Both the position numbers and the translations under genes were made by a program. Shown piece by piece: positions 1 to 64,000 of a stretch of DNA of 64,000 nucleotides (position 1 is its first letter; every line of letters begins with the position of its first letter). This stretch comes from Nitrospirota bacterium (GTDB lineage: Bacteria > Nitrospirota > Thermodesulfovibrionia > Thermodesulfovibrionales > Magnetobacteriaceae). The notes beneath the pieces are model-generated. The model did no database searches. It saw only the letters and a program-made list of their open reading frames with translations, and had not been told where the DNA came from. The stretch lies in assembly GCA_015233015.1 (NCBI GenBank), contig JADFYO010000004.1:33826-97825 (forward strand), in the 5' to 3' direction.

Positions 1-2
1 CA

Positions 3-701
3 TTTACCTTAAGAGGCGACTTAGAACTTCAGACCGGTGAGCTTATCATGAATACACCGGGTGTAAGCGATGGTCGTCTCAAAGGATGGGCAGGATTGGC
101 CGGCATAGATTACAAGGTCGGACCGTGGAAACTTACGGGCGAGTTTGCCTATGGAAGCGGTAAGGCAGGCAGTGACGGAAGCGCCAACCAGCCTGAGTTC
201 ATCACTTCGTTAGGAAACGACCAACACTACACATACGTATATGAGTATCGCACAAAGGCAGGCTCCGGCATAGTCAGCTCAGGCCTCACCAACACCATGT
301 ATGTTAAGGGTGGCGCAAGCGTAGATATTACAGAGCAGTTAAAGGCTGAGACATACCTGTACTGGTTACAGGCTCCTCAGGCTGTAGCGTTAAACGATGC
401 CTCCGGACCAGCAGCTTTTACCGGCGCATCTACTAACCTTAGTGCCCTTACCTACACCCCTAACTACTCGAGAAACCTCGGATGGGAACTCGATGGCAAA
501 GTTACCTACGCATTTGCTAAGAACCTTCAGTGGTGGATAGAGGGCGGCTATTTCTGGACGGGTACTGCGTATAACTACAGAGTTAACGAAACTACCTATG
601 TAAACACCGTAAATCCAGGACCACCTGTTACTTATACCGCCTACACCTATGGCAGAGACAACGCATATGCCATAAGAAACGGCATCGAGTTAAAATTCTA
701 G
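3..701 (+). CDS. Outer-membrane beta-barrel/porin-like protein, C-terminal part (5' truncated by window edge)
   Basis: Frame stays open upstream of the listed ATG at 48 to the window edge (FTLRGDLELQTGELIM...). Alternating aromatic beta-strand pattern and terminal Phe (IELKF) typical of Bam-dependent barrels. Confidence 0.7.
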   Translation, partial: FTLRGDLELQTGELIMNTPGVSDGRLKGWAGLAGIDYKVGPWKLTGEFAYGSGKAGSDGSANQPEFITSLGNDQHYTYVYEYRTKAGSGIVSSGLTNTMYVKGGASVDITEQLKAETYLYWLQAPQAVALNDASGPAAFTGASTNLSALTYTPNYSRNLGWELDGKVTYAFAKNLQWWIEGGYFWTGTAYNYRVNETTYVNTVNPGPPVTYTAYTYGRDNAYAIRNGIELKF

Positions 702-741
702 TTAATTGTTGAGCGGCGCGTAGCTGCCGCGTATCAGGATT

Positions 742-777
742 GAGGGGCTGACCGTAAAAGTCAGCCCCTCTTTTATT
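742..777 (+). terminator. Rho-independent terminator
   Basis: GAGGGGCTGAC-CGTAAAA-GTCAGCCCCTC followed by TTTTATTT, directly after the porin-like ORF. Confidence 0.9.
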
Positions 778-799
778 TAGTAAGGAGGAAAGAAGCTGC

Positions 800-1645
800 A
801 TGAATATCGAAGATTTATTAAATAACGGCAAACTCCTGATAATCGCAGGGCCGTGTGTAATCGAGACAAGGGAAATCGTCATGGAAACCGCGGCCACCCT
901 CAGTGAAATATGCGGCAGACTTAATCTCTCATTTATATTTAAAAGCTCATACGATAAGGCAAACAGGACATCCTTAACCGGCTATCGCGGTCTTGGCAGC
1001 GGCAATAATGAATCTGACGCAGGGAAAGATTCAATGATGAAGGGGCTTGAGATATTAGACGAAGTAAAAAAACAATTGGGCGTTTGTGTTACCACAGATG
1101 TACATTCCCCGGAGGAGGCCAAAGAGGCCGCAAAGGTAGTGGATTTACTTCAGATACCGGCCTTTTTATGCCGGCAGACAGACCTTCTTACCGCCGCGGC
1201 AGGTACCGGCCGGGCAGTCAATGTAAAAAAAGGGCAATTCCTTGCCCCGTGGGATGTTAAAAACATCCTCGCGAAGTGCAACTCCGCCGGCAGCGGCCCA
1301 TTTCTTTTGACCGAACGAGGCACAACCTTTGGTTATAATAATCTCGTCGTGGATTTCAGGTCTATTCCGATTATGCGTTCATTCGGCTGCAAGATTATAT
1401 TTGACGCCACACACAGTGTCCAACTGCCGGGGGGCAGCGGGGAGTGTTCAGGCGGCCAGAGAGAATTCGTCCCAACGCTGGCCCTTGCCGGTGTTGCGGC
1501 GGGTGCTTCCGGTCTGTTTCTCGAGGTGCATCCCGACCCTGACAACGCCCTCTGTGACGGCCCAAATATGCTGGAATTAAAAAATGTCGCGGCCTTATTG
1601 TCAACCGCGGGCGATATTTATAAAATTGTTAACGAAAATGTTTAA
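800..1645 (+). CDS. kdsA: 3-deoxy-8-phosphooctulonate (KDO-8-P) synthase
   Basis: IAGPCVIE, FKSSYDKANRTS, TDVHSPEEA, LLQIPAFLCRQTDLL, FDATHSVQLPG motifs of KdsA. Confidence 0.95.
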   Translation: MNIEDLLNNGKLLIIAGPCVIETREIVMETAATLSEICGRLNLSFIFKSSYDKANRTSLTGYRGLGSGNNESDAGKDSMMKGLEILDEVKKQLGVCVTTDVHSPEEAKEAAKVVDLLQIPAFLCRQTDLLTAAAGTGRAVNVKKGQFLAPWDVKNILAKCNSAGSGPFLLTERGTTFGYNNLVVDFRSIPIMRSFGCKIIFDATHSVQLPGGSGECSGGQREFVPTLALAGVAAGASGLFLEVHPDPDNALCDGPNMLELKNVAALLSTAGDIYKIVNENV

Positions 1646-1682
1646 TTTGCCCTGTCCGTTATCGCGTTTTTGTGGATAAATA

Positions 1683-1691
1683 TGCTAATAT
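1683..1691 (+). promoter_or_regulatory. Putative extended -10 promoter element (TGCTAATAT)
   Basis: TGnTAnnAT-type element about 40 nt upstream of the ATG at 1733; a similar element (TGCTAAAAT) precedes both pilin genes. Confidence 0.4.
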
Positions 1692-1732
1692 GAGTAAGTT
1701 ATCTAACAGGAATGCCTGATAGAGGAGGTTGA

Positions 1733-4399
1733 ATGAGAAAAGCAGTTTTTGTTTCACCGGTAAGAAGTTTACTGAAGGAAAGAATAAGACGTATAGAATA
1801 TTTTTCAGCCGTACGCCTGCTGGTCATGTACGGCATTATGGTATTGGCTATATTTTCCATAGCCTCAGAGGCGGCGGCGTTTGCCTATTACAATGATATT
1901 TGCGGTCATACATGGACGAAGCAAACGAGTTTAGGCAAGAAATATTGGTGGGGGATAGCTTCATCCATAGATGGGACACGTCTGGCCGCAATAGAATTTA
2001 ACGGATATATTTATACATCGAACGATAACGGCACCACATGGACGCAGCAGATGGTCCCCGGACAGAGGGGATGGGTTTCAATCACATCGTCATATGACGG
2101 AAAAAAGATTGCCGCCGTTGAAAATGACAACCTGACAGACGGAGGTATCTGGCAAGGGTCATATAACGGCAACACATGGAATTGGAGTATTGCTCACGCA
2201 ACGGCTACTAACTACTGGACGGCGGTAACGTCGTCGGGGGACGGCGGTCAAATCTATGCAGGGGATTATTCCGGGCATGTTTATTCATTGGCCAATAATT
2301 GGAACTACCATAGCGGCGGCGCGCATATTTATTCAATAGCCGCATCATCCGATGGAACTGACGTATATACCGGGACTGTAAACGGGTGGTTCCATTATTC
2401 GCTTGACAATGGGACAACCTTTACCGCCGCAGACGGCTCATCGGCATTGATACCAAGCTATGGGGCGAGATTTTGGTGGAGCATCGCAACGGGAAGTTCT
2501 GGAGGCTCAGGAGATATCTTCGCGGTTGACGGCAGCGGGGGGAATGTTATTTATTTAATTCTGAACGTCTTAACTCCAACAGTTGACACCGGCCTCAATG
2601 GCAAAAACCTGCGCTCTATTTCATACGATAACTATTATGACGATACAAACACCACCAGAGACTTTATCGCTGCCGCCGATTTTGGAGCGAGTGGTTCCGG
2701 CGGGTATATTTATACTACAACTGCCAAGATGGGCGCATTCGCCGCGGGCGGCACCTGGACTGTGGAAGATACCGACAATGCAACGGGAACGGCCGCCACT
2801 ACGACGCCGCGCATGTGGTCGTCGGTTGTGGTGACTAATAGCAATGGACTAAACGGATTGCAAATTGCCGCCACCGAGTACGGGGGATATATCTGGACGC
2901 GAACAGAGAAACATCCGCAATATCAGGTAACAATCAATAGAGGTTCGGGGACGGGCAACGGGACGGTATATGCTACATCGAGCAACATAACGTGGAACGG
3001 GGATAACGGCACTACCGATAATGCGTTTGTCTGCCCCGATTACGCAACCCTGATAGCGCAGCCCACCGATGTCAGCAGCGCCTTTGACGGCTGGGTAGGA
3101 TGCGACTCCACAAGCGGCCAGGAATGCGCCGTGAGTATGTTGTCGGCCAGGACTGTTAAAGCCGTATTTGGGCTTTCCGCAACCGACCACAAGATGACTG
3201 TAACCACCACTGGAGGCGGTACCGGCACGGTTACAAGCTCCCCGACGGGAATAAACTGCGGCACGGGAGGAACTTCGTGCAGCTCTAATTTCCCCGACAA
3301 TTATACGGTAACGCTTTTTGCAGCTCCAGATAATACCAGTGTTCTTTCAAGCTGGTCAGGGTGTGACAACGCCACCGGTTATCAATGTAATGTCTTGCTA
3401 TCGTCTAACAGATCGGTTGTGGCGGTCTTTGCATTAGCGTCATCGGCTGCTTATGCCCTGAATGTCACCAAGTCAGGCACAGGTTTAGGCAGTGTAACCG
3501 CCAATACCGGCACTCTCACATGGAGCGGCAACTCAGGCACGGCCACTTATACGTCCGGCACATCGGTTGTGCTGACGGCTGCACCCACTTACGGCTCTAA
3601 TTTTACAAGCTGGTCGGGGTGTGATAACACAACCGGCACCTCCTGTACCATTGCTATATCGTCAGCCAGAAGCGTAACCGCAACGTTTACGTTAATTACA
3701 ACACCGTCATATGCCCTGACCGTAACGAAGTCCGGCACCGGTTCAGGCACTGTAGCCGCGAATTCGGGCACTCTGACATGGAGCGGCAACACAGGCACGG
3801 CATCCTATTCATCGGGCACATCGGTTGCTCTAACCGCGACAGTTAATTCCGGCTCTACCCTGTCGGGCTGGTCGGGCTGTGATTCGACAAACGGCTTAAT
3901 CTGTAATGTTACTATGTCATCGGCCAAAAGCGTAACCGCAACCTTTTCATCGTCGGCTATTTCGGATTATCAGGCTGCCTATGCGGCATTTGACGCAATA
4001 TATAACCAATATGCCTCGTTGTTTGGCAGCGCGGTTGGAAACGTAAATCAGGGGACGTCTGCCTCAGCCACATATTATGTCCGGTGGTATAGCAACGGCG
4101 CTGCCCTTGTAGCATGGACAGATGGATTAATGTACACATATTATAACGGCACGTGGTACCCCTTAGGTGTAAGCTGGCAGTCATTGGGTAAGGCGGCCGC
4201 GAAGATTGCCTCTGTCTATAGTCAATATACCTCGTGGTTCGGGACAACATCGGGAAGCATATATGTGTTAACATCCGGCTCAGCCACGTACTATGTCCAA
4301 TGGTATTCCAACGGTGCTGCGCTTGTTGCATGGACAGATGGGTATATGTACACTTATTATAACGGCACATGGTATCCGGCAGGGGTTAGCTGGAATTAA
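1733..4399 (+). CDS. Secreted multi-repeat protein: N-terminal BNR/beta-propeller-like region, four Cys-containing B-repeat-like modules, two C-terminal Trp/Tyr-rich repeats
   Basis: N-terminal hydrophobic export segment; SNDNGTTWT propeller-like motifs; repeated SGTGxGTVxxxxxx...GWSGCDxxxGxxCxVxxSSxRSVxATF; repeated YYVxWYSNGAALVAWTDGxMYTYYNGTWYPxGVSW. Confidence 0.8.
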   Translation: MRKAVFVSPVRSLLKERIRRIEYFSAVRLLVMYGIMVLAIFSIASEAAAFAYYNDICGHTWTKQTSLGKKYWWGIASSIDGTRLAAIEFNGYIYTSNDNGTTWTQQMVPGQRGWVSITSSYDGKKIAAVENDNLTDGGIWQGSYNGNTWNWSIAHATATNYWTAVTSSGDGGQIYAGDYSGHVYSLANNWNYHSGGAHIYSIAASSDGTDVYTGTVNGWFHYSLDNGTTFTAADGSSALIPSYGARFWWSIATGSSGGSGDIFAVDGSGGNVIYLILNVLTPTVDTGLNGKNLRSISYDNYYDDTNTTRDFIAAADFGASGSGGYIYTTTAKMGAFAAGGTWTVEDTDNATGTAATTTPRMWSSVVVTNSNGLNGLQIAATEYGGYIWTRTEKHPQYQVTINRGSGTGNGTVYATSSNITWNGDNGTTDNAFVCPDYATLIAQPTDVSSAFDGWVGCDSTSGQECAVSMLSARTVKAVFGLSATDHKMTVTTTGGGTGTVTSSPTGINCGTGGTSCSSNFPDNYTVTLFAAPDNTSVLSSWSGCDNATGYQCNVLLSSNRSVVAVFALASSAAYALNVTKSGTGLGSVTANTGTLTWSGNSGTATYTSGTSVVLTAAPTYGSNFTSWSGCDNTTGTSCTIAISSARSVTATFTLITTPSYALTVTKSGTGSGTVAANSGTLTWSGNTGTASYSSGTSVALTATVNSGSTLSGWSGCDSTNGLICNVTMSSAKSVTATFSSSAISDYQAAYAAFDAIYNQYASLFGSAVGNVNQGTSASATYYVRWYSNGAALVAWTDGLMYTYYNGTWYPLGVSWQSLGKAAAKIASVYSQYTSWFGTTSGSIYVLTSGSATYYVQWYSNGAALVAWTDGYMYTYYNGTWYPAGVSWN
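3955..4399 (+). repeat. Two C-terminal ~75-80 aa tandem repeats (IYNQYASLFG...YYVRWYSNGAALVAWTDG.MYTYYNGTWYPLGVSW)
   Basis: Internal similarity visible in the translation. Confidence 0.8.
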
Positions 4400-4439
4400 A
4401 AAAGGGGCATATAAACCCTTAAAGATAGGGAGAGGTCGA

Positions 4440-7400
4440 ATGAGAAAAGGAGTTTGCGCTTCAATGATAAGTAGATCCCTTAGGGAAAGAATAAAGCGGC
4501 TGCTGTCTTTTCCAGCCATGTATATTGTGCTTATTGCGGCATTAGTTCTTACTTCCATAGCGGCAGAGGCAGCGTCATATAACTACTACACAGATATTTG
4601 CGGCCATCAATGGACGCAGCTGGTGAATTCCGGCAAGAAGTATTGGTGGGGACTGGCATCGTCCACCGATGGCGAGCGCCTGGCCGCGATAGAATATCAG
4701 GGATATATTTATACATCGAACGATAACGGCACCACATGGACACGGCAGACGACCCCAGGGCAGCGGGGATGGGTTTCAATTACATTGTCACATGATGGGA
4801 AAAAGATTGCCGCCGTCGAAAATGACAACCTTACAGACGGAGGCGTCTGGCAGGGGACAGATAACGGCACTGTATGGAGCTGGACTAGTACTCACGTAAC
4901 CGTTAACAACTACTATATGGCGATAGCGTCGTCGGCCGATGGCACTCTACTCTATGCCGGGGATTATTCGGGGCATGTTTATAAGTCAAGCAATAATTGG
5001 AGTAGTACTAATGCCGGAGAGCATATTTACTCGATAGCAACATCGGCCGATGGAAGTGACGTATATGCCGGAACTGTAAACGGCTGGCTTCATTATTCGA
5101 CTGACAATGGTACAACCTATATCTCCGCTAACGGGGCATCGGCAACGACACCAAGCTATGGGTCTCGATATTGGTGGAGCATCACAACCGGAACTACGGG
5201 TGGCACCTCAGATGTATTCGCGGTTGACGGAAGCGGGGGGAATGTTATTTTTTTCACCACAGGCGCCTTAGCTCCAACAATAGATAGTAACCTGACTGGC
5301 AAAAACTTAACATCTATCTCATATGATAACTATATTGACGATACAGCCACCGCTAAGGACTTTATCGCTGTTACCGATTTTGGCGCGAGTGGCGGCGGAG
5401 GGTATCTTTATACAACATCCGTTACGAGTGGTTCATACACCGCCGGCAACTGGACAACGGAAGATACCGACAATTCAACCGGCACTTCCAGCACTACAAC
5501 CCCACGCATGTGGTCGTCTGTTGTGGTAACCAATGGAAGTGGAACGAACGGATTGCAAATCACCGCAGCTGAGTATGGGGGATATATCTGGAGAAGAACA
5601 GAGAAACATCCACAATATAAGGTAGCCGTCAATAAAGGTACAGGTACCGGCAACGGCACAGTATATGCTACATCGAGCAACATAACATGGTACGGGGATA
5701 ACGGCACTACCGATAACTATTTCACCTGCCCCGATTACGCAACTCTTACAGCGGAACCCACTGACCTAAGCAGCGCATTTGACGGCTGGGTAGGATGCGA
5801 CACCACAAGCGGTGCAAAATGTACCGTACGACTGACGTCGGCTAAGAGTGTTCAGGCCGTATTTGGCTTTTCCGCAACTGACCATAAGATGACTGTATCC
5901 ACATCCGGGGGCGGCACGATTACAAGCTCCCCAACGGGAATTAACTGCGGAACGAATGGAACTTCGTGCAGCTCTACTTTCCCCGACAACTACACGGTAA
6001 CGCTTACCGCAACCGCCGACAGCAGCTATGCCTTTAAGAGCTGGACAGGGTGTGACTGGTCAACGGGTTCTCTCTGCGCCGTTACGCTTGCTTCAAACAG
6101 GTCAGTATCGGCGACATTTCAATCGGGGGCTTCAACCCTGACTGTTACGAAATCCGGGACTGGCACAGGAACGGTGTCAAGCTCCCCAACGGGCATAAGC
6201 TGCGGTACGACATGTTCTTATACCTATACAACCGGCACATCGGTAATACTTACGGCAACGCCGGATACCGGCAATAGTTTTACAGGCTGGACAGGCTGCG
6301 ATTCAACAAGCACTACTCATTGTACCGTTTCTGTGTCATCTAATAAGACGGTATCGGCAATATTTTCGACAGGCTCGACATCGCCATATATCCTGACTGT
6401 GACCAAGTCTGGAAGCGGCACAGGTACGGTAACAAGTTCCCCAACGGGAATAAGCTGCGGTACAACGTGTAATAACACTTACTTGTCGGGAACATTCGTA
6501 ACGCTCACGGCAGCCCCGGATACCGGCAGCAGCTTTACCGGCTGGTCCGGGTGCGATACAACAAGCGGTACTCAATGCACTGCCCTGATGTCGTTGAACA
6601 GGACAGTATCGGCAACATTCACATCGCAGTCGGCATCCTCTTATACCCTGGCTGTAAACAAAACCGGAAACGGCACAGCCACGATAACAAGCAGCCCCAG
6701 CGGGATAAACTGCGGTGCAACATGCTATAAATCATTCACAACCAGCTCATCTGTAACTCTTACGGCAACTACCGACAACAGCACCAGTCTGTTAAGCTGG
6801 ACAGGGTGTGATTCTTCCAGCTATAATCAATGCACTGTTTCGCTTACCTCGAACTCGAATAGGTACGTATATGCGGCGCTTTCGTTTCAGCCAACTAATC
6901 TTGACAACGCAACCGCATGGATTACCACTGTTTATAATCAATACGCCTCATGGTTTGGCACCCGCTCCGGTAGTATGGTAACGGGGACAACGTCAAGCGG
7001 CACGTACTATGTTCAGTGGTTTACCAACGGCTCGGCGCTTGTAGCCTGGACAGATGGCTCTATGTTTACTTATTACAACGGTAACTGGTACGCCTTGGGG
7101 ACAAACTGGCAAACCAGCAATAACCTTTATATGACCGCTACCGCGTGGATAAATGCGATATATAATGAGTATGCATGGTTCTTTGGCACTCAATCCGGCA
7201 CTATGTCGCCTCTGAGCGCGGCAACCGGCACATACTACAAACAATCGTTTAGCAACGGCGCCACGCTTGTAGCCTGGACAGATGGGAATATGTACACCCT
7301 TAACAATGGTGTATGGTACGATTTGGGTGTAAGCTGGACAAATATCGTTGACGATGCCACCGCGTGGATTAATACAATCAAGAATCAGGATGCTTCGTGG

Positions 7401-7562
7401 ATAGGTACCCCTTCCGGCGGTATATTAACGGAAACAGCATCGAGCGGCACATACTATCAACAATTATATACTAACGGCAACGCCATAGCTGCCTGGACAG
7501 ACGGGTATCTGTATGTTTATTACAATGGCGCATGGTATAGCTTAGGGATAGGATGGAGATAA
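4440..7562 (+). CDS. Paralogue of the 1733 gene: secreted multi-repeat protein with five B-repeat-like modules and three C-terminal Trp/Tyr repeats
   Basis: Start reassigned from 4293 to the ATG at 4440 (MRKGVCASMISRSLRERIKRL...), which aligns with the MRKAVFVSPVRSLLKERIRRI start of the paralogue. High co-linear similarity throughout. Confidence 0.8.
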   Translation: MRKGVCASMISRSLRERIKRLLSFPAMYIVLIAALVLTSIAAEAASYNYYTDICGHQWTQLVNSGKKYWWGLASSTDGERLAAIEYQGYIYTSNDNGTTWTRQTTPGQRGWVSITLSHDGKKIAAVENDNLTDGGVWQGTDNGTVWSWTSTHVTVNNYYMAIASSADGTLLYAGDYSGHVYKSSNNWSSTNAGEHIYSIATSADGSDVYAGTVNGWLHYSTDNGTTYISANGASATTPSYGSRYWWSITTGTTGGTSDVFAVDGSGGNVIFFTTGALAPTIDSNLTGKNLTSISYDNYIDDTATAKDFIAVTDFGASGGGGYLYTTSVTSGSYTAGNWTTEDTDNSTGTSSTTTPRMWSSVVVTNGSGTNGLQITAAEYGGYIWRRTEKHPQYKVAVNKGTGTGNGTVYATSSNITWYGDNGTTDNYFTCPDYATLTAEPTDLSSAFDGWVGCDTTSGAKCTVRLTSAKSVQAVFGFSATDHKMTVSTSGGGTITSSPTGINCGTNGTSCSSTFPDNYTVTLTATADSSYAFKSWTGCDWSTGSLCAVTLASNRSVSATFQSGASTLTVTKSGTGTGTVSSSPTGISCGTTCSYTYTTGTSVILTATPDTGNSFTGWTGCDSTSTTHCTVSVSSNKTVSAIFSTGSTSPYILTVTKSGSGTGTVTSSPTGISCGTTCNNTYLSGTFVTLTAAPDTGSSFTGWSGCDTTSGTQCTALMSLNRTVSATFTSQSASSYTLAVNKTGNGTATITSSPSGINCGATCYKSFTTSSSVTLTATTDNSTSLLSWTGCDSSSYNQCTVSLTSNSNRYVYAALSFQPTNLDNATAWITTVYNQYASWFGTRSGSMVTGTTSSGTYYVQWFTNGSALVAWTDGSMFTYYNGNWYALGTNWQTSNNLYMTATAWINAIYNEYAWFFGTQSGTMSPLSAATGTYYKQSFSNGATLVAWTDGNMYTLNNGVWYDLGVSWTNIVDDATAWINTIKNQDASWIGTPSGGILTETASSGTYYQQLYTNGNAIAAWTDGYLYVYYNGAWYSLGIGWR
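6898..7562 (+). repeat. Three C-terminal ~75 aa tandem repeats (AWITTVYNQYASWFG...YYVQWFTNGSALVAWTDG.MFTYYNGNWYALGTNW)
   Basis: Internal similarity in the translation; same unit as at 3955-4399. Confidence 0.8.
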
Positions 7563-7606
7563 ATAAATCTCTGCACTGACCTGGTGTAATTCATCTGTAT
7601 AATATC

Positions 7607-7635
7607 TTGACAAATAACTTTAGAATATTTATTAT
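7607..7635 (+). promoter_or_regulatory. Putative sigma70-type promoter
   Basis: TTGACA (7607-7612), 17-nt spacer, TATTAT (7630-7635), about 17 nt before the ATG at 7653. Confidence 0.65.
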
Positions 7636-7652
7636 AAGCTCAGACAGGCAAT

Positions 7653-8585
7653 ATGAATGAATTAGAATTATATGATGCATGCAGGGTGCTATTTGGCAAG
7701 GAAGTCAGGATAGACAGGCAGTTTCTTGAATATATCCAGCCTTCCGGCGTGAAAAGCGCTTATCGTAAAATGGCCCTTGCAACACATCCTGACAGGTTTG
7801 CCGTGTTAGGGGCTAATATTCAGGCCGATACGAGCAATTTCAGGACGGTAGCAGAGGCATATGAAAAATTATCGAAATACCTGAAGCTCAGAGAAAGCGG
7901 TTACAGACTAAGGGCTAATTACGGCACATACTCCGAAAACGGCATTCAAAGGAAGGCCGCAAGGACATGGAACAACACCACCACCGCCCAAAATAATACT
8001 TTTGCAAACAAGACATGGAAGACCACCGCCACTTCATATTACGGTGGTTCTGACTGGCAAAAAGCCTCCAGTACAAATTTTTCGGGATTTACACAGAACG
8101 ATGCCGGTAGTAATTCATTCGATTCTCAAAAGACTTCTTCTTATTCATATCAGCAGAGGATTATGCCCAGACGAAAACTCCGTATTGGAGAGTATTTATA
8201 CTACTCAGGCGTTGTGGGATGGAAAGACCTGATTGCCTCAATCACGTGGCAGACAAGGCAGCGGCAGCGCCTCGGTGAGATTGCCACAAGATGGGGATGG
8301 TTGACAGAAGCAAAAATCCTCGAGATTATGAAGAGCCGCAATCGCGGTGAGCGACTGGGAGATGTCCTTGTGCGCTTAAAGATAATTACCCCGTTCCAGT
8401 GTAATATGCTTATCTGGCAACAGCAAAGAAGCCAGAGACCTCTTGGCAAATACTTCACCGCAGGGAATATTCTCTCTGAAAACGACCTGAACCACCATCT
8501 GACGAATCTACAATCTCACAATAAAAAAGTCTCTAACCCCGATCAAAAAATCTCTAAACCCACGGGCACTCTCAGAACCGTATAA
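7653..8585 (+). CDS. J-domain (DnaJ-like) protein with a C-terminal LG-rich repeat domain resembling MshEN/GspE N-terminal repeats
   Basis: KSAYRKMALATHPDRF (HPD motif). C-terminal tandem LGEIATRWGWLTEAKILEIM / LGDVLVRLKIITPFQCNMLI pattern. Confidence 0.75.
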   Translation: MNELELYDACRVLFGKEVRIDRQFLEYIQPSGVKSAYRKMALATHPDRFAVLGANIQADTSNFRTVAEAYEKLSKYLKLRESGYRLRANYGTYSENGIQRKAARTWNNTTTAQNNTFANKTWKTTATSYYGGSDWQKASSTNFSGFTQNDAGSNSFDSQKTSSYSYQQRIMPRRKLRIGEYLYYSGVVGWKDLIASITWQTRQRQRLGEIATRWGWLTEAKILEIMKSRNRGERLGDVLVRLKIITPFQCNMLIWQQQRSQRPLGKYFTAGNILSENDLNHHLTNLQSHNKKVSNPDQKISKPTGTLRTV

Positions 8586-8655
8586 TTAAAGACGAAGGGA
8601 GATAATCCCCCTTCACCCCTAATCTCGCATATGCTTTATCGCTTGAATTTGGGCT

Positions 8656-8671
8656 GCCGCCCGTTGGCGGC
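8656..8671. terminator. Hairpin between convergent genes, possible bidirectional terminator (no clear T-tract)
   Basis: GCCGCC-CGTT-GGCGGC perfect 6-bp stem. Confidence 0.3.
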
Positions 8672-8714
8672 TTCTGAACTCCAACTAAAGAGTATTATGG
8701 CACACCATTGAGCC

Positions 8715-9149
8715 TCACAATGTGAAATTCCTTAATTTGTCTTTCTTAAATCCATTTATAACTCTGTAAAGCAGAAAATAGAACCACGGTGAGAGCCTGT
8801 ATTTCTTTAGATTTCCTGTTTGATCCAGCATGATATGCAGTGCCGCCCCGCATAAGATTCCCGCGGCTGTTTCACTCCTTGTGTAATATGCTATAAATCC
8901 CAACAATACGAATAGTTCGTATGAGTGAAATATAAGCGTTATTCGGTTCCACTTCATTTCATTGCACCATGACTTGAAGTTATGCAGTGTCAATCTTTCC
9001 CCTGAAAACATGAGAAAATCAAACAGGTGATCAATATCGATGAACACGCCCGCTATCAGGGCCGATGCACCCGCCTGCAGCGAACCGGTAACCGCATAAA
9101 TAACGCCGCCAAGCGCGGCGGATGTGTACGTATGAACGCGGGTCGTCAA
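8715..9149 (-). CDS. Small integral membrane protein (YdjM/metal-dependent-hydrolase-like)
   Basis: Hydrophobic segments with HTYTSAALGGV, GVFIDIDHLFDF and AALHIMLDQTGN motifs. Confidence 0.5.
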   Translation of the reverse strand: MTTRVHTYTSAALGGVIYAVTGSLQAGASALIAGVFIDIDHLFDFLMFSGERLTLHNFKSWCNEMKWNRITLIFHSYELFVLLGFIAYYTRSETAAGILCGAALHIMLDQTGNLKKYRLSPWFYFLLYRVINGFKKDKLRNFTL

Positions 9150-12100
9150 TCAGCCTCCCGTCGCGTATTTGAACCGGAATATATTCGTCCAGTAATTTTC
9201 CCTGCTGACATATCCCCAGCCCTCTAATACCGGTCTGATTTCAGAATCATACATGGACGATATTACAATAAACGGGCGGCTTCCTGCTTCGATTGTTTCT
9301 CTGATTTCGTCGGGCGGTATGATTTCAAGTCCTTTGGTTTTTGTATGCCATTTTAATGGATTGCCGTCTATAAAGCCTGACACGGCGGCGGGAAGCGCTG
9401 CCAGCATGTCATATGTCTCATGCCCTCCGCATCCTGCTCCCCAGATGAACACAGGGACCTCGGGGAAGGCAGCCAGTTTCTGCCTGAGTGCATCGAAGTA
9501 CCTCTTTTGGTATTTGGCATGAATCTCTTTGAGCGCACCGGAAATGGGCGCAGAGGCGATATTCATCATCAGGCCGGTAGAAGCCGGGAGGTACAGTACC
9601 TTATAGCGCTCTGCTATCTTAAGCCAAAGGCCGCGCTCACACCATTGTTCAGTGTCTATATATCCAACCACATCGTGTACTGCCCTGCGCCACATGGGGT
9701 GCGGGCCAAGATTTGAGTCAACGGCCAGTCTTTCGTATGTGCTGTCAGGGTTTTGAATAATGCCGCAGAAGTGATGAAACTCAAAACTCTCATGAGACCC
9801 TATTGTCAGGTATGTATTGCCATAGACAAGCGCTGCATCGGGATTTTCCCTGAGAGCGGAAGACATTGCCTCGAGGGCATCGCCGCCGAGGCGGCTGTTT
9901 TTGGGCAGATGAGTTATAAACTCCCCGTTAGACGCCCTTAAAGCGATATTCCACATCGCCGCGGTCGAGCTTTCCACGGGGGCATCTATTAAGACGGTAT
10001 TTTTGACGATTTTTCGTAACTCTGTTAAAAACCCGGCCTTATTACCGTCTGGCGAGGCGTCAACGATAACAAGCTCTATGGAGTTTCCAATGGTTTGATG
10101 TGCCAAATCACCGAGGGTCTCTTCGATGAACTGAGGTGAGTGATATGCAAACGCGGCCACCGTAACAAGTGGTGCACAATTACTGAAAGAATGGGAAGTC
10201 GCCGCCGGAGTGGCGGCTGGAGCGGGTTGTCCACCTATTTTTTTCCATAATACATTATATGAGAGCGTCTGGCTGCCGTCTCCCCTGTCGAACAATAATG
10301 CCCCCGGGTCAATTACAAGCTGAGAAATGTCCACATAGGGATGCACCGTATGAGGTTTGGAAAAGACATAGGACAAGACGGCGCTTACACTGGCAGCGCC
10401 GCCGGTTACTGCCACGTCGAAGAAAAACAGCGCGTTTGCTCCGGTCTTTATCATCTGTTCTATCTCATCACATTGCCCTTCGCAGGGAGCTTCCGCAACT
10501 GCCAGGTCAAAGTAGTTTAACGGCAGTGGCGAGTTGGATGGTGCGATTTTACCATCGATACAAATAATGCCGTGTGTGGGCTTGTCTTTGCAATTATGTC
10601 CAACCGCCCAGATTTCATATTCACCCGTTAAATGTGTGCCGGCTAAATCAATTAATGAGCTGGCAGAGGCCCCTCCGCCGCTTACGATGAGGAGCTTACC
10701 GCCCTTAGGCAGGTTGGAAGTTATGAAGGCGGCCATAAGGTTATACCGGTAGCCGCCAATTGAGGCGTCATACGTATAGGTACCGGCGTTTGTGAAATAT
10801 ACGCGGTGGAATTGCTTTGAATATGTAAAACATGAGAAGTTCTCAGTGCGAATCAAATCATGTGACTTAAAGGCAGCGTTAATGATGGGGACAGGGTCAT
10901 GGGGCGGGTAAAGCAGCGATGGTGAATTATTATAAATGGCCGTCTCGCGTGCAATAATAACATCGGCCTCAGAGTTATAGTCCCCGTAGTCATAGTACCC
11001 GCCAGAGGTGTGGTTAGATGATGGTTTTTTAGCGGTCTTCTGCGCGGGGTGATTCCTAATGCCGCCTATGAGCGCGTCAATGCTATAAAGGTCATCAATC
11101 CTGAAAAAACGCGACCATAGCTCCATATCGCCGGCATATTTCAGAGCCGCGTCGATGTATCCCCCCGCAGCTTCCCACAGCTGCCTTCGCCAGAAGGTGG
11201 ACTCCTGCTGTATGTGCGGCGGGCCTATGTGCCCTTTAAGATACTGTGACCGTGACCACAGAGGGATTGGTGAGAGGACTGTTGAGAGGGTACCGTCAGC
11301 GTCCCAGACGGTTGGGCGTCCCATAATCCACTGGATTTTACTAAATGCGCTAAACACTAGTGACACAATCCATAGTGCGCCCGCATGGAGCTTGTCATCG
11401 GAGTTTAACCAGCCCATTATCTCCCCGGTGGAGCGTTTAAAGCCCTCGTCAATTGCAGCATACTGCCCACTATCGGGGGCGCTTTTCCAGTAGCCGATGT
11501 GTCTTTCATATTTTTTTATTATCTCAACTGAGTTGTCGGTGCTGCCGCCGTCCATTATAATATACTCAAGATTGGGATAGCCCTGCGTCAGGATTGATAA
11601 GATACACTCCTCGAGGTATGCACTCTGATTGTATGATGGCGTGACGATGGTTATTTTTGGAAGGCGCTTACGAAGTATTTCAAGCCTCAGGGTGTCGGCC
11701 GATTGTGCAGCGTTTAAATCGAATGGGAGCCTTTCAAGGTATTGCTTATAAAGAGAGAGAGTTTCCTCCTGCGACGAGGCGGTCTTCAGATTTTCAACAA
11801 TGGCGCTTACGGCCGCGTTTTCGTTTATCGCGGTTTCGGGGAACTCTGACGCGGGGGATATTAATTCTCTTTGACGTACAGGGATTTCGTTATAGGTCTT
11901 TATATTTACATGGGCAGTGTCGAGGAACTCCGCAGGGCTATGCCAGAGCGGCTGAGGCTGATGCCAAAGGGCATCTCCCTGTGCGGCTATCTGCGGACTA
12001 TCCGGGGACATTCTGAGGGAGGCATCTAAGGCGCTTGCCACTACCTGAGGGGCAATTCCCGTTATACAGTGTTTCTCTTCAAACCGGCATCTCCACCAGC

Positions 12101-13079
12101 ATCCATAGCACTCAAGCGGCAGGCACACCGCCGTCGTAAGTTTGGAATAAGGGAAAAACCGCCCGAAATGTCCCCCTCCAAGCACTACCACGTTTTGTGT
12201 CCCTACGGCAGTGGCTATGTGGGCGGCCGCAGAGTCCGAGGACAGGAGATGGCGGCAGCGGCGCAGTATCGCCGCCGTCTGCCGAAGCGACGACTTGCCG
12301 GTGAGGTTGTGGCATGTCCCTTTAAAATTTTCGAATATTTCGCCTGAGACATTGACCGTATCCACGCCGCCTAAGATGATTAATTTGAACTCTGTAAATT
12401 CCTTTAAGACCTCGCTGAAAAATGGATATATCTTATAGTCGTTTTGAGAGCCGGGGGCCACGGCCAGCGTGTGAGCGGTGTGGAGATTGTTGCGGTCAAA
12501 AAACTCATCGGCAAATCTTTCGTCCTCCGGGGTTGTCCACACGGCGGGATGAAGGGGTGCCTCTGGCTCGATGCCAAAATATCTGAGGAAATCCGCGTGT
12601 CTTTCGATTTCGGGTATTTCGGGTGTGAAAGAAGGGGGTAATGGCAGCAGAGCGGTATAATAACAGTTATTTGCGCTTCTCAGGTCCTCGCCGATGTTGC
12701 ACAAATCCCCCAGGAACCCAACTCTGAGCCGCGCGCGGCTTCTGGTTGCGAATATATCCCCGATAAGCTCGCGCGAGAACACTGAATTCATCGCGATATC
12801 CACATCGAGGGCAGCAGTTCGCCTTATCATGACCTCGCGGTAATGGTCGTCTGTGTAGGCAAGCGTCTTGTTAAACGACACTACGTGGTCTATATATGGG
12901 CAGCAGTCATAGAGTTCGGCAATGTGGTCCTGGCAGAGGACGGTAATCCTTGCCGATTTAAACTTATTGCGAACAGCGCCCAACATCGACGCGGCAATGA
13001 CATTGTCGCCAATGGAATCGGTACGTATCCACAGGATGTGCCGGGGCGTGTCAAATTTGAGAGCCATATGGGGGTTCAT
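9150..13079 (-). CDS. Multi-domain glycosyltransferase: N-terminal GT9 (heptosyltransferase-like), central GT2, C-terminal degenerate GT2 and Rossmann-like tail
   Basis: IRTDSIGDNVIAASML...LLSSDSAAAHIATAVGT (GT9); ITIVTPSYNQSAYLEECILSILTQGYPNLEYIIMDGGSTDNS...WLNSDD (GT2); VTVAAFAYHSPQFIEETLGDLAHQ...LVIVDASPDG (GT2-like); FIWGAGCGGHETYDML (Rossmann-like). Confidence 0.85.
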   Translation of the reverse strand: MNPHMALKFDTPRHILWIRTDSIGDNVIAASMLGAVRNKFKSARITVLCQDHIAELYDCCPYIDHVVSFNKTLAYTDDHYREVMIRRTAALDVDIAMNSVFSRELIGDIFATRSRARLRVGFLGDLCNIGEDLRSANNCYYTALLPLPPSFTPEIPEIERHADFLRYFGIEPEAPLHPAVWTTPEDERFADEFFDRNNLHTAHTLAVAPGSQNDYKIYPFFSEVLKEFTEFKLIILGGVDTVNVSGEIFENFKGTCHNLTGKSSLRQTAAILRRCRHLLSSDSAAAHIATAVGTQNVVVLGGGHFGRFFPYSKLTTAVCLPLECYGCWWRCRFEEKHCITGIAPQVVASALDASLRMSPDSPQIAAQGDALWHQPQPLWHSPAEFLDTAHVNIKTYNEIPVRQRELISPASEFPETAINENAAVSAIVENLKTASSQEETLSLYKQYLERLPFDLNAAQSADTLRLEILRKRLPKITIVTPSYNQSAYLEECILSILTQGYPNLEYIIMDGGSTDNSVEIIKKYERHIGYWKSAPDSGQYAAIDEGFKRSTGEIMGWLNSDDKLHAGALWIVSLVFSAFSKIQWIMGRPTVWDADGTLSTVLSPIPLWSRSQYLKGHIGPPHIQQESTFWRRQLWEAAGGYIDAALKYAGDMELWSRFFRIDDLYSIDALIGGIRNHPAQKTAKKPSSNHTSGGYYDYGDYNSEADVIIARETAIYNNSPSLLYPPHDPVPIINAAFKSHDLIRTENFSCFTYSKQFHRVYFTNAGTYTYDASIGGYRYNLMAAFITSNLPKGGKLLIVSGGGASASSLIDLAGTHLTGEYEIWAVGHNCKDKPTHGIICIDGKIAPSNSPLPLNYFDLAVAEAPCEGQCDEIEQMIKTGANALFFFDVAVTGGAASVSAVLSYVFSKPHTVHPYVDISQLVIDPGALLFDRGDGSQTLSYNVLWKKIGGQPAPAATPAATSHSFSNCAPLVTVAAFAYHSPQFIEETLGDLAHQTIGNSIELVIVDASPDGNKAGFLTELRKIVKNTVLIDAPVESSTAAMWNIALRASNGEFITHLPKNSRLGGDALEAMSSALRENPDAALVYGNTYLTIGSHESFEFHHFCGIIQNPDSTYERLAVDSNLGPHPMWRRAVHDVVGYIDTEQWCERGLWLKIAERYKVLYLPASTGLMMNIASAPISGALKEIHAKYQKRYFDALRQKLAAFPEVPVFIWGAGCGGHETYDMLAALPAAVSGFIDGNPLKWHTKTKGLEIIPPDEIRETIEAGSRPFIVISSMYDSEIRPVLEGWGYVSRENYWTNIFRFKYATGG

Positions 13080-13088
13080 GCGGCACCG

Positions 13089-14438
13089 TTACGGGATATT
13101 GCCGCCAGCCGGGATGTTGCTGACTAATGAGTGTTGTACCTCAAAAGGGAGCCGTGCAATGCCGTGAAAGGGTTTCATAGTCTCGGGATGGCTGAACGTA
13201 ACGGCTATAGGGCCGAGCATTTCTACCCTGTCGTGGCTGATAATTGTATCTGCGCCTTTATGGGCAGGCCCCTTAGCAACCAGTCCGAATGAAAACTCCT
13301 CCGGCTTGACGCTGAACTTTATATCTATCCTGACGACTATACACTGACCGGCCGTGAGGTCTGGCAGTATATGCCCCGCCTCCCTGTTGCCTCCGCCAAA
13401 GACGAACGTCCCCATGCGGTCATATATAGATACCATTATATTGACATCGTAAACAGGTTCGTTTGCCCGCACGAGGATATAAAAAGTCAGGGTCTCCATC
13501 ATTGTTACGTGAAAGGTGTCAAGGCCGTCTCTGTTGAGCACCCTTGCGCCTATTATCGTCATTGCCCCGGAGCCGAACCTCCTTATATCTTTGACTATGA
13601 CGTTATGCGACATTATTTCGTCGGTGGACATTAATGCCCTGTTTTCGGGTGAGACATGGGGGGCGTCAGGGGAAGACGAAGGCGCGATAAAAACAGGGGC
13701 GGTCTTCGTCCTCTTTACACTATGGGAGTAGATATTTATGGCCTCGACCTGAGAACCAATATAGGCCATTTCCCCGCGTTCAAGCAGTATTGCCCTCGTG
13801 CAGAGGGTCCTCAATGCCTCGAGATCATGTGAGACTACGATACAAGTGGTGCCGCCCTTTATTATTTCTTTAATAGTATTAAAGCTCTTTTGCTGAAAAA
13901 ATATGTCGCCTACGGACAGTGCCTCGTCAATTATAAGGATCTCCGGTTTGACGTTAACCGCACAGGCAAAGGCAAGTCTGACATACATGCCGGTCGAATA
14001 TATCTTTGTCGGCTGGTCGATAAAATCCCCTATGTCGGCATAGCCGATGATGGTCTGCATCTTCTCTTCCATCTCCTCCATCGTGTAACCCATGATGGCC
14101 CCGTTCATGAATACATTGGCGCGGCCAGTGAATTCGGGGTTAAACCCTGCGCCAAGTTCCAGAAGGGCGGAGATGCGCCCATGTGTCTCGATTGTGCCCT
14201 CTGTCAGACGGAGTATGCCGCAGATAAGCTGCAAGAGAGTGCTCTTGCCTGAGCCGTTTCGCCCCAGGAGGCCGATTGCCTCTCCCCTTTCAAGGTCGAA
14301 TGTAATATTTCGGAGTGCCCAAAAGACATTGTGGTATTGTTTCCCATGGGGATGCAGCAATTCTTTCAGCCGGTGGTGGGGGCGGGCGTATATCTTGTAT
14401 TTTTTCCCTACGCCTTTAAGTGAAACAATCTTTTCCAT
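13089..14438 (-). CDS. wzt: Polysaccharide ABC exporter ATP-binding protein with C-terminal Wzt-type carbohydrate-binding domain
   Basis: GLLGRNGSGKSTLLQLICGIL (Walker A), ILIIDEALSVGD (Walker B); C-terminal ~150 aa beta-rich extension beyond the ATPase. Confidence 0.85.
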   Translation of the reverse strand: MEKIVSLKGVGKKYKIYARPHHRLKELLHPHGKQYHNVFWALRNITFDLERGEAIGLLGRNGSGKSTLLQLICGILRLTEGTIETHGRISALLELGAGFNPEFTGRANVFMNGAIMGYTMEEMEEKMQTIIGYADIGDFIDQPTKIYSTGMYVRLAFACAVNVKPEILIIDEALSVGDIFFQQKSFNTIKEIIKGGTTCIVVSHDLEALRTLCTRAILLERGEMAYIGSQVEAINIYSHSVKRTKTAPVFIAPSSSPDAPHVSPENRALMSTDEIMSHNVIVKDIRRFGSGAMTIIGARVLNRDGLDTFHVTMMETLTFYILVRANEPVYDVNIMVSIYDRMGTFVFGGGNREAGHILPDLTAGQCIVVRIDIKFSVKPEEFSFGLVAKGPAHKGADTIISHDRVEMLGPIAVTFSHPETMKPFHGIARLPFEVQHSLVSNIPAGGNIP

Positions 14439-14453
14439 AAATCGGAAGCCGGC

Positions 14454-15344
14454 CTAAAGCATCTCTGCAAAATCTGGTTTCAGGCGTTTAAATATAAATC
14501 CCCCTGCAATGGAGGATATAATTCCCAGAACTAACAATAACAACATGCCTTTCCAGTGCTGGTGCTCTATCCCAAGCAGTGATAAACGATAACCCTCTAC
14601 CACATAATACATGGGATTTAGTCTGAGGAGTACCCTCAGATTTTCAGGCACCATCGATGATTGATATACTATGGGGGTGTAAAAAAACCACATATTGATT
14701 ACCACGACGAGTATCTGTCCCATATCTCTGAAAAATATATTGATGCTCGAGACCAGCCAGCTGATACCTATGCCGAACAGGCTCAGCAGAAAGATATACA
14801 CGGGCAGGTATAATATGAGTATAGTGATTTTTTTATATATTACTATTGCAACAATTCCAACAATGCCGAACATTATCATGTGGTTAAGCAGGTTGGACAG
14901 CATTATGCTCAGCGGCAGGAGTTCCGAAGGGAAGAGGCTCTTTGTTATGAGCATTTTGTTATCTATCAGGACGTTGACGTTGCGCAAAATAGTATCCGAG
15001 AAATATATCCACGGCGCAAGGCCGCAAAGAAGCCATAACAGGAAATTGTTGGTACCGGCATCCGGCGTGAGCCTTATCTTCATCACGAATGAAAACACAT
15101 AAGAATATGTAATTACCGTGACAATCGGGTGAATAACCGCCCAGAAGACGCCTATAAAAGACCCGGTGTAACGGCTCTTTAAATCCCTGAGCACGAGGCA
15201 CTTAAGCATATATCTGTTTTTTACGACCTCGAGCGCAAAACGAAAGGCCACCACCTTCAGTGATATTAGTTTCTGAAAAACTAAACGAAAAAGGCTTTCC
15301 CCACCATTTATTTCAGACATCGGCCGTCCCGTTTGTATCGTCAA
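14454..15344 (-). CDS. wzm: Polysaccharide ABC exporter permease
   Basis: LKCLVLRDLKSRYTGSFIGVFWAVIHPIVTVITYSYVF and LNPMYYVVEGYRLSLLG, typical of the ABC-2 Wzm family; adjacent to wzt. Confidence 0.85.
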   Translation of the reverse strand: MTIQTGRPMSEINGGESLFRLVFQKLISLKVVAFRFALEVVKNRYMLKCLVLRDLKSRYTGSFIGVFWAVIHPIVTVITYSYVFSFVMKIRLTPDAGTNNFLLWLLCGLAPWIYFSDTILRNVNVLIDNKMLITKSLFPSELLPLSIMLSNLLNHMIMFGIVGIVAIVIYKKITILILYLPVYIFLLSLFGIGISWLVSSINIFFRDMGQILVVVINMWFFYTPIVYQSSMVPENLRVLLRLNPMYYVVEGYRLSLLGIEHQHWKGMLLLLVLGIISSIAGGFIFKRLKPDFAEML

Positions 15345-17295
15345 TCCTGTGGCGCTTAGTAAGAATATCCATTACGCTTAATGGAATAAAAAGACATAAT
15401 AACAGTGTGGCAGGTGCAAAGATACGTGTATAAAACGATGGGAAAGACATCACATGCAGTATCGAAATAAAGGTGAGACGGCTCACAATGCCAACTACGG
15501 CAATTGTATTAAACCAGAACAAAGCCGTATATTCCCTGAACTTAAATAGTCTGATTAAGTAGCACAATAAGGCTGCGAGGCACAGATAAGGGAAAATGGT
15601 CTTGTATGATTTGCTTATAATGTCGAGGAGTATATGCTTTAGTCTCGGAATGTAATTAGTCACGGTCTCAGATTTTTCATAGGCAAAGCCGGAGGCCGAA
15701 TTATCGATATACATCTTAACGCTGTCATCGTAGATATGTATGTGTTGTTGGATATTAACCGATGGTACATCTAATGGTATCTCGGCGACTAAGGCCGCTG
15801 AGCTGTCATAGAAGCCTATCGAGCAGAATTGGCCGTACTGGGTTTCGACCCTGAAGCGCGACCATTTCGCCGACGGGTCATTAAAGACGGTTACCACATC
15901 GGCTCCTTCTGCTCTGCCGAAAGAGGTGATTTGATATGGGCATGGCTTTTCATTGGCCGATTTTAGTTTTATCTCGAGCGGAGGGGAGTTCTTCTTAAAC
16001 GCCCAGCCTGAAACTGAGTAATTGACCTGAAGCTGCTTTTCCGACGGACTGAGCCTGTTGCCGGTGATAGTTTGAAAGAGACTGAGCCACTGTTCGTCTC
16101 CGGTGGACAGTTCAGTGTCAGACACCACAGGCAATGAGGCGATAGTAACTGTGGCGGCGGCTAATTGGTAGAACGTCCCGGGGAATTTGTATATGTATTC
16201 TGCCCTGAAGGGGGGAGCAAGGGACTCGCTCTGCGGGCCGCAGTTCAGGACTTTTTTGTCGCACAGGTCATTCAGCTCTCCTGCCAGATGCTCATAGAAC
16301 TGCGAGGCACTCAGGGCCGACTGGTGGTATCCCTCATGTGCGGCCGCCTCTCTTAACATCCAAAGGAAGTACTGGCCGGGTATCTCATCCTGGTCTTCTT
16401 TCAGAGGCCATAATGGTTTGAGTTTTTTCAGCCTGTTGCCAACCGGCGCAAAGGCGCTGCTCTTCTTTGAGATTTCCTCCAGGGTGGAAAATTGAAACGG
16501 CGCCCGTGGTTTCCATTCCCCGGGTTTTACCCTTGTTAACGCGCCATAAGCCCTGAGAAATGATTTTTGTTTCAACTCATTTACCACATAAATGCCATAG
16601 TGAGCCTCATTCATATGAGAGATTATCATAGAAAAGGCCATTAGTATTACAATGGGCAAGGCTAATATGGGAAGTGTCTTTAAAATCGCGGGGCCGCCGC
16701 TGTTTCTCACCTGAGATAACATAACGAAATAGGCGGCTGCCAGCGACGGCACTACCCAAAGCCCTTCCTCACGCGTTAACCAGAGCATGGCCAGAGAAAT
16801 CCCCGTAAAAACAGCCCATTTATAATTTTTGAAAAGGATCAATCCGAACATAGACGAAAACAAAAGCACTGTCTCCGAGACATAAACATTGTCCCTGATA
16901 ACATGGGTAAGTTTTATCTCGGTAAGCAGGGGAAGAAACAGGTAAAAGGCAAAAACAGCGGCTAAAACAATAGTGCTTTTTGTAAATTGAGAGACGATAT
17001 GTAAAAAAACTAACCCCGCAAAAATGAAAAAAAGCTGTTGCGTAAGCAGCAGAGGCAGGCCAAGTAAGAAGTTAAAGGCAAGAAACAAGGGATAAAACGC
17101 CCCTTTGATAAGGGTATTCTCATCGTAAGGGCCAAGCCAGTTGCCGGACAGAATATTCATGGCAAGCCTGACAAAAAGGGTATCGTCGTGGCGAAGAACG
17201 CCATTGGCGGGGACAGCCATGTTAGAAACTAAAAATAGCTTAATCCCGGCAATTATTAATAAGATGAAAAAGAGACGCTTCTTAGTGTTTTCCAC
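15313..17295 (-). CDS. Polytopic membrane protein, GT-C glycosyltransferase-like
   Basis: Multiple TM helices, early periplasmic acidic motif (RHDDTLFVRLAMNILSGNWLG), operonic with wzm/wzt. Confidence 0.55.
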   Translation of the reverse strand: MENTKKRLFFILLIIAGIKLFLVSNMAVPANGVLRHDDTLFVRLAMNILSGNWLGPYDENTLIKGAFYPLFLAFNFLLGLPLLLTQQLFFIFAGLVFLHIVSQFTKSTIVLAAVFAFYLFLPLLTEIKLTHVIRDNVYVSETVLLFSSMFGLILFKNYKWAVFTGISLAMLWLTREEGLWVVPSLAAAYFVMLSQVRNSGGPAILKTLPILALPIVILMAFSMIISHMNEAHYGIYVVNELKQKSFLRAYGALTRVKPGEWKPRAPFQFSTLEEISKKSSAFAPVGNRLKKLKPLWPLKEDQDEIPGQYFLWMLREAAAHEGYHQSALSASQFYEHLAGELNDLCDKKVLNCGPQSESLAPPFRAEYIYKFPGTFYQLAAATVTIASLPVVSDTELSTGDEQWLSLFQTITGNRLSPSEKQLQVNYSVSGWAFKKNSPPLEIKLKSANEKPCPYQITSFGRAEGADVVTVFNDPSAKWSRFRVETQYGQFCSIGFYDSSAALVAEIPLDVPSVNIQQHIHIYDDSVKMYIDNSASGFAYEKSETVTNYIPRLKHILLDIISKSYKTIFPYLCLAALLCYLIRLFKFREYTALFWFNTIAVVGIVSRLTFISILHVMSFPSFYTRIFAPATLLLCLFIPLSVMDILTKRHRIDDTNGTADV

Positions 17296-17348
17296 TGCGT
17301 CCAGCTATTGAACCGCCGTAGGCCGGCACTTCAAATGATTTTCCCATG

Positions 17349-17375
17349 CGCACCCGCCGCACCCACCGCACCCAC
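17349..17375. repeat. Three 9-bp tandem units (CGCACCCGC / CGCACCCAC / CGCACCCAC)
   Basis: Direct reading. Confidence 0.7.
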
Positions 17376-17558
17376 ATGGATAGAACCTTATCTAAACAGG
17401 GCATAAATAGTGAACTCCATTGTACGTAGAATCCTGCGCGGGCCGCTTTCTCATCATGACCTCCACGCATTGGTAGTATAGTCAAATGTTTTTAAAAAGT
17501 CAATGCGGCCTTTGCCCTGAATTACCATAGACCATCATTTATTTGGCAGTATGAAATA

Positions 17559-17567
17559 TGCTAAAAT
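17559..17567 (+). promoter_or_regulatory. Putative extended -10 element TGCTAAAAT upstream of pilin
   Basis: Same AATATGCTAAAATGA block lies upstream of the second pilin at 52081. Confidence 0.5.
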
Positions 17568-17609
17568 GAAACCATGTGCACGTGTAAATTATCAGACGGG
17601 GGACATCCT

Positions 17610-18173
17610 GTGTCAATATCAGGCACAGCGATGAGAGTAAGAGATGAAAGGGGTTTTTCGTTAATTGAACTAATGGTCGTTATTTCGATAGTCAGCCTGT
17701 TGACCGCGATTGCGGTACCGGCGTTTCTGGGGCAGAGGGAAAAAGCAAGGGTGCGGGCAACTGCGTCAAGCGCCAGGAGCGCGGTTACCGATTTACAATC
17801 ACATCTCGAGGCCTACATGGCCGGAGATCCCATTATCATAAATTCTAATCCATCGGGCGGACAGGAATGCTATGAGTCTACTAACTCAGGCACATCGGGG
17901 AATACTTGTTTAAGCCTCTACAATCAACCAGCCAGCGTTTATCACTACGCCGCATTCCCGGGCGGTATGGCAGATGCCCTCTCCATCTTTGCGGCTGGTC
18001 GTAATTGGAGTGGAGACACGAGCGCGTATAACGGTCTTCCCTTGTTCGTAACGGCATCTCCGGCAGATGGCCAGATTCTTTTAAGTCCGTCAGGGAGCAA
18101 ATCTGTTTATATTCTTGCTTATGCCTCAAACTCCACAGCGCCGGTATTCAGCCAATTAGTAATCAGCCGGTAA
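17610..18173 (+). CDS. Type IV pilin / prepilin (class III signal)
   Basis: RGFSLIELMVVISIVSLLTAIAVPAFLGQREKARVRA. GTG start proposed because the GTG and its RBS-like GA-rich block are conserved in the paralogue; the ORF track starts at 17574. Confidence 0.85.
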   Translation: MSISGTAMRVRDERGFSLIELMVVISIVSLLTAIAVPAFLGQREKARVRATASSARSAVTDLQSHLEAYMAGDPIIINSNPSGGQECYESTNSGTSGNTCLSLYNQPASVYHYAAFPGGMADALSIFAAGRNWSGDTSAYNGLPLFVTASPADGQILLSPSGSKSVYILAYASNSTAPVFSQLVISR

Positions 18174-18271
18174 TTAATAAAATGGGGTAGATGACAATGG
18201 GCGGTATTTAACCGTGAGAGAAAATATAAGTGGGTACATCCAATCTACTTTGGCATGATACCAAAATGCGT

Positions 18272-18351
18272 TCATAGAAGTAAGAAGATTTGAATCATCC
18301 CGAGCTTGTCGAAGAATGATTCTATTAACAGGATAATTATTACTTCTATGA
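18272..18351. repeat. Palindromic/MITE-like element with nested inverted repeats
   Basis: Outer 12-bp inverted repeat TCATAGAAGTAA...TTACTTCTATGA; inner GAATCAT...ATGATTC enclosing CCCGAGCTTGTCGAAGA. Confidence 0.6.
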
Positions 18352-18449
18352 CTATAACTTAGTATGACATGCGGCGGTTGCCTTTGGATTGCCCTGCGGT
18401 TGACAACATTCTTATCTTTATGGTAGCATACTTCATATTGGAGGATTTC

Positions 18450-20036
18450 ATGAAAGGTAAGATACTGTTTGTATGGCCTCATATTGAGAATTTTGGATTC
18501 CATTCTTTGGCTATAGCAATGCTTTCGGCTATATGCAAAAAAAATGGCTATGAAACCAGATTACTCGATACTACAGAGGTAAAATTTGATTTTGATGTGG
18601 ACACAAACAATCCTCAGGAAACGGCGAGAATGTTTAAGCCTACCAATATTATCGAGCTATATGGAAGCAAAAAAGAAATCAAATTAGAGGAATATTTTAT
18701 GAATGTTTACAAACAGTTTTCTCCTGATATTATTGCTATTTCCATTTTAAGCGATGAACGATTTGTTGCCAGAGATTTTGTTAATATAGTACGGAGTATA
18801 AATAAAACTATACCCATCGTCGTTGGTGGTAAATATCCCACGATCAAACAAGAAAAAATGTTTGAAGAAATGGATGTAGACTACGTCTGCGTGGGAGAAG
18901 GAGTAGAAGCTTTCCCTGAACTAATAGCAGCGATATTTGATGGTCTTGACACTACAAAAGTTGAAAACTTTATTGTAAAACAAAAGAATGGCTCTTTTGT
19001 AAAAAATGTCGTCCGGCCTTTGAAAAAAAGTATCGATGATTTGCCTTATTTTGATTTTGACATTTTTGATCGCAAGCATTTTTACAGACCATACGATGGC
19101 AATATATATATATCGGGAAGCCATATGTTAAATTGGGGATGCCCATATCATTGCTCATATTGTATAAACAGTTTTTACCATGTAATGTATGATAAAAAGT
19201 ATTTTCTAAGGAGATATAGTGTAAACAGGATAATAGACGAGCTGGTTTATTTAAAAGATAGATTTAACTTGCAATTTTTTAAGTTCTACGATGAGGATTT
19301 CCTGATGAGACCTTTGGATAACCTGAAAGAGCTGAGTGAGGAGTACCGTAAAAGGATAAACCTGCCTTTTACTATTGAAACTAATCCAAAGTCAGTCACA
19401 AGAGAAAAAGCTGAATTATTACTTGCCATGAACTGTGTGAGCGCATCGTTGGCTATAGAAACCGGCAATAGTTTGTTAAGAAAAAATGTTCTTAAACGCG
19501 TTGATACGAGAGAGGATATTATCAGATCTTTTCACTTACTGAAAGATATTGGTATTAGAACTAGTTCGTTTAATATGCTGGGATTACCATTTGAGACAAG
19601 AGAGACTTATATGGACACAGTTGAATTAAACAGGGATGCTGACGTAAACTATCCGGTAGCTGGTTTTTTCTATCCTTATGAATCGACTTTATTAAGAGAA
19701 ATATCCATACGAGAAGGATTTTATAAACCACTCATGGATGAATCAAAAATATGCCGGAGCAATGTTCCAGCGCTTGAATTTAGCAATTTAACGGAAGAAG
19801 AACTTATTGAGATGAGAAATGTGTTTACTTTATACATTAAATTGCCAAAAACGTTCATCCCTTATATAAAAAGGTCTGAGAAGATGGATGATGTTGGTAA
19901 AAAGGTAAGAGTGTTTCTTTTTGATATCTTTGATCGTTTAGTATTTTGTAATAATGGATGGTATAAAGATGATGGAAATGAGGCTGTATATTTGGCTGAA
20001 CTTGAAAAAATCGCGAGTAGCGGGAGTACCAATTAA
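18450..20036 (+). CDS. B12-binding-domain radical SAM protein
   Basis: Start moved from 18369 to the ATG at 18450 (MKGKILFVWPH..). GCPYHCSYC cluster motif and N-terminal B12-binding-like domain. Confidence 0.85.
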   Translation: MKGKILFVWPHIENFGFHSLAIAMLSAICKKNGYETRLLDTTEVKFDFDVDTNNPQETARMFKPTNIIELYGSKKEIKLEEYFMNVYKQFSPDIIAISILSDERFVARDFVNIVRSINKTIPIVVGGKYPTIKQEKMFEEMDVDYVCVGEGVEAFPELIAAIFDGLDTTKVENFIVKQKNGSFVKNVVRPLKKSIDDLPYFDFDIFDRKHFYRPYDGNIYISGSHMLNWGCPYHCSYCINSFYHVMYDKKYFLRRYSVNRIIDELVYLKDRFNLQFFKFYDEDFLMRPLDNLKELSEEYRKRINLPFTIETNPKSVTREKAELLLAMNCVSASLAIETGNSLLRKNVLKRVDTREDIIRSFHLLKDIGIRTSSFNMLGLPFETRETYMDTVELNRDADVNYPVAGFFYPYESTLLREISIREGFYKPLMDESKICRSNVPALEFSNLTEEELIEMRNVFTLYIKLPKTFIPYIKRSEKMDDVGKKVRVFLFDIFDRLVFCNNGWYKDDGNEAVYLAELEKIASSGSTN

Positions 20037-20255
20037 GAAGGGTTTCGTTAAGATGGAAACACTACGTGTAAGTAAGCACTAAAGATGCCGGGCAGGGATA
20101 TGTTGGAGATAGTGACTATTTCGGCTGGGTGTTCCCGTCCGGTCGTTCGCGGACTACCTCATGGTCGCAACTCTTAGTTTTTTTGACATAGTTTATGGCG
20201 TTGTGTTACCATATTTGCTCAGCCATTACAAAAAAGACTACTATTAGGAGAATAA

Positions 20256-21647
20256 ATGAAAATTGTCCTTATAAACATCTCATTAAGGCCTGAGGCGAAG
20301 AGGAGAGAGCTTCCCGTAGGGCTTGCCTATATACTTACGGCCGTTAAGAAGGCAGGATTTGATTTCGACTTTATAGATATGGATATAAACGATATTACGA
20401 TGCCGCAGCTGGAAGAGATTTTATCTAAGACTACCTATGACGTGTGTGCATTCGGCTGCATTGTTACGGGGTTTAAGTTCGCAATACAGATAGCCAAAAT
20501 CGTAAAAAAGATTAACCCCCAAACAGTAATTATTGCTGGCAACTCCCTCAGCACCTCAATTCCTGAACTACTCCTAAATAACACAGAGGTTGACATAGGC
20601 GTTATGTCCGAAGGGGATATCACTATCGTGGAGCTTTTGCAAGTTCTTGAGAATAAAAAACCGTTGTCAGGTGTCAAGGGCATTGTGTATAGAGAAAATG
20701 GAAAGATAGTGTTCACCCCCGACCGCCCTGCGATTGCTAATTTGGATGAAATTGGCTTTCCCGACTGGGGTATATTTGATCTGGAGAAGTATAAAGAGTA
20801 CTCTTATATAAACATGGATGTTACCAGTACCGACAATGTACTATCATTTCCTCTGAATTCTGCAAGGGGCTGCCCACATAGGTGCAGCTTCTGTTATCAC
20901 GTCTTCAAGGAAAAAAAATACAGGAAATATTCAAAGCAGGCAATAATGGATGAAGTAAAACGTCTTCATTATGAATACGGTTGTGATTTTGTATCCTTTT
21001 GGGACGAGTTGACTTTTGCCAACATTCAAAGTGCCAAAGATATGTTAGATGGATTCAGCAAACTGGACTTCAGGATAGGATGGGATGCCATAACCAGAGG
21101 CGACGTGTTTAAAAAAGAACACGTAAGTTTGATAAAGGATTTAAAGGCCGTCGGCTGTGATAATATTAAATATTCACTCGAAAATGCCAGTGAAGAAATC
21201 CTCGCCGCTATGAATAAGAAAATCAATGTGGCACAGTTCATCGAACAGTCAAAGGCCATTTGGGAAGGCGGATGTGTCCCGTTTACGTCCGTCGTGTTCG
21301 GATATCCGCAAGAAACGCCCGAAAGCATTAAAAAAACCATAGATGTATGCGAGGAATGCAACATATTTCCAAGCGTAGGCTTCCTCCTTCCTCTGCCCGC
21401 CACTCCAATATACGAATGGGCAAGGGAAAACGGCTATATCACCGACGAAGTGGCATATCTGAAGAGAATTGGAGACAGGCAGGACTTCCATATCAATATG
21501 ACAAAGATGTCAGACGAACAGTATATCGGCACTGTGACAGATTGTCTTGTGGCGCTTGCAAAGAAAATGGGATTACAGTTCGACTCAGTTTTTAAAACCG
21601 TTAGATATACAAAACCAAAAATAATGAGTTCCTCCGGCACAGGGTGA
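20256..21647 (+). CDS. B12-binding-domain radical SAM protein
   Basis: LPVGLAYILTAVKKAGFDFDFIDMDIND; GCPHRCSFC. Confidence 0.9.
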   Translation: MKIVLINISLRPEAKRRELPVGLAYILTAVKKAGFDFDFIDMDINDITMPQLEEILSKTTYDVCAFGCIVTGFKFAIQIAKIVKKINPQTVIIAGNSLSTSIPELLLNNTEVDIGVMSEGDITIVELLQVLENKKPLSGVKGIVYRENGKIVFTPDRPAIANLDEIGFPDWGIFDLEKYKEYSYINMDVTSTDNVLSFPLNSARGCPHRCSFCYHVFKEKKYRKYSKQAIMDEVKRLHYEYGCDFVSFWDELTFANIQSAKDMLDGFSKLDFRIGWDAITRGDVFKKEHVSLIKDLKAVGCDNIKYSLENASEEILAAMNKKINVAQFIEQSKAIWEGGCVPFTSVVFGYPQETPESIKKTIDVCEECNIFPSVGFLLPLPATPIYEWARENGYITDEVAYLKRIGDRQDFHINMTKMSDEQYIGTVTDCLVALAKKMGLQFDSVFKTVRYTKPKIMSSSGTG

Positions 21648-21682
21648 TTTTTGAAGAATAAGCCGCCCGATGGCAGATTCTT

Positions 21683-23563
21683 ATGATGACAGAAGAAGAA
21701 ATATGCAAGCGCATCGCGTTTTTTCAGGATTTGTTTACAAGAAAGGGTAATGTTTTCAAATCTGCCAGTGAGGTGCTGTCATTATCTGCAAAGTTCACCA
21801 GGATAGAGCAGTTATACAATCGGCACGAAAACGCTAAATCATTGATACCTAAGAAAATAGCAGTCCTCGCCCCATTTACAACCCACTATCTGAAAATGAT
21901 GCTGAAAATATATCTGTACAGAGATGGCATCTTACCATCTTTTTATGACGATAAATATGACAGTATCACAGCGGATTTGATAGATACTAATAGTGAGTTG
22001 TTTTCCTTTAACCCGGATATTCTGTTATTATGGACTTATCATACCGATATAAAACAATATCCTGATTTGTTTTCTACCGAGGCTGAAATTAAGAGTTGGG
22101 TCGATAATATCGTAGGGTATTATAAAAGGTTATGGGCTTTGTCTGCGAACATAAAGGGTTGTTCTGTTTTTCAAACAAATTTTGTTTCCCCCATATATCG
22201 CCAGCTTGGAAATATGGAAGCTAATTACTTATTTTCTAAGACTAATTGCTTAAATAAACTGAATATGGAACTTATTCTGAATAAAGCGCCTCACGTCAAT
22301 TTTGTCGATGTCGATTACTTAGCCTCATATATTGGTAAAGAAAGATGGTTCGACGAATCCAGTTACCTGATAAGTAAACAGGGGTTGTCAGCTGTTGCAA
22401 CGAACCTTTCGGCCAGAGTTATATCAAATCTGTTAGCAGCCGGTATTGGTAAAATAAAGAAATGTCTGGTGTTGGATTTAGATAATACTATATGGGGAGG
22501 CGTGGTTGGCGATGTGGGTGCAGAGGGGATAAATGTCAACCCTAACGATCCCCTGGGTGAGGCGTATCTCGCATTTCAGAAATACGTAATGGAGCTGAAA
22601 AGCAGGGGTGTAATTCTTGCGGTGTGCAGTAAAAATGACGAGGCTATTGCAAAAGAGCCCTTTACGTACTACAGCGATATGTATATAAAACTTGATGATA
22701 TTTCATGTTTTGTAGCAAACTGGAACGATAAAGCCACAAACTTGGCAGATATAGCTAACACGTTGAATATAGGCATAGATTCATTGGTGTTTTTTGATGA
22801 CAATCCGGTAGAAAGAGAGATAGTAAGGCAATACCTTCCCGATGTGACTGTTATAGACGTACCTGATGACCCGGCAATGTATGTACGCGTCATGGAAGAG
22901 GCTATGTGTTTTAACTGGCTTGCACTCAGTAAAGAGGATGTCATTCGATCTGATTCATACGTACAGGACCAGAAACGCAAGGTGTCGGAATCCTTTTACA
23001 TTGATTATGATTCTTACCTTAAGTCATTAGACATGAGGGCAAAAACAGGATATGCCGGCATGTCAGAAATACCACGGGTGGTTCAGTTAATAAATAAGAG
23101 TAATCAGTTCAATTTGAGAACAAGGCGTTATAGTGAAGCGGAAGTTATTCATATGCTTGATAATCCTGGAGAGAAAAGGATTTTATTTATAGATTTTAAT
23201 GACCGGTTTGGCGCCTATGGTGTTATTTCTGCGCTTATAGTGATAAAAAATGACGATACCGCGTTTATAGATACATGGGTGATGAGTTGCAGGGTGTTTA
23301 AGCGCGGCATTGAATATTTGGCAGTCAATATGATTTATGATGTAGCTCATAGTTGGGATTGCCAATGGATAACAGGCGAATATTCACCTACTCAGAAGAA
23401 TAAAATAGTAAGCACATTGTATGATGATTTAGGATTTGAAAGATTATCGCCGGAAGAGTTCGGTTATTCAGAACATGCGGGCGTTTTATTCCGTTGCAAT
23501 ATATCCAATATAGTTCCAAAACATCATCATATACATGTCGAATCAATGAATTCATTTTCATAA
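21683..23563 (+). CDS. FkbH-like HAD-IIIC family protein (with C-terminal acyltransferase-like region)
   Basis: CLVLDLDNTIWGGVVGDVG, GVILAVCSKND, FFDDNPVERE; C-terminal VVQLINKSNQFNLRTRRYSEAEV and DRFGAYGVISALIV. Confidence 0.9.
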   Translation: MMTEEEICKRIAFFQDLFTRKGNVFKSASEVLSLSAKFTRIEQLYNRHENAKSLIPKKIAVLAPFTTHYLKMMLKIYLYRDGILPSFYDDKYDSITADLIDTNSELFSFNPDILLLWTYHTDIKQYPDLFSTEAEIKSWVDNIVGYYKRLWALSANIKGCSVFQTNFVSPIYRQLGNMEANYLFSKTNCLNKLNMELILNKAPHVNFVDVDYLASYIGKERWFDESSYLISKQGLSAVATNLSARVISNLLAAGIGKIKKCLVLDLDNTIWGGVVGDVGAEGINVNPNDPLGEAYLAFQKYVMELKSRGVILAVCSKNDEAIAKEPFTYYSDMYIKLDDISCFVANWNDKATNLADIANTLNIGIDSLVFFDDNPVEREIVRQYLPDVTVIDVPDDPAMYVRVMEEAMCFNWLALSKEDVIRSDSYVQDQKRKVSESFYIDYDSYLKSLDMRAKTGYAGMSEIPRVVQLINKSNQFNLRTRRYSEAEVIHMLDNPGEKRILFIDFNDRFGAYGVISALIVIKNDDTAFIDTWVMSCRVFKRGIEYLAVNMIYDVAHSWDCQWITGEYSPTQKNKIVSTLYDDLGFERLSPEEFGYSEHAGVLFRCNISNIVPKHHHIHVESMNSFS

Positions 23564-23573
23564 TGAGAGGATA

Positions 23574-23822
23574 ATGGAGACTAAAGAACGTTTGGAGCAA
23601 ATATTCAGAGATGTTTTCGATGATGACGGTCTCAATATTTCCGATGAGATGATAATCGCCGATATTGAGAGATGGGATTCATTTATGCATGTGCAGCTGG
23701 TTATTGCGATTGAAGAGGCATTTGGAGTAAAGTTCGAAATAGCAGAAGCTGTTAAATTTAAAGACATAGGGGATATCCGGCGTATGCTTGAGGAAAAAAT
23801 AGCCGCCAATACACATAACTGA
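23574..23822 (+). CDS. Acyl carrier protein
   Basis: 82 aa; IERWDSFMHVQLVIAIEEAFGVKFE phosphopantetheine site (WDS-F). Confidence 0.88.
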   Translation: METKERLEQIFRDVFDDDGLNISDEMIIADIERWDSFMHVQLVIAIEEAFGVKFEIAEAVKFKDIGDIRRMLEEKIAANTHN

Positions 23823-25129
23823 TGGATAGTTTTGATTATAACACATTTATCGGTAGAATCTGGTTTGAGCGCAGAGACATAGTTTCCGGCGGTTATGACA
23901 GGTCGCTTAATTATATAAAAGGGATTTTCCCTGAGATGGAAATCCATAGTTATCCAAGCGGGACAAATGTGTGGACTTGGGTTATTCCCGAAAAATGGTC
24001 TGTCAAATCGGCATATATAAAAGCCGGCAATAAGATACTGCTTGACCTCGATGACCATCCTTTGCATGTCATGTCATATTCTACTCCATTTTCCGGCAGC
24101 ATATCACAGGAAGAGCTAATGTCTCACTTACATACCCGCTGCGAATATCCCGATGCGATACCGTTTGAATTCTCATATTATCAGCCAAAATGGGGATTTT
24201 GCATTCAACACGACAAATTAAAGGATTTTACTTTTAAAAAATATGATGTGTTAATAGACTCAACGTTTGAGCGTGGGGAGTTAAAAGTAGGGTGTTATTA
24301 TATAAAAGGCAGGATTGACAAAGAAATTGTTATTATCGCGCACCTATGCCATCCATGTATGGTTGACGACGGCCTTTCCGGCGTGGCGGTTCTCCTTAAA
24401 ATAGCCGATTTTTGTAAGAACAATGATAATTATTATTCTTACAGATTCTTAATTCTTCCCGAAACAATCGGCTCTATAGCATATTTAAGCCATAATGAGC
24501 ACATTATAGAGAAACTGCAATATGGTATTTTCCTCGAGATGCTTGGCCATGACGACCTGTTCAGCCTTCAGAGGTCCATTCAGGGAAATACACTCATCGA
24601 TAGGGCGGCATTTCTGAGCCTGAAACAAAATACCACTGAATTTCGGGCCGGCGGTTTTTATGATGTAGTTGGAAATGACGAAAGAGTTTTTAACGGCATA
24701 GGGGTCAACGTTCCTACCATTTCCATAAGCCGTTCCAATTTCTGGAGTAACGGCCACTATCCAGAGTATCACACAAGCGCCGACACGCCGGATATAATCA
24801 CGGCAGGGAGATTAATAGAGGCACAAGCCATCGTAATCAATCTGCTGAAAATGCTGAACCTTAATTATTACCCTAAGGCCATAGTCAAAGGCCCTATTTT
24901 CCTGACGCGATACGGACTTTGGGTAGATTGGAGGATTGATGCTTCCTTAAACGCTAAGCAGGAGATGATATTCAATTATTTGCACTATGGAAAGAAAAGC
25001 ATTATAGATATAGCATATGAGTTGGATTTAAGCTTTGACCAGGTAAAAAACTGGCTTGATAAGTTCTATGAAAATAATCTGATAGAAAAACTCTCATCTG
25101 CGCACGCCATTAAACGTGAAGATGATTAG
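23822..25129 (+). CDS. DUF4910-type (M28-like) putative aminopeptidase with C-terminal winged-helix-like segment
   Basis: IVIIAHLCHPCMVDDGLSGVAVLL, LPETIGSIAYLSHNE; C-terminal SIIDIAYELDLSFDQVKNWLDKFYENNLIEK. Confidence 0.8.
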   Translation: MDSFDYNTFIGRIWFERRDIVSGGYDRSLNYIKGIFPEMEIHSYPSGTNVWTWVIPEKWSVKSAYIKAGNKILLDLDDHPLHVMSYSTPFSGSISQEELMSHLHTRCEYPDAIPFEFSYYQPKWGFCIQHDKLKDFTFKKYDVLIDSTFERGELKVGCYYIKGRIDKEIVIIAHLCHPCMVDDGLSGVAVLLKIADFCKNNDNYYSYRFLILPETIGSIAYLSHNEHIIEKLQYGIFLEMLGHDDLFSLQRSIQGNTLIDRAAFLSLKQNTTEFRAGGFYDVVGNDERVFNGIGVNVPTISISRSNFWSNGHYPEYHTSADTPDIITAGRLIEAQAIVINLLKMLNLNYYPKAIVKGPIFLTRYGLWVDWRIDASLNAKQEMIFNYLHYGKKSIIDIAYELDLSFDQVKNWLDKFYENNLIEKLSSAHAIKREDD

Positions 25130-25949
25130 CAAAGGGACATCACATGAGAAGCACCAACGAATCGAGAGTTTAACCGTCGAATGGAAAGTGGCAGGTGTCT
25201 CGGAAGGAGATATGCTCCTTTTGCAAAGCAATATCATAAGGACTCTTTTAAGAACCGGGAATATGTTGAACCCGGCAGATGTGCTCCAATCATTCCTAAA
25301 CGCATTGGGCAGTAAAGGGACATTGTTATTGCCTCTTTTTAACTTTGACTTTGCTAAAGGCATTCCCTTTGACATAAGAAACACTGTTTCACGCATGGGG
25401 AGTTTAACCGAGGCCGGGAGAAAATATCCTGGGGCAGTCAGAACCGGCCATCCTATGGCTTCTTTCGCAGCCATAGGATATGATGCCGGGCTTTTCGAGA
25501 ATCTTAACAACTACAGTGCTTATGGCAGCGAATCTCCGCTTGCTATACTAAAAGAAAATAATGGGAAGTTATCTGTCCTGGATCTGGAAGACCAGGATGG
25601 TATGACGTTTTATCACCATGTGGAGGAAGTGGCTGAAGTAGATTACAGGTATTATAAAAGTTTTACAGGGCAATATATTACATACGATGGCACAACGGAG
25701 GTGCGGGAATACGGTTTTTACGTCAGGAATCTTGATCTGCAAGTCGAAAACCAATTTAATCCCATGGGAGAGTTGTTGTGGGCAGAGGGGCTGTACAAAG
25801 GATTCAAACCTTTTCAGGGATGCGGCCTTAGGACAGTATATTCAAAGGATGTTTTTGATAAAACGATGGAAGTTATAAAAAATGGAGAGGCTACTAAATA
25901 TTTGATGTCTTATGGTAAACTTAACGGCAATGCTCAGGGGAAACAGTAA
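25116..25949 (+). CDS. AAC(3)-family N-acyltransferase-like protein
   Basis: GDMLLLQSNIIRTLL..., NALGSKGTLLLPLFNFDF, GHPMASFAAIG, DGMTFYHHVEEVAEVDYRYYK. Confidence 0.85.
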   Translation: MKMISKGTSHEKHQRIESLTVEWKVAGVSEGDMLLLQSNIIRTLLRTGNMLNPADVLQSFLNALGSKGTLLLPLFNFDFAKGIPFDIRNTVSRMGSLTEAGRKYPGAVRTGHPMASFAAIGYDAGLFENLNNYSAYGSESPLAILKENNGKLSVLDLEDQDGMTFYHHVEEVAEVDYRYYKSFTGQYITYDGTTEVREYGFYVRNLDLQVENQFNPMGELLWAEGLYKGFKPFQGCGLRTVYSKDVFDKTMEVIKNGEATKYLMSYGKLNGNAQGKQ

Positions 25950-25965
25950 ATGTTATTTTGAGACA

Positions 25966-26040
25966 CTTGAAAAGAAAATGATATATAGAGTTCGATTTGG
26001 TCTTGAAACGGTTAGATATACAAAACCAAATAATGAGTTC
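25966..26040 (+). pseudogene. Fossil 3' end of a radical SAM gene (decayed copy of the 21647 gene terminus)
   Basis: Shares GTTAGATATACAAAACCAAA (26011-26030) and TAATGAGTTC (26031-26040) with 21600-21619 and 21622-21631; weaker similarity extends upstream (CTTGAAAAGAAAATG). Confidence 0.75.
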
Positions 26041-26050
26041 AAGGTGATGT

Positions 26051-27817
26051 TTGGCAAATAAGGCGCTGATATTGCATACAATAGCGGATGTTCGGCACTG
26101 TGTTGACAACTCCCTCTACAAAGGCCGCCTCCTGTTTTGCACTCACTCCAGCGTCGAAGTTTATTTAAAGGATGCGCTTTCAGTGGAATGCAGATGTCTC
26201 AGCAGTTTTTTTTCCAACGAAGAAGTCCTTTGTCTTATGGACAGCGCCTCAGATGCCGTAGATAAAATTCTGGATTCCCTCGATGAACATGTCTCTCCTT
26301 CATTAAACGAACGGTATGGTCTTAAAATGAATTTTTTCCGGTGTCTTTACTCTTACAATGGCAAGCATCAATATCTGGGGTATTTAGTTCTGTCCGGGGC
26401 CATAAGAAAAATATCGGAGATTTTTGATTTGACGGAGATTTCCTTGTTTGATTATAAGTTTGACAAACTTATCGATACAGACAAATCTTTGAGAGACACC
26501 ATCTCTTTACTGTTTAAAAACGTAGATGTCATAACTTATCAAAAGAAGATAGAATCCAAAGGCGGTAAGGTTCTCTTTAATATTGTAAAAAGAATAAGAC
26601 AGAGACCCTTACATTCCGTTGAGAAGCTGGTTGGACAACTTATATTGGAACTGAAGCATAGAGTATTTTCAAAGGGGAAAAAGACCATATTAATTTATGG
26701 ACACTTATATGAGCTGGATTTTTTGATTAATAGACTTGATAAATACAATGTCATATCCTATAACTACAACAGCTGCATCCCTGCCGGATTTAAGTCTAAG
26801 GAATACGTTTCTGACGTGAGTGTCGATTATCGTAATTTTGAAGACGATATCAATGACAGCATTGCGGCTGTGTTCCTCAGTGATTTGAAATCAGATTTCG
26901 ATACAAATATCAATAAATATTTGAATGCTGTCCTGTTGCTTAGAGACATACAGGGGAAATACCCGATTTCTTTAGGAATCTGGGGTAACAGCCCTGTTTA
27001 TGGAATAAAGGCATGTATTGTCGGGTATTTATTATCTGAAGGCATAACAACGCTTGGGGCACAGCACGGCTGTCTTGTTGGAGATTCCTACAAGCCCTGG
27101 CACTTCGATATCGAACTCGACCGATGCACTACATTCATAAGTTACGGCTTTACGGAGGAAGACCTGAAAAGACTCTACCCCGATAAAGTGCAATGCCCGG
27201 AAATTGTCCCGCTCGGCAAAGTAAAACTCCCGAATTTTAAAAAGGCCAACAAAACAATAGACATCCTGTTTCCCCTGCAAAGCAGCACTTCTATGTTCGA
27301 AGGCGGCATGGACGCCACCCTGCCTCATAAGCTCACTGAAAGACAAATAGCAATACTTAATTATTTGAATGGGTTAAAAGGTCTTAAAATTTACGTAAAA
27401 CCATTCATGAACTCAAACTATGACAACTGTTCTGTGCTTCCGGTATTAAAAAAGATGAATAATTTAACGGTGGTTTACGATATGGTATTGTTAGAGTTTC
27501 TGGAGAGGTATCATTCGGCCGCCATAGTTATGGAGCTGCCCTCACAGCCGCTTTTTGAAGTCCTGCATATGGATTCTGAGATATTTCTCATGAACTGCGA
27601 GCTGCATCCATATGAAGACCAGGCGCTGTCCGAGCTGTTAAAGCGTGTCCACTACGCATACGACACAGGGGAATTAATTGCCATGTTAGAATTATATATA
27701 AGCGGCAGGCTCCAAAAGAAGCGTGATCAGACTTTTTTCCATCACTATGTTTACAAAGAACACACAAAGAGAAATATATATAAATTAATTGACCGTCTTA
27801 GTGAAGGCCAGAGATAA
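26051..27817 (+). CDS. Putative surface-carbohydrate transferase (GT-B/LIC12162-like); TTG start
   Basis: LGIWGNSP...GAQHGCLVGDSYKPWHF, FISYGFTEEDLKRLYPDK. Sits between acyl-modification genes and a flippase. Confidence 0.5.
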   Translation: MANKALILHTIADVRHCVDNSLYKGRLLFCTHSSVEVYLKDALSVECRCLSSFFSNEEVLCLMDSASDAVDKILDSLDEHVSPSLNERYGLKMNFFRCLYSYNGKHQYLGYLVLSGAIRKISEIFDLTEISLFDYKFDKLIDTDKSLRDTISLLFKNVDVITYQKKIESKGGKVLFNIVKRIRQRPLHSVEKLVGQLILELKHRVFSKGKKTILIYGHLYELDFLINRLDKYNVISYNYNSCIPAGFKSKEYVSDVSVDYRNFEDDINDSIAAVFLSDLKSDFDTNINKYLNAVLLLRDIQGKYPISLGIWGNSPVYGIKACIVGYLLSEGITTLGAQHGCLVGDSYKPWHFDIELDRCTTFISYGFTEEDLKRLYPDKVQCPEIVPLGKVKLPNFKKANKTIDILFPLQSSTSMFEGGMDATLPHKLTERQIAILNYLNGLKGLKIYVKPFMNSNYDNCSVLPVLKKMNNLTVVYDMVLLEFLERYHSAAIVMELPSQPLFEVLHMDSEIFLMNCELHPYEDQALSELLKRVHYAYDTGELIAMLELYISGRLQKKRDQTFFHHYVYKEHTKRNIYKLIDRLSEGQR

Positions 27818-29342
27818 AGTGCCGCCGACTGCCGCCGATTCATTTCACAAGAGATATTTATACAAATTAACCACAAACTTTGTCGGCCTTCTCATCGGCC
27901 TTGTATCCCAGACGATTATACCGAGGAGCCTTGGCCCAGGCGCCTATGGCGATTTTAACTATTTAACCGGTTTTTTTGGTCAGCTTATAACATTCCTCGA
28001 GTTAAATACGTCAACCGGATACTTCACCATGCTTTCGAAAAACCCTAAGGACTCAGGTCTGGTTCGTTTCTATATGTCTTTTGGCGTGTTGGTCTGCCTC
28101 TCTGTGTTTTTTATCGTTGGCGCCTCCCACATAACGTCTCTCCATAAGTATATATGGCCGGGCGAACAAATTGGCTTTATTTATCTGGCCGCGGTCTATG
28201 GACTGTTTACATGGACAACACAGATATTCGGCCAAATGACAGACGCCTATGGCCTGACCGTTGCCGCGGAAAAGTCGAAGATGTTTCAGAGGGTTTTTGG
28301 ATTGTGTATTTTGTTGCTGTTATTTATGTCGGGCAGGTTAAATCTTACCGGCTTTTTTTTATATAACTACGCGCTGTTTATTTTTCTTCTCGCAGCCTTT
28401 ATCTTTATTATGCAAAGGAGCGACTTCCCTCTTTTTAAAAAGACAGAATTAACGGCGGAACAGATCAGGCATTATGTAAGGACATCCTACGCCTACAGTC
28501 ATCCACTGTTTGTAATCGGTTTGACGGGAATGCTGGCGAGCATTTTAGATATATGGCTTTTGCAGGTATTTAGCGGGAGTGTGGAACAGGGTTTTTTCGG
28601 TCTGTCAAATCAGATAGGCGCCATGTGTTTCCTGTTTACCGGGGCAATGACGCCGCTTCTGATGAGGGAGTTTTCCATCGTCCATGCTGAAAACGATACA
28701 GGACGAATGAAGGTGCTCTTCGAGAGATACATCCCCCTGATGGTTTCGATAGCCGCTTTTTTCTCGTGCTTTGTCTCAGTCAACGCTGAGAAGGTTATCT
28801 ACATATTCGGCGGCAGGCAGTACAGCGCCGCGTTTTGGGCAGTCGCCGTTATGGCCTTTTTCCCAATTCATCAAACCTATGGACAGTTAGTCGCCTCCGC
28901 ATACTTTGCGATGGGGAAAACCGCCCTGTACAGAAATATTGGGGTTATTATTAGCGCCGCCGGAGTGCCCGTGTCGTTTTTCTTAATAGCATCTCCAAAG
29001 TATTTCGGAGTTGGCGCGGGGGCAATGGGGCTGGCAATTAAGATGGTTGCCATTAACATTATAAGCGTCAACATCCTGCTTTTTTACATATCGAAACCAA
29101 TTGGAATATCCTTTACCAGCTATTTGCGGCATCAGGCGCTTTGCATTGGTTTTATGATTGTAACGGCCTCTGTGACGGCATTAATCGTCAATCATATAAT
29201 GAAGGACAGAATTGTCATTGGATTTCTCATCTCAGGCGTTATCTACACATTTGCCGCCTGTGTGTTCGTCTTTTACGTACCATTTGCCGCAGGGCTGAAA
29301 AAAGATGATATTCAAAAAATACTTAAGATGCTAAGGCGCTGA
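27789..29342 (+). CDS. Polysaccharide flippase (Wzx/MVF-like)
   Basis: Multiple TM; LTTNFVGLLIGLVSQTIIPRSLGPGAYGDFNYL N-terminus typical of polysaccharide translocases. Confidence 0.8.
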   Translation: MTVLVKARDKVPPTAADSFHKRYLYKLTTNFVGLLIGLVSQTIIPRSLGPGAYGDFNYLTGFFGQLITFLELNTSTGYFTMLSKNPKDSGLVRFYMSFGVLVCLSVFFIVGASHITSLHKYIWPGEQIGFIYLAAVYGLFTWTTQIFGQMTDAYGLTVAAEKSKMFQRVFGLCILLLLFMSGRLNLTGFFLYNYALFIFLLAAFIFIMQRSDFPLFKKTELTAEQIRHYVRTSYAYSHPLFVIGLTGMLASILDIWLLQVFSGSVEQGFFGLSNQIGAMCFLFTGAMTPLLMREFSIVHAENDTGRMKVLFERYIPLMVSIAAFFSCFVSVNAEKVIYIFGGRQYSAAFWAVAVMAFFPIHQTYGQLVASAYFAMGKTALYRNIGVIISAAGVPVSFFLIASPKYFGVGAGAMGLAIKMVAINIISVNILLFYISKPIGISFTSYLRHQALCIGFMIVTASVTALIVNHIMKDRIVIGFLISGVIYTFAACVFVFYVPFAAGLKKDDIQKILKMLRR

Positions 29343-29374
29343 TTATGCTATTGTATTAGAGTGAGGTACGGTTT

Positions 29375-30103
29375 ATGATAGCTGCTGTGTTGATGGGAAG
29401 AAAGGGAAGCAAAGGCTTTCCGGGAAAGAATCTGCATCCATTATTTGGTAAACCTCTTGCTTATTTCCCGATGAAGGCCGCACACGATACCCCTGAAATA
29501 GATAAAACATATATATCGACCGACGATGAAAGGCTTATTGCCCTTGCAAATGAAAACTCTGTCGGGGTAATCATAAGACCTCCTGAGCTTTGCACCGACG
29601 CCGCCCTCGGTGAAGACGTTTATAAACACGCATATGGCGTTATCAGGCAGCTCAACCCTGACAAGGAAATAGAACTTATAGTGCTGCTCATGTGTAACGC
29701 GCCGACCATAACCCCTGCCATTATTTCTGAGGGTGTGAAGGTTTTGCGGGAAAATCTGGAGTATGATTCGGCGGTCAGCGTATCGAGGTACAACATGTGG
29801 AGTCCTCTTCGCGCCCGGAAAATCGACTCAGACGGGCTGCTGAAACCCTTTGTCCCTTTTGAGACGTTTGGAGACCCTAAGACGCTGAACTGCGACAGGG
29901 ACTCTCAGGGGGATGTGTGGTTTGCCGACATGGGGGCGTCGATTGTGCGCCCGCGGTGTCTGGAAAACCTCGAGGACGGCCTTCTGCCGCAGAAATGGAT
30001 GGGGCAGAAAATATACCCGCTTCAGCAATGGGGCGGCTTCGATATCGACTACGAATGGCAAATCCCGATGGCGGTATATTGGCTTAAGAAGCATGGGATT
30101 TAA
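29375..30103 (+). CDS. Acylneuraminate cytidylyltransferase-like CMP-sugar synthetase
   Basis: MGRKGSKGFPGKNLHPLFGKPLAYFPMKAA; FDIDYEWQIPMA. Confidence 0.85.
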   Translation: MIAAVLMGRKGSKGFPGKNLHPLFGKPLAYFPMKAAHDTPEIDKTYISTDDERLIALANENSVGVIIRPPELCTDAALGEDVYKHAYGVIRQLNPDKEIELIVLLMCNAPTITPAIISEGVKVLRENLEYDSAVSVSRYNMWSPLRARKIDSDGLLKPFVPFETFGDPKTLNCDRDSQGDVWFADMGASIVRPRCLENLEDGLLPQKWMGQKIYPLQQWGGFDIDYEWQIPMAVYWLKKHGI

Positions 30104-30104
30104 T

Positions 30105-31064
30105 ATGCAAAAAAAAGGCGATACGCTGCATCATGACATAGCCGGTGAGAATATCCTTGACAGCGGCGATGAGAGATTTACCGATTACCGCAGGAAATGG
30201 GAAGAAAACCCTAAGACGCTCGACTGTGGCAGCTTCCCGCTCCATCTCGACATAGAGACTACAAGCGTGTGCAACCTGAGGTGTCCCTTTTGCAGGGCAA
30301 CGGATTTAAGGACTGCGATAAAGCAGGGCTTTATGTCGTGGGAGACATTGAAAAAGGTAATGGACGAGGCAGGGGAGCACGGCCTCTATGCCTGCAAGTT
30401 TAATTTCAGAGGCGAACCGCTGCTGCATAAAGACCTCTTCAAATTTATAAGATATGCAAAGGAAAAGGGCCTCGTCGATGTGTTTTTTAACACAAACGGC
30501 ACGCTCCTGACGGCTGACAAGGCCAAAGGGCTGATAGAAAGCGGACTTGACCGGCTTACGGTGTCGTTTGAGGGTTTTGAGAAAGAGATGTACGAGAAAA
30601 ACCGTGTCGGGGCAAATTTCGAAGAAGTCGTAAAAAACGTCGAAACGCTGAGAGATTTAAAGGCGCAGCTTGGCAGTAAAACTCCAAAGGTACGCATTCA
30701 GGCCGTACTCATCCCCGGATTAAGGGAGCGCCTCGATGATTTCATCGCTTTTTGGAAGGACAAGGTTGACCAGGTATCGTATAATGAGATGCTGGATAAC
30801 ACGCTCACCACAATAAGCCCCGATGCTACAACTCAGCCGTGTCCGTTTCCCTATCAAAGGTTGATGATATTGTGGGATGGAACGATAACCGCGTGTCCCT
30901 ATGACCATAATGGCAAGTTGGCTATGGGCAATATCCATAATGTCTCGATAAAGGAGGCATGGACAACGTTATTAGAGCCTCTCAGAAAACTCCACAAAGA
31001 GTGCCGTGCGCAGGAAATTCAGGCATGTGCCGAATGTCCACAGAGACAAAGCGGGATGTGGTAA
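30105..31064 (+). CDS. Radical SAM/SPASM-like protein
   Basis: Start moved from 29913 to the ATG at 30105; SVCNLRCPFCRATDL, FFNTNGTLL, C-terminal CPFPYQRLMILWDGTITACPYDHNG...CAECPQRQ. Confidence 0.85.
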   Translation: MQKKGDTLHHDIAGENILDSGDERFTDYRRKWEENPKTLDCGSFPLHLDIETTSVCNLRCPFCRATDLRTAIKQGFMSWETLKKVMDEAGEHGLYACKFNFRGEPLLHKDLFKFIRYAKEKGLVDVFFNTNGTLLTADKAKGLIESGLDRLTVSFEGFEKEMYEKNRVGANFEEVVKNVETLRDLKAQLGSKTPKVRIQAVLIPGLRERLDDFIAFWKDKVDQVSYNEMLDNTLTTISPDATTQPCPFPYQRLMILWDGTITACPYDHNGKLAMGNIHNVSIKEAWTTLLEPLRKLHKECRAQEIQACAECPQRQSGMW

Positions 31065-31067
31065 GGC

Positions 31068-31430
31068 GTGACGGCTGAAAAATGTTCCAACTCCGCAAGC
31101 GCCGCAAAGACTGACCCCATAGTGGCCGAATTTTTACGCGGCATCGCATCCCTGAATGATCAGATAAGGGAAATATATCTATTCGGTTCGCGAACCCGTA
31201 CGGATTGGCGGCCTGACTCTGATTACGATATATTGATTGTCGCCGATAAAAAAGATCGGCTTATTAAAGATAAACTCTATGACTCTGTGATGGACATATT
31301 ATTGGAAACAGGAAAGCTGGTATCCCTGAAGATATTTCAAACTAACGAATTTATCAGATTAAAGTCAATTCCAACACCGTTTATGGAAAATGTCATGAGA
31401 GAAGGTATTAAACTTGAAATCCTCGGATAA
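31068..31430 (+). CDS. MNT-type nucleotidyltransferase domain protein
   Basis: LFGSRTRTDWRPDSDYDILIV; GTG start; overlaps downstream HEPN gene. Confidence 0.85.
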   Translation: MTAEKCSNSASAAKTDPIVAEFLRGIASLNDQIREIYLFGSRTRTDWRPDSDYDILIVADKKDRLIKDKLYDSVMDILLETGKLVSLKIFQTNEFIRLKSIPTPFMENVMREGIKLEILG

Positions 31431-31818
31431 GGAATTAGTAAAGGGCTACGTTCAAAAGGCACAGAAGAAGCTGGAGGTTGCCAAGAGGCTCTTTACAAAC
31501 GGCGACTATGAAGACTCCGTGTCCCGCTCGTATTATGCTGTGTTTCACGCGGCTCAAGGACTTCTCTTAACCGAAGGTGAGCACGCAAGCACACACAAAG
31601 GTGTGCTGACCCTGTTCAGCCTCTTGTTTGTAAAGACCGGCAGGTTTATGAAAAACTTAGGTAAATATTTGTCGAATTTAAAAGACGACAGAGAAAGCGG
31701 CGATTATGAGATTTTCTCATATATCGACGAGGACACAGCAGATACGGCACTAAGAGAGGCCGAAGAGTTTATCAATCAAACCATCTTATACCTACAGAAA
31801 ACGGGACTAATGGATTAA
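31414..31818 (+). CDS. HEPN domain protein
   Basis: SVSRSYYAVFHAAQGLL (R-x6-H type HEPN motif); coupled to MNT gene. Confidence 0.85.
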   Translation: MKSSDKELVKGYVQKAQKKLEVAKRLFTNGDYEDSVSRSYYAVFHAAQGLLLTEGEHASTHKGVLTLFSLLFVKTGRFMKNLGKYLSNLKDDRESGDYEIFSYIDEDTADTALREAEEFINQTILYLQKTGLMD

Positions 31819-31836
31819 AATATATGACCGCAAGTG

Positions 31837-32490
31837 CTACCTATCGAGGGCATTTATTACATCGTGAAGTTCGGTCAGGTCATTAATCCTGATACAGGTC
31901 ACACCGTTAAATATATCAACATCTCCCCTTTCTCTGGCGATAAACGGGACTAGGTTCGACCGTGCTGCCTTGTAGTCGCTCATTGCGTCGCCGACATAAA
32001 CCGCTTTGCCGGGGCTTACGCCATGCGTGTCGAGGATTTCCTTTACAATTGCGGCCTTCTTTTTTGGGGCACCGTGGACTGCCTTAAAATACTCATCCAT
32101 ATGTCTGCGTCTTATTATCTGCTCTATCTCTCCCTGCGGTGTGGCGGTTGAAACAAAACACTGATAAACGCTCCGGGCGAAGTTATCCAGAAACTCCCTC
32201 GCCCCCCTCACAAACGGCGCAATAGAGACCTCATCCACAACAAGGCCGGCAAATTCCCCGCAAAGGGCATCAAACCGCTCACCAGTGAGCGGCCTCTCTA
32301 AGATATGTTCATAAATATAGCGAAACTTGTCGAACCTCGACACCCCCGCGTTTTGCAGGTGAAACTCAACGACCCTGTCCATAACGTCCTGCCCCTCAGG
32401 CTCAAAGAGCTTAGCAAATGCCCGCGTTTTTATATCGACCGATTCAACAAGTACACCGTCAAAATCAAAAATTATAGAGTTGATCATCAA
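31837..32490 (-). CDS. HAD-family hydrolase (beta-phosphoglucomutase-like fold)
   Basis: SIIFDFDGVLVESVDIK; VYVGDAMSDYKAA. Confidence 0.85.
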   Translation of the reverse strand: MMINSIIFDFDGVLVESVDIKTRAFAKLFEPEGQDVMDRVVEFHLQNAGVSRFDKFRYIYEHILERPLTGERFDALCGEFAGLVVDEVSIAPFVRGAREFLDNFARSVYQCFVSTATPQGEIEQIIRRRHMDEYFKAVHGAPKKKAAIVKEILDTHGVSPGKAVYVGDAMSDYKAARSNLVPFIARERGDVDIFNGVTCIRINDLTELHDVINALDR

Positions 32491-32527
32491 ATCCCTGGAT
32501 TAATCATCAAATAACCCTAATGGCATT

Positions 32528-33187
32528 CTAACCATCAAACAAGCCTACAACGGTGCAGGGAGCGCTGTCAAGTCCTTCTATACGCAGGGGAAGCACTACG
32601 ACTTCCCTCAATGATTCAAGCTCCATTGACAGGTTCATATCCTCAATCAGTAAAATCGTGGCGTTTCGCCCGCCGGGGTCTAAAAATGCCCTATGTGTAT
32701 GCCTTCCCAACTGACGGTCAGCATATGGGGATACAGATATCCAGTCTAACCCTACTGCGCGCAGATGTGGATATGTGCTTCGTAAATAAAGCCCCACTTC
32801 CGGGTCAATACCGGGATTTGATTTAACATATGCCTCCTCGTGCCTGCGTTTGCCCCAGTTTGATTGTATAAGCAGGAGGTCTGTTTGGGGCATTATCTCA
32901 AGAGGCAATTTTATAACCTCCGATGGTTCTAACGAAACGCTCAGTACCTGGGGATTTTTAAAAAACCAAAACTCTGGCGGATACTCATAAACCTTCATGC
33001 CATTATCGAAAAAATGATTTGGTGCGTCCACATGCGTACCCCAGTGGTTTTCCATCGTAAATGAGGAGACATTTGCGGTGTCCCCGGCGGCGATTGATTT
33101 ACGCATTTTAATGTCAAGGGATTTCGTCCCGCCGTAAACGGGGTTATCTTTTTCTGCCAGCGCGTATGAGAGGTATTCGTATCTCAC
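32528..33187 (-). CDS. Cyclase/kynurenine formamidase-like family protein
   Basis: NHWGTHVDAPNHF motif of the cyclase family. Confidence 0.8.
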   Translation of the reverse strand: MRYEYLSYALAEKDNPVYGGTKSLDIKMRKSIAAGDTANVSSFTMENHWGTHVDAPNHFFDNGMKVYEYPPEFWFFKNPQVLSVSLEPSEVIKLPLEIMPQTDLLLIQSNWGKRRHEEAYVKSNPGIDPEVGLYLRSTYPHLRAVGLDWISVSPYADRQLGRHTHRAFLDPGGRNATILLIEDMNLSMELESLREVVVLPLRIEGLDSAPCTVVGLFDG

Positions 33188-34110
33188 ATCAGGTCAGAGG
33201 GACTGGTTTTCAATGATATCTCGTTATATAATTCGTGTATCGTCTCGAGAATACCCTGTCCAAGGTCAACATAGGTGCGGGAGGTCAACCGCCGGCCGAG
33301 TTTCGGGGCAAATGAATAAGGGGTTATCTCGTAGTGCAGGCCGCTGTTTGGCGGGAGAAATTCGAGTTCGATCTTATTGTCGAACATCTCCTTTATCATG
33401 AGCAGGAGGTCTTTTATCCTCATCTTTTGGTAGCCAGTTATGATTATGTGCTGATTAGCGAACTCCTCGTCAAGTATCTCGACACTGCCTCTTGCCGCGT
33501 CGTGGACATGGACATATTCCCTGAGTTCTTCGCCGTCGCCGTGGCGGGTTATCTTCCCTTCTTCAAGTGCCTGCGTTAACATTGAATGGATGTAGTTTGT
33601 GCTGTCCGCCCGTGGGCCATAGAGTGAGCCGAAACGCAGTATCGTATAGGGCAGACCAAAAAGCTCCCTGTAGTTTTCGATTAACAGCTCACAGGCCTGT
33701 TTGGTGCTTCTGTATATGGAACCTGCCTTAGAATAAACGTAAAGAGAACTGGCAAAGACAAATCTCTTTACGTCTGCCTTTCGACACGCCTCCAGTATGA
33801 TAGTGTTTCCAAGTATGTTGCTTCTGACGCTATCAAGTGGCTTATTGCTTGCCTCGTCTATGTCGGCGATACCGGCAAAGTTATAGACGTAATCACACCC
33901 GTTTACAACCGCCTCAACTGCCCGCTCATCTAAGATGTCGCCGATTACCATTTGCTGTGAGCCGATCAAATAACGGGATTGTCTTATGTCATAAATAAAC
34001 ACCTCATAGCCTGAGGCGTCAAGCACATCCGCCACATGGCTTCCCATGAAGCCCGCTCCGCCAAATACCGCAACCCTGTTTGCCTGACTTGGCATATTAT
34101 AATTTACCAA
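33184..34110 (-). CDS. NAD-dependent nucleotide-sugar epimerase/dehydratase
   Basis: VAVFGGAGFMGSHVADVL; FASSLYVYSK...YRSTK; LRFGSLYGPR. Confidence 0.88.
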   Translation of the reverse strand: MVNYNMPSQANRVAVFGGAGFMGSHVADVLDASGYEVFIYDIRQSRYLIGSQQMVIGDILDERAVEAVVNGCDYVYNFAGIADIDEASNKPLDSVRSNILGNTIILEACRKADVKRFVFASSLYVYSKAGSIYRSTKQACELLIENYRELFGLPYTILRFGSLYGPRADSTNYIHSMLTQALEEGKITRHGDGEELREYVHVHDAARGSVEILDEEFANQHIIITGYQKMRIKDLLLMIKEMFDNKIELEFLPPNSGLHYEITPYSFAPKLGRRLTSRTYVDLGQGILETIHELYNEISLKTSPSDLM

Positions 34111-35011
34111 GCCCCTTCAACAGGTTTTCCGTAGATAGCAGCTCCATTTCAACGCGCGATTCAACCGCGTATGAGCCTATGTGAGGGGTGAGAATGGTGT
34201 TCCTTAACTCCCGCAGCCTGCCGTCATATGGCTCTCGCCCGAACACGTCTATGGCCGCGCCGCCAAGTCGTCCGCTTTTTAAACTCTCAAACAGAGCGTC
34301 TTCATCGACCACCCCGCCGCGTGCCACGTTTATGAGCCAGCTGCCTTTTCTCATCAGAGCAATCTCATCTGCTCCCAAGATCAGATCCTTCGTGTTGACA
34401 TGAATAATTACTATATCGGCAAAGTCGAGAAGCTCATGCAGGGATAACTTTTTTACATGCTGAAACGGCTCGTCCCCGACAAACGGGTCGGTAAATGCTA
34501 TGGCACATCCTAATGACTGTAACAATGACGCAGATGCCCTACCAATGCGGCCAAAGCCGATGATTCCGACGTTTTTCCCGATTAGCAGATTACCCATGAG
34601 TTTTTCCCACTTACCGGCCCTGATGGCGGAGTCCATTTCGCTGATTTTTCTGAGGAGATTTAATATCAGGCCGGCGGTCAGTTCAGCAACGGCGCGCGTG
34701 GGGGCGTCGGGTGTGTTAAAGACCTCTACGCCAAGCCCTTTGGCCGCTTCCATATCAACATTGTCAAGCCCTGTGCCGCATCTGGAGATAACCTTCAATC
34801 CAGGCAGGCCCTCAAGCACATCGGCACTAAGGGGTTCAGTCCCTGCGATAATGCCGGCTGAGCCGAGGCAGAGTTCGATAATCTCTTCTTTTTTTAGTTT
34901 TCGCCCGTACGGGTTTAGTGCAATTTCAAAGTCAGAACGCAGAGGTGCCAGCGGCTTGTCATCGTACTTGCCGAAGGACGATGTCGTTATAGATATTTTT
35001 GCCTTTTTCAA
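34097..35011 (-). CDS. D-2-hydroxyacid dehydrogenase (phosphoglycerate dehydrogenase-like)
   Basis: VISRCGTGLDNVDMEAAK, VGIIGFGRIGRASASLL, INVARGGVVDEDAL, TPHIGSY. Confidence 0.9.
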   Translation of the reverse strand: MKKAKISITTSSFGKYDDKPLAPLRSDFEIALNPYGRKLKKEEIIELCLGSAGIIAGTEPLSADVLEGLPGLKVISRCGTGLDNVDMEAAKGLGVEVFNTPDAPTRAVAELTAGLILNLLRKISEMDSAIRAGKWEKLMGNLLIGKNVGIIGFGRIGRASASLLQSLGCAIAFTDPFVGDEPFQHVKKLSLHELLDFADIVIIHVNTKDLILGADEIALMRKGSWLINVARGGVVDEDALFESLKSGRLGGAAIDVFGREPYDGRLRELRNTILTPHIGSYAVESRVEMELLSTENLLKGLGKL

Positions 35012-35166
35012 ATTAATTTCTTCTCAGGTCAATACTTCCAGCTATACTATCACATTAACTATGGAAATATCTACGTGGAGAGGCCGTACATATTGATAAA
35101 ATCTCATATAATCAATTATACTTCGCATGATGCCTCGCATTAAGAATGGTTCTATCATAACCCCGA

Positions 35167-37716
35167 TTGCCTGGTATGCGTCAGGAGGTATTGTTGGACA
35201 CAGATAGACGACAGGATTTGATTGCAGGCTTAACGATCTTAATACTGTTATTTGTCTGCTATTACCAGATATTATTAAAGGCGGATTTTCTCACTACATG
35301 CGACTGTGTATATAGTTATGACAACGCAAATGAAACAGCTAAGGGGAATGGTTGGAGGCCTGACAAAGCGTGGGGTATTTCATTTTTTTATGGCGATCCG
35401 GCAGTACATCATCCCTGGTCAATATTCTCGTTGCTCCTTAGATTAGTCCCATCTCATAAAATTGCCTATACGGCAGCAATTCTGTTTCTTTTATTTCTTG
35501 CGGCATTTTCTAATTATTGTTTGTTGAAAAAGCTGCTTCCCGATTTAAATAAACTTAACTGGATGATTTTACCGATGCTTTCATTATTAGTCGTGTTTAC
35601 TCCCGGGCAGATGAAATATAGTAACGATAGAATATGGACTGCCTTATCGATTTGTGCGCCTCTGCTAATTATATTGCTTCATGATTACCTGCAGAAGCCA
35701 AAGTTTACTCATTTATTCTATTGTTCTATTTTGTTCTGGTTCAGTTTTTTTACAGGGAGCTATGTATGTATTAATCAATTGGCCGTTTTAGAGTTAATAT
35801 TTATAGTTATCTACTATTTATATTATAAACCATCATTAAAGCCGTTTCTTCTTAAAATAGCAGCGTTAAACATTTTTACATTGTTTTGGTTAATTCTTCT
35901 TGGCAGCTGGACATTTTATTCATTGATTGTAGAACATTCGATTATGGATTATGAAAGACCTATCACCCGCTGGAGTAGTTTATTAACAAACATCGCTATG
36001 TCTAATATTCTGGCTTTTGCAACAGATCTATTTCACACCGGATGGTTCCAGGAATCGAAAAGTTTTATCGGTTTAGAGTTTTTCCTTAAAAACAGCTGGA
36101 GAAATTGCTCTATAATATTTCCATTTGTAATGATTTATTTTGTTTTTAAGAAATCTAACGATTTTTGGGAATATTCAGTAAAATGGATAACCATATTTAT
36201 AACTGTTTTCTTTACTCTTGCCATAGATAATTTACCATTTATTGGATATATATTAGAAAGGATATTTAAGGGATATGGGTTCAATAAATATTATCTAATG
36301 AATTACACCTTTCAGATTGCTTTAATCGGCATATTTATTTCTAATCTTAACGATAAGAATAATATAACGGCAAGCCGGACGGGGAGATTCCTACAGCGAA
36401 TATTAGCCGTTGTTTTAGTTATAGTTTATCTGACTCTAACCATCGCATCCATCCTTATATTGACTAATTATGATTTTTTCTTTAACTATACTCTAAGAAT
36501 AGCCGACAGATGTTTCACAAGCATGAATATACCTTCGGGAGTAGCTTCCGGCAACGGATATTTTAAAGATTATCTATTGGAAATTATAAGAATAAACATT
36601 AAAATATTTAAATCGGGAATTAACTGGAATGCGACACTATATTATCTTTTAACAATTATCATAGTATTGCCGTTTATTAAAGATAAATGGCTGTTTAAGG
36701 CCATAAAAATAAGAAAATACCTGATTGTTATTTTGCTGTTACATGCGATATTACTATCATGGAGCTTATATCCTTTGAATAGGGATAATCACTATTGGAA
36801 AAACGACTTCGATTCAAATACTTTTAAACCGACTGACAGGTTTTATTTCGTTCGTGAAGACAAAAGTAAATTTAATCGGGACATTAATATATTAAAAAAA
36901 GACTGGCTATATGAAAACGGCGATGTGAAGGAGAAGATGAGAGATTTTCTACTGACACCCGGGTTGTGTTTAAGCAGCAACGTATCGATCATATCCTCTG
37001 ACACCAGGGCGTTTTCTTTTTTAGCTTTTAATAATGATGGCAAAGAAAGAATCAAAGAATTCAGGGATGTCGAATCCGGCCCGCTCTACTCGTCCGGCTT
37101 GCTTGACCTTGGCGCAGTTACATATTATTATTCGTTGACGGAATTATATAATCTCCCCGTGAATCTCACATTTTATAAGAGTACTAAAGATATATATATT
37201 TACAGGAATCTTTCAGCCTGGCCTTATTATTATCTGGCAGACGTTACACAGACAATAGATAGTCTTTCAGATCTTGCCTCCATAAAAAGCCTAAGGAAAG
37301 GTGCGGCATATATTTATGATAAAAATCTGCAAATAGCGCCTAAAGGCAAGTCGTATATAAATATGACACTCTTTTCTTTTGGGAAAATGGAGTTCGACTA
37401 TTCGGGAGAATCCGAAAACCTTTTAATCGTTGCGGACGCATGGCATCCTTTTTGGAGGGCATCGAATGGCAGCGGCGATTTAAAGGTAATCAGAGCTAAT
37501 GGTATTTTCAAGGGTGTGGTTCTGCCAAAAGGCAGCTATGCGGTAAGGTTATTTTTTGATACATCTCCATATGTACCTGGTATTTATATCGCAATAGCGA
37601 GCTGGTTTATTTTTCTGGCAATATGGATAGTATATTATAAAAGACCCCAAAAATTTGACAATATGTTAAACAGAACCTTCGGGGGGCAGCCGCCACACCG
37701 CGTTAATGGGCAATAA
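35167..37716 (+). CDS. Large polytopic membrane protein (YfhO-like/GT-C)
   Basis: Many TM helices; C-terminal LLIVADAWHPFWRASNGSGDLKVIRANGIFKGVVLPKGSYAVRLFF typical of YfhO-like proteins. Confidence 0.65.
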   Translation: MPGMRQEVLLDTDRRQDLIAGLTILILLFVCYYQILLKADFLTTCDCVYSYDNANETAKGNGWRPDKAWGISFFYGDPAVHHPWSIFSLLLRLVPSHKIAYTAAILFLLFLAAFSNYCLLKKLLPDLNKLNWMILPMLSLLVVFTPGQMKYSNDRIWTALSICAPLLIILLHDYLQKPKFTHLFYCSILFWFSFFTGSYVCINQLAVLELIFIVIYYLYYKPSLKPFLLKIAALNIFTLFWLILLGSWTFYSLIVEHSIMDYERPITRWSSLLTNIAMSNILAFATDLFHTGWFQESKSFIGLEFFLKNSWRNCSIIFPFVMIYFVFKKSNDFWEYSVKWITIFITVFFTLAIDNLPFIGYILERIFKGYGFNKYYLMNYTFQIALIGIFISNLNDKNNITASRTGRFLQRILAVVLVIVYLTLTIASILILTNYDFFFNYTLRIADRCFTSMNIPSGVASGNGYFKDYLLEIIRINIKIFKSGINWNATLYYLLTIIIVLPFIKDKWLFKAIKIRKYLIVILLLHAILLSWSLYPLNRDNHYWKNDFDSNTFKPTDRFYFVREDKSKFNRDINILKKDWLYENGDVKEKMRDFLLTPGLCLSSNVSIISSDTRAFSFLAFNNDGKERIKEFRDVESGPLYSSGLLDLGAVTYYYSLTELYNLPVNLTFYKSTKDIYIYRNLSAWPYYYLADVTQTIDSLSDLASIKSLRKGAAYIYDKNLQIAPKGKSYINMTLFSFGKMEFDYSGESENLLIVADAWHPFWRASNGSGDLKVIRANGIFKGVVLPKGSYAVRLFFDTSPYVPGIYIAIASWFIFLAIWIVYYKRPQKFDNMLNRTFGGQPPHRVNGQ

Positions 37717-37868
37717 TGCTTAATTCCTGACGGATATGTTATTGGAATGTCCATGTTTAGATCTTATGTGTTAATATACTGCGTGTCAACGTTAAACGTG
37801 AAAGCGGCGGTAAGTATGTGCTGTGAGGGAAACGGCGGCGGGTGTAGTGCCGTCAATGAGGTTGTGCG

Positions 37869-38933
37869 TTGCAAATAAAATCTCATTTAAAAGACCTGTA
37901 CAGGGTAATAAGTTCAGGCATATCGAGAAAAGGGCAGCTGCGGCTCGACATGAATGAGGCATATGCCGCCCTCCCCGATGATTTCATAGACTCGGTGCTT
38001 TCTCATATAGACGCCGATTACTTATCGATGTATCCCGAATACGAAACGCTGCAGGAGAAGATTGCCCTCTCTGACGGCCTGGGACCTGAAAACATCTGTC
38101 TTTCAAACGGCTCAGACGCCGCAATTAAGTACATCTTCGAGGCGTTTGTATCGCCGGGCGATAGAATACTGCTTACCGAGCCGACATTTGCTATGTACCC
38201 GGTGTATTGCAAGATGTTCGACGCCTCGATAATTGCTGTCGAATATGGGGCAGACCTGTCTTTCCCGGTCGATAAATTTTTGGAATCGATAACGGGAGCA
38301 ATTAAATTAGCAGTCCTTATAAACCCAAATAACCCCACAGGGACATTAATTCATAAGGATGATGTTATAAGAATAGTAGAAAGGGCACGGGATTGCGGTG
38401 TGATTGCCGTTATTGACGAGGCATATTTTCACTTTTGCGGCGAGACGGTGATTGATAAGGTTCTGGAATATGAAAATCTGATAGTGTTAAGGACATTTTC
38501 AAAACTTTGCGCTATGGCGGCGTTGAGGCTTGGATACGCGGCTGCGTCCAGCGGGATTATCGGGGGGCTGAAAAAGGTAATCCCCACATTCGATGTAAAC
38601 GGCATAGCGGTGTTATTTGCCGGGCGGTTTCTGGATACACCGGGGCTTGTCAAATCGATGTTGAAGGAGTTCAAAGAAGGAAAGGCATTTCTGATGGACA
38701 AGCTGTCTCTCCATGGCATTGAGTTTGTTTCGGGGAATGCCAATTTTCTGCTCATAAGATGTCATGGCAGAGCCGCGGAGATAGTAAGGGCGCTATCGGA
38801 GAGAAACATTCTTGTCGGCGGTGGATTCAAACTGCACATGCTCAGGGATTACATAAGAGTTACCGTCTCAAAGAAGGAGATTATGGAGCGGTTTTTCGAT
38901 GAGTTTATAGGTATCTACAGGAAGATGATTTAG
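37869..38933 (+). CDS. PLP-dependent aminotransferase (histidinol-phosphate aminotransferase-like)
   Basis: LSNGSDAAIKYIFEAF, INPNNPTGTL, VIDEAYFHF, LRTFSKLCAMAALRLGYA. Confidence 0.88.
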   Translation: MQIKSHLKDLYRVISSGISRKGQLRLDMNEAYAALPDDFIDSVLSHIDADYLSMYPEYETLQEKIALSDGLGPENICLSNGSDAAIKYIFEAFVSPGDRILLTEPTFAMYPVYCKMFDASIIAVEYGADLSFPVDKFLESITGAIKLAVLINPNNPTGTLIHKDDVIRIVERARDCGVIAVIDEAYFHFCGETVIDKVLEYENLIVLRTFSKLCAMAALRLGYAAASSGIIGGLKKVIPTFDVNGIAVLFAGRFLDTPGLVKSMLKEFKEGKAFLMDKLSLHGIEFVSGNANFLLIRCHGRAAEIVRALSERNILVGGGFKLHMLRDYIRVTVSKKEIMERFFDEFIGIYRKMI

Positions 38934-38939
38934 GGGATT

Positions 38940-40859
38940 GTGAAACTTTTAGTAATATTCGACAAAACTATCGATATCGATACAGTTGACCTCAGAGGAA
39001 TAGATACGGCGGCGCTTTTTCCACTGACCGGCGATATTAATATTACGAAAAAAATCGAATTGGCGCTTTCTGAAAAATTAGGGGGCAATGGCTGCGTTAC
39101 AACTATAAATTCCACTGATATGGTTCACGCCGAGGTTGATTTCATTGTGGAGACAATCAGTAAATGGTCTTCCTCCATCGGCATTCATAAGATCAAAGGG
39201 AAAACCCTGAGGGAGTGGCTTAAACTTCCGGGAAGGAGGATAAGCACATGGTGGTTTGGCTCTATTGCCGAGAAAAACACTCTGAAAACAGATTTATTTT
39301 TCAGGCTGGCTCAATCTAACGCCGTGCAAAAGGCGGTTATTGCTTCTGGCTGCGGCCTCTGCCTTATCGCGCTTGCCGACGGGGATATAGCAAAGGCAGC
39401 CGCGTTGACGGCCGTCAAATCAGGAATAACCTATAAGGTGGTTTCACCGGAGACAAGTGCCCGGAATGCCGTCGTTCGTTCAATAAGGTCATCGCCCGTG
39501 ATTTCGGGGCTTTTAAGATTGCTGGATTTTGCCAGACGCGGCGTCAGAGCCAGAAGCAATATGGGGAATATAGGGCGGCGGCTTCCCGATAAACAATCCG
39601 TACTTTTTATAACATACTTTCCTTCGGTGGATAAGGAAAAGGCCTTAAAGGGTGTTTTCGAGAATAAATACGCAAAATCGCTGCAACAAAAACTAAAGGC
39701 ACTCGATATCCCTGTATTGTGGGGTGCGATGTATGTTGCGGTTAATAATTATACATTCGTGGATGCTATAGCGCTTGCCAGAGGGTTTGTTAAAAACGGA
39801 GAGAGACTGTTCTTCATCGAAGAGTTCGCATCGATGTCAATCATATTTGAAGCGCTTAGTCTGTGGCTCAGACAGTTAGTAATCGGCAGCTTATTATTTC
39901 GATTTATAAAAAAGGCTGTTTTGAATCCACCGTTAAACGCCGAAAACTACGGCTTAGCCCAATCTCTCTGGAAGGAGTCGTTTTATGGCATCCCTGCCGT
40001 CGAAGGCATTTTATATTATCTGACCTATGAGAGGATATTCAGGGAAGTTCCAGACATTTCGAAATGTATATACTACTCGGAGATGCACCCATGGGAAATG
40101 GCCCTCAACGCCGCCAAACCCGCTGAGCTTCACAGCATAGGCTTTCTTCACACTACGCTTTCAAAGAGGGATATGTACTATTTAAAAGACGCCGTTGATT
40201 TCACCGGAGAGTTTAAATGTCCGGCACCTGACACACTTGCCTGTAACGGCGGTCACGCTGAGAGGCTGCTGAAGGCGCAGGGGTACTCAAATGTGCAAAC
40301 CCTCGAGGCCGTAAGGCAGATGTATCTGGAGGATATTCTAAGGACTCGCCCTACCCCCTCAGCCCAAAGGTCAGCTCTTCTCGTAGCCGGTACGATAGAC
40401 CGGGCAGAGACTATGTCACTGATTACGTTGATTGACAATGCCATAGACAACCTTCCCCCCGTAACGCTCTGGTTTAAGGGCCACCCCGCTCTGCCGTTTG
40501 AGGGATTGTTTGAAGAGCTTGGAATAAAAGGGAAATATACAATAAAACACGGCGATATTACTGAGTATCTTGGTGAATCGTTTGCGGTAATCGTCTCATC
40601 GGGCACGGCAGCCCTCGAGGCTATTGCATACGGCGCCGAGGTAATTATCCCATTTTTCCCCAACTGCGGCAACACAAATCCCCTTTGTGATTTCGGCGGC
40701 TTTTATCACAGGGTGACATCGAAAGACGAATTGGCTGCAACTGTAGTAAGACTTCGTGGCGGTGCCACCCTTCACACAATCGATGACAAGAGAGAGCTTA
40801 TAAGAAACTACTGGCTTTTCGACAGCAGTCTTCAGAGATGGGCGGCATTATTGAGATGA
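38940..40859 (+). CDS. Putative surface carbohydrate biosynthesis protein (GT-B-like)
   Basis: GTG start; LWFKGHPALPFEGL, ESFAVIVSSGTAALEAIAYGAEVIIPFFPN. Confidence 0.6.
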   Translation: MKLLVIFDKTIDIDTVDLRGIDTAALFPLTGDINITKKIELALSEKLGGNGCVTTINSTDMVHAEVDFIVETISKWSSSIGIHKIKGKTLREWLKLPGRRISTWWFGSIAEKNTLKTDLFFRLAQSNAVQKAVIASGCGLCLIALADGDIAKAAALTAVKSGITYKVVSPETSARNAVVRSIRSSPVISGLLRLLDFARRGVRARSNMGNIGRRLPDKQSVLFITYFPSVDKEKALKGVFENKYAKSLQQKLKALDIPVLWGAMYVAVNNYTFVDAIALARGFVKNGERLFFIEEFASMSIIFEALSLWLRQLVIGSLLFRFIKKAVLNPPLNAENYGLAQSLWKESFYGIPAVEGILYYLTYERIFREVPDISKCIYYSEMHPWEMALNAAKPAELHSIGFLHTTLSKRDMYYLKDAVDFTGEFKCPAPDTLACNGGHAERLLKAQGYSNVQTLEAVRQMYLEDILRTRPTPSAQRSALLVAGTIDRAETMSLITLIDNAIDNLPPVTLWFKGHPALPFEGLFEELGIKGKYTIKHGDITEYLGESFAVIVSSGTAALEAIAYGAEVIIPFFPNCGNTNPLCDFGGFYHRVTSKDELAATVVRLRGGATLHTIDDKRELIRNYWLFDSSLQRWAALLR

Positions 40860-42946
40860 AAAAGAAACTGCCGATACTTACCGCCATAACATTTCTCCTG
40901 TCCCTGATATTGTATTTGTCCGGGAGTTTTGATTATTTTGAACTGAAGGCCTACGATATATACTGCCGGTATTTAAATCCCGCGACCGCCGCGGACAATA
41001 TCGTCATCGTCAAGATTGACCAGAATAGCCTTGACGCAAGGAGCAAGCAGGGTACAAATTGGCCGTGGCCGCGCCAGCTCTACGTCCCGATTGTAGAATA
41101 TATGTCGGAGGCCGACGCGGTGTTTATCGATATACTATATACCGAGGCGTCCTCCTACGGCGTGGATGACGACAAGATGTTTGCCGATGCCGTAAAGAAG
41201 GCCGGCAATGTCTATATTGCCCTTTTTCTTTCGGTAAATCCCCCAAAACAAGCAGCATCGGAGGCCGAAGAGCAACTTATAAAACGCATAGAAGTCAAAG
41301 GTGACGCCGCACCGTTCAGTTCTTTTAACTCGATGATAACCCCGATAGAGGTACTGATGGATGCGGCAAGAGGCGGCGGCAACGTCGCGATTTCACCGGA
41401 TAAGGACGGCATTTACAGGAAAATCCCCATGTTCTTTAAACTAAGAGGGCATATCATACCGTATTTTTCGCTTGAATATCTGACAGATAAAAAAATTGCC
41501 GCAATTGACAACGGGCGTATAATTATAAGGGGAAAAGAGGTGCCGGGAACGGCCCCCCTTCTGAGATTTTCAACCCGAAAGGAACCCTATAAGTCTATCT
41601 CCGCCATAAATATAATAGACTCCTATATTTCCGTTAACCAGTCGGAGACGCCTGAGATAAAAAAGGCATTTTTTAAGGGGAAGACCGTTTTTATGGGGTT
41701 GACAGCGGCCGGGCTGTATGATTTAAAATCCACACCGGTTTCCGCCGTCTCAACGGGGATAAATATCCATGCCGCCGCCTTTGACAATATGGTAAACGGC
41801 GGGTTTATCAAGCGGCTTGGGAAGGGTTACGTGATTATTCCCATGTTTTTCTTATCTCTCTTTGCCGTGTTCTCGGTGCTGAGACGCCATTCGCTTTTAA
41901 ACAACATCGCGGCATTGGCGGCGTCCGTAGCCGCGATAATAGCAGTCACGGCCATTTTATTCAGAAATTCGATATATCTGGAGGTCATACCGCTTTTAAA
42001 TGCCGGCATAACAAGCTTTATTGCAGCCCTTGCGTATAGTTACGCCTCTGAGGGAAAGCAGCGGCTGTTTCTCAAGACGGTTTTTACGCAGTATATGGAC
42101 AAAAAGATTGCCGACCATATATTGAAAAATCCCGAGCTGCTGAAACCCGGCGGCAGCACTATGAATGTCGTGGTGTTTTTTGCCGACATCGCAGGCTTTA
42201 CGACAATATCCGAGATGCAGACCGCAGAGGAGACGGCCATTATGCTTCATGGCGTGATGAGCGAGCTGACAGAGGTAATCATCGCCTATGGCGGCGTCGT
42301 GGATAAGTATATCGGCGACTGCATAATGGCGTTCTGGGGCGCACCGGTCATCTCCGACAGCGATGAGATAAACTCATGCAGCGCCTCTGTCAACTGCCTG
42401 AAGGCGCTGGACAAGGTCAACAGCGAATTTAAAACGAAGGGGTTCCCCAATATATCCCTGCGCATAGGAATGCACAAAGGCGACGCAATCGCTGGCAATA
42501 TGGGCAGCAACAGGCTCTATAATTTTACCGTCATAGGGGACACCGTGAATCTGGCGTCACGCCTTGAATCGGTAAACAAGTATTTTAAGACAAATATAAT
42601 AATAAGCGAGGACATACTAAACGGCACAAACGGCCTGTTTCTGAGCCGCGAGCTTGCCCTCATCGAGGTTAAGGGCAAGAGCATACCGGTAAAGATATTT
42701 GAGGTGATGGGGTTTCTCGAGGGAGTTGACAGCGATAAAAGGGTTCTGGCCGGGCAATATTCTGCCGCGATGCACTTATTTAAAGAGGGAAAGTGGCAGG
42801 ATGCGGCTGATAAATTAGAGGAACTGCTGGGACAATATCCCAACGACGGGCCGTCCAATCTCCTGTTAAAACGGGTAAAAAATTGTTTGGCGGCGCCGCC
42901 CCCCTTGACAAACGACTGGATAATTGTTAAAATGACCGAGAAGTGA
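40838..42946 (+). CDS. CHASE2-domain class III adenylate/guanylate cyclase
   Basis: N-terminal extracytoplasmic CHASE2-like region (DNIVIVKIDQNSLD...WPWPRQLYVPIVEYM), TM helices, VVVFFADIAGFTTISE...YIGDCIMAFWGAP. Confidence 0.85.
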   Translation: MGGIIEMKKKLPILTAITFLLSLILYLSGSFDYFELKAYDIYCRYLNPATAADNIVIVKIDQNSLDARSKQGTNWPWPRQLYVPIVEYMSEADAVFIDILYTEASSYGVDDDKMFADAVKKAGNVYIALFLSVNPPKQAASEAEEQLIKRIEVKGDAAPFSSFNSMITPIEVLMDAARGGGNVAISPDKDGIYRKIPMFFKLRGHIIPYFSLEYLTDKKIAAIDNGRIIIRGKEVPGTAPLLRFSTRKEPYKSISAINIIDSYISVNQSETPEIKKAFFKGKTVFMGLTAAGLYDLKSTPVSAVSTGINIHAAAFDNMVNGGFIKRLGKGYVIIPMFFLSLFAVFSVLRRHSLLNNIAALAASVAAIIAVTAILFRNSIYLEVIPLLNAGITSFIAALAYSYASEGKQRLFLKTVFTQYMDKKIADHILKNPELLKPGGSTMNVVVFFADIAGFTTISEMQTAEETAIMLHGVMSELTEVIIAYGGVVDKYIGDCIMAFWGAPVISDSDEINSCSASVNCLKALDKVNSEFKTKGFPNISLRIGMHKGDAIAGNMGSNRLYNFTVIGDTVNLASRLESVNKYFKTNIIISEDILNGTNGLFLSRELALIEVKGKSIPVKIFEVMGFLEGVDSDKRVLAGQYSAAMHLFKEGKWQDAADKLEELLGQYPNDGPSNLLLKRVKNCLAAPPPLTNDWIIVKMTEK

Positions 42947-43398
42947 TGAAAAGATTTGCTGTCATAATACTCTTGTTGCTCATCCCCGTGGTCGTATATG
43001 GGGAGACGATGCAGGTAATAACGAAGGAAAATGCGGTCAGGGCGGAATGTAATTTTTTCTCCACCGTGACGGTGATGGTCAAATATGCCGACGCGTTAGA
43101 GATAGTCTCGACGAAGGGCGACTGGTATATGGTGAAATTCGGGGGCAAGTCCGGCTGTATTCACAAGAGCGCGCTGGATAAGACCGCCGTTAAATTAGCC
43201 AAGTCAGAAAGCGGCAGCCATGCCGCCTCCAGTGATGAGGTGTCCTTGGCGGGCAAGGGATTTAACCCGCAGGTTGAGGACGCTTATAAGCAGAAGCACC
43301 CGGAATTGGATTTTAATCTTGTCGCTAAGGTTGAGGGCTATACGGTGGCGGCTGAGAGAGTTTCAGAGTTTATCAAAGATGGGGGGCTGACGGAATAA
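42943..43398 (+). CDS. Secreted SH3-like domain protein
   Basis: Signal peptide; ENAVRAECNFFSTVTVMVKYADALEIVSTKGDWYMVKFGGKSGCIHKSAL. Confidence 0.75.
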   Translation: MMKRFAVIILLLLIPVVVYGETMQVITKENAVRAECNFFSTVTVMVKYADALEIVSTKGDWYMVKFGGKSGCIHKSALDKTAVKLAKSESGSHAASSDEVSLAGKGFNPQVEDAYKQKHPELDFNLVAKVEGYTVAAERVSEFIKDGGLTE

Positions 43399-43399
43399 T

Positions 43400-44284
43400 T
43401 TGACTATGAGACGATTCTTTGACATAAAACGATTTTTTGGCGCGACGTTATTTTCGGTGTTTATATTTACGGGCTTTCTGCCGCCGCTTCCGGACTTGAC
43501 GGAGAAGGTTGTAAAGGTTGGGACAGCTGTGACCAAGGCGGCGCGCCCAATATCACCGGAAGAGGAATACTATATCGGCAGGTCGGTTGCGGCAAGGATA
43601 TTGGCGTCTTATAAGCTTTTAAATAACGATGCGTTTACGACATATATTAATCTCACGGGGCAGACGATAGCGTTTCACTCGGAGACGCCGTTCACATATG
43701 GCGGCTATCACTTTGCGGTGCTGGATTCGAAGGAGATAAATGCCTTTGCGTGTCCGGGCGGGATTATATTTATCACAAAGGGCATGATAGATTTAGCGGT
43801 AAACGAGGACCAGCTTGCCGCGATACTTGCGCATGAGGTCGCGCATATAAACCATAAGGACGGTATTGGGGCAATTCAGTCGTCCCGCTGGTCGGAGGCG
43901 CTGACCGTTGTCGGCTCAGAGGCCGCGAAGCAATACACCTCCGGTCAGGTCTCCCAGCTGCTGAATATCTTTGAAGGGTCGATAGACGACGTTTTTAAAT
44001 CTCTGGTAACAAGCGGTTACTCCAAATCGCAGGAATATGCGGCTGACGAAAGCGCGCTTGTTTATTTAAGGGCGTCGGGATATAATCCATCGGCGCTGAA
44101 AGATGTCCTGAATAATCTTCAGGGGAAGGCAAGTGCCGCAGGCGGCGGTGTCTTCAAGACCCATCCATCGACTGCTGACAGGATAGCAAACATAAGCGCT
44201 AAGCTCACCGCGTCTCAAGTCTCGGAGTTTTTTGAGGTTCGCACGAAGAGATTTTCTGAGCAGTACGGCAGTTTCGTAAGATAA
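43400..44284 (+). CDS. M48-family metalloprotease
   Basis: LAAILAHEVAHINHKDG (HExxH); YAADESALVYL; THPSTADRI. Confidence 0.9.
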   Translation: MTMRRFFDIKRFFGATLFSVFIFTGFLPPLPDLTEKVVKVGTAVTKAARPISPEEEYYIGRSVAARILASYKLLNNDAFTTYINLTGQTIAFHSETPFTYGGYHFAVLDSKEINAFACPGGIIFITKGMIDLAVNEDQLAAILAHEVAHINHKDGIGAIQSSRWSEALTVVGSEAAKQYTSGQVSQLLNIFEGSIDDVFKSLVTSGYSKSQEYAADESALVYLRASGYNPSALKDVLNNLQGKASAAGGGVFKTHPSTADRIANISAKLTASQVSEFFEVRTKRFSEQYGSFVR

Positions 44285-44356
44285 GACTACATACTACTAC
44301 CAAAATTCGTTAATACAACGGATGTTCCCCCGGCAAAAACGAGTGAAATCGTTATA

Positions 44357-44393
44357 GTAGGTAATTTACCCTTATTACTCTCTGATTACCTAC
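44357..44393. repeat. 9-bp perfect inverted repeat in leader of glucan operon (GTAGGTAAT...ATTACCTAC)
   Basis: Direct reading; no T-tract follows. Confidence 0.6.
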
Positions 44394-44587
44394 AATAAAA
44401 CCAGCTATACACCTATTGTTATCCCAAGTGATTCATCATATAATTATCTGAGGTAAGCACATCCCAATCTCTCTGTCAGAGGAGGGAAATATAAACATTC
44501 AGATATGTAAAGGTGCAAAGCGAAATGCCACCCGGGCAACTTAGTGGTACCGTTGAAAATATAGGAGCAAAAACGTGAGGTGAAACC

Positions 44588-47110
44588 ATGAGCGAACAAA
44601 CACCCGTCAGCCACCCTTTGTACAACTCTCTGGCCGAGCTTGCCCTGAATATGCGTTCATCGTGGAATCATGCCACCGACGAGGTGTGGCGGGCGCTCGC
44701 GCCCGCGTTGTGGGAACTCACTCATGACCCATGGATCGTCCTTCAGAGTGTCTCGCACAACAGGCTTGAGTTCGTGAGTGGTCAATCTCCCGATTTCAGC
44801 AAGAACGTTAACAGCCTGTTGCAGGCGATGCGGCAAGCGTTGGAAGTGCCTGCGTGGTTTCAGCGACATCATACGAAATCTCCATTAACAGGTGTAGCGT
44901 ATTTCTGCATGGAATTTATGTTGAGCGAAGCATTGCCCATTTACTCAGGCGGACTAGGCAATGTGGCTGGTGATCAGCTCAAAGCCGCAAGCGATCTGGG
45001 CGTGCCGGTAGTGGGCGTCGGATTGTTGTACCAGCAAGGCTATTTTCGCCAGGAAATAGACAAGGACGGAGCGCAACAGGCACTTTACCCGTACAACGAC
45101 CCCGCACAGTTGCCAATAACACCGTTGCTCCACCCTAACGGCGAATGTTTGCGGCTGGAGATCGCCTTACCTGGTTACTCTGTCTGGCTGCGAGCTTGGC
45201 AGGTTCAGGTTGGTCGAATTAAACTTTACCTGCTGGACAGCAATGATACGGCTAACCTCCCTGCCCATCGGGGAATAACCAGCGAGCTATATGGCGGCGG
45301 GCCGGAGCTGCGCCTCAAGCAGGAACTGCTTCTGGGTATCGGCGGCTGGCGGCTGCTCGGCGCGCTTGGTATCAAACCGGAGGTTTGCCACTTGAATGAA
45401 GGACATGCAGCCTTCGCCGTGTTGGAACGCACCCGAAGTGTCATGGAAGAAATTGGGCAACCCTTCGAAGCAGCGCTGGCTGCCACTCGTGCGGGAAACC
45501 TCTTCACTACCCACACGGCAGTGGCCGCCGGCTTTGACCGTTTCGCTCCGTCTCTTATCGAACAATACCTCCGCGGCTATGCCGAGCAGAAACTCGGCAT
45601 ATCATTGCACGATTTGTTGGCCCTGGGCCGGAGCAACCCCAACGACTCGTCGGAAAGTTTCAACATGGCATATCTGGCAATTCGCGGCAGCGGTGCGGTC
45701 AACGGTGTGAGCCGATTACATAGGAAGGTCAGCCGGCATCTCTTTGAGCCTCTCTTTCCGAACTGGCCGGTGGACGATGTGCCAGTTGGACACGTGACCA
45801 ACGGGGTTCATATGCCGAGTTGGGACTCAGCGGCAGCCGACGATCTTTGGACGAAGACTTGTGGAAAAGACCGCTGGCTTTGGACGACGGAAATCATGGA
45901 GCATGACATTCGCCGCCTCTGTGACGCCACTCTCTGGCAATTCCGCAACGCCGCCAGAAAGTCTCTTGTTGAATACGCCCGCGAGCGGCTGTCCAGACAA
46001 CTGGCCGCCTCCGGGGCGTCGCCCGATGCGGTTGACGGGGCTAAAAAACATATATTTGATCCTGGCGCATTGACAATAGGCTTTGCGCGCCGCTTCGCGA
46101 CCTACAAGAGACCCAACCTGCTGCTTCACGACCCGGAGCGGCTGTTGCGCCTGTTGAGCAATCCCCAGCGGCCGGTTCAACTAATCCTTGCCGGCAAGGC
46201 CCATCCGGCAGACCAGGCGGGTCAGGCCCTAATTCAGGAATGGACGCATTTCATTCGGCGGCCAGATGTCAGCCCGCATGTGATGTTTCTCAGTGACTAC
46301 GACATGCTCTTGACCGAGCACCTGGTGGCGGGGGTGGATGTCTGGATCAACACACCACGGCGGCCATGGGAGGCGTGTGGAACGAGCGGCATGAAGGTGC
46401 TCGTCAATGGAGGCATTAATCTGTCGGTATTGGACGGCTGGTGGGCGGAGGCTTATACGCCTGAGGTAGGGTGGGCGTTGGGAGATGGCCATGAGCATGG
46501 CGATGATCCATATTGGGACGCGGCCGACGCCGTAACGCTTTACGAGAGGCTTGAACGGGAGGTTGTTCCGGAGTTTTATGACCGGGACGACAGCGGCATC
46601 CCCAGCGCATGGGTTAAGCGGATGCGGGAAAGTATGGCGCAGTTGACGCCGATGTTTTCTGCCAACCGCGCCGTGCGTCAATACACCGGGCAACATTACC
46701 TCCCGGCTGCCGCCGCCTACCATTTGCGCATTGCAGAGAAAGGCGCAGTTGGCAGACAGATGGCAGAGTGGAAGCGCGATCTGCAACAAAAATGGGACAC
46801 GCTGCACTTCGGAAAAGTAAAGATTGAAACTAACGCTGTGCGGCACATAGTTAAGGTAGAAGTTTATCTGAACGCGCTCTGTCCTAATTCAGTGCGCGTT
46901 GAGCTTTATGCCGACGCGGTCAACGGCGGCACCCCTGTACGGCAGGAGATGACGTGCTCTGGCCAAAGTGCCAGCGAGACGGGCTGCTACATTTACACCG
47001 CCGCGGTGTCCGCGGCCCGCCCACCGGCGGAATATACGGCGAGGGTGATACCGCATTGCGACCATGTCGCGGTCCCATTGGAAGCCTCACAAATACTGTG
47101 GCAGCGATGA
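44588..47110 (+). CDS. glgP: Alpha-glucan (glycogen) phosphorylase
   Basis: VAYFCMEFMLSEALPIYSGGLGNVAGDQLKAASDLG, VCHLNEGHAAFAVLE, RRPWEACGTSGMKVLVNGGINLSVLDGWW. Confidence 0.93.
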   Translation: MSEQTPVSHPLYNSLAELALNMRSSWNHATDEVWRALAPALWELTHDPWIVLQSVSHNRLEFVSGQSPDFSKNVNSLLQAMRQALEVPAWFQRHHTKSPLTGVAYFCMEFMLSEALPIYSGGLGNVAGDQLKAASDLGVPVVGVGLLYQQGYFRQEIDKDGAQQALYPYNDPAQLPITPLLHPNGECLRLEIALPGYSVWLRAWQVQVGRIKLYLLDSNDTANLPAHRGITSELYGGGPELRLKQELLLGIGGWRLLGALGIKPEVCHLNEGHAAFAVLERTRSVMEEIGQPFEAALAATRAGNLFTTHTAVAAGFDRFAPSLIEQYLRGYAEQKLGISLHDLLALGRSNPNDSSESFNMAYLAIRGSGAVNGVSRLHRKVSRHLFEPLFPNWPVDDVPVGHVTNGVHMPSWDSAAADDLWTKTCGKDRWLWTTEIMEHDIRRLCDATLWQFRNAARKSLVEYARERLSRQLAASGASPDAVDGAKKHIFDPGALTIGFARRFATYKRPNLLLHDPERLLRLLSNPQRPVQLILAGKAHPADQAGQALIQEWTHFIRRPDVSPHVMFLSDYDMLLTEHLVAGVDVWINTPRRPWEACGTSGMKVLVNGGINLSVLDGWWAEAYTPEVGWALGDGHEHGDDPYWDAADAVTLYERLEREVVPEFYDRDDSGIPSAWVKRMRESMAQLTPMFSANRAVRQYTGQHYLPAAAAYHLRIAEKGAVGRQMAEWKRDLQQKWDTLHFGKVKIETNAVRHIVKVEVYLNALCPNSVRVELYADAVNGGTPVRQEMTCSGQSASETGCYIYTAAVSAARPPAEYTARVIPHCDHVAVPLEASQILWQR

Positions 47111-47223
47111 ATGAATGAGGCTTATAACATGAAATCATGCCGGCTATTTATAAGGAACATATTGTGCAAGCCCCGCCCTTTGGCAGGGGAAGCTTTAGAA
47201 TACTTAAATTAAGGAGAAAAAAA

Positions 47224-49038
47224 ATGGCAAAGAAAACTAACACTGTTGCGAAACAGCCGGGTATGGGCGCCATTCCTAATGCAAAAGGGGTAACATTTCG
47301 GGTTTGGGCTCCCCATGCGGAAAAAGTTTATGTAACCGGCTCCTTCAATGACTGGAATGAAACCTCAACGCCGATGTTGACTGAGCCGGAGGGTAAATGG
47401 TCAACTGAAGTGCCGGGCGCAAAAGTGGGCGATGAGTACAGATACATTATTCACGCTGCTGCCGAATTGAATCTCGCACCATTATCCCGTATAGACCCTT
47501 ATGCCAGAAAAGTAACAAATTCAGTTGGTAACGGCATTATCTACGACACTAAGGCGTTTGATTGGGGTAGTGATAAATTCCAAATAGCCTCATGGAATGA
47601 GCTTGTCATTTACGAGATGCACATCGGCACTTTTAACGTTAAGGAAAAGGGACATCCGGGGACGTTTGACAGCGCCGCCGAAAAACTTCCATACCTTAAA
47701 AAACTTGGTATAAATGCCATCGAAGTGCTGCCGATAATGCAGTTTCCGGGCGATTTTTCGTGGGGATACAATCCATGTCATCCTTTTGCCATCGAGAGCA
47801 TTTACGGTGGACCGGATGCCTTTAAGCGCTTTGTTAAAGCGGCCCATGAGCATGGGGTCGCTGTCATCGTGGATATTGTTTATAACCACTTTGGTCCAAG
47901 CGACCTTGATCTGTGGCAGTTTGACGGTTGGGCCGAAAATGAGAAGGGGGGAATTTACTTTTACAATGATAAGCGCAGCAGCACACCATGGGGCGAGACG
48001 CGTCCAGATTTTGGGCGAGGCGAAGTGCGCCAGTTCCTGCGCGATAATGCCTTGATGTGGTTCGAGGATTGCCACGCCGATGGCATACGCATGGACTCCA
48101 TAGTATATATGAATAGCATTGACGGCATCAGCAACGACATTCCCAATGGCTGGAGTTTGATGCAGTGGATAAACGAGGAGGTCCACAAACTATTCCCCGG
48201 CAAGATATGTATCGCCGAAGATATGCATAATAACGAATGGGTTACAAAAGACATTGGAGCGGGCGGCGCGGGCTTTAATGCACAGTGGGATGCCAACTTT
48301 GTTCACTTTATTCGAGAAGCCGTTATTATTCTTGACGATGCCTCCCGCGACCTCGACGCCGTCAGCAGGGTTATCCAGCATCGCTTCGCTGAGGATGCCT
48401 TCACGCGGGTCATTTATACCGAGTCGCATGACGAAGTTGCTAATGGCAAGGAGCGCGTGCCCGAAGAGATATGGCCGGGAAAAGTGGATAGCTGGTTTTC
48501 CAAGAAACGCTCTACATTGGGCGGTGCCATTGTGTTGACTTCGCCCGGAATTCCGATGATTTTTGAGGGGCAGGAGTTGCTGGAAGACCGCTGGTTTCAG
48601 GATAATGTCCCGATTGACTGGTCCCGGGCAAAGGACGAACGCGGCATTCTCGGAATGTACCGCGACGTAATCGCCCTGCGGCGCAATCTATCGGGTGTGA
48701 CACGGGGATTGTGCGGACAAAACATCCATCTCTTTCATTTTGACGATGGGGCCAAGCTCATCGCCTTTCATCGATGGGACCAACAAGGCCCAACCGACAG
48801 CGTCATTGTGGTGGTGAATATGACCAATCAAGGCCTCTATGATTACGTCATCGGTTTTCCGCAGGCCGGCCTGTGGAAAACGCGGTTTAACAGCGACTCC
48901 TATATTTACGACAAGGATTTTGCCAATCATCCCACGCCGGATGTCGATGCCTATGAGGAAGGAACAGATGGCCTACCCTGCTCTGGCAAGATAAGCATTG
49001 GGCCATACACGGTAGTGATTTTTTCACAGGACAAGTAA
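47224..49038 (+). CDS. 1,4-alpha-glucan branching enzyme-like GH13 protein
   Basis: Start moved from 47137 to the ATG at 47224 after AAGGAG; CBM48 region (VTFRVWAPHAEKVYVTGSFNDWN), WGYNPCHPFAIESIYGG, DGIRMDSIVYM, YTESHDE. Confidence 0.88.
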   Translation: MAKKTNTVAKQPGMGAIPNAKGVTFRVWAPHAEKVYVTGSFNDWNETSTPMLTEPEGKWSTEVPGAKVGDEYRYIIHAAAELNLAPLSRIDPYARKVTNSVGNGIIYDTKAFDWGSDKFQIASWNELVIYEMHIGTFNVKEKGHPGTFDSAAEKLPYLKKLGINAIEVLPIMQFPGDFSWGYNPCHPFAIESIYGGPDAFKRFVKAAHEHGVAVIVDIVYNHFGPSDLDLWQFDGWAENEKGGIYFYNDKRSSTPWGETRPDFGRGEVRQFLRDNALMWFEDCHADGIRMDSIVYMNSIDGISNDIPNGWSLMQWINEEVHKLFPGKICIAEDMHNNEWVTKDIGAGGAGFNAQWDANFVHFIREAVIILDDASRDLDAVSRVIQHRFAEDAFTRVIYTESHDEVANGKERVPEEIWPGKVDSWFSKKRSTLGGAIVLTSPGIPMIFEGQELLEDRWFQDNVPIDWSRAKDERGILGMYRDVIALRRNLSGVTRGLCGQNIHLFHFDDGAKLIAFHRWDQQGPTDSVIVVVNMTNQGLYDYVIGFPQAGLWKTRFNSDSYIYDKDFANHPTPDVDAYEEGTDGLPCSGKISIGPYTVVIFSQDK

Positions 49039-49110
49039 GAATCCATGTTGAACACCATCTGCTCTGGCACGGCTATTCCGTGCAGGTCATGAAAAAAGGA
49101 GAACCGAACG

Positions 49111-51471
49111 ATGAATACAGAAACTCTTTCCCCTGAACTACTCCAAAAGATGGATGCCTACTGGCGCGCCGCCAATTATCTATCGGTGGGTCAGATCTAT
49201 CTTTACGACAATCCCCTGCTGAAGGAACCACTCAAACTGTCCCACGTGAAGCCACTGTTAGTTGGCCACTGGGGTACAACGCCGGGCCAGAGCTTCATCT
49301 ATGTGCATTTGAACAGGGTAATCAAGCAGTACGACCTGAATATGTTATACATCGCCGGTCCCGGTCACGGCGGCCCGGCAATAGCAGCCAATACATATCT
49401 CGAAGGCTCTTACAGTGAGGTTTATCCCACCATCACGCAGGATGAGGCCGGAATAAAGAAGCTGTTCATGCAGTTCTCGTTTCCCGGCGGGATTTCCAGC
49501 CATGTCGCCCCATCGACGCCGGGGTCGATTCATGAAGGCGGCGAGTTGGGCTATTCGCTCAGTCATGCCTTTGGGGCGGTGTTTGACAATCCTTCGCTGA
49601 TTGCCGCCTGCATTGTCGGCGATGGTGAAGCAGAGACCGGACCATTGGCCACAGCGTGGCATTCCAATAAGTTTCTCAACCCAATCACAGACGGCGCTGT
49701 GCTGCCGATTCTGCACCTCAACGGCTACAAGATCAGTAACCCAACCATTCTGTCCCGCATTGAGCCAGAGGAATTGGAGCAATTTCTGCGAGGCTGCGGC
49801 TGGGTGCCCTACTTTGTTGAAGGCGATGACCCTGCGAAGATGCATCAACTCATGGCCGCCATTTTGGATGAGGCCATTGGGGAGATACTGAAAATCCAAG
49901 TCAATGCGCGCAATAATAATGACACTACCCGGCCTCGCTGGCCGATGATCGTTCTGAAGTCGCCAAAGGGCTGGACTGGGCCTAAGGTCGTCGAGGGCCT
50001 GCAAGTTGAGGGCACTTTCCGCTCTCACCAGGTGCCGCTGCATGTGAATTCGGACCATCCCGATAATCTCAAACAGCTTGAAAGCTGGATGAGGAGTTAC
50101 AAGCCTGAAGAACTGTTCGATGACAATGGCCGTCTCATGCCGGAATTAGCCGAGCTGGCGCCTAAGGGACTGCGGAGAATGGGGGCAAATCCCCACGCTA
50201 ACGGCGGCCTTCTGCTCTGTGACCTGAAAATGCCGGACTTCCGCGTCCACGCGGTGAATGTGCCCGCGCCCGGTGCCGTTGAGGCCCAGGATGCGCTCGT
50301 GCTGGGTAAGTTCTTGGCAGACGTAGTCAAGCTGAACAAGGTTCAGCGAAATTTCAGGATATTCGGTCCCGATGAGACGCTCTCAAATCTCCTCGGCGCG
50401 GTTTTTGAAGCCACCAATCGTCAGTGGAACGCCCATGCGGTAGATAATGATGAGTTCCTCGCTCCCGACGGAAGCGTGCTCGACGCTATGCTCAGCGAGC
50501 ACCAGTGCGAGGGTTGGCTGGAAGGCTACCTGCTCACAGGGCGCCACGGACTGTTCAACAGCTATGAGGCCTTCATTCGCATTGTCGATTCAATGTTCAG
50601 CCAGCACGCCAAGTGGCTGAAGGTAACGTCAGAGCTGCCCTGGCGCCGTCCTATCGCTTCGCTGAACTATCTGCTCACCTCCCATGTCTGGCAGCAGGAC
50701 CACAACGGCTTCACTCACCAGGACCCAGGCTTCCTTGACCACGTCATCAACAAGAAGGCCGATGTCGTGCGCGTTTACCTTCCGCCCGACGCTAACTGCC
50801 TGTTGTCGGTCATCGATCACTGCCTGCGCAGCCGGCATTACGTCAACGTGGTCGTGGCCGGAAAACATGCCGGCCCTCAATGGCTGACAATGGACGCTGC
50901 CATCGTGCATTGCACGGAAGGAATTGGTATCTGGCAGTGGGCCAGCAATGACCAGGACAGCAATCCCGATGTAGTCATGGTCTGCTGCGGCGACACACCT
51001 ACGCTGGAAATTCTTGCCGCCGTTTCCATTTTGCGTAGAGCCTTGCCCGACCTGAAAATCAGGGTTATAAATGTCATCGATTTGATGAAGCTGCAACCCA
51101 AGACCGAACACCCTCACGGGCTGAGCGAAACGGATTACGACACGCTCTTTACGAAAGACAAGCACATCGTATTTGCCTTTCATGGATACCCATGGCTGGT
51201 CCATAGGCTGACCTACTGCCGTAACAACCGTAACCTGCATGTCCGGGGCTATAAGGAAGAGGGCACTATAACAACTGCCTTTGACATGAGAGTGCAGAAC
51301 GAAATGGACCGCTTTCATCTGGTGCAAGATGTTGTCGACAGGCTGCCACAGTTGGCCTCTAAGGGGGCATATCTAAAGCAGTCGATGCAGGACAAGCTCA
51401 TCGAACATAAGTTCTTCATCCGCAAACACGGCAAGGACATGCCGGAAATCCAGGATTGGAAATGGAGTTGA
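49111..51471 (+). CDS. xfp: Xylulose-5-phosphate/fructose-6-phosphate phosphoketolase
   Basis: [72 protein letters not shown]. Confidence 0.95.
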
Positions 51472-51515
51472 GAAGAAACGTAGAAAGCGCAGGCGCAACG
51501 AGAGGAGGAGACACA

Positions 51516-51974
51516 ATGCTTATTGGAATAGCCGCAGACCACGGGGGGTTTGACTTGAAAGTACGGCTGGTGGCAGATCTCGAGGCCGCCGGTTATGAGG
51601 TTGTGGACTTCGGCGCGCACGAGTTGGTTATGGGAGATGACTTCCCTGATTTTGTGATACCTATGGCAAGGGCGGTAGCCGGGGGCGAGCTGACCAGGGG
51701 CCTGGCCATCTGTGGCAGCGGGGTAGGAGCCTGCGTTGCTGCCAACAAGGTTCCGGGTGTGCGGGCGGCATTGATCACGGATTCCTTCTCCGCCCATCAG
51801 GGGGTAGAGGACGACGACATGAACGTTATGTGTCTGGGCGGCCTGGTCACGGGAGATGCCCTGTCATGGGATTTGGTACAGACGTTCCTGAGCGCCCAAT
51901 TCAAGGGAGATGAACGTTTCATGCGCCGTCTTGAAAAAGTGGCGGCATTGGAAAGAGAGAAGGTGCCGCAATAG
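51516..51974 (+). CDS. rpiB: RpiB/LacA/LacB-family sugar-phosphate isomerase
   Basis: Start moved from 51456 to the ATG at 51516; MLIGIAADHGGFDLK, GLAICGSGVGACVAANKVPGVRAAL. Confidence 0.88.
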   Translation: MLIGIAADHGGFDLKVRLVADLEAAGYEVVDFGAHELVMGDDFPDFVIPMARAVAGGELTRGLAICGSGVGACVAANKVPGVRAALITDSFSAHQGVEDDDMNVMCLGGLVTGDALSWDLVQTFLSAQFKGDERFMRRLEKVAALEREKVPQ

Positions 51975-52080
51975 GGGAAAATACTTTGCTTGAATTGCCG
52001 GAGACCCGTCATGACTATGATCGATTGATTGCCACCCGGTATCAGGTGAACAATGCGGGTTTATTTAGCAACATGCAATA

Positions 52081-52089
52081 TGCTAAAAT
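52081..52089 (+). promoter_or_regulatory. Putative extended -10 element TGCTAAAAT upstream of second pilin
   Basis: Identical to the element at 17559-17567. Confidence 0.5.
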
Positions 52090-52132
52090 GAGGCAGTGCG
52101 CACGCGCAAATTCTCAGATAGGAGGGCATCCA

Positions 52133-52714
52133 GTGTCAATTTCAGGCAAGATTACCTCAGCGATGAGGGTAAGAGATGATGTGGGTTTTACACTAATCGA
52201 ACTCCTGATTGTTATCGCGATAATCGGCATATTGACTGCTATCGCGGTACCGGCGTTTCTGGGGCAGAGGGAAAAATCAAAGGTGAGGGCAACTGAGGCA
52301 AGCGCCAGGAGCGCGGTTGCCGACTTACAAGCACGTCTCGATTCTTACATCGTCGGAGATCCCTTTGTCACAAATGATGACATATTGGGCGGACCAGGCG
52401 CAAAAGGATGCTATGAGGCCACTAACTCAGCCACCACGGGTAAAACTTGTTTAGCCATCTACAATCAATCAGCCAGCGTATCCCAATACCCCCCATACCC
52501 GGACGGTCTGACATATGTTCTCAACCTATTTATTGGCAGCCATACATTGAATGGAGACAAGAGCGCGTATAACGGTCTTCCCTTGTTCGTAACGGCCTCT
52601 CCTACAGACGGCCAGGTTCTTTTAAGTCCGTCAGGGAGCAACGCTGTTTTTATCCTTGCCTATGCCTCAAACTTCACAGCGCCGATATTCAGCCAATTAG
52701 TAACCAGCCGGTAA
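52133..52714 (+). CDS. Type IV pilin / prepilin (paralogue of the 17610 gene)
   Basis: VGFTLIELLIVIAIIGILTAIAVPAFLGQREKSKVRA; GTG start after GGAGGGCATCCA (ORF track starts at 51986). Confidence 0.88.
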   Translation: MSISGKITSAMRVRDDVGFTLIELLIVIAIIGILTAIAVPAFLGQREKSKVRATEASARSAVADLQARLDSYIVGDPFVTNDDILGGPGAKGCYEATNSATTGKTCLAIYNQSASVSQYPPYPDGLTYVLNLFIGSHTLNGDKSAYNGLPLFVTASPTDGQVLLSPSGSNAVFILAYASNFTAPIFSQLVTSR

Positions 52715-52844
52715 TTGCCGGGGGTATGGAGGCAAAAACTTAGGGTTGATGGAAATAACTCCCTTAGCTCCCAATCCTGATTTTTGGTAACTGATTATAT
52801 CCACCAATTTTGGCTATACTATGTACGCTTGCCGGACAAATACA

Positions 52845-54722
52845 TTAAAACTCTGCCCTGACGCCGAATTCCACTATCCGCCCGTTGTAATTACGGTTGG
52901 CATAGAGGAACTGTGAATCGTTAAAAAGATTACTACCTTTTAGAAACAACTCTGTCTTTATGTACTTATCCTTGTATATCTGTTTTGAGGCGTTAATATC
53001 CCATATGAATGAGTTGTCAAAGAATGTGTAGTTGTTATTGTATTCGGACGGGTTAATAATCCACTTTGCGTAGTGTCCCTTTAAGGATGCCCTGAATGTC
53101 CGCCTGTCATTGTATTCGACGCCAATGTCTATTGAATATCTCGGCGTGTCGCTTACCAGAGAGCCGGTATCTTTGTCTCTGGCGTCTATAAAGGTAAATC
53201 CCGAGCTTAATGTCGTATTGTAAACCGGTATAGTGCTTAATTCAAACTCAAATCCCTGCCTTACTTCTTTTTGCGAGTTGGTTGCCTGCATGACATTCGC
53301 TTCGATGGGAATAAGTTCTATCGCATCTGTAACATCGTGCCTGAAGAGAGTGGTTTTCAGCCAAAGGTATTTTAAGAGAGCCATTTCTGCTCCCAACTGA
53401 TACGACATGACTTTCTCAACCCGGAGATCGTTATTTGCCAAAAATGTTACGGGGCCTGCCTGCATAGTCACTGAAGTCTGCCTGGCAGCCGGGGTGTTAA
53501 AACCCCTTGCAACAATAAGTCTCAGGATTGTTTCCCTGCCGGCCTGATACGTAATCCCAAGGCTCGGACTAAGGAAATTCCCGCTGACGTTAAAATAATC
53601 ATAACGCAGTCCCGGTGTAACGGCAAATTTATCTAAGACAATTGTATCGTTGATAAAAATTGCATACTTTGTGAACCCTTCCGTTCCTCTTTCTATCAGA
53701 TTGGTAGATAGACGCATATAGTCATAATCACTGCCAACTACAATGCTGTGAATACTTTTATTCCAGTTGAAAATTATGCTGCCACCGTAGTCTTCGTCAA
53801 GATTTACGTTTGAAGTAGAACCTTCGGCGTTTGGAATAACGGTGTTGTTAAAGCTCATCGAGCGGAAAGACGCCTTGATTGACGCCTCGTCGCTTATGTG
53901 GTAATCGCCGTTTAATACGAAATATGCCCTGTGACTGTCACTGTTCAAAATGGGTTGTACCGGCTGCCCCATGTCATTCGAATAACTGCCAATCATACCA
54001 ATCTGAAAATCATTCGTTACGTCATACCTCAGTTTAGCATAAACCCATTTCTCGTCAACCGGCAGATTTCCTGAGTAACCATCTGAAGCAGTTCTGCCAG
54101 CAGATACATAATAGCCAAACTTGTTCATCGTACCGCGTGCCTCTAACCTGTCGTCCATAGTATTGTAAGCACCATAAGATGCGTACGCGGTTACATCCGC
54201 CGATTTTGTCCCCCCGGCATCCTTCGTTATTATGTTTATAACGCCCCCAAGAGACGCTCCCCATACTGAAGAGGCAGGCCCTTTGATTATCTCTATTCTC
54301 TCTATGTTTTGGACAGATATGGTGTTTGGTGTTATCGTTGCCAAAGACAGATCGTTTAAAGTTATACCATCTATAAGCACCCTTGCCTGTTGAGGCTGTG
54401 AGCCTTGAATGCGAAACAGCCCGCCGATGCCGCCGGGGGCTACCTCGATAAATGTGCCGGTTACATATTTGATTACATCCTGAAGCGTATGGGCATTTAA
54501 GTTTCTGATTTCTTCAGCGGTTATTACCACAATATTCTCCGCTGACTGCGATACCGGTTTGAGGTATCGCGTCTGGGTTATCGTCATATTGTCCTTCTCA
54601 AAATACATGGAAAGTACCGATTCCTCGGATTCGATAAGGGCGTACAGACACGTTGGATAAAAAATCCATACAGCAGCAAGAATGAAGAGTGCCGTTATCC
54701 TATATTTAATTTGTAAAGCCAT
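52845..54722 (-). CDS. TonB-dependent receptor
   Basis: Plug motifs AENIVVITAEEIRNLNAHTLQDVIKYVTG, RVLIDGITLNDL, IERIEIIKGPASSVWGASLGGVINIIT; terminal Phe. Confidence 0.93.
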   Translation of the reverse strand: MALQIKYRITALFILAAVWIFYPTCLYALIESEESVLSMYFEKDNMTITQTRYLKPVSQSAENIVVITAEEIRNLNAHTLQDVIKYVTGTFIEVAPGGIGGLFRIQGSQPQQARVLIDGITLNDLSLATITPNTISVQNIERIEIIKGPASSVWGASLGGVINIITKDAGGTKSADVTAYASYGAYNTMDDRLEARGTMNKFGYYVSAGRTASDGYSGNLPVDEKWVYAKLRYDVTNDFQIGMIGSYSNDMGQPVQPILNSDSHRAYFVLNGDYHISDEASIKASFRSMSFNNTVIPNAEGSTSNVNLDEDYGGSIIFNWNKSIHSIVVGSDYDYMRLSTNLIERGTEGFTKYAIFINDTIVLDKFAVTPGLRYDYFNVSGNFLSPSLGITYQAGRETILRLIVARGFNTPAARQTSVTMQAGPVTFLANNDLRVEKVMSYQLGAEMALLKYLWLKTTLFRHDVTDAIELIPIEANVMQATNSQKEVRQGFEFELSTIPVYNTTLSSGFTFIDARDKDTGSLVSDTPRYSIDIGVEYNDRRTFRASLKGHYAKWIINPSEYNNNYTFFDNSFIWDINASKQIYKDKYIKTELFLKGSNLFNDSQFLYANRNYNGRIVEFGVRAEF

Positions 54723-54730
54723 CCGTCATA

Positions 54731-54739
54731 TGTTATAAT
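54731..54739 (+). promoter_or_regulatory. Putative extended -10 promoter TGTTATAAT
   Basis: Perfect TGnTATAAT about 110 nt upstream of the ORF at 54850. Confidence 0.5.
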
Positions 54740-54849
54740 AAAGATGGAGTGTCTTATAGAGACTAAGCCGTATAGTGGTTATTATACACGAAAGTTATCG
54801 ATAAATGTGATGGGGATGAAATTATCAATCATCATAATAAGGGAAATAA

Positions 54850-55851
54850 ATGGTTAATTATTTTCAGGGGTGTTCAATATTGCGGCACTGTATAATCAGG
54901 ATTTCTCTGTGTCTGGTACTGTTATGTGTTGCGGCGTTATTAGTATATGTGCCTGATGTAAGCGCGCTCGATGTGACTATCATTGAAAGCAGCGCGGTTA
55001 AACCATATGAAGACGCCATAAGGGGATTTGAACAATCGTGTAACTGCAACGTTAAGAAGGTAATACCGATAGACCGCAATGGATTTAGTATTGAAGAGAT
55101 TCGAAAATCCAGACCCGGCATGGTTGTCGCCGTCGGTGAGGAGGCGCTTTCCAAATCTCTGGCATTTTCCAAATCGACATCGCTTAAGGATATCCCAACG
55201 GTGTATATGATGGTGCTGAATCCTGACAAAATGATTCAGGGACATGAAAATGTCACCGGCGTTAGCATGGAAATCCCAGCCACCAAACAAATCGCGTCGT
55301 TTGTCGATGTATTTCCCTGGATAAAACGTCTCGGGGTTATTTATAATCCAATGAACTTCGGGCATTTTATTAATGGAGCCGCCGTGTCGGCAAAAAATCA
55401 TGGGGTTGTTCTGGTAGAGGGAATTGCGCAATCTCCAAAGGATGTCCCTAATGTTCTTAATTCAATGAAAGGTAAAATTGACGCGCTGTGGGTACTGCCG
55501 GATGTGACGGTAGTAACTCCAGGAAATACTGAATTTATCATGCTCTATTCGATAGAGTTTAACCTGCCTGTTCTTACATTTACAGAAAACCACGTCGCAC
55601 TTGGAGCTGCGATGTCATTAACTATCGACCCTTATGAAATAGGCAGACAGACAGGCGGCCTTGTCACGTCAGAAAATGTAAGTCTGACAAAGGGGAAAAG
55701 ACATGTTTACGATGCCTCAATTGCAAGGGTATCCATCAATCAGGTAACAGCCCTGAAGATGGCCATTGACGTCAAAGACAGGTTTAAGACAAAGAATTTT
55801 GTAAAAATTAATCTTAACAGATACGGTGAAACCGCTGAACACATACCGTAA
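54850..55851 (+). CDS. ABC-type substrate-binding protein (PF04392-like)
   Basis: N-terminal hydrophobic signal; MVVAVGEEALSKSLAFSK...IPTVYMMVLNPDK, LGVIYNPMNFG, LWVLPDVTVVTPGNTEFIMLYSIEFNLPVLTF. Confidence 0.82.
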   Translation: MVNYFQGCSILRHCIIRISLCLVLLCVAALLVYVPDVSALDVTIIESSAVKPYEDAIRGFEQSCNCNVKKVIPIDRNGFSIEEIRKSRPGMVVAVGEEALSKSLAFSKSTSLKDIPTVYMMVLNPDKMIQGHENVTGVSMEIPATKQIASFVDVFPWIKRLGVIYNPMNFGHFINGAAVSAKNHGVVLVEGIAQSPKDVPNVLNSMKGKIDALWVLPDVTVVTPGNTEFIMLYSIEFNLPVLTFTENHVALGAAMSLTIDPYEIGRQTGGLVTSENVSLTKGKRHVYDASIARVSINQVTALKMAIDVKDRFKTKNFVKINLNRYGETAEHIP

Positions 55852-57343
55852 CAGCTTCAGCACAAGGGTATTTATAACTGCCGCAGTGTTTATAATCTTC
55901 TTCTCATCAATCTGCTCGGCGTGGTTTATTTCCATACAAAAGAAATCTTTGGTAGATAAGTTAATCCTCGAGGGGGAGCTTATATCGGAACTCCTTGCCG
56001 CAAATGCAAGGATAGGGATATTTGCCGAGAATGATAGTGTGATAATACCCTATGTCGATTCCGTGTTGACACATGAAGAGGCTGTCTCTGTTTCAGTATT
56101 CAATGCCGAGGGAAAACTTCTTCTTAATAAAACAAGAGAAGATATAATTCATAATAGCGGCAAAGATTCGGTAACCGCCCATTACTCCAAAAAAATCGAA
56201 CAAATTATCACAAAAATTAAGACTGCGCCGAAACCGTTACATCTTGACAACGCTAATACCGTTGAATTTTGGCAGCCGGTGACGGCATATACCGGATATA
56301 TACCCGATACATCTGTTGCGGCAACGAAAGGGCGGCTGATAGGTTTTGCGGCAGTAACGCTTTCCAAGGGGCATTTGAATCATAGCATGGAAACCATTGT
56401 TTTTAAAAGTATTTTAACGACCTTGCTGTTTCTCGCTGTGGGGTTGCTCATAACCTATTCCTTTATAAGACACATTTCACTTCCTGTCAGGAAGCTCATG
56501 TACGGCATAAAGAATTTTAGCGATACCGGGTTTCCGGGGAAAATTTCAGTCTTATCCCGTGATGAGTTCGGGCAATTAGCCGAGGCATTTAACAGCATGA
56601 TAGATGAACTTCAAAGAAGACAGGATGAGAAAGAACGGCTTGAGAGCCAAATTCTGCATAATCATAAGATGGACGTAATAGGATGTCTTGCAGCGGATAT
56701 ATCAAAGGAATTCGGCTCGCTGGTAAACGTTTTCACGTCAAAGATATTCAGAGCAAGGAATTACCTGTCCCCAGGTCATATGGCATACGAAGAGCTTGAC
56801 AACCTCAAAGACTCAATTGAGCAAGCCAGGAATATCACGAGGAAACTTTCGGAGATCTCAAAAAACACCCCGAATTTTATGGAAGTCCAATCCCCCGGCA
56901 CTTTTCTTAAACAGGCTGCGCCGTTACTTATGATGCAGTCTTCTCTGAAGCTGGACTTAATAATAGACGACAATCTCAGGAATTGTAATTTCGACAAATG
57001 GCAGATTAACCGTGTTATGGGGATTATTTTAGATAACGCAAAAGATGCCTCACTAATCGACAGTACAATAACTATCGAAGTCAGAAATATCGACATATCT
57101 GACAAAATCGATATGATCGATGGACAATACGCCATGGTTTCAATACGGGATAACGGTATTGGAATATCACGTGAAAACATGGGTAAGATATTTACTCCAT
57201 TTTTTACTACTAAAGATAACAGATACGGACTTGGTCTTGCAATGGCGTTTTCTATTATAAAAAACCACGGCGGACACATCGAGGCGGTCTCCGAAGAGAA
57301 TAAAGGCACTGTTATAAACATTTTCTTACCGTCCGCCGGTTAG
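55826..57343 (+). CDS. HAMP-domain sensor histidine-kinase-like protein lacking the canonical phosphoacceptor His
   Basis: Two TM helices, HAMP, HATPase motifs DNGIGIS and FTPFFTTKDNRYGLGLAM; H-box region reads IGCLAADISKEFGSLV instead of IGxLAGGIAHDFNN. Confidence 0.82.
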   Translation: MKPLNTYRNSFSTRVFITAAVFIIFFSSICSAWFISIQKKSLVDKLILEGELISELLAANARIGIFAENDSVIIPYVDSVLTHEEAVSVSVFNAEGKLLLNKTREDIIHNSGKDSVTAHYSKKIEQIITKIKTAPKPLHLDNANTVEFWQPVTAYTGYIPDTSVAATKGRLIGFAAVTLSKGHLNHSMETIVFKSILTTLLFLAVGLLITYSFIRHISLPVRKLMYGIKNFSDTGFPGKISVLSRDEFGQLAEAFNSMIDELQRRQDEKERLESQILHNHKMDVIGCLAADISKEFGSLVNVFTSKIFRARNYLSPGHMAYEELDNLKDSIEQARNITRKLSEISKNTPNFMEVQSPGTFLKQAAPLLMMQSSLKLDLIIDDNLRNCNFDKWQINRVMGIILDNAKDASLIDSTITIEVRNIDISDKIDMIDGQYAMVSIRDNGIGISRENMGKIFTPFFTTKDNRYGLGLAMAFSIIKNHGGHIEAVSEENKGTVINIFLPSAG

Positions 57344-57362
57344 CCAGGCCCGGCACTATCTA

Positions 57363-60300
57363 TCAGGGAATGCTGTCAATCTTTGTTAACAGCGCTGCAT
57401 GCTTTGATTTTGCCATGGTGGACGGGTGAGCGCACATCAATTGTTCCCTATACATGTCATAAACCGCGAGGGCCTTGCATGACTGCCCCATTCTTTGATA
57501 ACATTTTATAAGCCGTTGATATAATACCTCCTCTGAAGGGATTATAGATAAAGTGCTCAGGTAGCATTCTATGGCGTCTTCCCAGTTATCTGACTTCTCA
57601 TGGAAAGCTCCAACACGCAGACAGGCATTCGATACTTTATTCATTAATTTCCCTTGCCTATTGCTTACCCAGGCATCCGGCAGTTCCCCCTGCATGAAAT
57701 CCCCCTTACATAAACCAATCATATTTAAAAACAGTCTCATCATCTCTGCAGGGGGACTGCCTTCATCGATCTTCCTTGCAATCTTATCAACCCCCCATAC
57801 ATCTATCCAGCAAAGTTCCGGATTAAGCCATATTCGTCCATTAGAGGTTAGGATTAAATTACTTCCACCTAATAATTTACGCAGTCTATGTACGCCGGTT
57901 CTAAGGGCATTTTGTGCTAAATCACCATCCGAATCAAGCCATAGATGATCCGCGATCTCCTCGGAACTAAGACGGCTCCCATCGATAGATATCAGCGCCT
58001 TCAGCAGTTCCATCTGCATTTTCTTAGGTTTACCGAATAACTTTATAACATTACCTTCCTGAAATATCTCAAATCGTCCAAGTGTATATATTTTCAAAGG
58101 CCAGGGAAAGCTCTCTATCAAATGGTTGTCTGTTGTGATATTATAGAGACTTATTAATTCATTTACATATTCCACCTGAATTCCCCTGTCAAGCGCCGCC
58201 TCACACACTGAGGCAACCGATTTCCGTAATGTTAAAAATGTCCTCATTCCCGATAGCTCTGCAAACTGAACGCACTTTTTAAACATATCTTCAAACTGTT
58301 TGGTATCATTAGTTTTTAGGGCTATTAGCGTTTTAACCGTTGAAACATGATAATTAAACAGCCCGCTCTTTGTCATAGCCTCTAATTTTCCGATATCATT
58401 TAATTGACCAATAGCTTCATCGTAACGTCCCGCCTCAACTAGTACATAAGCGAGCAAGTATTTATTTATACCTATTAAAAAAATGCCGCCGGTTTTTTGC
58501 ACCATTTCCAGGCTTTTCCTGCCACACTCAATAGCCGCGGTGAAATTACCTATAGAAACTTCAACTAATGATATTAACTGATAATAATACCATGAATAGC
58601 TCTGATTTCTTTCCATAAATACCTTGATTTCTCTCAGTTTATCTCCAGCTGCCTTATTATTACCTTCAATCAGTGAAATACAAACAGATAATCCTGAGAA
58701 TGCTGTATCCATTAAGTGAAAACCTGTTTGCTCTGCTAATTTTAGTCCTTCATCGACGATTTTAACAATTTCTCCGGGAGCGTGCTTATAGTAGTAATAT
58801 AAGGCTTCAGCCATTAGATACATCAGTCTCATCATCGGATAGGTATCAATATTTCTGACAGGAAGCGATAATATATCCACAATAACACCTGCTTTAAATA
58901 TTGCTCCGGTCCACAGATAATACAATATAATGCTGCAAGCGGTAAATATCCGGGTTTCTGCATTTTTTGAATATAAAACAATCTTTTCCGCCTCATTTAA
59001 CCAATAATCTATGCCTATATGGCCTGGCTGCCTGAATATAAGTGCTGCTACGATGCCTGACACTGCGTTTTCCCTTTCACTTTCGTTCTTGCATTGTTTA
59101 TAAACGTCAAAGAGAGATGCCTCGAACTCATTAATCCAGTAGTCAAGCTGGTGAAAATCATTACCCTCAAGCAGGATAGTTTTCACTATGCCGCATAATG
59201 CTGCGAGCTGTCCTTCACGACAGCCCAGGTTTTTAAACGCTATATATGCCGAATCCAATATCCTGCGCGAGCCTGCCGGATTTAAATATATATTAATTAA
59301 TCCTTTCCAAAATAATAGCCGTGGATATCCGTACACTACGTTGTATGGTATTTCAGACAGGCATTTACCAACAGTTACATTTATTCCTTCATCTATAAGG
59401 TCATCCGCATGGTTAAGGATTAATTGCTCAAATGCTTCCCATTTCTCGAATTTAATAATTAGTGTCACAGATGATTCAATATACCCATGTTCATATAGAA
59501 TAACTGCCGCCTGTAATACAATCGCATTTAAACGCTGTCCATAATAGAGTTCCGATTGTTTTAAGAGAAAATCTCTGAACATACCATGATATGTAAAAAT
59601 ATCGTCAACAGAATATTTCTTTGTGATAAAGTACTGTTTATATTTACTTGTTAATATCCTTTCAACTTGTTCATGTGAGGTAATCTTTGTTGCCATTTCA
59701 ACTGTGAACTCAGGGAAAAATGCAGTTTTCAGCAGAAAGTCTTTATCTTTATCGGGAAGAGGCTCGTACACCTCTGTTAAGAAATAATTGAACACTGCCT
59801 TTTTTGCGTCATCGATATTAGTATTTTCTTTTCTGTTAATACACACCAACCCCAATATTATACCTGCTATCCAGCCGCCTGTTTCATTATATAACCTGTC
59901 AATCATCTCCTCCGGTACCGGGCGTTCCACGCAGTTTGTTATCAGTTCGGTTGTTTCTTTTAAATCAAACTTTATATCGTCAAAATCAATCATGCTTATT
60001 TTCCTTTGAACCTGAAAACGGGCAAGGGACGGCGGCGGTTCATCACGGCTTATAAAGACAACGTAAAATCCTTCAGATAATTGAGATAAGCCTTTGATAA
60101 AGAAATCGTAAAGCATAGAGGGTTCCGGAATATTATGACAGTCGTCAAAAACCAGCACACAAGGAGGATTTAATGATTCAAACAGTTGTTCAAAGTACAT
60201 CATTGAGAAGATGTTGATATCCTGCCTGTTCATCGATGAAGTAAAGTCAGGCGATACAATGTTGTTATCCAGGTTCAAGACTTTAAGAGCCTTTTGCATG

Positions 60301-60557
60301 TTTGCGGTAAAATATGTAAAATCAGTATCCCTTTCATCTATGTTATACCAAATCGCAGGAATACTCATATGATTAATATAACTTGCAACTAACGTGGTTT
60401 TCCCTGCCCCTGCTGGTGCGGATACCCATAAAATAGGTTTAGACAAAGCACTATTGATAATATGAAAACACCTTTTACGCTCCACCACATTGTGAAGGTA
60501 AGGAGGTCTAATCTTAATTGGGATGCTGTTAATGGTAATGTAGTTTGGCAACATCAT
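57363..60557 (-). CDS. MalT-like P-loop ATPase transcriptional regulator with C-terminal BTAD/SARP-type domain
   Basis: ILWVSAPAGAGKTTLVASYI (Walker A); LVFDDCHNI; C-terminal IYTLGRFEIFQEGNVIKLFGKPKKMQMELLKALISIDG...LRTGVHRLRKLLG and BTAD-like helices. Confidence 0.85.
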   Translation of the reverse strand: MMLPNYITINSIPIKIRPPYLHNVVERKRCFHIINSALSKPILWVSAPAGAGKTTLVASYINHMSIPAIWYNIDERDTDFTYFTANMQKALKVLNLDNNIVSPDFTSSMNRQDINIFSMMYFEQLFESLNPPCVLVFDDCHNIPEPSMLYDFFIKGLSQLSEGFYVVFISRDEPPPSLARFQVQRKISMIDFDDIKFDLKETTELITNCVERPVPEEMIDRLYNETGGWIAGIILGLVCINRKENTNIDDAKKAVFNYFLTEVYEPLPDKDKDFLLKTAFFPEFTVEMATKITSHEQVERILTSKYKQYFITKKYSVDDIFTYHGMFRDFLLKQSELYYGQRLNAIVLQAAVILYEHGYIESSVTLIIKFEKWEAFEQLILNHADDLIDEGINVTVGKCLSEIPYNVVYGYPRLLFWKGLINIYLNPAGSRRILDSAYIAFKNLGCREGQLAALCGIVKTILLEGNDFHQLDYWINEFEASLFDVYKQCKNESERENAVSGIVAALIFRQPGHIGIDYWLNEAEKIVLYSKNAETRIFTACSIILYYLWTGAIFKAGVIVDILSLPVRNIDTYPMMRLMYLMAEALYYYYKHAPGEIVKIVDEGLKLAEQTGFHLMDTAFSGLSVCISLIEGNNKAAGDKLREIKVFMERNQSYSWYYYQLISLVEVSIGNFTAAIECGRKSLEMVQKTGGIFLIGINKYLLAYVLVEAGRYDEAIGQLNDIGKLEAMTKSGLFNYHVSTVKTLIALKTNDTKQFEDMFKKCVQFAELSGMRTFLTLRKSVASVCEAALDRGIQVEYVNELISLYNITTDNHLIESFPWPLKIYTLGRFEIFQEGNVIKLFGKPKKMQMELLKALISIDGSRLSSEEIADHLWLDSDGDLAQNALRTGVHRLRKLLGGSNLILTSNGRIWLNPELCWIDVWGVDKIARKIDEGSPPAEMMRLFLNMIGLCKGDFMQGELPDAWVSNRQGKLMNKVSNACLRVGAFHEKSDNWEDAIECYLSTLSIIPSEEVLYQRLIKCYQRMGQSCKALAVYDMYREQLMCAHPSTMAKSKHAALLTKIDSIP

Positions 60558-60834
60558 TGAATATGCTGTCCTCTTTAGTCATATTATAACTCACCATTCT
60601 CAAAAAAAGAAAGCACAGCGTCTGCGGAGCAGTACTTTTTGCCGCTTTTGGGTGAGTGGTTTTTGTTCATAAAAGCCCGATTTCCCTCATTATATTGAAA
60701 TGAACCGCTTTTTTTAGGATAATATCATCTTCCATAGGGTAGTATTGCATAACTCTTGCGGATAATTCCTATCTCCGTGCTGGTTGGGCAAGGAATGCGT
60801 TTCAACCATCCCTTACCCATCGACTAATAGCAGT

Positions 60835-62301
60835 CTATTTTGGCACTTCACTCATAGGTATGCCTGCCGCCTTAGCGACGCCTTCGCCATATGCCTTATC
60901 TGCTTTAAGGCAATTAACGATATGTCGTATTTTTATTTCTTTAGGGGCATCTCCCATTGCTCGTGCTGTGTTTTCAAACAAAGCCTCCTTCTGCTCAGCG
61001 TTCATTATATTAAACAGCTTTCCGGGCTGGGAGTAATAATCATCGTCTGTGCGATGGTCCCAGTGAGCGGCTGCACCATCCAGACTAAGATGTGGTTCTA
61101 CAAATTCCGGCTGCTGCTGCCACTGCCCATAACTGTTAGGCTCATAGCCGAGGCTGCTGCCATGATTACCATCTACACGCATGGCTCCATCTCTGTGATA
61201 ACTGTGGAAAGGACAATGTGGCGCATTGACTGGGATAAGGAGGTGATTTACTCCAAGCCGGTAGCGTTGAGCGTCGCCATATGAGAACAAGCGGCCTTGC
61301 AGCATCTTGTCAGGTGAAAAACCAATTCCTGGTACTATGTTAGCCGGATTGAAGGCAGACTGTTCAACTTCGGCAAAATAGTTCTCAGGGTTTTTATTAA
61401 GTTCCATTACGCCTACTTCAACAAGTGGATAGTCTTTATGCAGCCACACCTTGGTAAGATCAAAAGGATTGTATGGGCAAGTGGCGGCGTCTTTTTCCGG
61501 CATTACCTGTATAGCAAGTGTCCATTTTGGAAAGTCCTTATTTTCAATACTTTCGTACAGGTCTTTCTGATGGCTCTCACGGTCTTTGGCAATAATGGCC
61601 TCAGCCTCGGCATCTGTCAGGTTCTTAATGCCCTGCTGCGATGTGAAGTTAAATTTTACCCAGCATCTCTCATTCTTAGAGTTATACATGCTGAAGGTAT
61701 GGCTGCCAAAACCATGCATATGGCGATATGCAGCAGGAATACCCCTATCACTCATTACAATCGTGATTTGGTGCAGTGCCTCCGGCAGCGATGTCCAAAA
61801 GTCCCAGTTGTTTTTGGCACTGCGCATATTGGTGCGCGGGTCACGTTTCACCGCGTGGTTAAGGTCGGGGAACTTCAGAGGATCACGCAGGAAAAATACC
61901 GGTGTGTTATTACCCACTATGTCCCAGTTGCCTTCCTCTGTATAGAACTTGACGGCAAATCCCCTGATATCACGCTCCGCATCGGCAGCACCACGTTCCC
62001 CTGCCACTGTAGAAAATCTAACGAAGAGTTCGGTCTTCTTGCCTATTTTGGAAAAAATCTTCGCCTTGGTGTATTTTGTTATGTCATTGGTTACAGTGAA
62101 AGTACCGTATGCACCTGAACCCTTTGCGTGCATTCTCCTCTCAGGGATAACCTCCCTGTCGAAGTGGGCTAGTTTTTCCATGAACCATACATCCTGTAAC
62201 AGCATTGGGCCGCGCGGCCCTGCTGTCATAACATTCTGATTGTCGGCTACGGGGGCACCAGAGTTTGTTGTCAATTTCTTACCTTTGTCTTTCATATTCA
62301 T
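60835..62301 (-). CDS. katA: Monofunctional heme catalase
   Basis: [83 protein letters not shown]. Confidence 0.95.
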
Positions 62302-62325
62302 CCTCCTTATTATGTAGTGATATAT

Positions 62326-62547
62326 TTAACCATATCTCTGTGATAGAACTATCACCGCTATCCCATCTATGAGTATAATCATATTAAAGAGTACAGAAAG
62401 GGAAAGTACACCTGCTGCGTCTTTGGTGTTATTTTTAAATATAACAGGCGTTACTATAAGAGAAAACATAAACATCCCCCCAACCAATAAAGTCAGGGAA
62501 AGACTATATATGGCATGAAACTTCTCACAACTCAGGTATCCCGTCAT
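62326..62547 (-). CDS. Small membrane protein (DUF4149-like)
   Basis: HAIYSLSLTLLVGGMFMFSLIVTPVIFK; two TM segments. Confidence 0.45.
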   Translation of the reverse strand: MTGYLSCEKFHAIYSLSLTLLVGGMFMFSLIVTPVIFKNNTKDAAGVLSLSVLFNMIILIDGIAVIVLSQRYG

Positions 62548-62791
62548 ATTTTGGTTTATACAATATCATTTCCCTGTAATTTATTGTGTCATATCGTATC
62601 GCCATAAAACAAGGCGAATTGTCATACCCACCACCCCATCGCCTCATGGCCTCAAGTGTTTTGCTTCAACCTCAGGACAGGAGCTTCATATTGCTTTGCC
62701 ATGATTGACAGGGGAAAGGTGGTGAAACTCGACAAACAAAAACCTGAATGACATTATTTTTTACACGTGATTGATTTAAAAGGATAAAAAC

Positions 62792-62875
62792 TGCCGAAGG
62801 GGGGACTCGAACCCCCACGAAGTTGCCCCCACAAGGTCCTGAACCTTGCGTGTCTGCCAATTCCACCACTTCGGC
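62792..62875 (-). tRNA. tRNA-Leu(CAG)
   Basis: Acceptor stem GCCGAAG/CTTCGGC+A, anticodon loop TTCAGGA (CAG), long variable arm, GGTTCGAGTCC T-arm. Confidence 0.95.
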
Positions 62876-63050
62876 ACTCGTGTTCGCCTCTTTGCTACTC
62901 GTGCGAATGTAACAAATACGGACTCATGTAGGCTATCATAAAGTATTAATCGGTGTCAATATCCACTGAAAATAGAATTCAGGTATTCCGCCCCATGAAT
63001 TACCTGAACATCACGTCGATAGGAATTAGCCGGAATTCTGTCCCTGCCCA

Positions 63051-63500
63051 CTATTTATTTTGAGACCATAACCTCAACCATTCCGATCCGTCAATGCCGA
63101 CACGAGACAACTGGGCTACATAATCATTTACAATCTTTTGAGCATGCAGCTCCTTAATATCGGCAATCCATTTATATTCGTTATTATCAATATCTTGAAA
63201 AACAAAATCATCATCTCTATTAATTGCATTCACAATCTTGTTATTATTTTGCCTAAAGCTTATGATTGTCAAATCATAGCTCTTATTCGGTAAGCTTAAT
63301 TTTATATATTCATTAGTTTTACTTTTATATAGAAATGAATATTTTGTATCATTTATATAAAGTGGTAAAAAAAGAAACTTCCTACACTCATTTTCAGGGA
63401 TTCTGACACTATCACATCTCTGTTGAATACATAGCAGATATACTTCATTTGTCTCTATGCTGATTTCCTTTTTTATAATGACACCTATAATGGACCCCAA
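63051..63500 (-). CDS. Hypothetical protein; apparent 5' end overlaps the IS left end, so the true N-terminus may be disrupted
   Basis: 149-aa ORF with TTG start inside the TGGACCCC IS end; coding-like composition. Confidence 0.4.
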   Translation of the reverse strand: MGSIIGVIIKKEISIETNEVYLLCIQQRCDSVRIPENECRKFLFLPLYINDTKYSFLYKSKTNEYIKLSLPNKSYDLTIISFRQNNNKIVNAINRDDDFVFQDIDNNEYKWIADIKELHAQKIVNDYVAQLSRVGIDGSEWLRLWSQNK

Positions 63501-63875
63501 AAACTGGACAACATGTTAAGTTACAGAAAGAGAAGAAAGATGGAGGTCCAAGGATACTATGAAGACGAAATATGCGTCGGCATTTAAGGCAAAGGTAGCA
63601 ATAGAAGCGATAAAGGCAGAGAAGACATCGTCAGAGCTGGCGACGCAGTATCAGGTGCATCCAGAGCAGATACGACAGTGGAAAGGGATAGCCAGCAAGG
63701 GAATAGAAGATTTGTTTATAGGCAGGAGGCAAAAGGCAGATAAGGAAAAGGACGAGCTTATAGATGAGCTATACAGGCAGGTTGGCCAGCTAAAAATAGA
63801 ACTTGACTGGCTAAAAAAAAAATTGGGAACTAAAGGTTAGAGATAAGAGAATGCTCATCGACAGGACAAATGAAT
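63491..63875 (+). mobile_element. IS3-family-like element, left end plus orfA and start of orfB, truncated
   Basis: Left end TGGACCCCAAAAACTGGACA; OrfA at 63559-63840; orfB start RDKRMLIDRTNE interrupted at about 63876. Confidence 0.75.
63559..63840 (+). CDS. IS3-family transposase OrfA (HTH)
   Basis: MKTKYASAFKAKVAIEAIKAEKTSSELATQYQVHPEQIRQWK...ELDWLKKKLG leucine-zipper end. Confidence 0.9.
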   Translation: MKTKYASAFKAKVAIEAIKAEKTSSELATQYQVHPEQIRQWKGIASKGIEDLFIGRRQKADKEKDELIDELYRQVGQLKIELDWLKKKLGTKG

Positions 63876-64000
63876 GTAAGCGTCTAAATAACCCCACCCA
63901 TATATTTCACGTCAAGGGCATCCCTATCGACAGATTGCGGGAGCAGGGATTTGTAATCGTCTTCAGTCTTGGAATATGGCAGTCGTTCAAAGATATAGCG
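63876..64000 (-). mobile_element. IS66-family-like element, right-end fragment running off the window, with transposase C-terminus (63884-64000)
   Basis: GTAAGCG terminal motif at 63876-63882; minus-strand frame ..RYIFERLPYSKTEDDYKSLLPQSVDRDALDVKYMGGVI* resembles the IS66 TnpC C-terminus. Confidence 0.7.

Follow-up and report, generated by a model that had tools for sequence, protein, structure and literature searches.

The window, a 64,000-nucleotide stretch of a Nitrospirota genome, contains a run of four genes encoding an FkbH-type HAD protein, a free acyl carrier protein (ACP), a DUF4910 protein and an AAC(3)-like N-acyltransferase (Table 1). These are real, tightly packed and partly overlapping genes, as an earlier note made from the sequence alone had described them. 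The radical SAM gene upstream is separated from fkbH by 35 bp and fkbH from the ACP gene by 10 bp, the ACP and DUF4910 genes overlap by 1 base, and the DUF4910 and AAC(3)-like genes overlap by 14 bases. Pfam and NCBIfam matches agree with that note in identifying the FkbH-like HAD protein, the free ACP with its WDSF motif and the AAC(3)-type protein.

Table 1. Features of the four-gene run and its surroundings, in window coordinates
Feature	Position	Strand	Evidence
B12-binding radical SAM protein, host gene of the locus	20256..21647	+	PF04055, PF02310
Upstream flanking direct-repeat copy (radical SAM 3' end and following bases)	21542..21665	+	73% identity to 25953-26065
FkbH-type HAD protein, 626 aa	21683..23563	+	TIGR01686 277 bits (cut-off 147); FkbH_N PF21211
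Free ACP, 82 aa, Ser in WDSF	23574..23822	+	PF00550 23.7 bits (cut-off 20.8)
DUF4910 protein, 435 aa, M28-like fold, winged-helix tail	23822..25129	+	PF16254 230 bits, PF09940, weak M28 match; PDB 3k9t (E=2.8e-63)
AAC(3)-like N-acyltransferase, 277 aa, DUF4910-linked clade	25116..25949	+	PF02522 96 bits
Downstream degenerate copy of the radical SAM 3' end	25953..26065	+	Repeat comparison; single copy in relatives
588-aa protein, next gene after the cassette	26051..27817	+	Adjoins the radical SAM gene directly in five congeners
PseF-like CMP-sugar synthetase, locus context	29375..30103	+	PF02348; TIGR03584 70 bits (below cut-off 206)

The FkbH protein is the only one in the genome, and its D265xD267NT, S316-K317-N318 and D372-D373 motifs are invariant in a comparison with five relatives. 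With a domain above the curated score, HAD motifs in place and a free ACP adjoining, it fits the glyceryl-loading FkbH family and is predicted to load glyceryl onto the ACP. ACPs of the same type occur in seven other FkbH loci.

The DUF4910 protein is likewise the only one in the genome, and a first scan of genome contigs for DUF4910 alone turned up no relatives. The earlier note had taken it for a peptidase with intact H/D/E motifs. The metal ligands His177, Asp183 and His317 are retained, but both M28 catalytic positions (Asp and Glu in M28) are occupied by Cys179 and Pro213. The protein therefore is not an intact peptidase and falls outside the M28 metallopeptidases, in which both catalytic residues are present; we propose that it is a sugar N-deacylase or an acyl exchanger. 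The folds of DUF4910 and AAC(3) are already given by 3k9t and by AAC(3) structures.

Cassette site and host locus

The four genes behave as one unit. In five congeners the radical SAM gene and the gene for the 588-aa protein touch each other, with gaps of -4 to +15 bp and no cassette between them, and in our genome a direct repeat of about 110 bp brackets the four genes (73% identity over 125 aligned columns; score 55.5, compared with 9.2 ± 2.0 elsewhere in the window). These empty sites and repeats uphold the view that the genes form a cassette. Relatives have only a single copy of the radical SAM 3' end, and the downstream copy is a scar of cassette gain or duplication. A phage link was considered and rejected, as the FkbH matches in the phage collection were only two unannotated metagenome records.

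The host radical SAM protein is conserved at 66-84% identity in six congeners, and congeners differ by rearrangements of the locus. Upstream of the cassette are two B12-radical SAM genes; downstream are a flippase-like gene, the gene for the PseF-like cytidylyltransferase and one of the radical SAM-SPASM type, in line with the radical SAM and flippase genes of the earlier note. The reported absence of PKS and NRPS also holds, with none found by Pfam among the 29 window proteins scanned (7.6-47.1 kb). The 588-aa protein has no match in Pfam, NCBIfam or PDB, the last including a PDB profile search. No methyltransferase match was found among the Pfam-recognised window genes (13.1-44.3 kb).

Neither NeuB nor PseB/C was recognised in the window, and the nonulosonic acid genes of this genome sit on other contigs, one of which encodes PseI (479 bits) and PseG (206 bits), both above cut-off. 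In relatives such genes are linked to the locus: NeuB-, PseG- and PseC-type genes accompany it in three congeners and in two further genomes (G011 and G158).

The AAC(3)-DUF4910 pair in other genomes

The AAC(3)-like protein shares a fold family with the AAC(3) aminoglycoside N-acetyltransferases (PF02522) and retains the region around their conserved D..MT..HH..E motif, but it lies far under every NCBIfam AAC(3) cut-off (best score 67 bits against a cut-off of 270), and none of its scores reaches the curated cut-off for resistance. It falls instead within a 55-row clade (support 100/99), separate from eleven other AAC(3) proteins sampled, in which 51 rows lie near DUF4910 only and one, the cassette protein, near both DUF4910 and FkbH. 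In the cassette, as in this clade generally, the enzyme has DUF4910 as its neighbour. No paper linking AAC(3) with pseudaminic acid turned up in a literature search.

A survey of 55 loci from many phyla, selected on the AAC(3) protein only, found DUF4910 in 50 and within 300 bp in 44, but FkbH near the pair in only two, which marks the AAC(3)-DUF4910 pair as the ancient core. Since 44 of 58 loci also showed no donor-type gene within 5 kb, the pair would usually work without FkbH and ACP. The conserved unit is AAC(3)-DUF4910 and not the quartet, with FkbH and ACP as a putative donor add-on. One locus (L019) has an AAC(3)-DUF4910 fusion.

The quartet does recur, as the earlier note required of its proposal. 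All four families occur together in another genus of the same family (G011), where they adjoin PseB, PseC, a NeuB-family synthase and an orthologue of the same radical SAM protein, and in a Burkholderiaceae MAG (L074) beside PseC and PseI; a further case is in Das et al. (2014). As a general rule, the idea that AAC(3) simply replaces PseH was rejected: about ten of the paired loci that have pse genes contain PseH as well, though in eight loci no PseH was seen.

Comparison with known systems

The closest parallel is the flagellin locus of Campylobacter jejuni, which has the same three enzyme families in Cj1295 (DUF4910), Cj1296/7 (AAC(3); PMC3025981, PMC5135748) and Cj1302 (FkbH), the first two being neighbours by gene number. 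The product there is pseudaminic acid carrying a 2,3-di-O-methylglyceroyl amide (PMC3068675, PMC7099621, PMC5135748). Cj1295 is required for the 5-N-(2,3-di-O-methylglyceroyl)-pseudaminic acid (PMC3068675), and in strain 12664, where fkbH (cj1302) is a pseudogene, the modification is absent (PMC7099621). Hitchen et al. (2010) tied one gene to the acyl replacement and guessed at a deacylase; in both of the flagellin variants that they typed, the Cj1296/7 tract read out of frame, which leaves room for a glyceroyl transferase other than AAC(3) in C. jejuni. The Nitrospirota cassette holds FkbH, ACP, DUF4910 and AAC(3) together, in a genome with nonulosonic acid biosynthesis. It differs in being a compact four-gene run among radical SAM and export genes with no O-methyltransferase recognised beside it, whereas the C. 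jejuni system has phase-variable tracts, a flagellin target and methylation. The missing methyltransferase match bears on the di-O-methyl groups only.

In Clostridium acetobutylicum, CA_C2195 to CA_C2199 include DUF4910, an N-acetyltransferase, acpA and an acetyltransferase-HAD fusion in one sugar locus with a NeuB homologue, and Das et al. (2014; PMC4000134) suggest transacylation for DUF4910. The gene order of this locus differs, its acyltransferase and HAD domains are fused, its DUF4910 is only distantly similar and its function is only proposed. FkbH with a free ACP is also common to polyketide pathways such as that of tetromadurin, in which Mad7/Mad8 make glyceryl-ACP from 1,3-bisphosphoglycerate (PMC7489565); the cassette lacks both a PKS and a FabH-like tetronate enzyme, and its predicted acceptor is an amino sugar.

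Proposed function and significance

We put at about even the chance that the genes form an N-acyl exchange cassette by which glyceryl would pass from its carrier to an amino sugar of the nonulosonic acid type. By family, FkbH would load the free ACP with a three-carbon glyceryl unit drawn from 1,3-bisphosphoglycerate. DUF4910 may then strip the existing N-acyl group, most likely the GlcNAc-derived acetyl, by means of its own single-metal site, as hypothesised for Cj1295. The AAC(3)-like enzyme, the proposed acceptor N-acyltransferase, would transfer the carrier-borne glyceryl or a derivative to the freed amine, and the surrounding surface-glycan genes could activate and export the decorated sugar. 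The empty sites and repeat, the recurrence of the quartet beside pse genes, the tight AAC(3)-DUF4910 coupling, the gene fusions and the C. jejuni genetics favour this reading; the rarity of FkbH near the pair, the out-of-frame Cj1296/7 tract, the lost M28 catalytic residues, the lack of a recognised NeuB or PseB/C in the window and the other acyl groups that FkbH proteins can supply weigh against it. The earlier note had also placed a glyceryl group on an amino sugar, and this part gains from the genetic tie of the same families to such an N-acyl product in C. jejuni; its analogy with protection in aminoglycoside pathways is not supported. Its suggestion that DUF4910 trims the product fits less well than acetyl removal, as the C. 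jejuni glyceroyl sits at N5, which is acetylated in the basal sugar.

The need for Cj1295 while Cj1296/7 reads out of frame would also fit a different division of labour, in which DUF4910 is itself the transacylase, swapping acetyl for carrier-borne glyceryl, and AAC(3) has an accessory role or a different amine as its substrate. Loss of the M28 hydrolytic residues with the metal ligands in place points the same way, as do the transacylation suggested by Das et al. and the occurrence of DUF4910 mostly without AAC(3) among the Nitrospirota genomes that hold it. Such a division sits poorly with FkbH-ACP-AAC(3) sets that have no DUF4910 (G009 and G303) and with AAC(3)-FkbH fusions in three records (L009, L011 and L012), of which L011 has no DUF4910 in the stretch examined, and we consider it unlikely.

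FkbH proteins can also supply other acyl groups, such as methoxymalonyl and hydroxyacyl units. The group transferred might be another hydroxyacyl, for example 3-hydroxybutyryl or a further-processed glyceryl, and the acceptor another capsule or O-antigen amino sugar. MaoC and SDR (FabG-type) genes adjoin AAC(3)-DUF4910 pairs in several loci and accompany FkbH in L009, L012 and L021, DUF4910 occurs with rfbC-type genes in five loci, and many paired loci have no pse genes within 10 kb. Next to the cassette, however, there is no MaoC or SDR gene in the window, and the nonulosonic acid genes at the same locus in congeners, G011 and G158 also speak against this reading, which we judge rather improbable. 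That four unrelated surface-glycan genes, including a resistance-like acetyltransferase, met by chance is very improbable and was rejected: the locus is rearranged and the families are not always together, but the flanking repeats and empty sites, the repeated clustering, the fusions and the separate AAC(3) clade contradict it.

The preferred reading, glyceryl exchange on a nonulosonic-acid-type sugar, may be one case of something wider. Tentatively, and as a possibility rather than a probability, AAC(3) and DUF4910 could make up a widespread, previously undescribed pair of genes in bacteria and archaea that exchanges N-acyl groups on surface amino sugars: one enzyme would strip acetyl and the other install another acyl group, the donor would come from interchangeable suppliers (FkbH/ACP here, MaoC/SDR elsewhere), and cassettes would be gained or lost whole.

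These gene families were already tied to a glyceroyl sugar in Campylobacter. For the replacement of acetyl by other acyl groups on pseudaminic acid and its relatives, the comparison points to AAC(3) as a recurrent partner enzyme and to FkbH and ACP as a donor route, so that the whole reaction could be rebuilt in vitro from four small proteins. It also carries a warning for annotation, as members of this clade labelled AAC(3) with 'response to antibiotic' probably serve in sugar tailoring and not in resistance.

The four-gene run and its flanks

An earlier note had described four packed genes, and these were borne out, each being assigned to its named family at the coordinates tabulated here. 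The radical SAM gene is separated from FkbH by 35 bp and FkbH from ACP by 10 bp, followed by overlaps of 1 and 14 bases; the spacing is operon-like. In the genome (3.78 Mb, 149 contigs), DUF4910, FkbH and PF02522 are each represented by a single protein, in every case the cassette member.

Features of the window in and around the cassette
Feature	Coordinates	Strand
B12-binding radical SAM gene	20256-21647	+
Repeat, radical SAM 3' end	21542-21665	
FkbH	21683-23563	+
ACP	23574-23822	+
DUF4910	23822-25129	+
AAC(3)-like (PF02522)	25116-25949	+
Repeat, decayed second copy	25953-26065	
588-aa gene	26051-27817	+
Nucleotidyltransferase (MNT-like, PF18765) and HEPN pair	31068-31818	
HAD phosphatase, cyclase-family hydrolase, epimerase, 2-hydroxyacid dehydrogenase operon	31837-35011	-

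Orthologues of the radical SAM gene occur in six congeners at 66-84% identity. In five of these (G001, G002, G004, G005 and G006) the orthologue of the 588-aa gene follows directly: gaps run from -4 to +15 bp, and none of the four cassette genes lies between the two. The 4.3-kb cassette occupies exactly this junction in the window. Past the AAC(3) stop codon, a decayed second copy of the radical SAM 3' end brackets the cassette; 91 of 125 aligned columns match between the copies, and the pair scores 55.5 against a window background of 9.2 +/- 2.0 (next best unrelated pair, 20.5). Relatives have one copy of this 3' end. Stretches of both window copies (ATATACAAAACC) are closer to each other than to the relatives' copy, a pattern suggesting duplication within the window's lineage. 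The empty sites and the bracketing repeat indicate that the cassette was gained, or lost in relatives via recombination between such repeats, as a single piece.

The 588-aa protein, kept beside the radical SAM gene in the five congeners, has no Pfam, NCBIfam or PDB match. The MNT-like/HEPN pair adjoining the glycan locus is probably a toxin-antitoxin type module, and its MNT-like gene is also found in G006 (locus L115). The minus-strand operon is conserved at the same G006 locus, there directly upstream of the radical SAM gene.

The AAC(3)-DUF4910 pair and its partners

A scan of 84,980 species, selecting on the AAC(3) subfamily only, gave 55 loci, many from metagenome-assembled genomes; the four queries were all taken from loci linked to DUF4910, and the counts therefore apply to that clade rather than to AAC(3) in general. 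The loci span Pseudomonadota, Thermodesulfobacteriota, Chloroflexota, Bacteroidota, Verrucomicrobiota, Acidobacteriota, Planctomycetota and Nitrospinota, and include the cultured archaeon Methanospirillum stamsii. DUF4910 is present in 50 of the 55; in 44 it lies no more than 300 bp from AAC(3), and in 41 it is the immediate neighbour on the same strand. Window-type ACP occurs in three, with a few more detected by a broader ACP profile. Co-conservation of all four families, for which the earlier note proposed a survey, was found in part: the full set recurs in G011 and L074, but FkbH is present in only 2 of the 55 AAC(3)-selected loci. In a tree of 76 AAC(3) proteins, which has long branches, the DUF4910-linked members form one clade (55 rows, support 100/99) with the window protein inside. 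Eleven AAC(3) proteins outside it, from plasmids and the phylum, have neither DUF4910 nor FkbH nearby. This distribution argues for AAC(3)-DUF4910 as the core pair and FkbH/ACP as a donor add-on; some AAC(3)-DUF4910 loci carry different donor genes, MaoC and SDR among them.

G011, from another genus of the same family, carries in a single stretch a radical SAM orthologue (44%), DUF4910, FkbH, a MaoC-type gene, ACP and AAC(3), adjoining PseB, PseC and a NeuB-family synthase. L074, from a Burkholderiaceae metagenome-assembled genome, has PseI, PseC, ACP, FkbH, AAC(3) split in two pieces, and DUF4910. FkbH, AAC(3) and DUF4910 lie inside 3 kb in G064, and FkbH, ACP and AAC(3) occur without DUF4910 in G009 and G303. 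AAC(3) is fused to FkbH in three plasmid records (L009, L011 and L012; DUF4910 close by in two) and to DUF4910 in G013. PF02522 was found in only 12 of 296 genomes of the phylum; among these, window included, it is about 9 kb or less from DUF4910 in five and within 5 kb of FkbH in four.

Two further arrangements were seen. Solidesulfovibrio carbinolicus plasmid pDCAR1 (L096, 2227-5798) encodes, one after another, an adenylation-domain protein, an ACP and a member of the AAC(3) family, a further case of carrier-protein supply next to an AAC(3)-like enzyme. Within the window's genus, G007 (L119, 94-4472) has an FkbH-fed cluster of different make-up, with a methyltransferase, a MaoC-type gene and an MBOAT O-acyltransferase.

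DUF4910 active site and candidate acceptor

The DUF4910 motifs had been read as intact, which did not hold. Cys179 and Pro213 occupy the M28 catalytic positions, and His177, Asp183 and His317 are kept at metal ligand positions. In the solved relative CA_C2195 (PDB 3k9t), Ser191 and Pro225 replace the M28 catalytic Asp and Glu, and a single zinc is bound by His189, Asp195 and His324 (PMC4000134). Across 54 AAC(3)-adjacent members, Ser stands at the first catalytic position in 50 and Pro at the second in 53; Glu214, Asp286 and Glu287 are conserved, as are the His ligands. Zinc ligand Asp195 is replaced by Asn in 48 of the 54 (e.g. L010, L013) and is Asp in the window protein. The latter is M28-like in fold, and its residues do not allow it to be classed as an M28 peptidase.

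The congeners' radical SAM orthologue lies near a NeuB-family synthase in G001 and G007, and near a PseG-like protein in G001 (with a GNAT) and G005. G158 carries PseC, radical SAM, PseF- and PseG-type genes, PseI (491 bits) and DUF4910; further along come AAC(3) and a gene orthologous to the radical SAM-SPASM gene of the window. PseB, PseC or PseI is found in 16 to 19 of the 55 AAC(3) loci. The window's own genome has genes for PseI (479 bits, cut-off 340) and PseG (206 bits, cut-off 154) on contig C80, outside the window. From the genes at relatives' loci and this PseI and PseG, we infer that a nonulosonic acid or close relative is the likeliest acceptor.

Precedents and predicted division of labour

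We take Cj1295 of Campylobacter jejuni NCTC 11168 to be a DUF4910 protein, from its published 'aminopeptidase-like' annotation, not from its sequence. Cj1295 is needed for pseudaminic acid with a 2,3-di-O-methylglyceroyl amide replacing acetyl at C5, and was proposed by the authors to cleave the acetamido group (PMC3068675). Cj1296/7 is an AAC(3)-family gene (PMC3025981, PMC5135748) and cj1302 contains an fkbH domain (PMC7099621). The 2,3-di-O-methylglyceroyl sugar is absent from strain 12664, where cj1302 is a pseudogene, and likewise from strain 12661, but there cj1301 is the missing gene (PMC7099621). For C. acetobutylicum, Das et al. listed DUF4910 alongside an ACP, an N-acetyltransferase and a protein in which an acetyltransferase is fused to HAD; the role they suggested is in modifying a sugar (PMC4000134). 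In polyketide pathways, glyceryl-ACP is accepted to come from FkbH together with a free ACP (PMC7489565). We found no publication uniting the C. jejuni sugar genes, the C. acetobutylicum set and FkbH/ACP glyceryl supply as one pathway. The four-gene set is real and coherent, and belongs to an already known kind of system.

In the scheme we propose, FkbH and ACP would provide a carrier-bound glyceryl group, DUF4910 would strip acetyl from an amine, and AAC(3) would re-acylate the amine so freed. We give this scheme an even chance of being correct. If DUF4910 is a deacylase working with an acyltransferase, this would explain why AAC(3) and DUF4910 travel together even without FkbH. AAC(3) is the weakest link: the Cj1296/7 tract is out of frame in both variants typed by Hitchen et al., so that transfer in C. 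jejuni would fall to another acyltransferase or to DUF4910 itself. That DUF4910 acts as the transacylase seems unlikely to us even with this observation in its favour. To the known kind of system, the analysis adds the behaviour of the cassette as a unit, with its scar, the distinction between a core pair and a donor add-on, and a proposed division of labour that can be tested.
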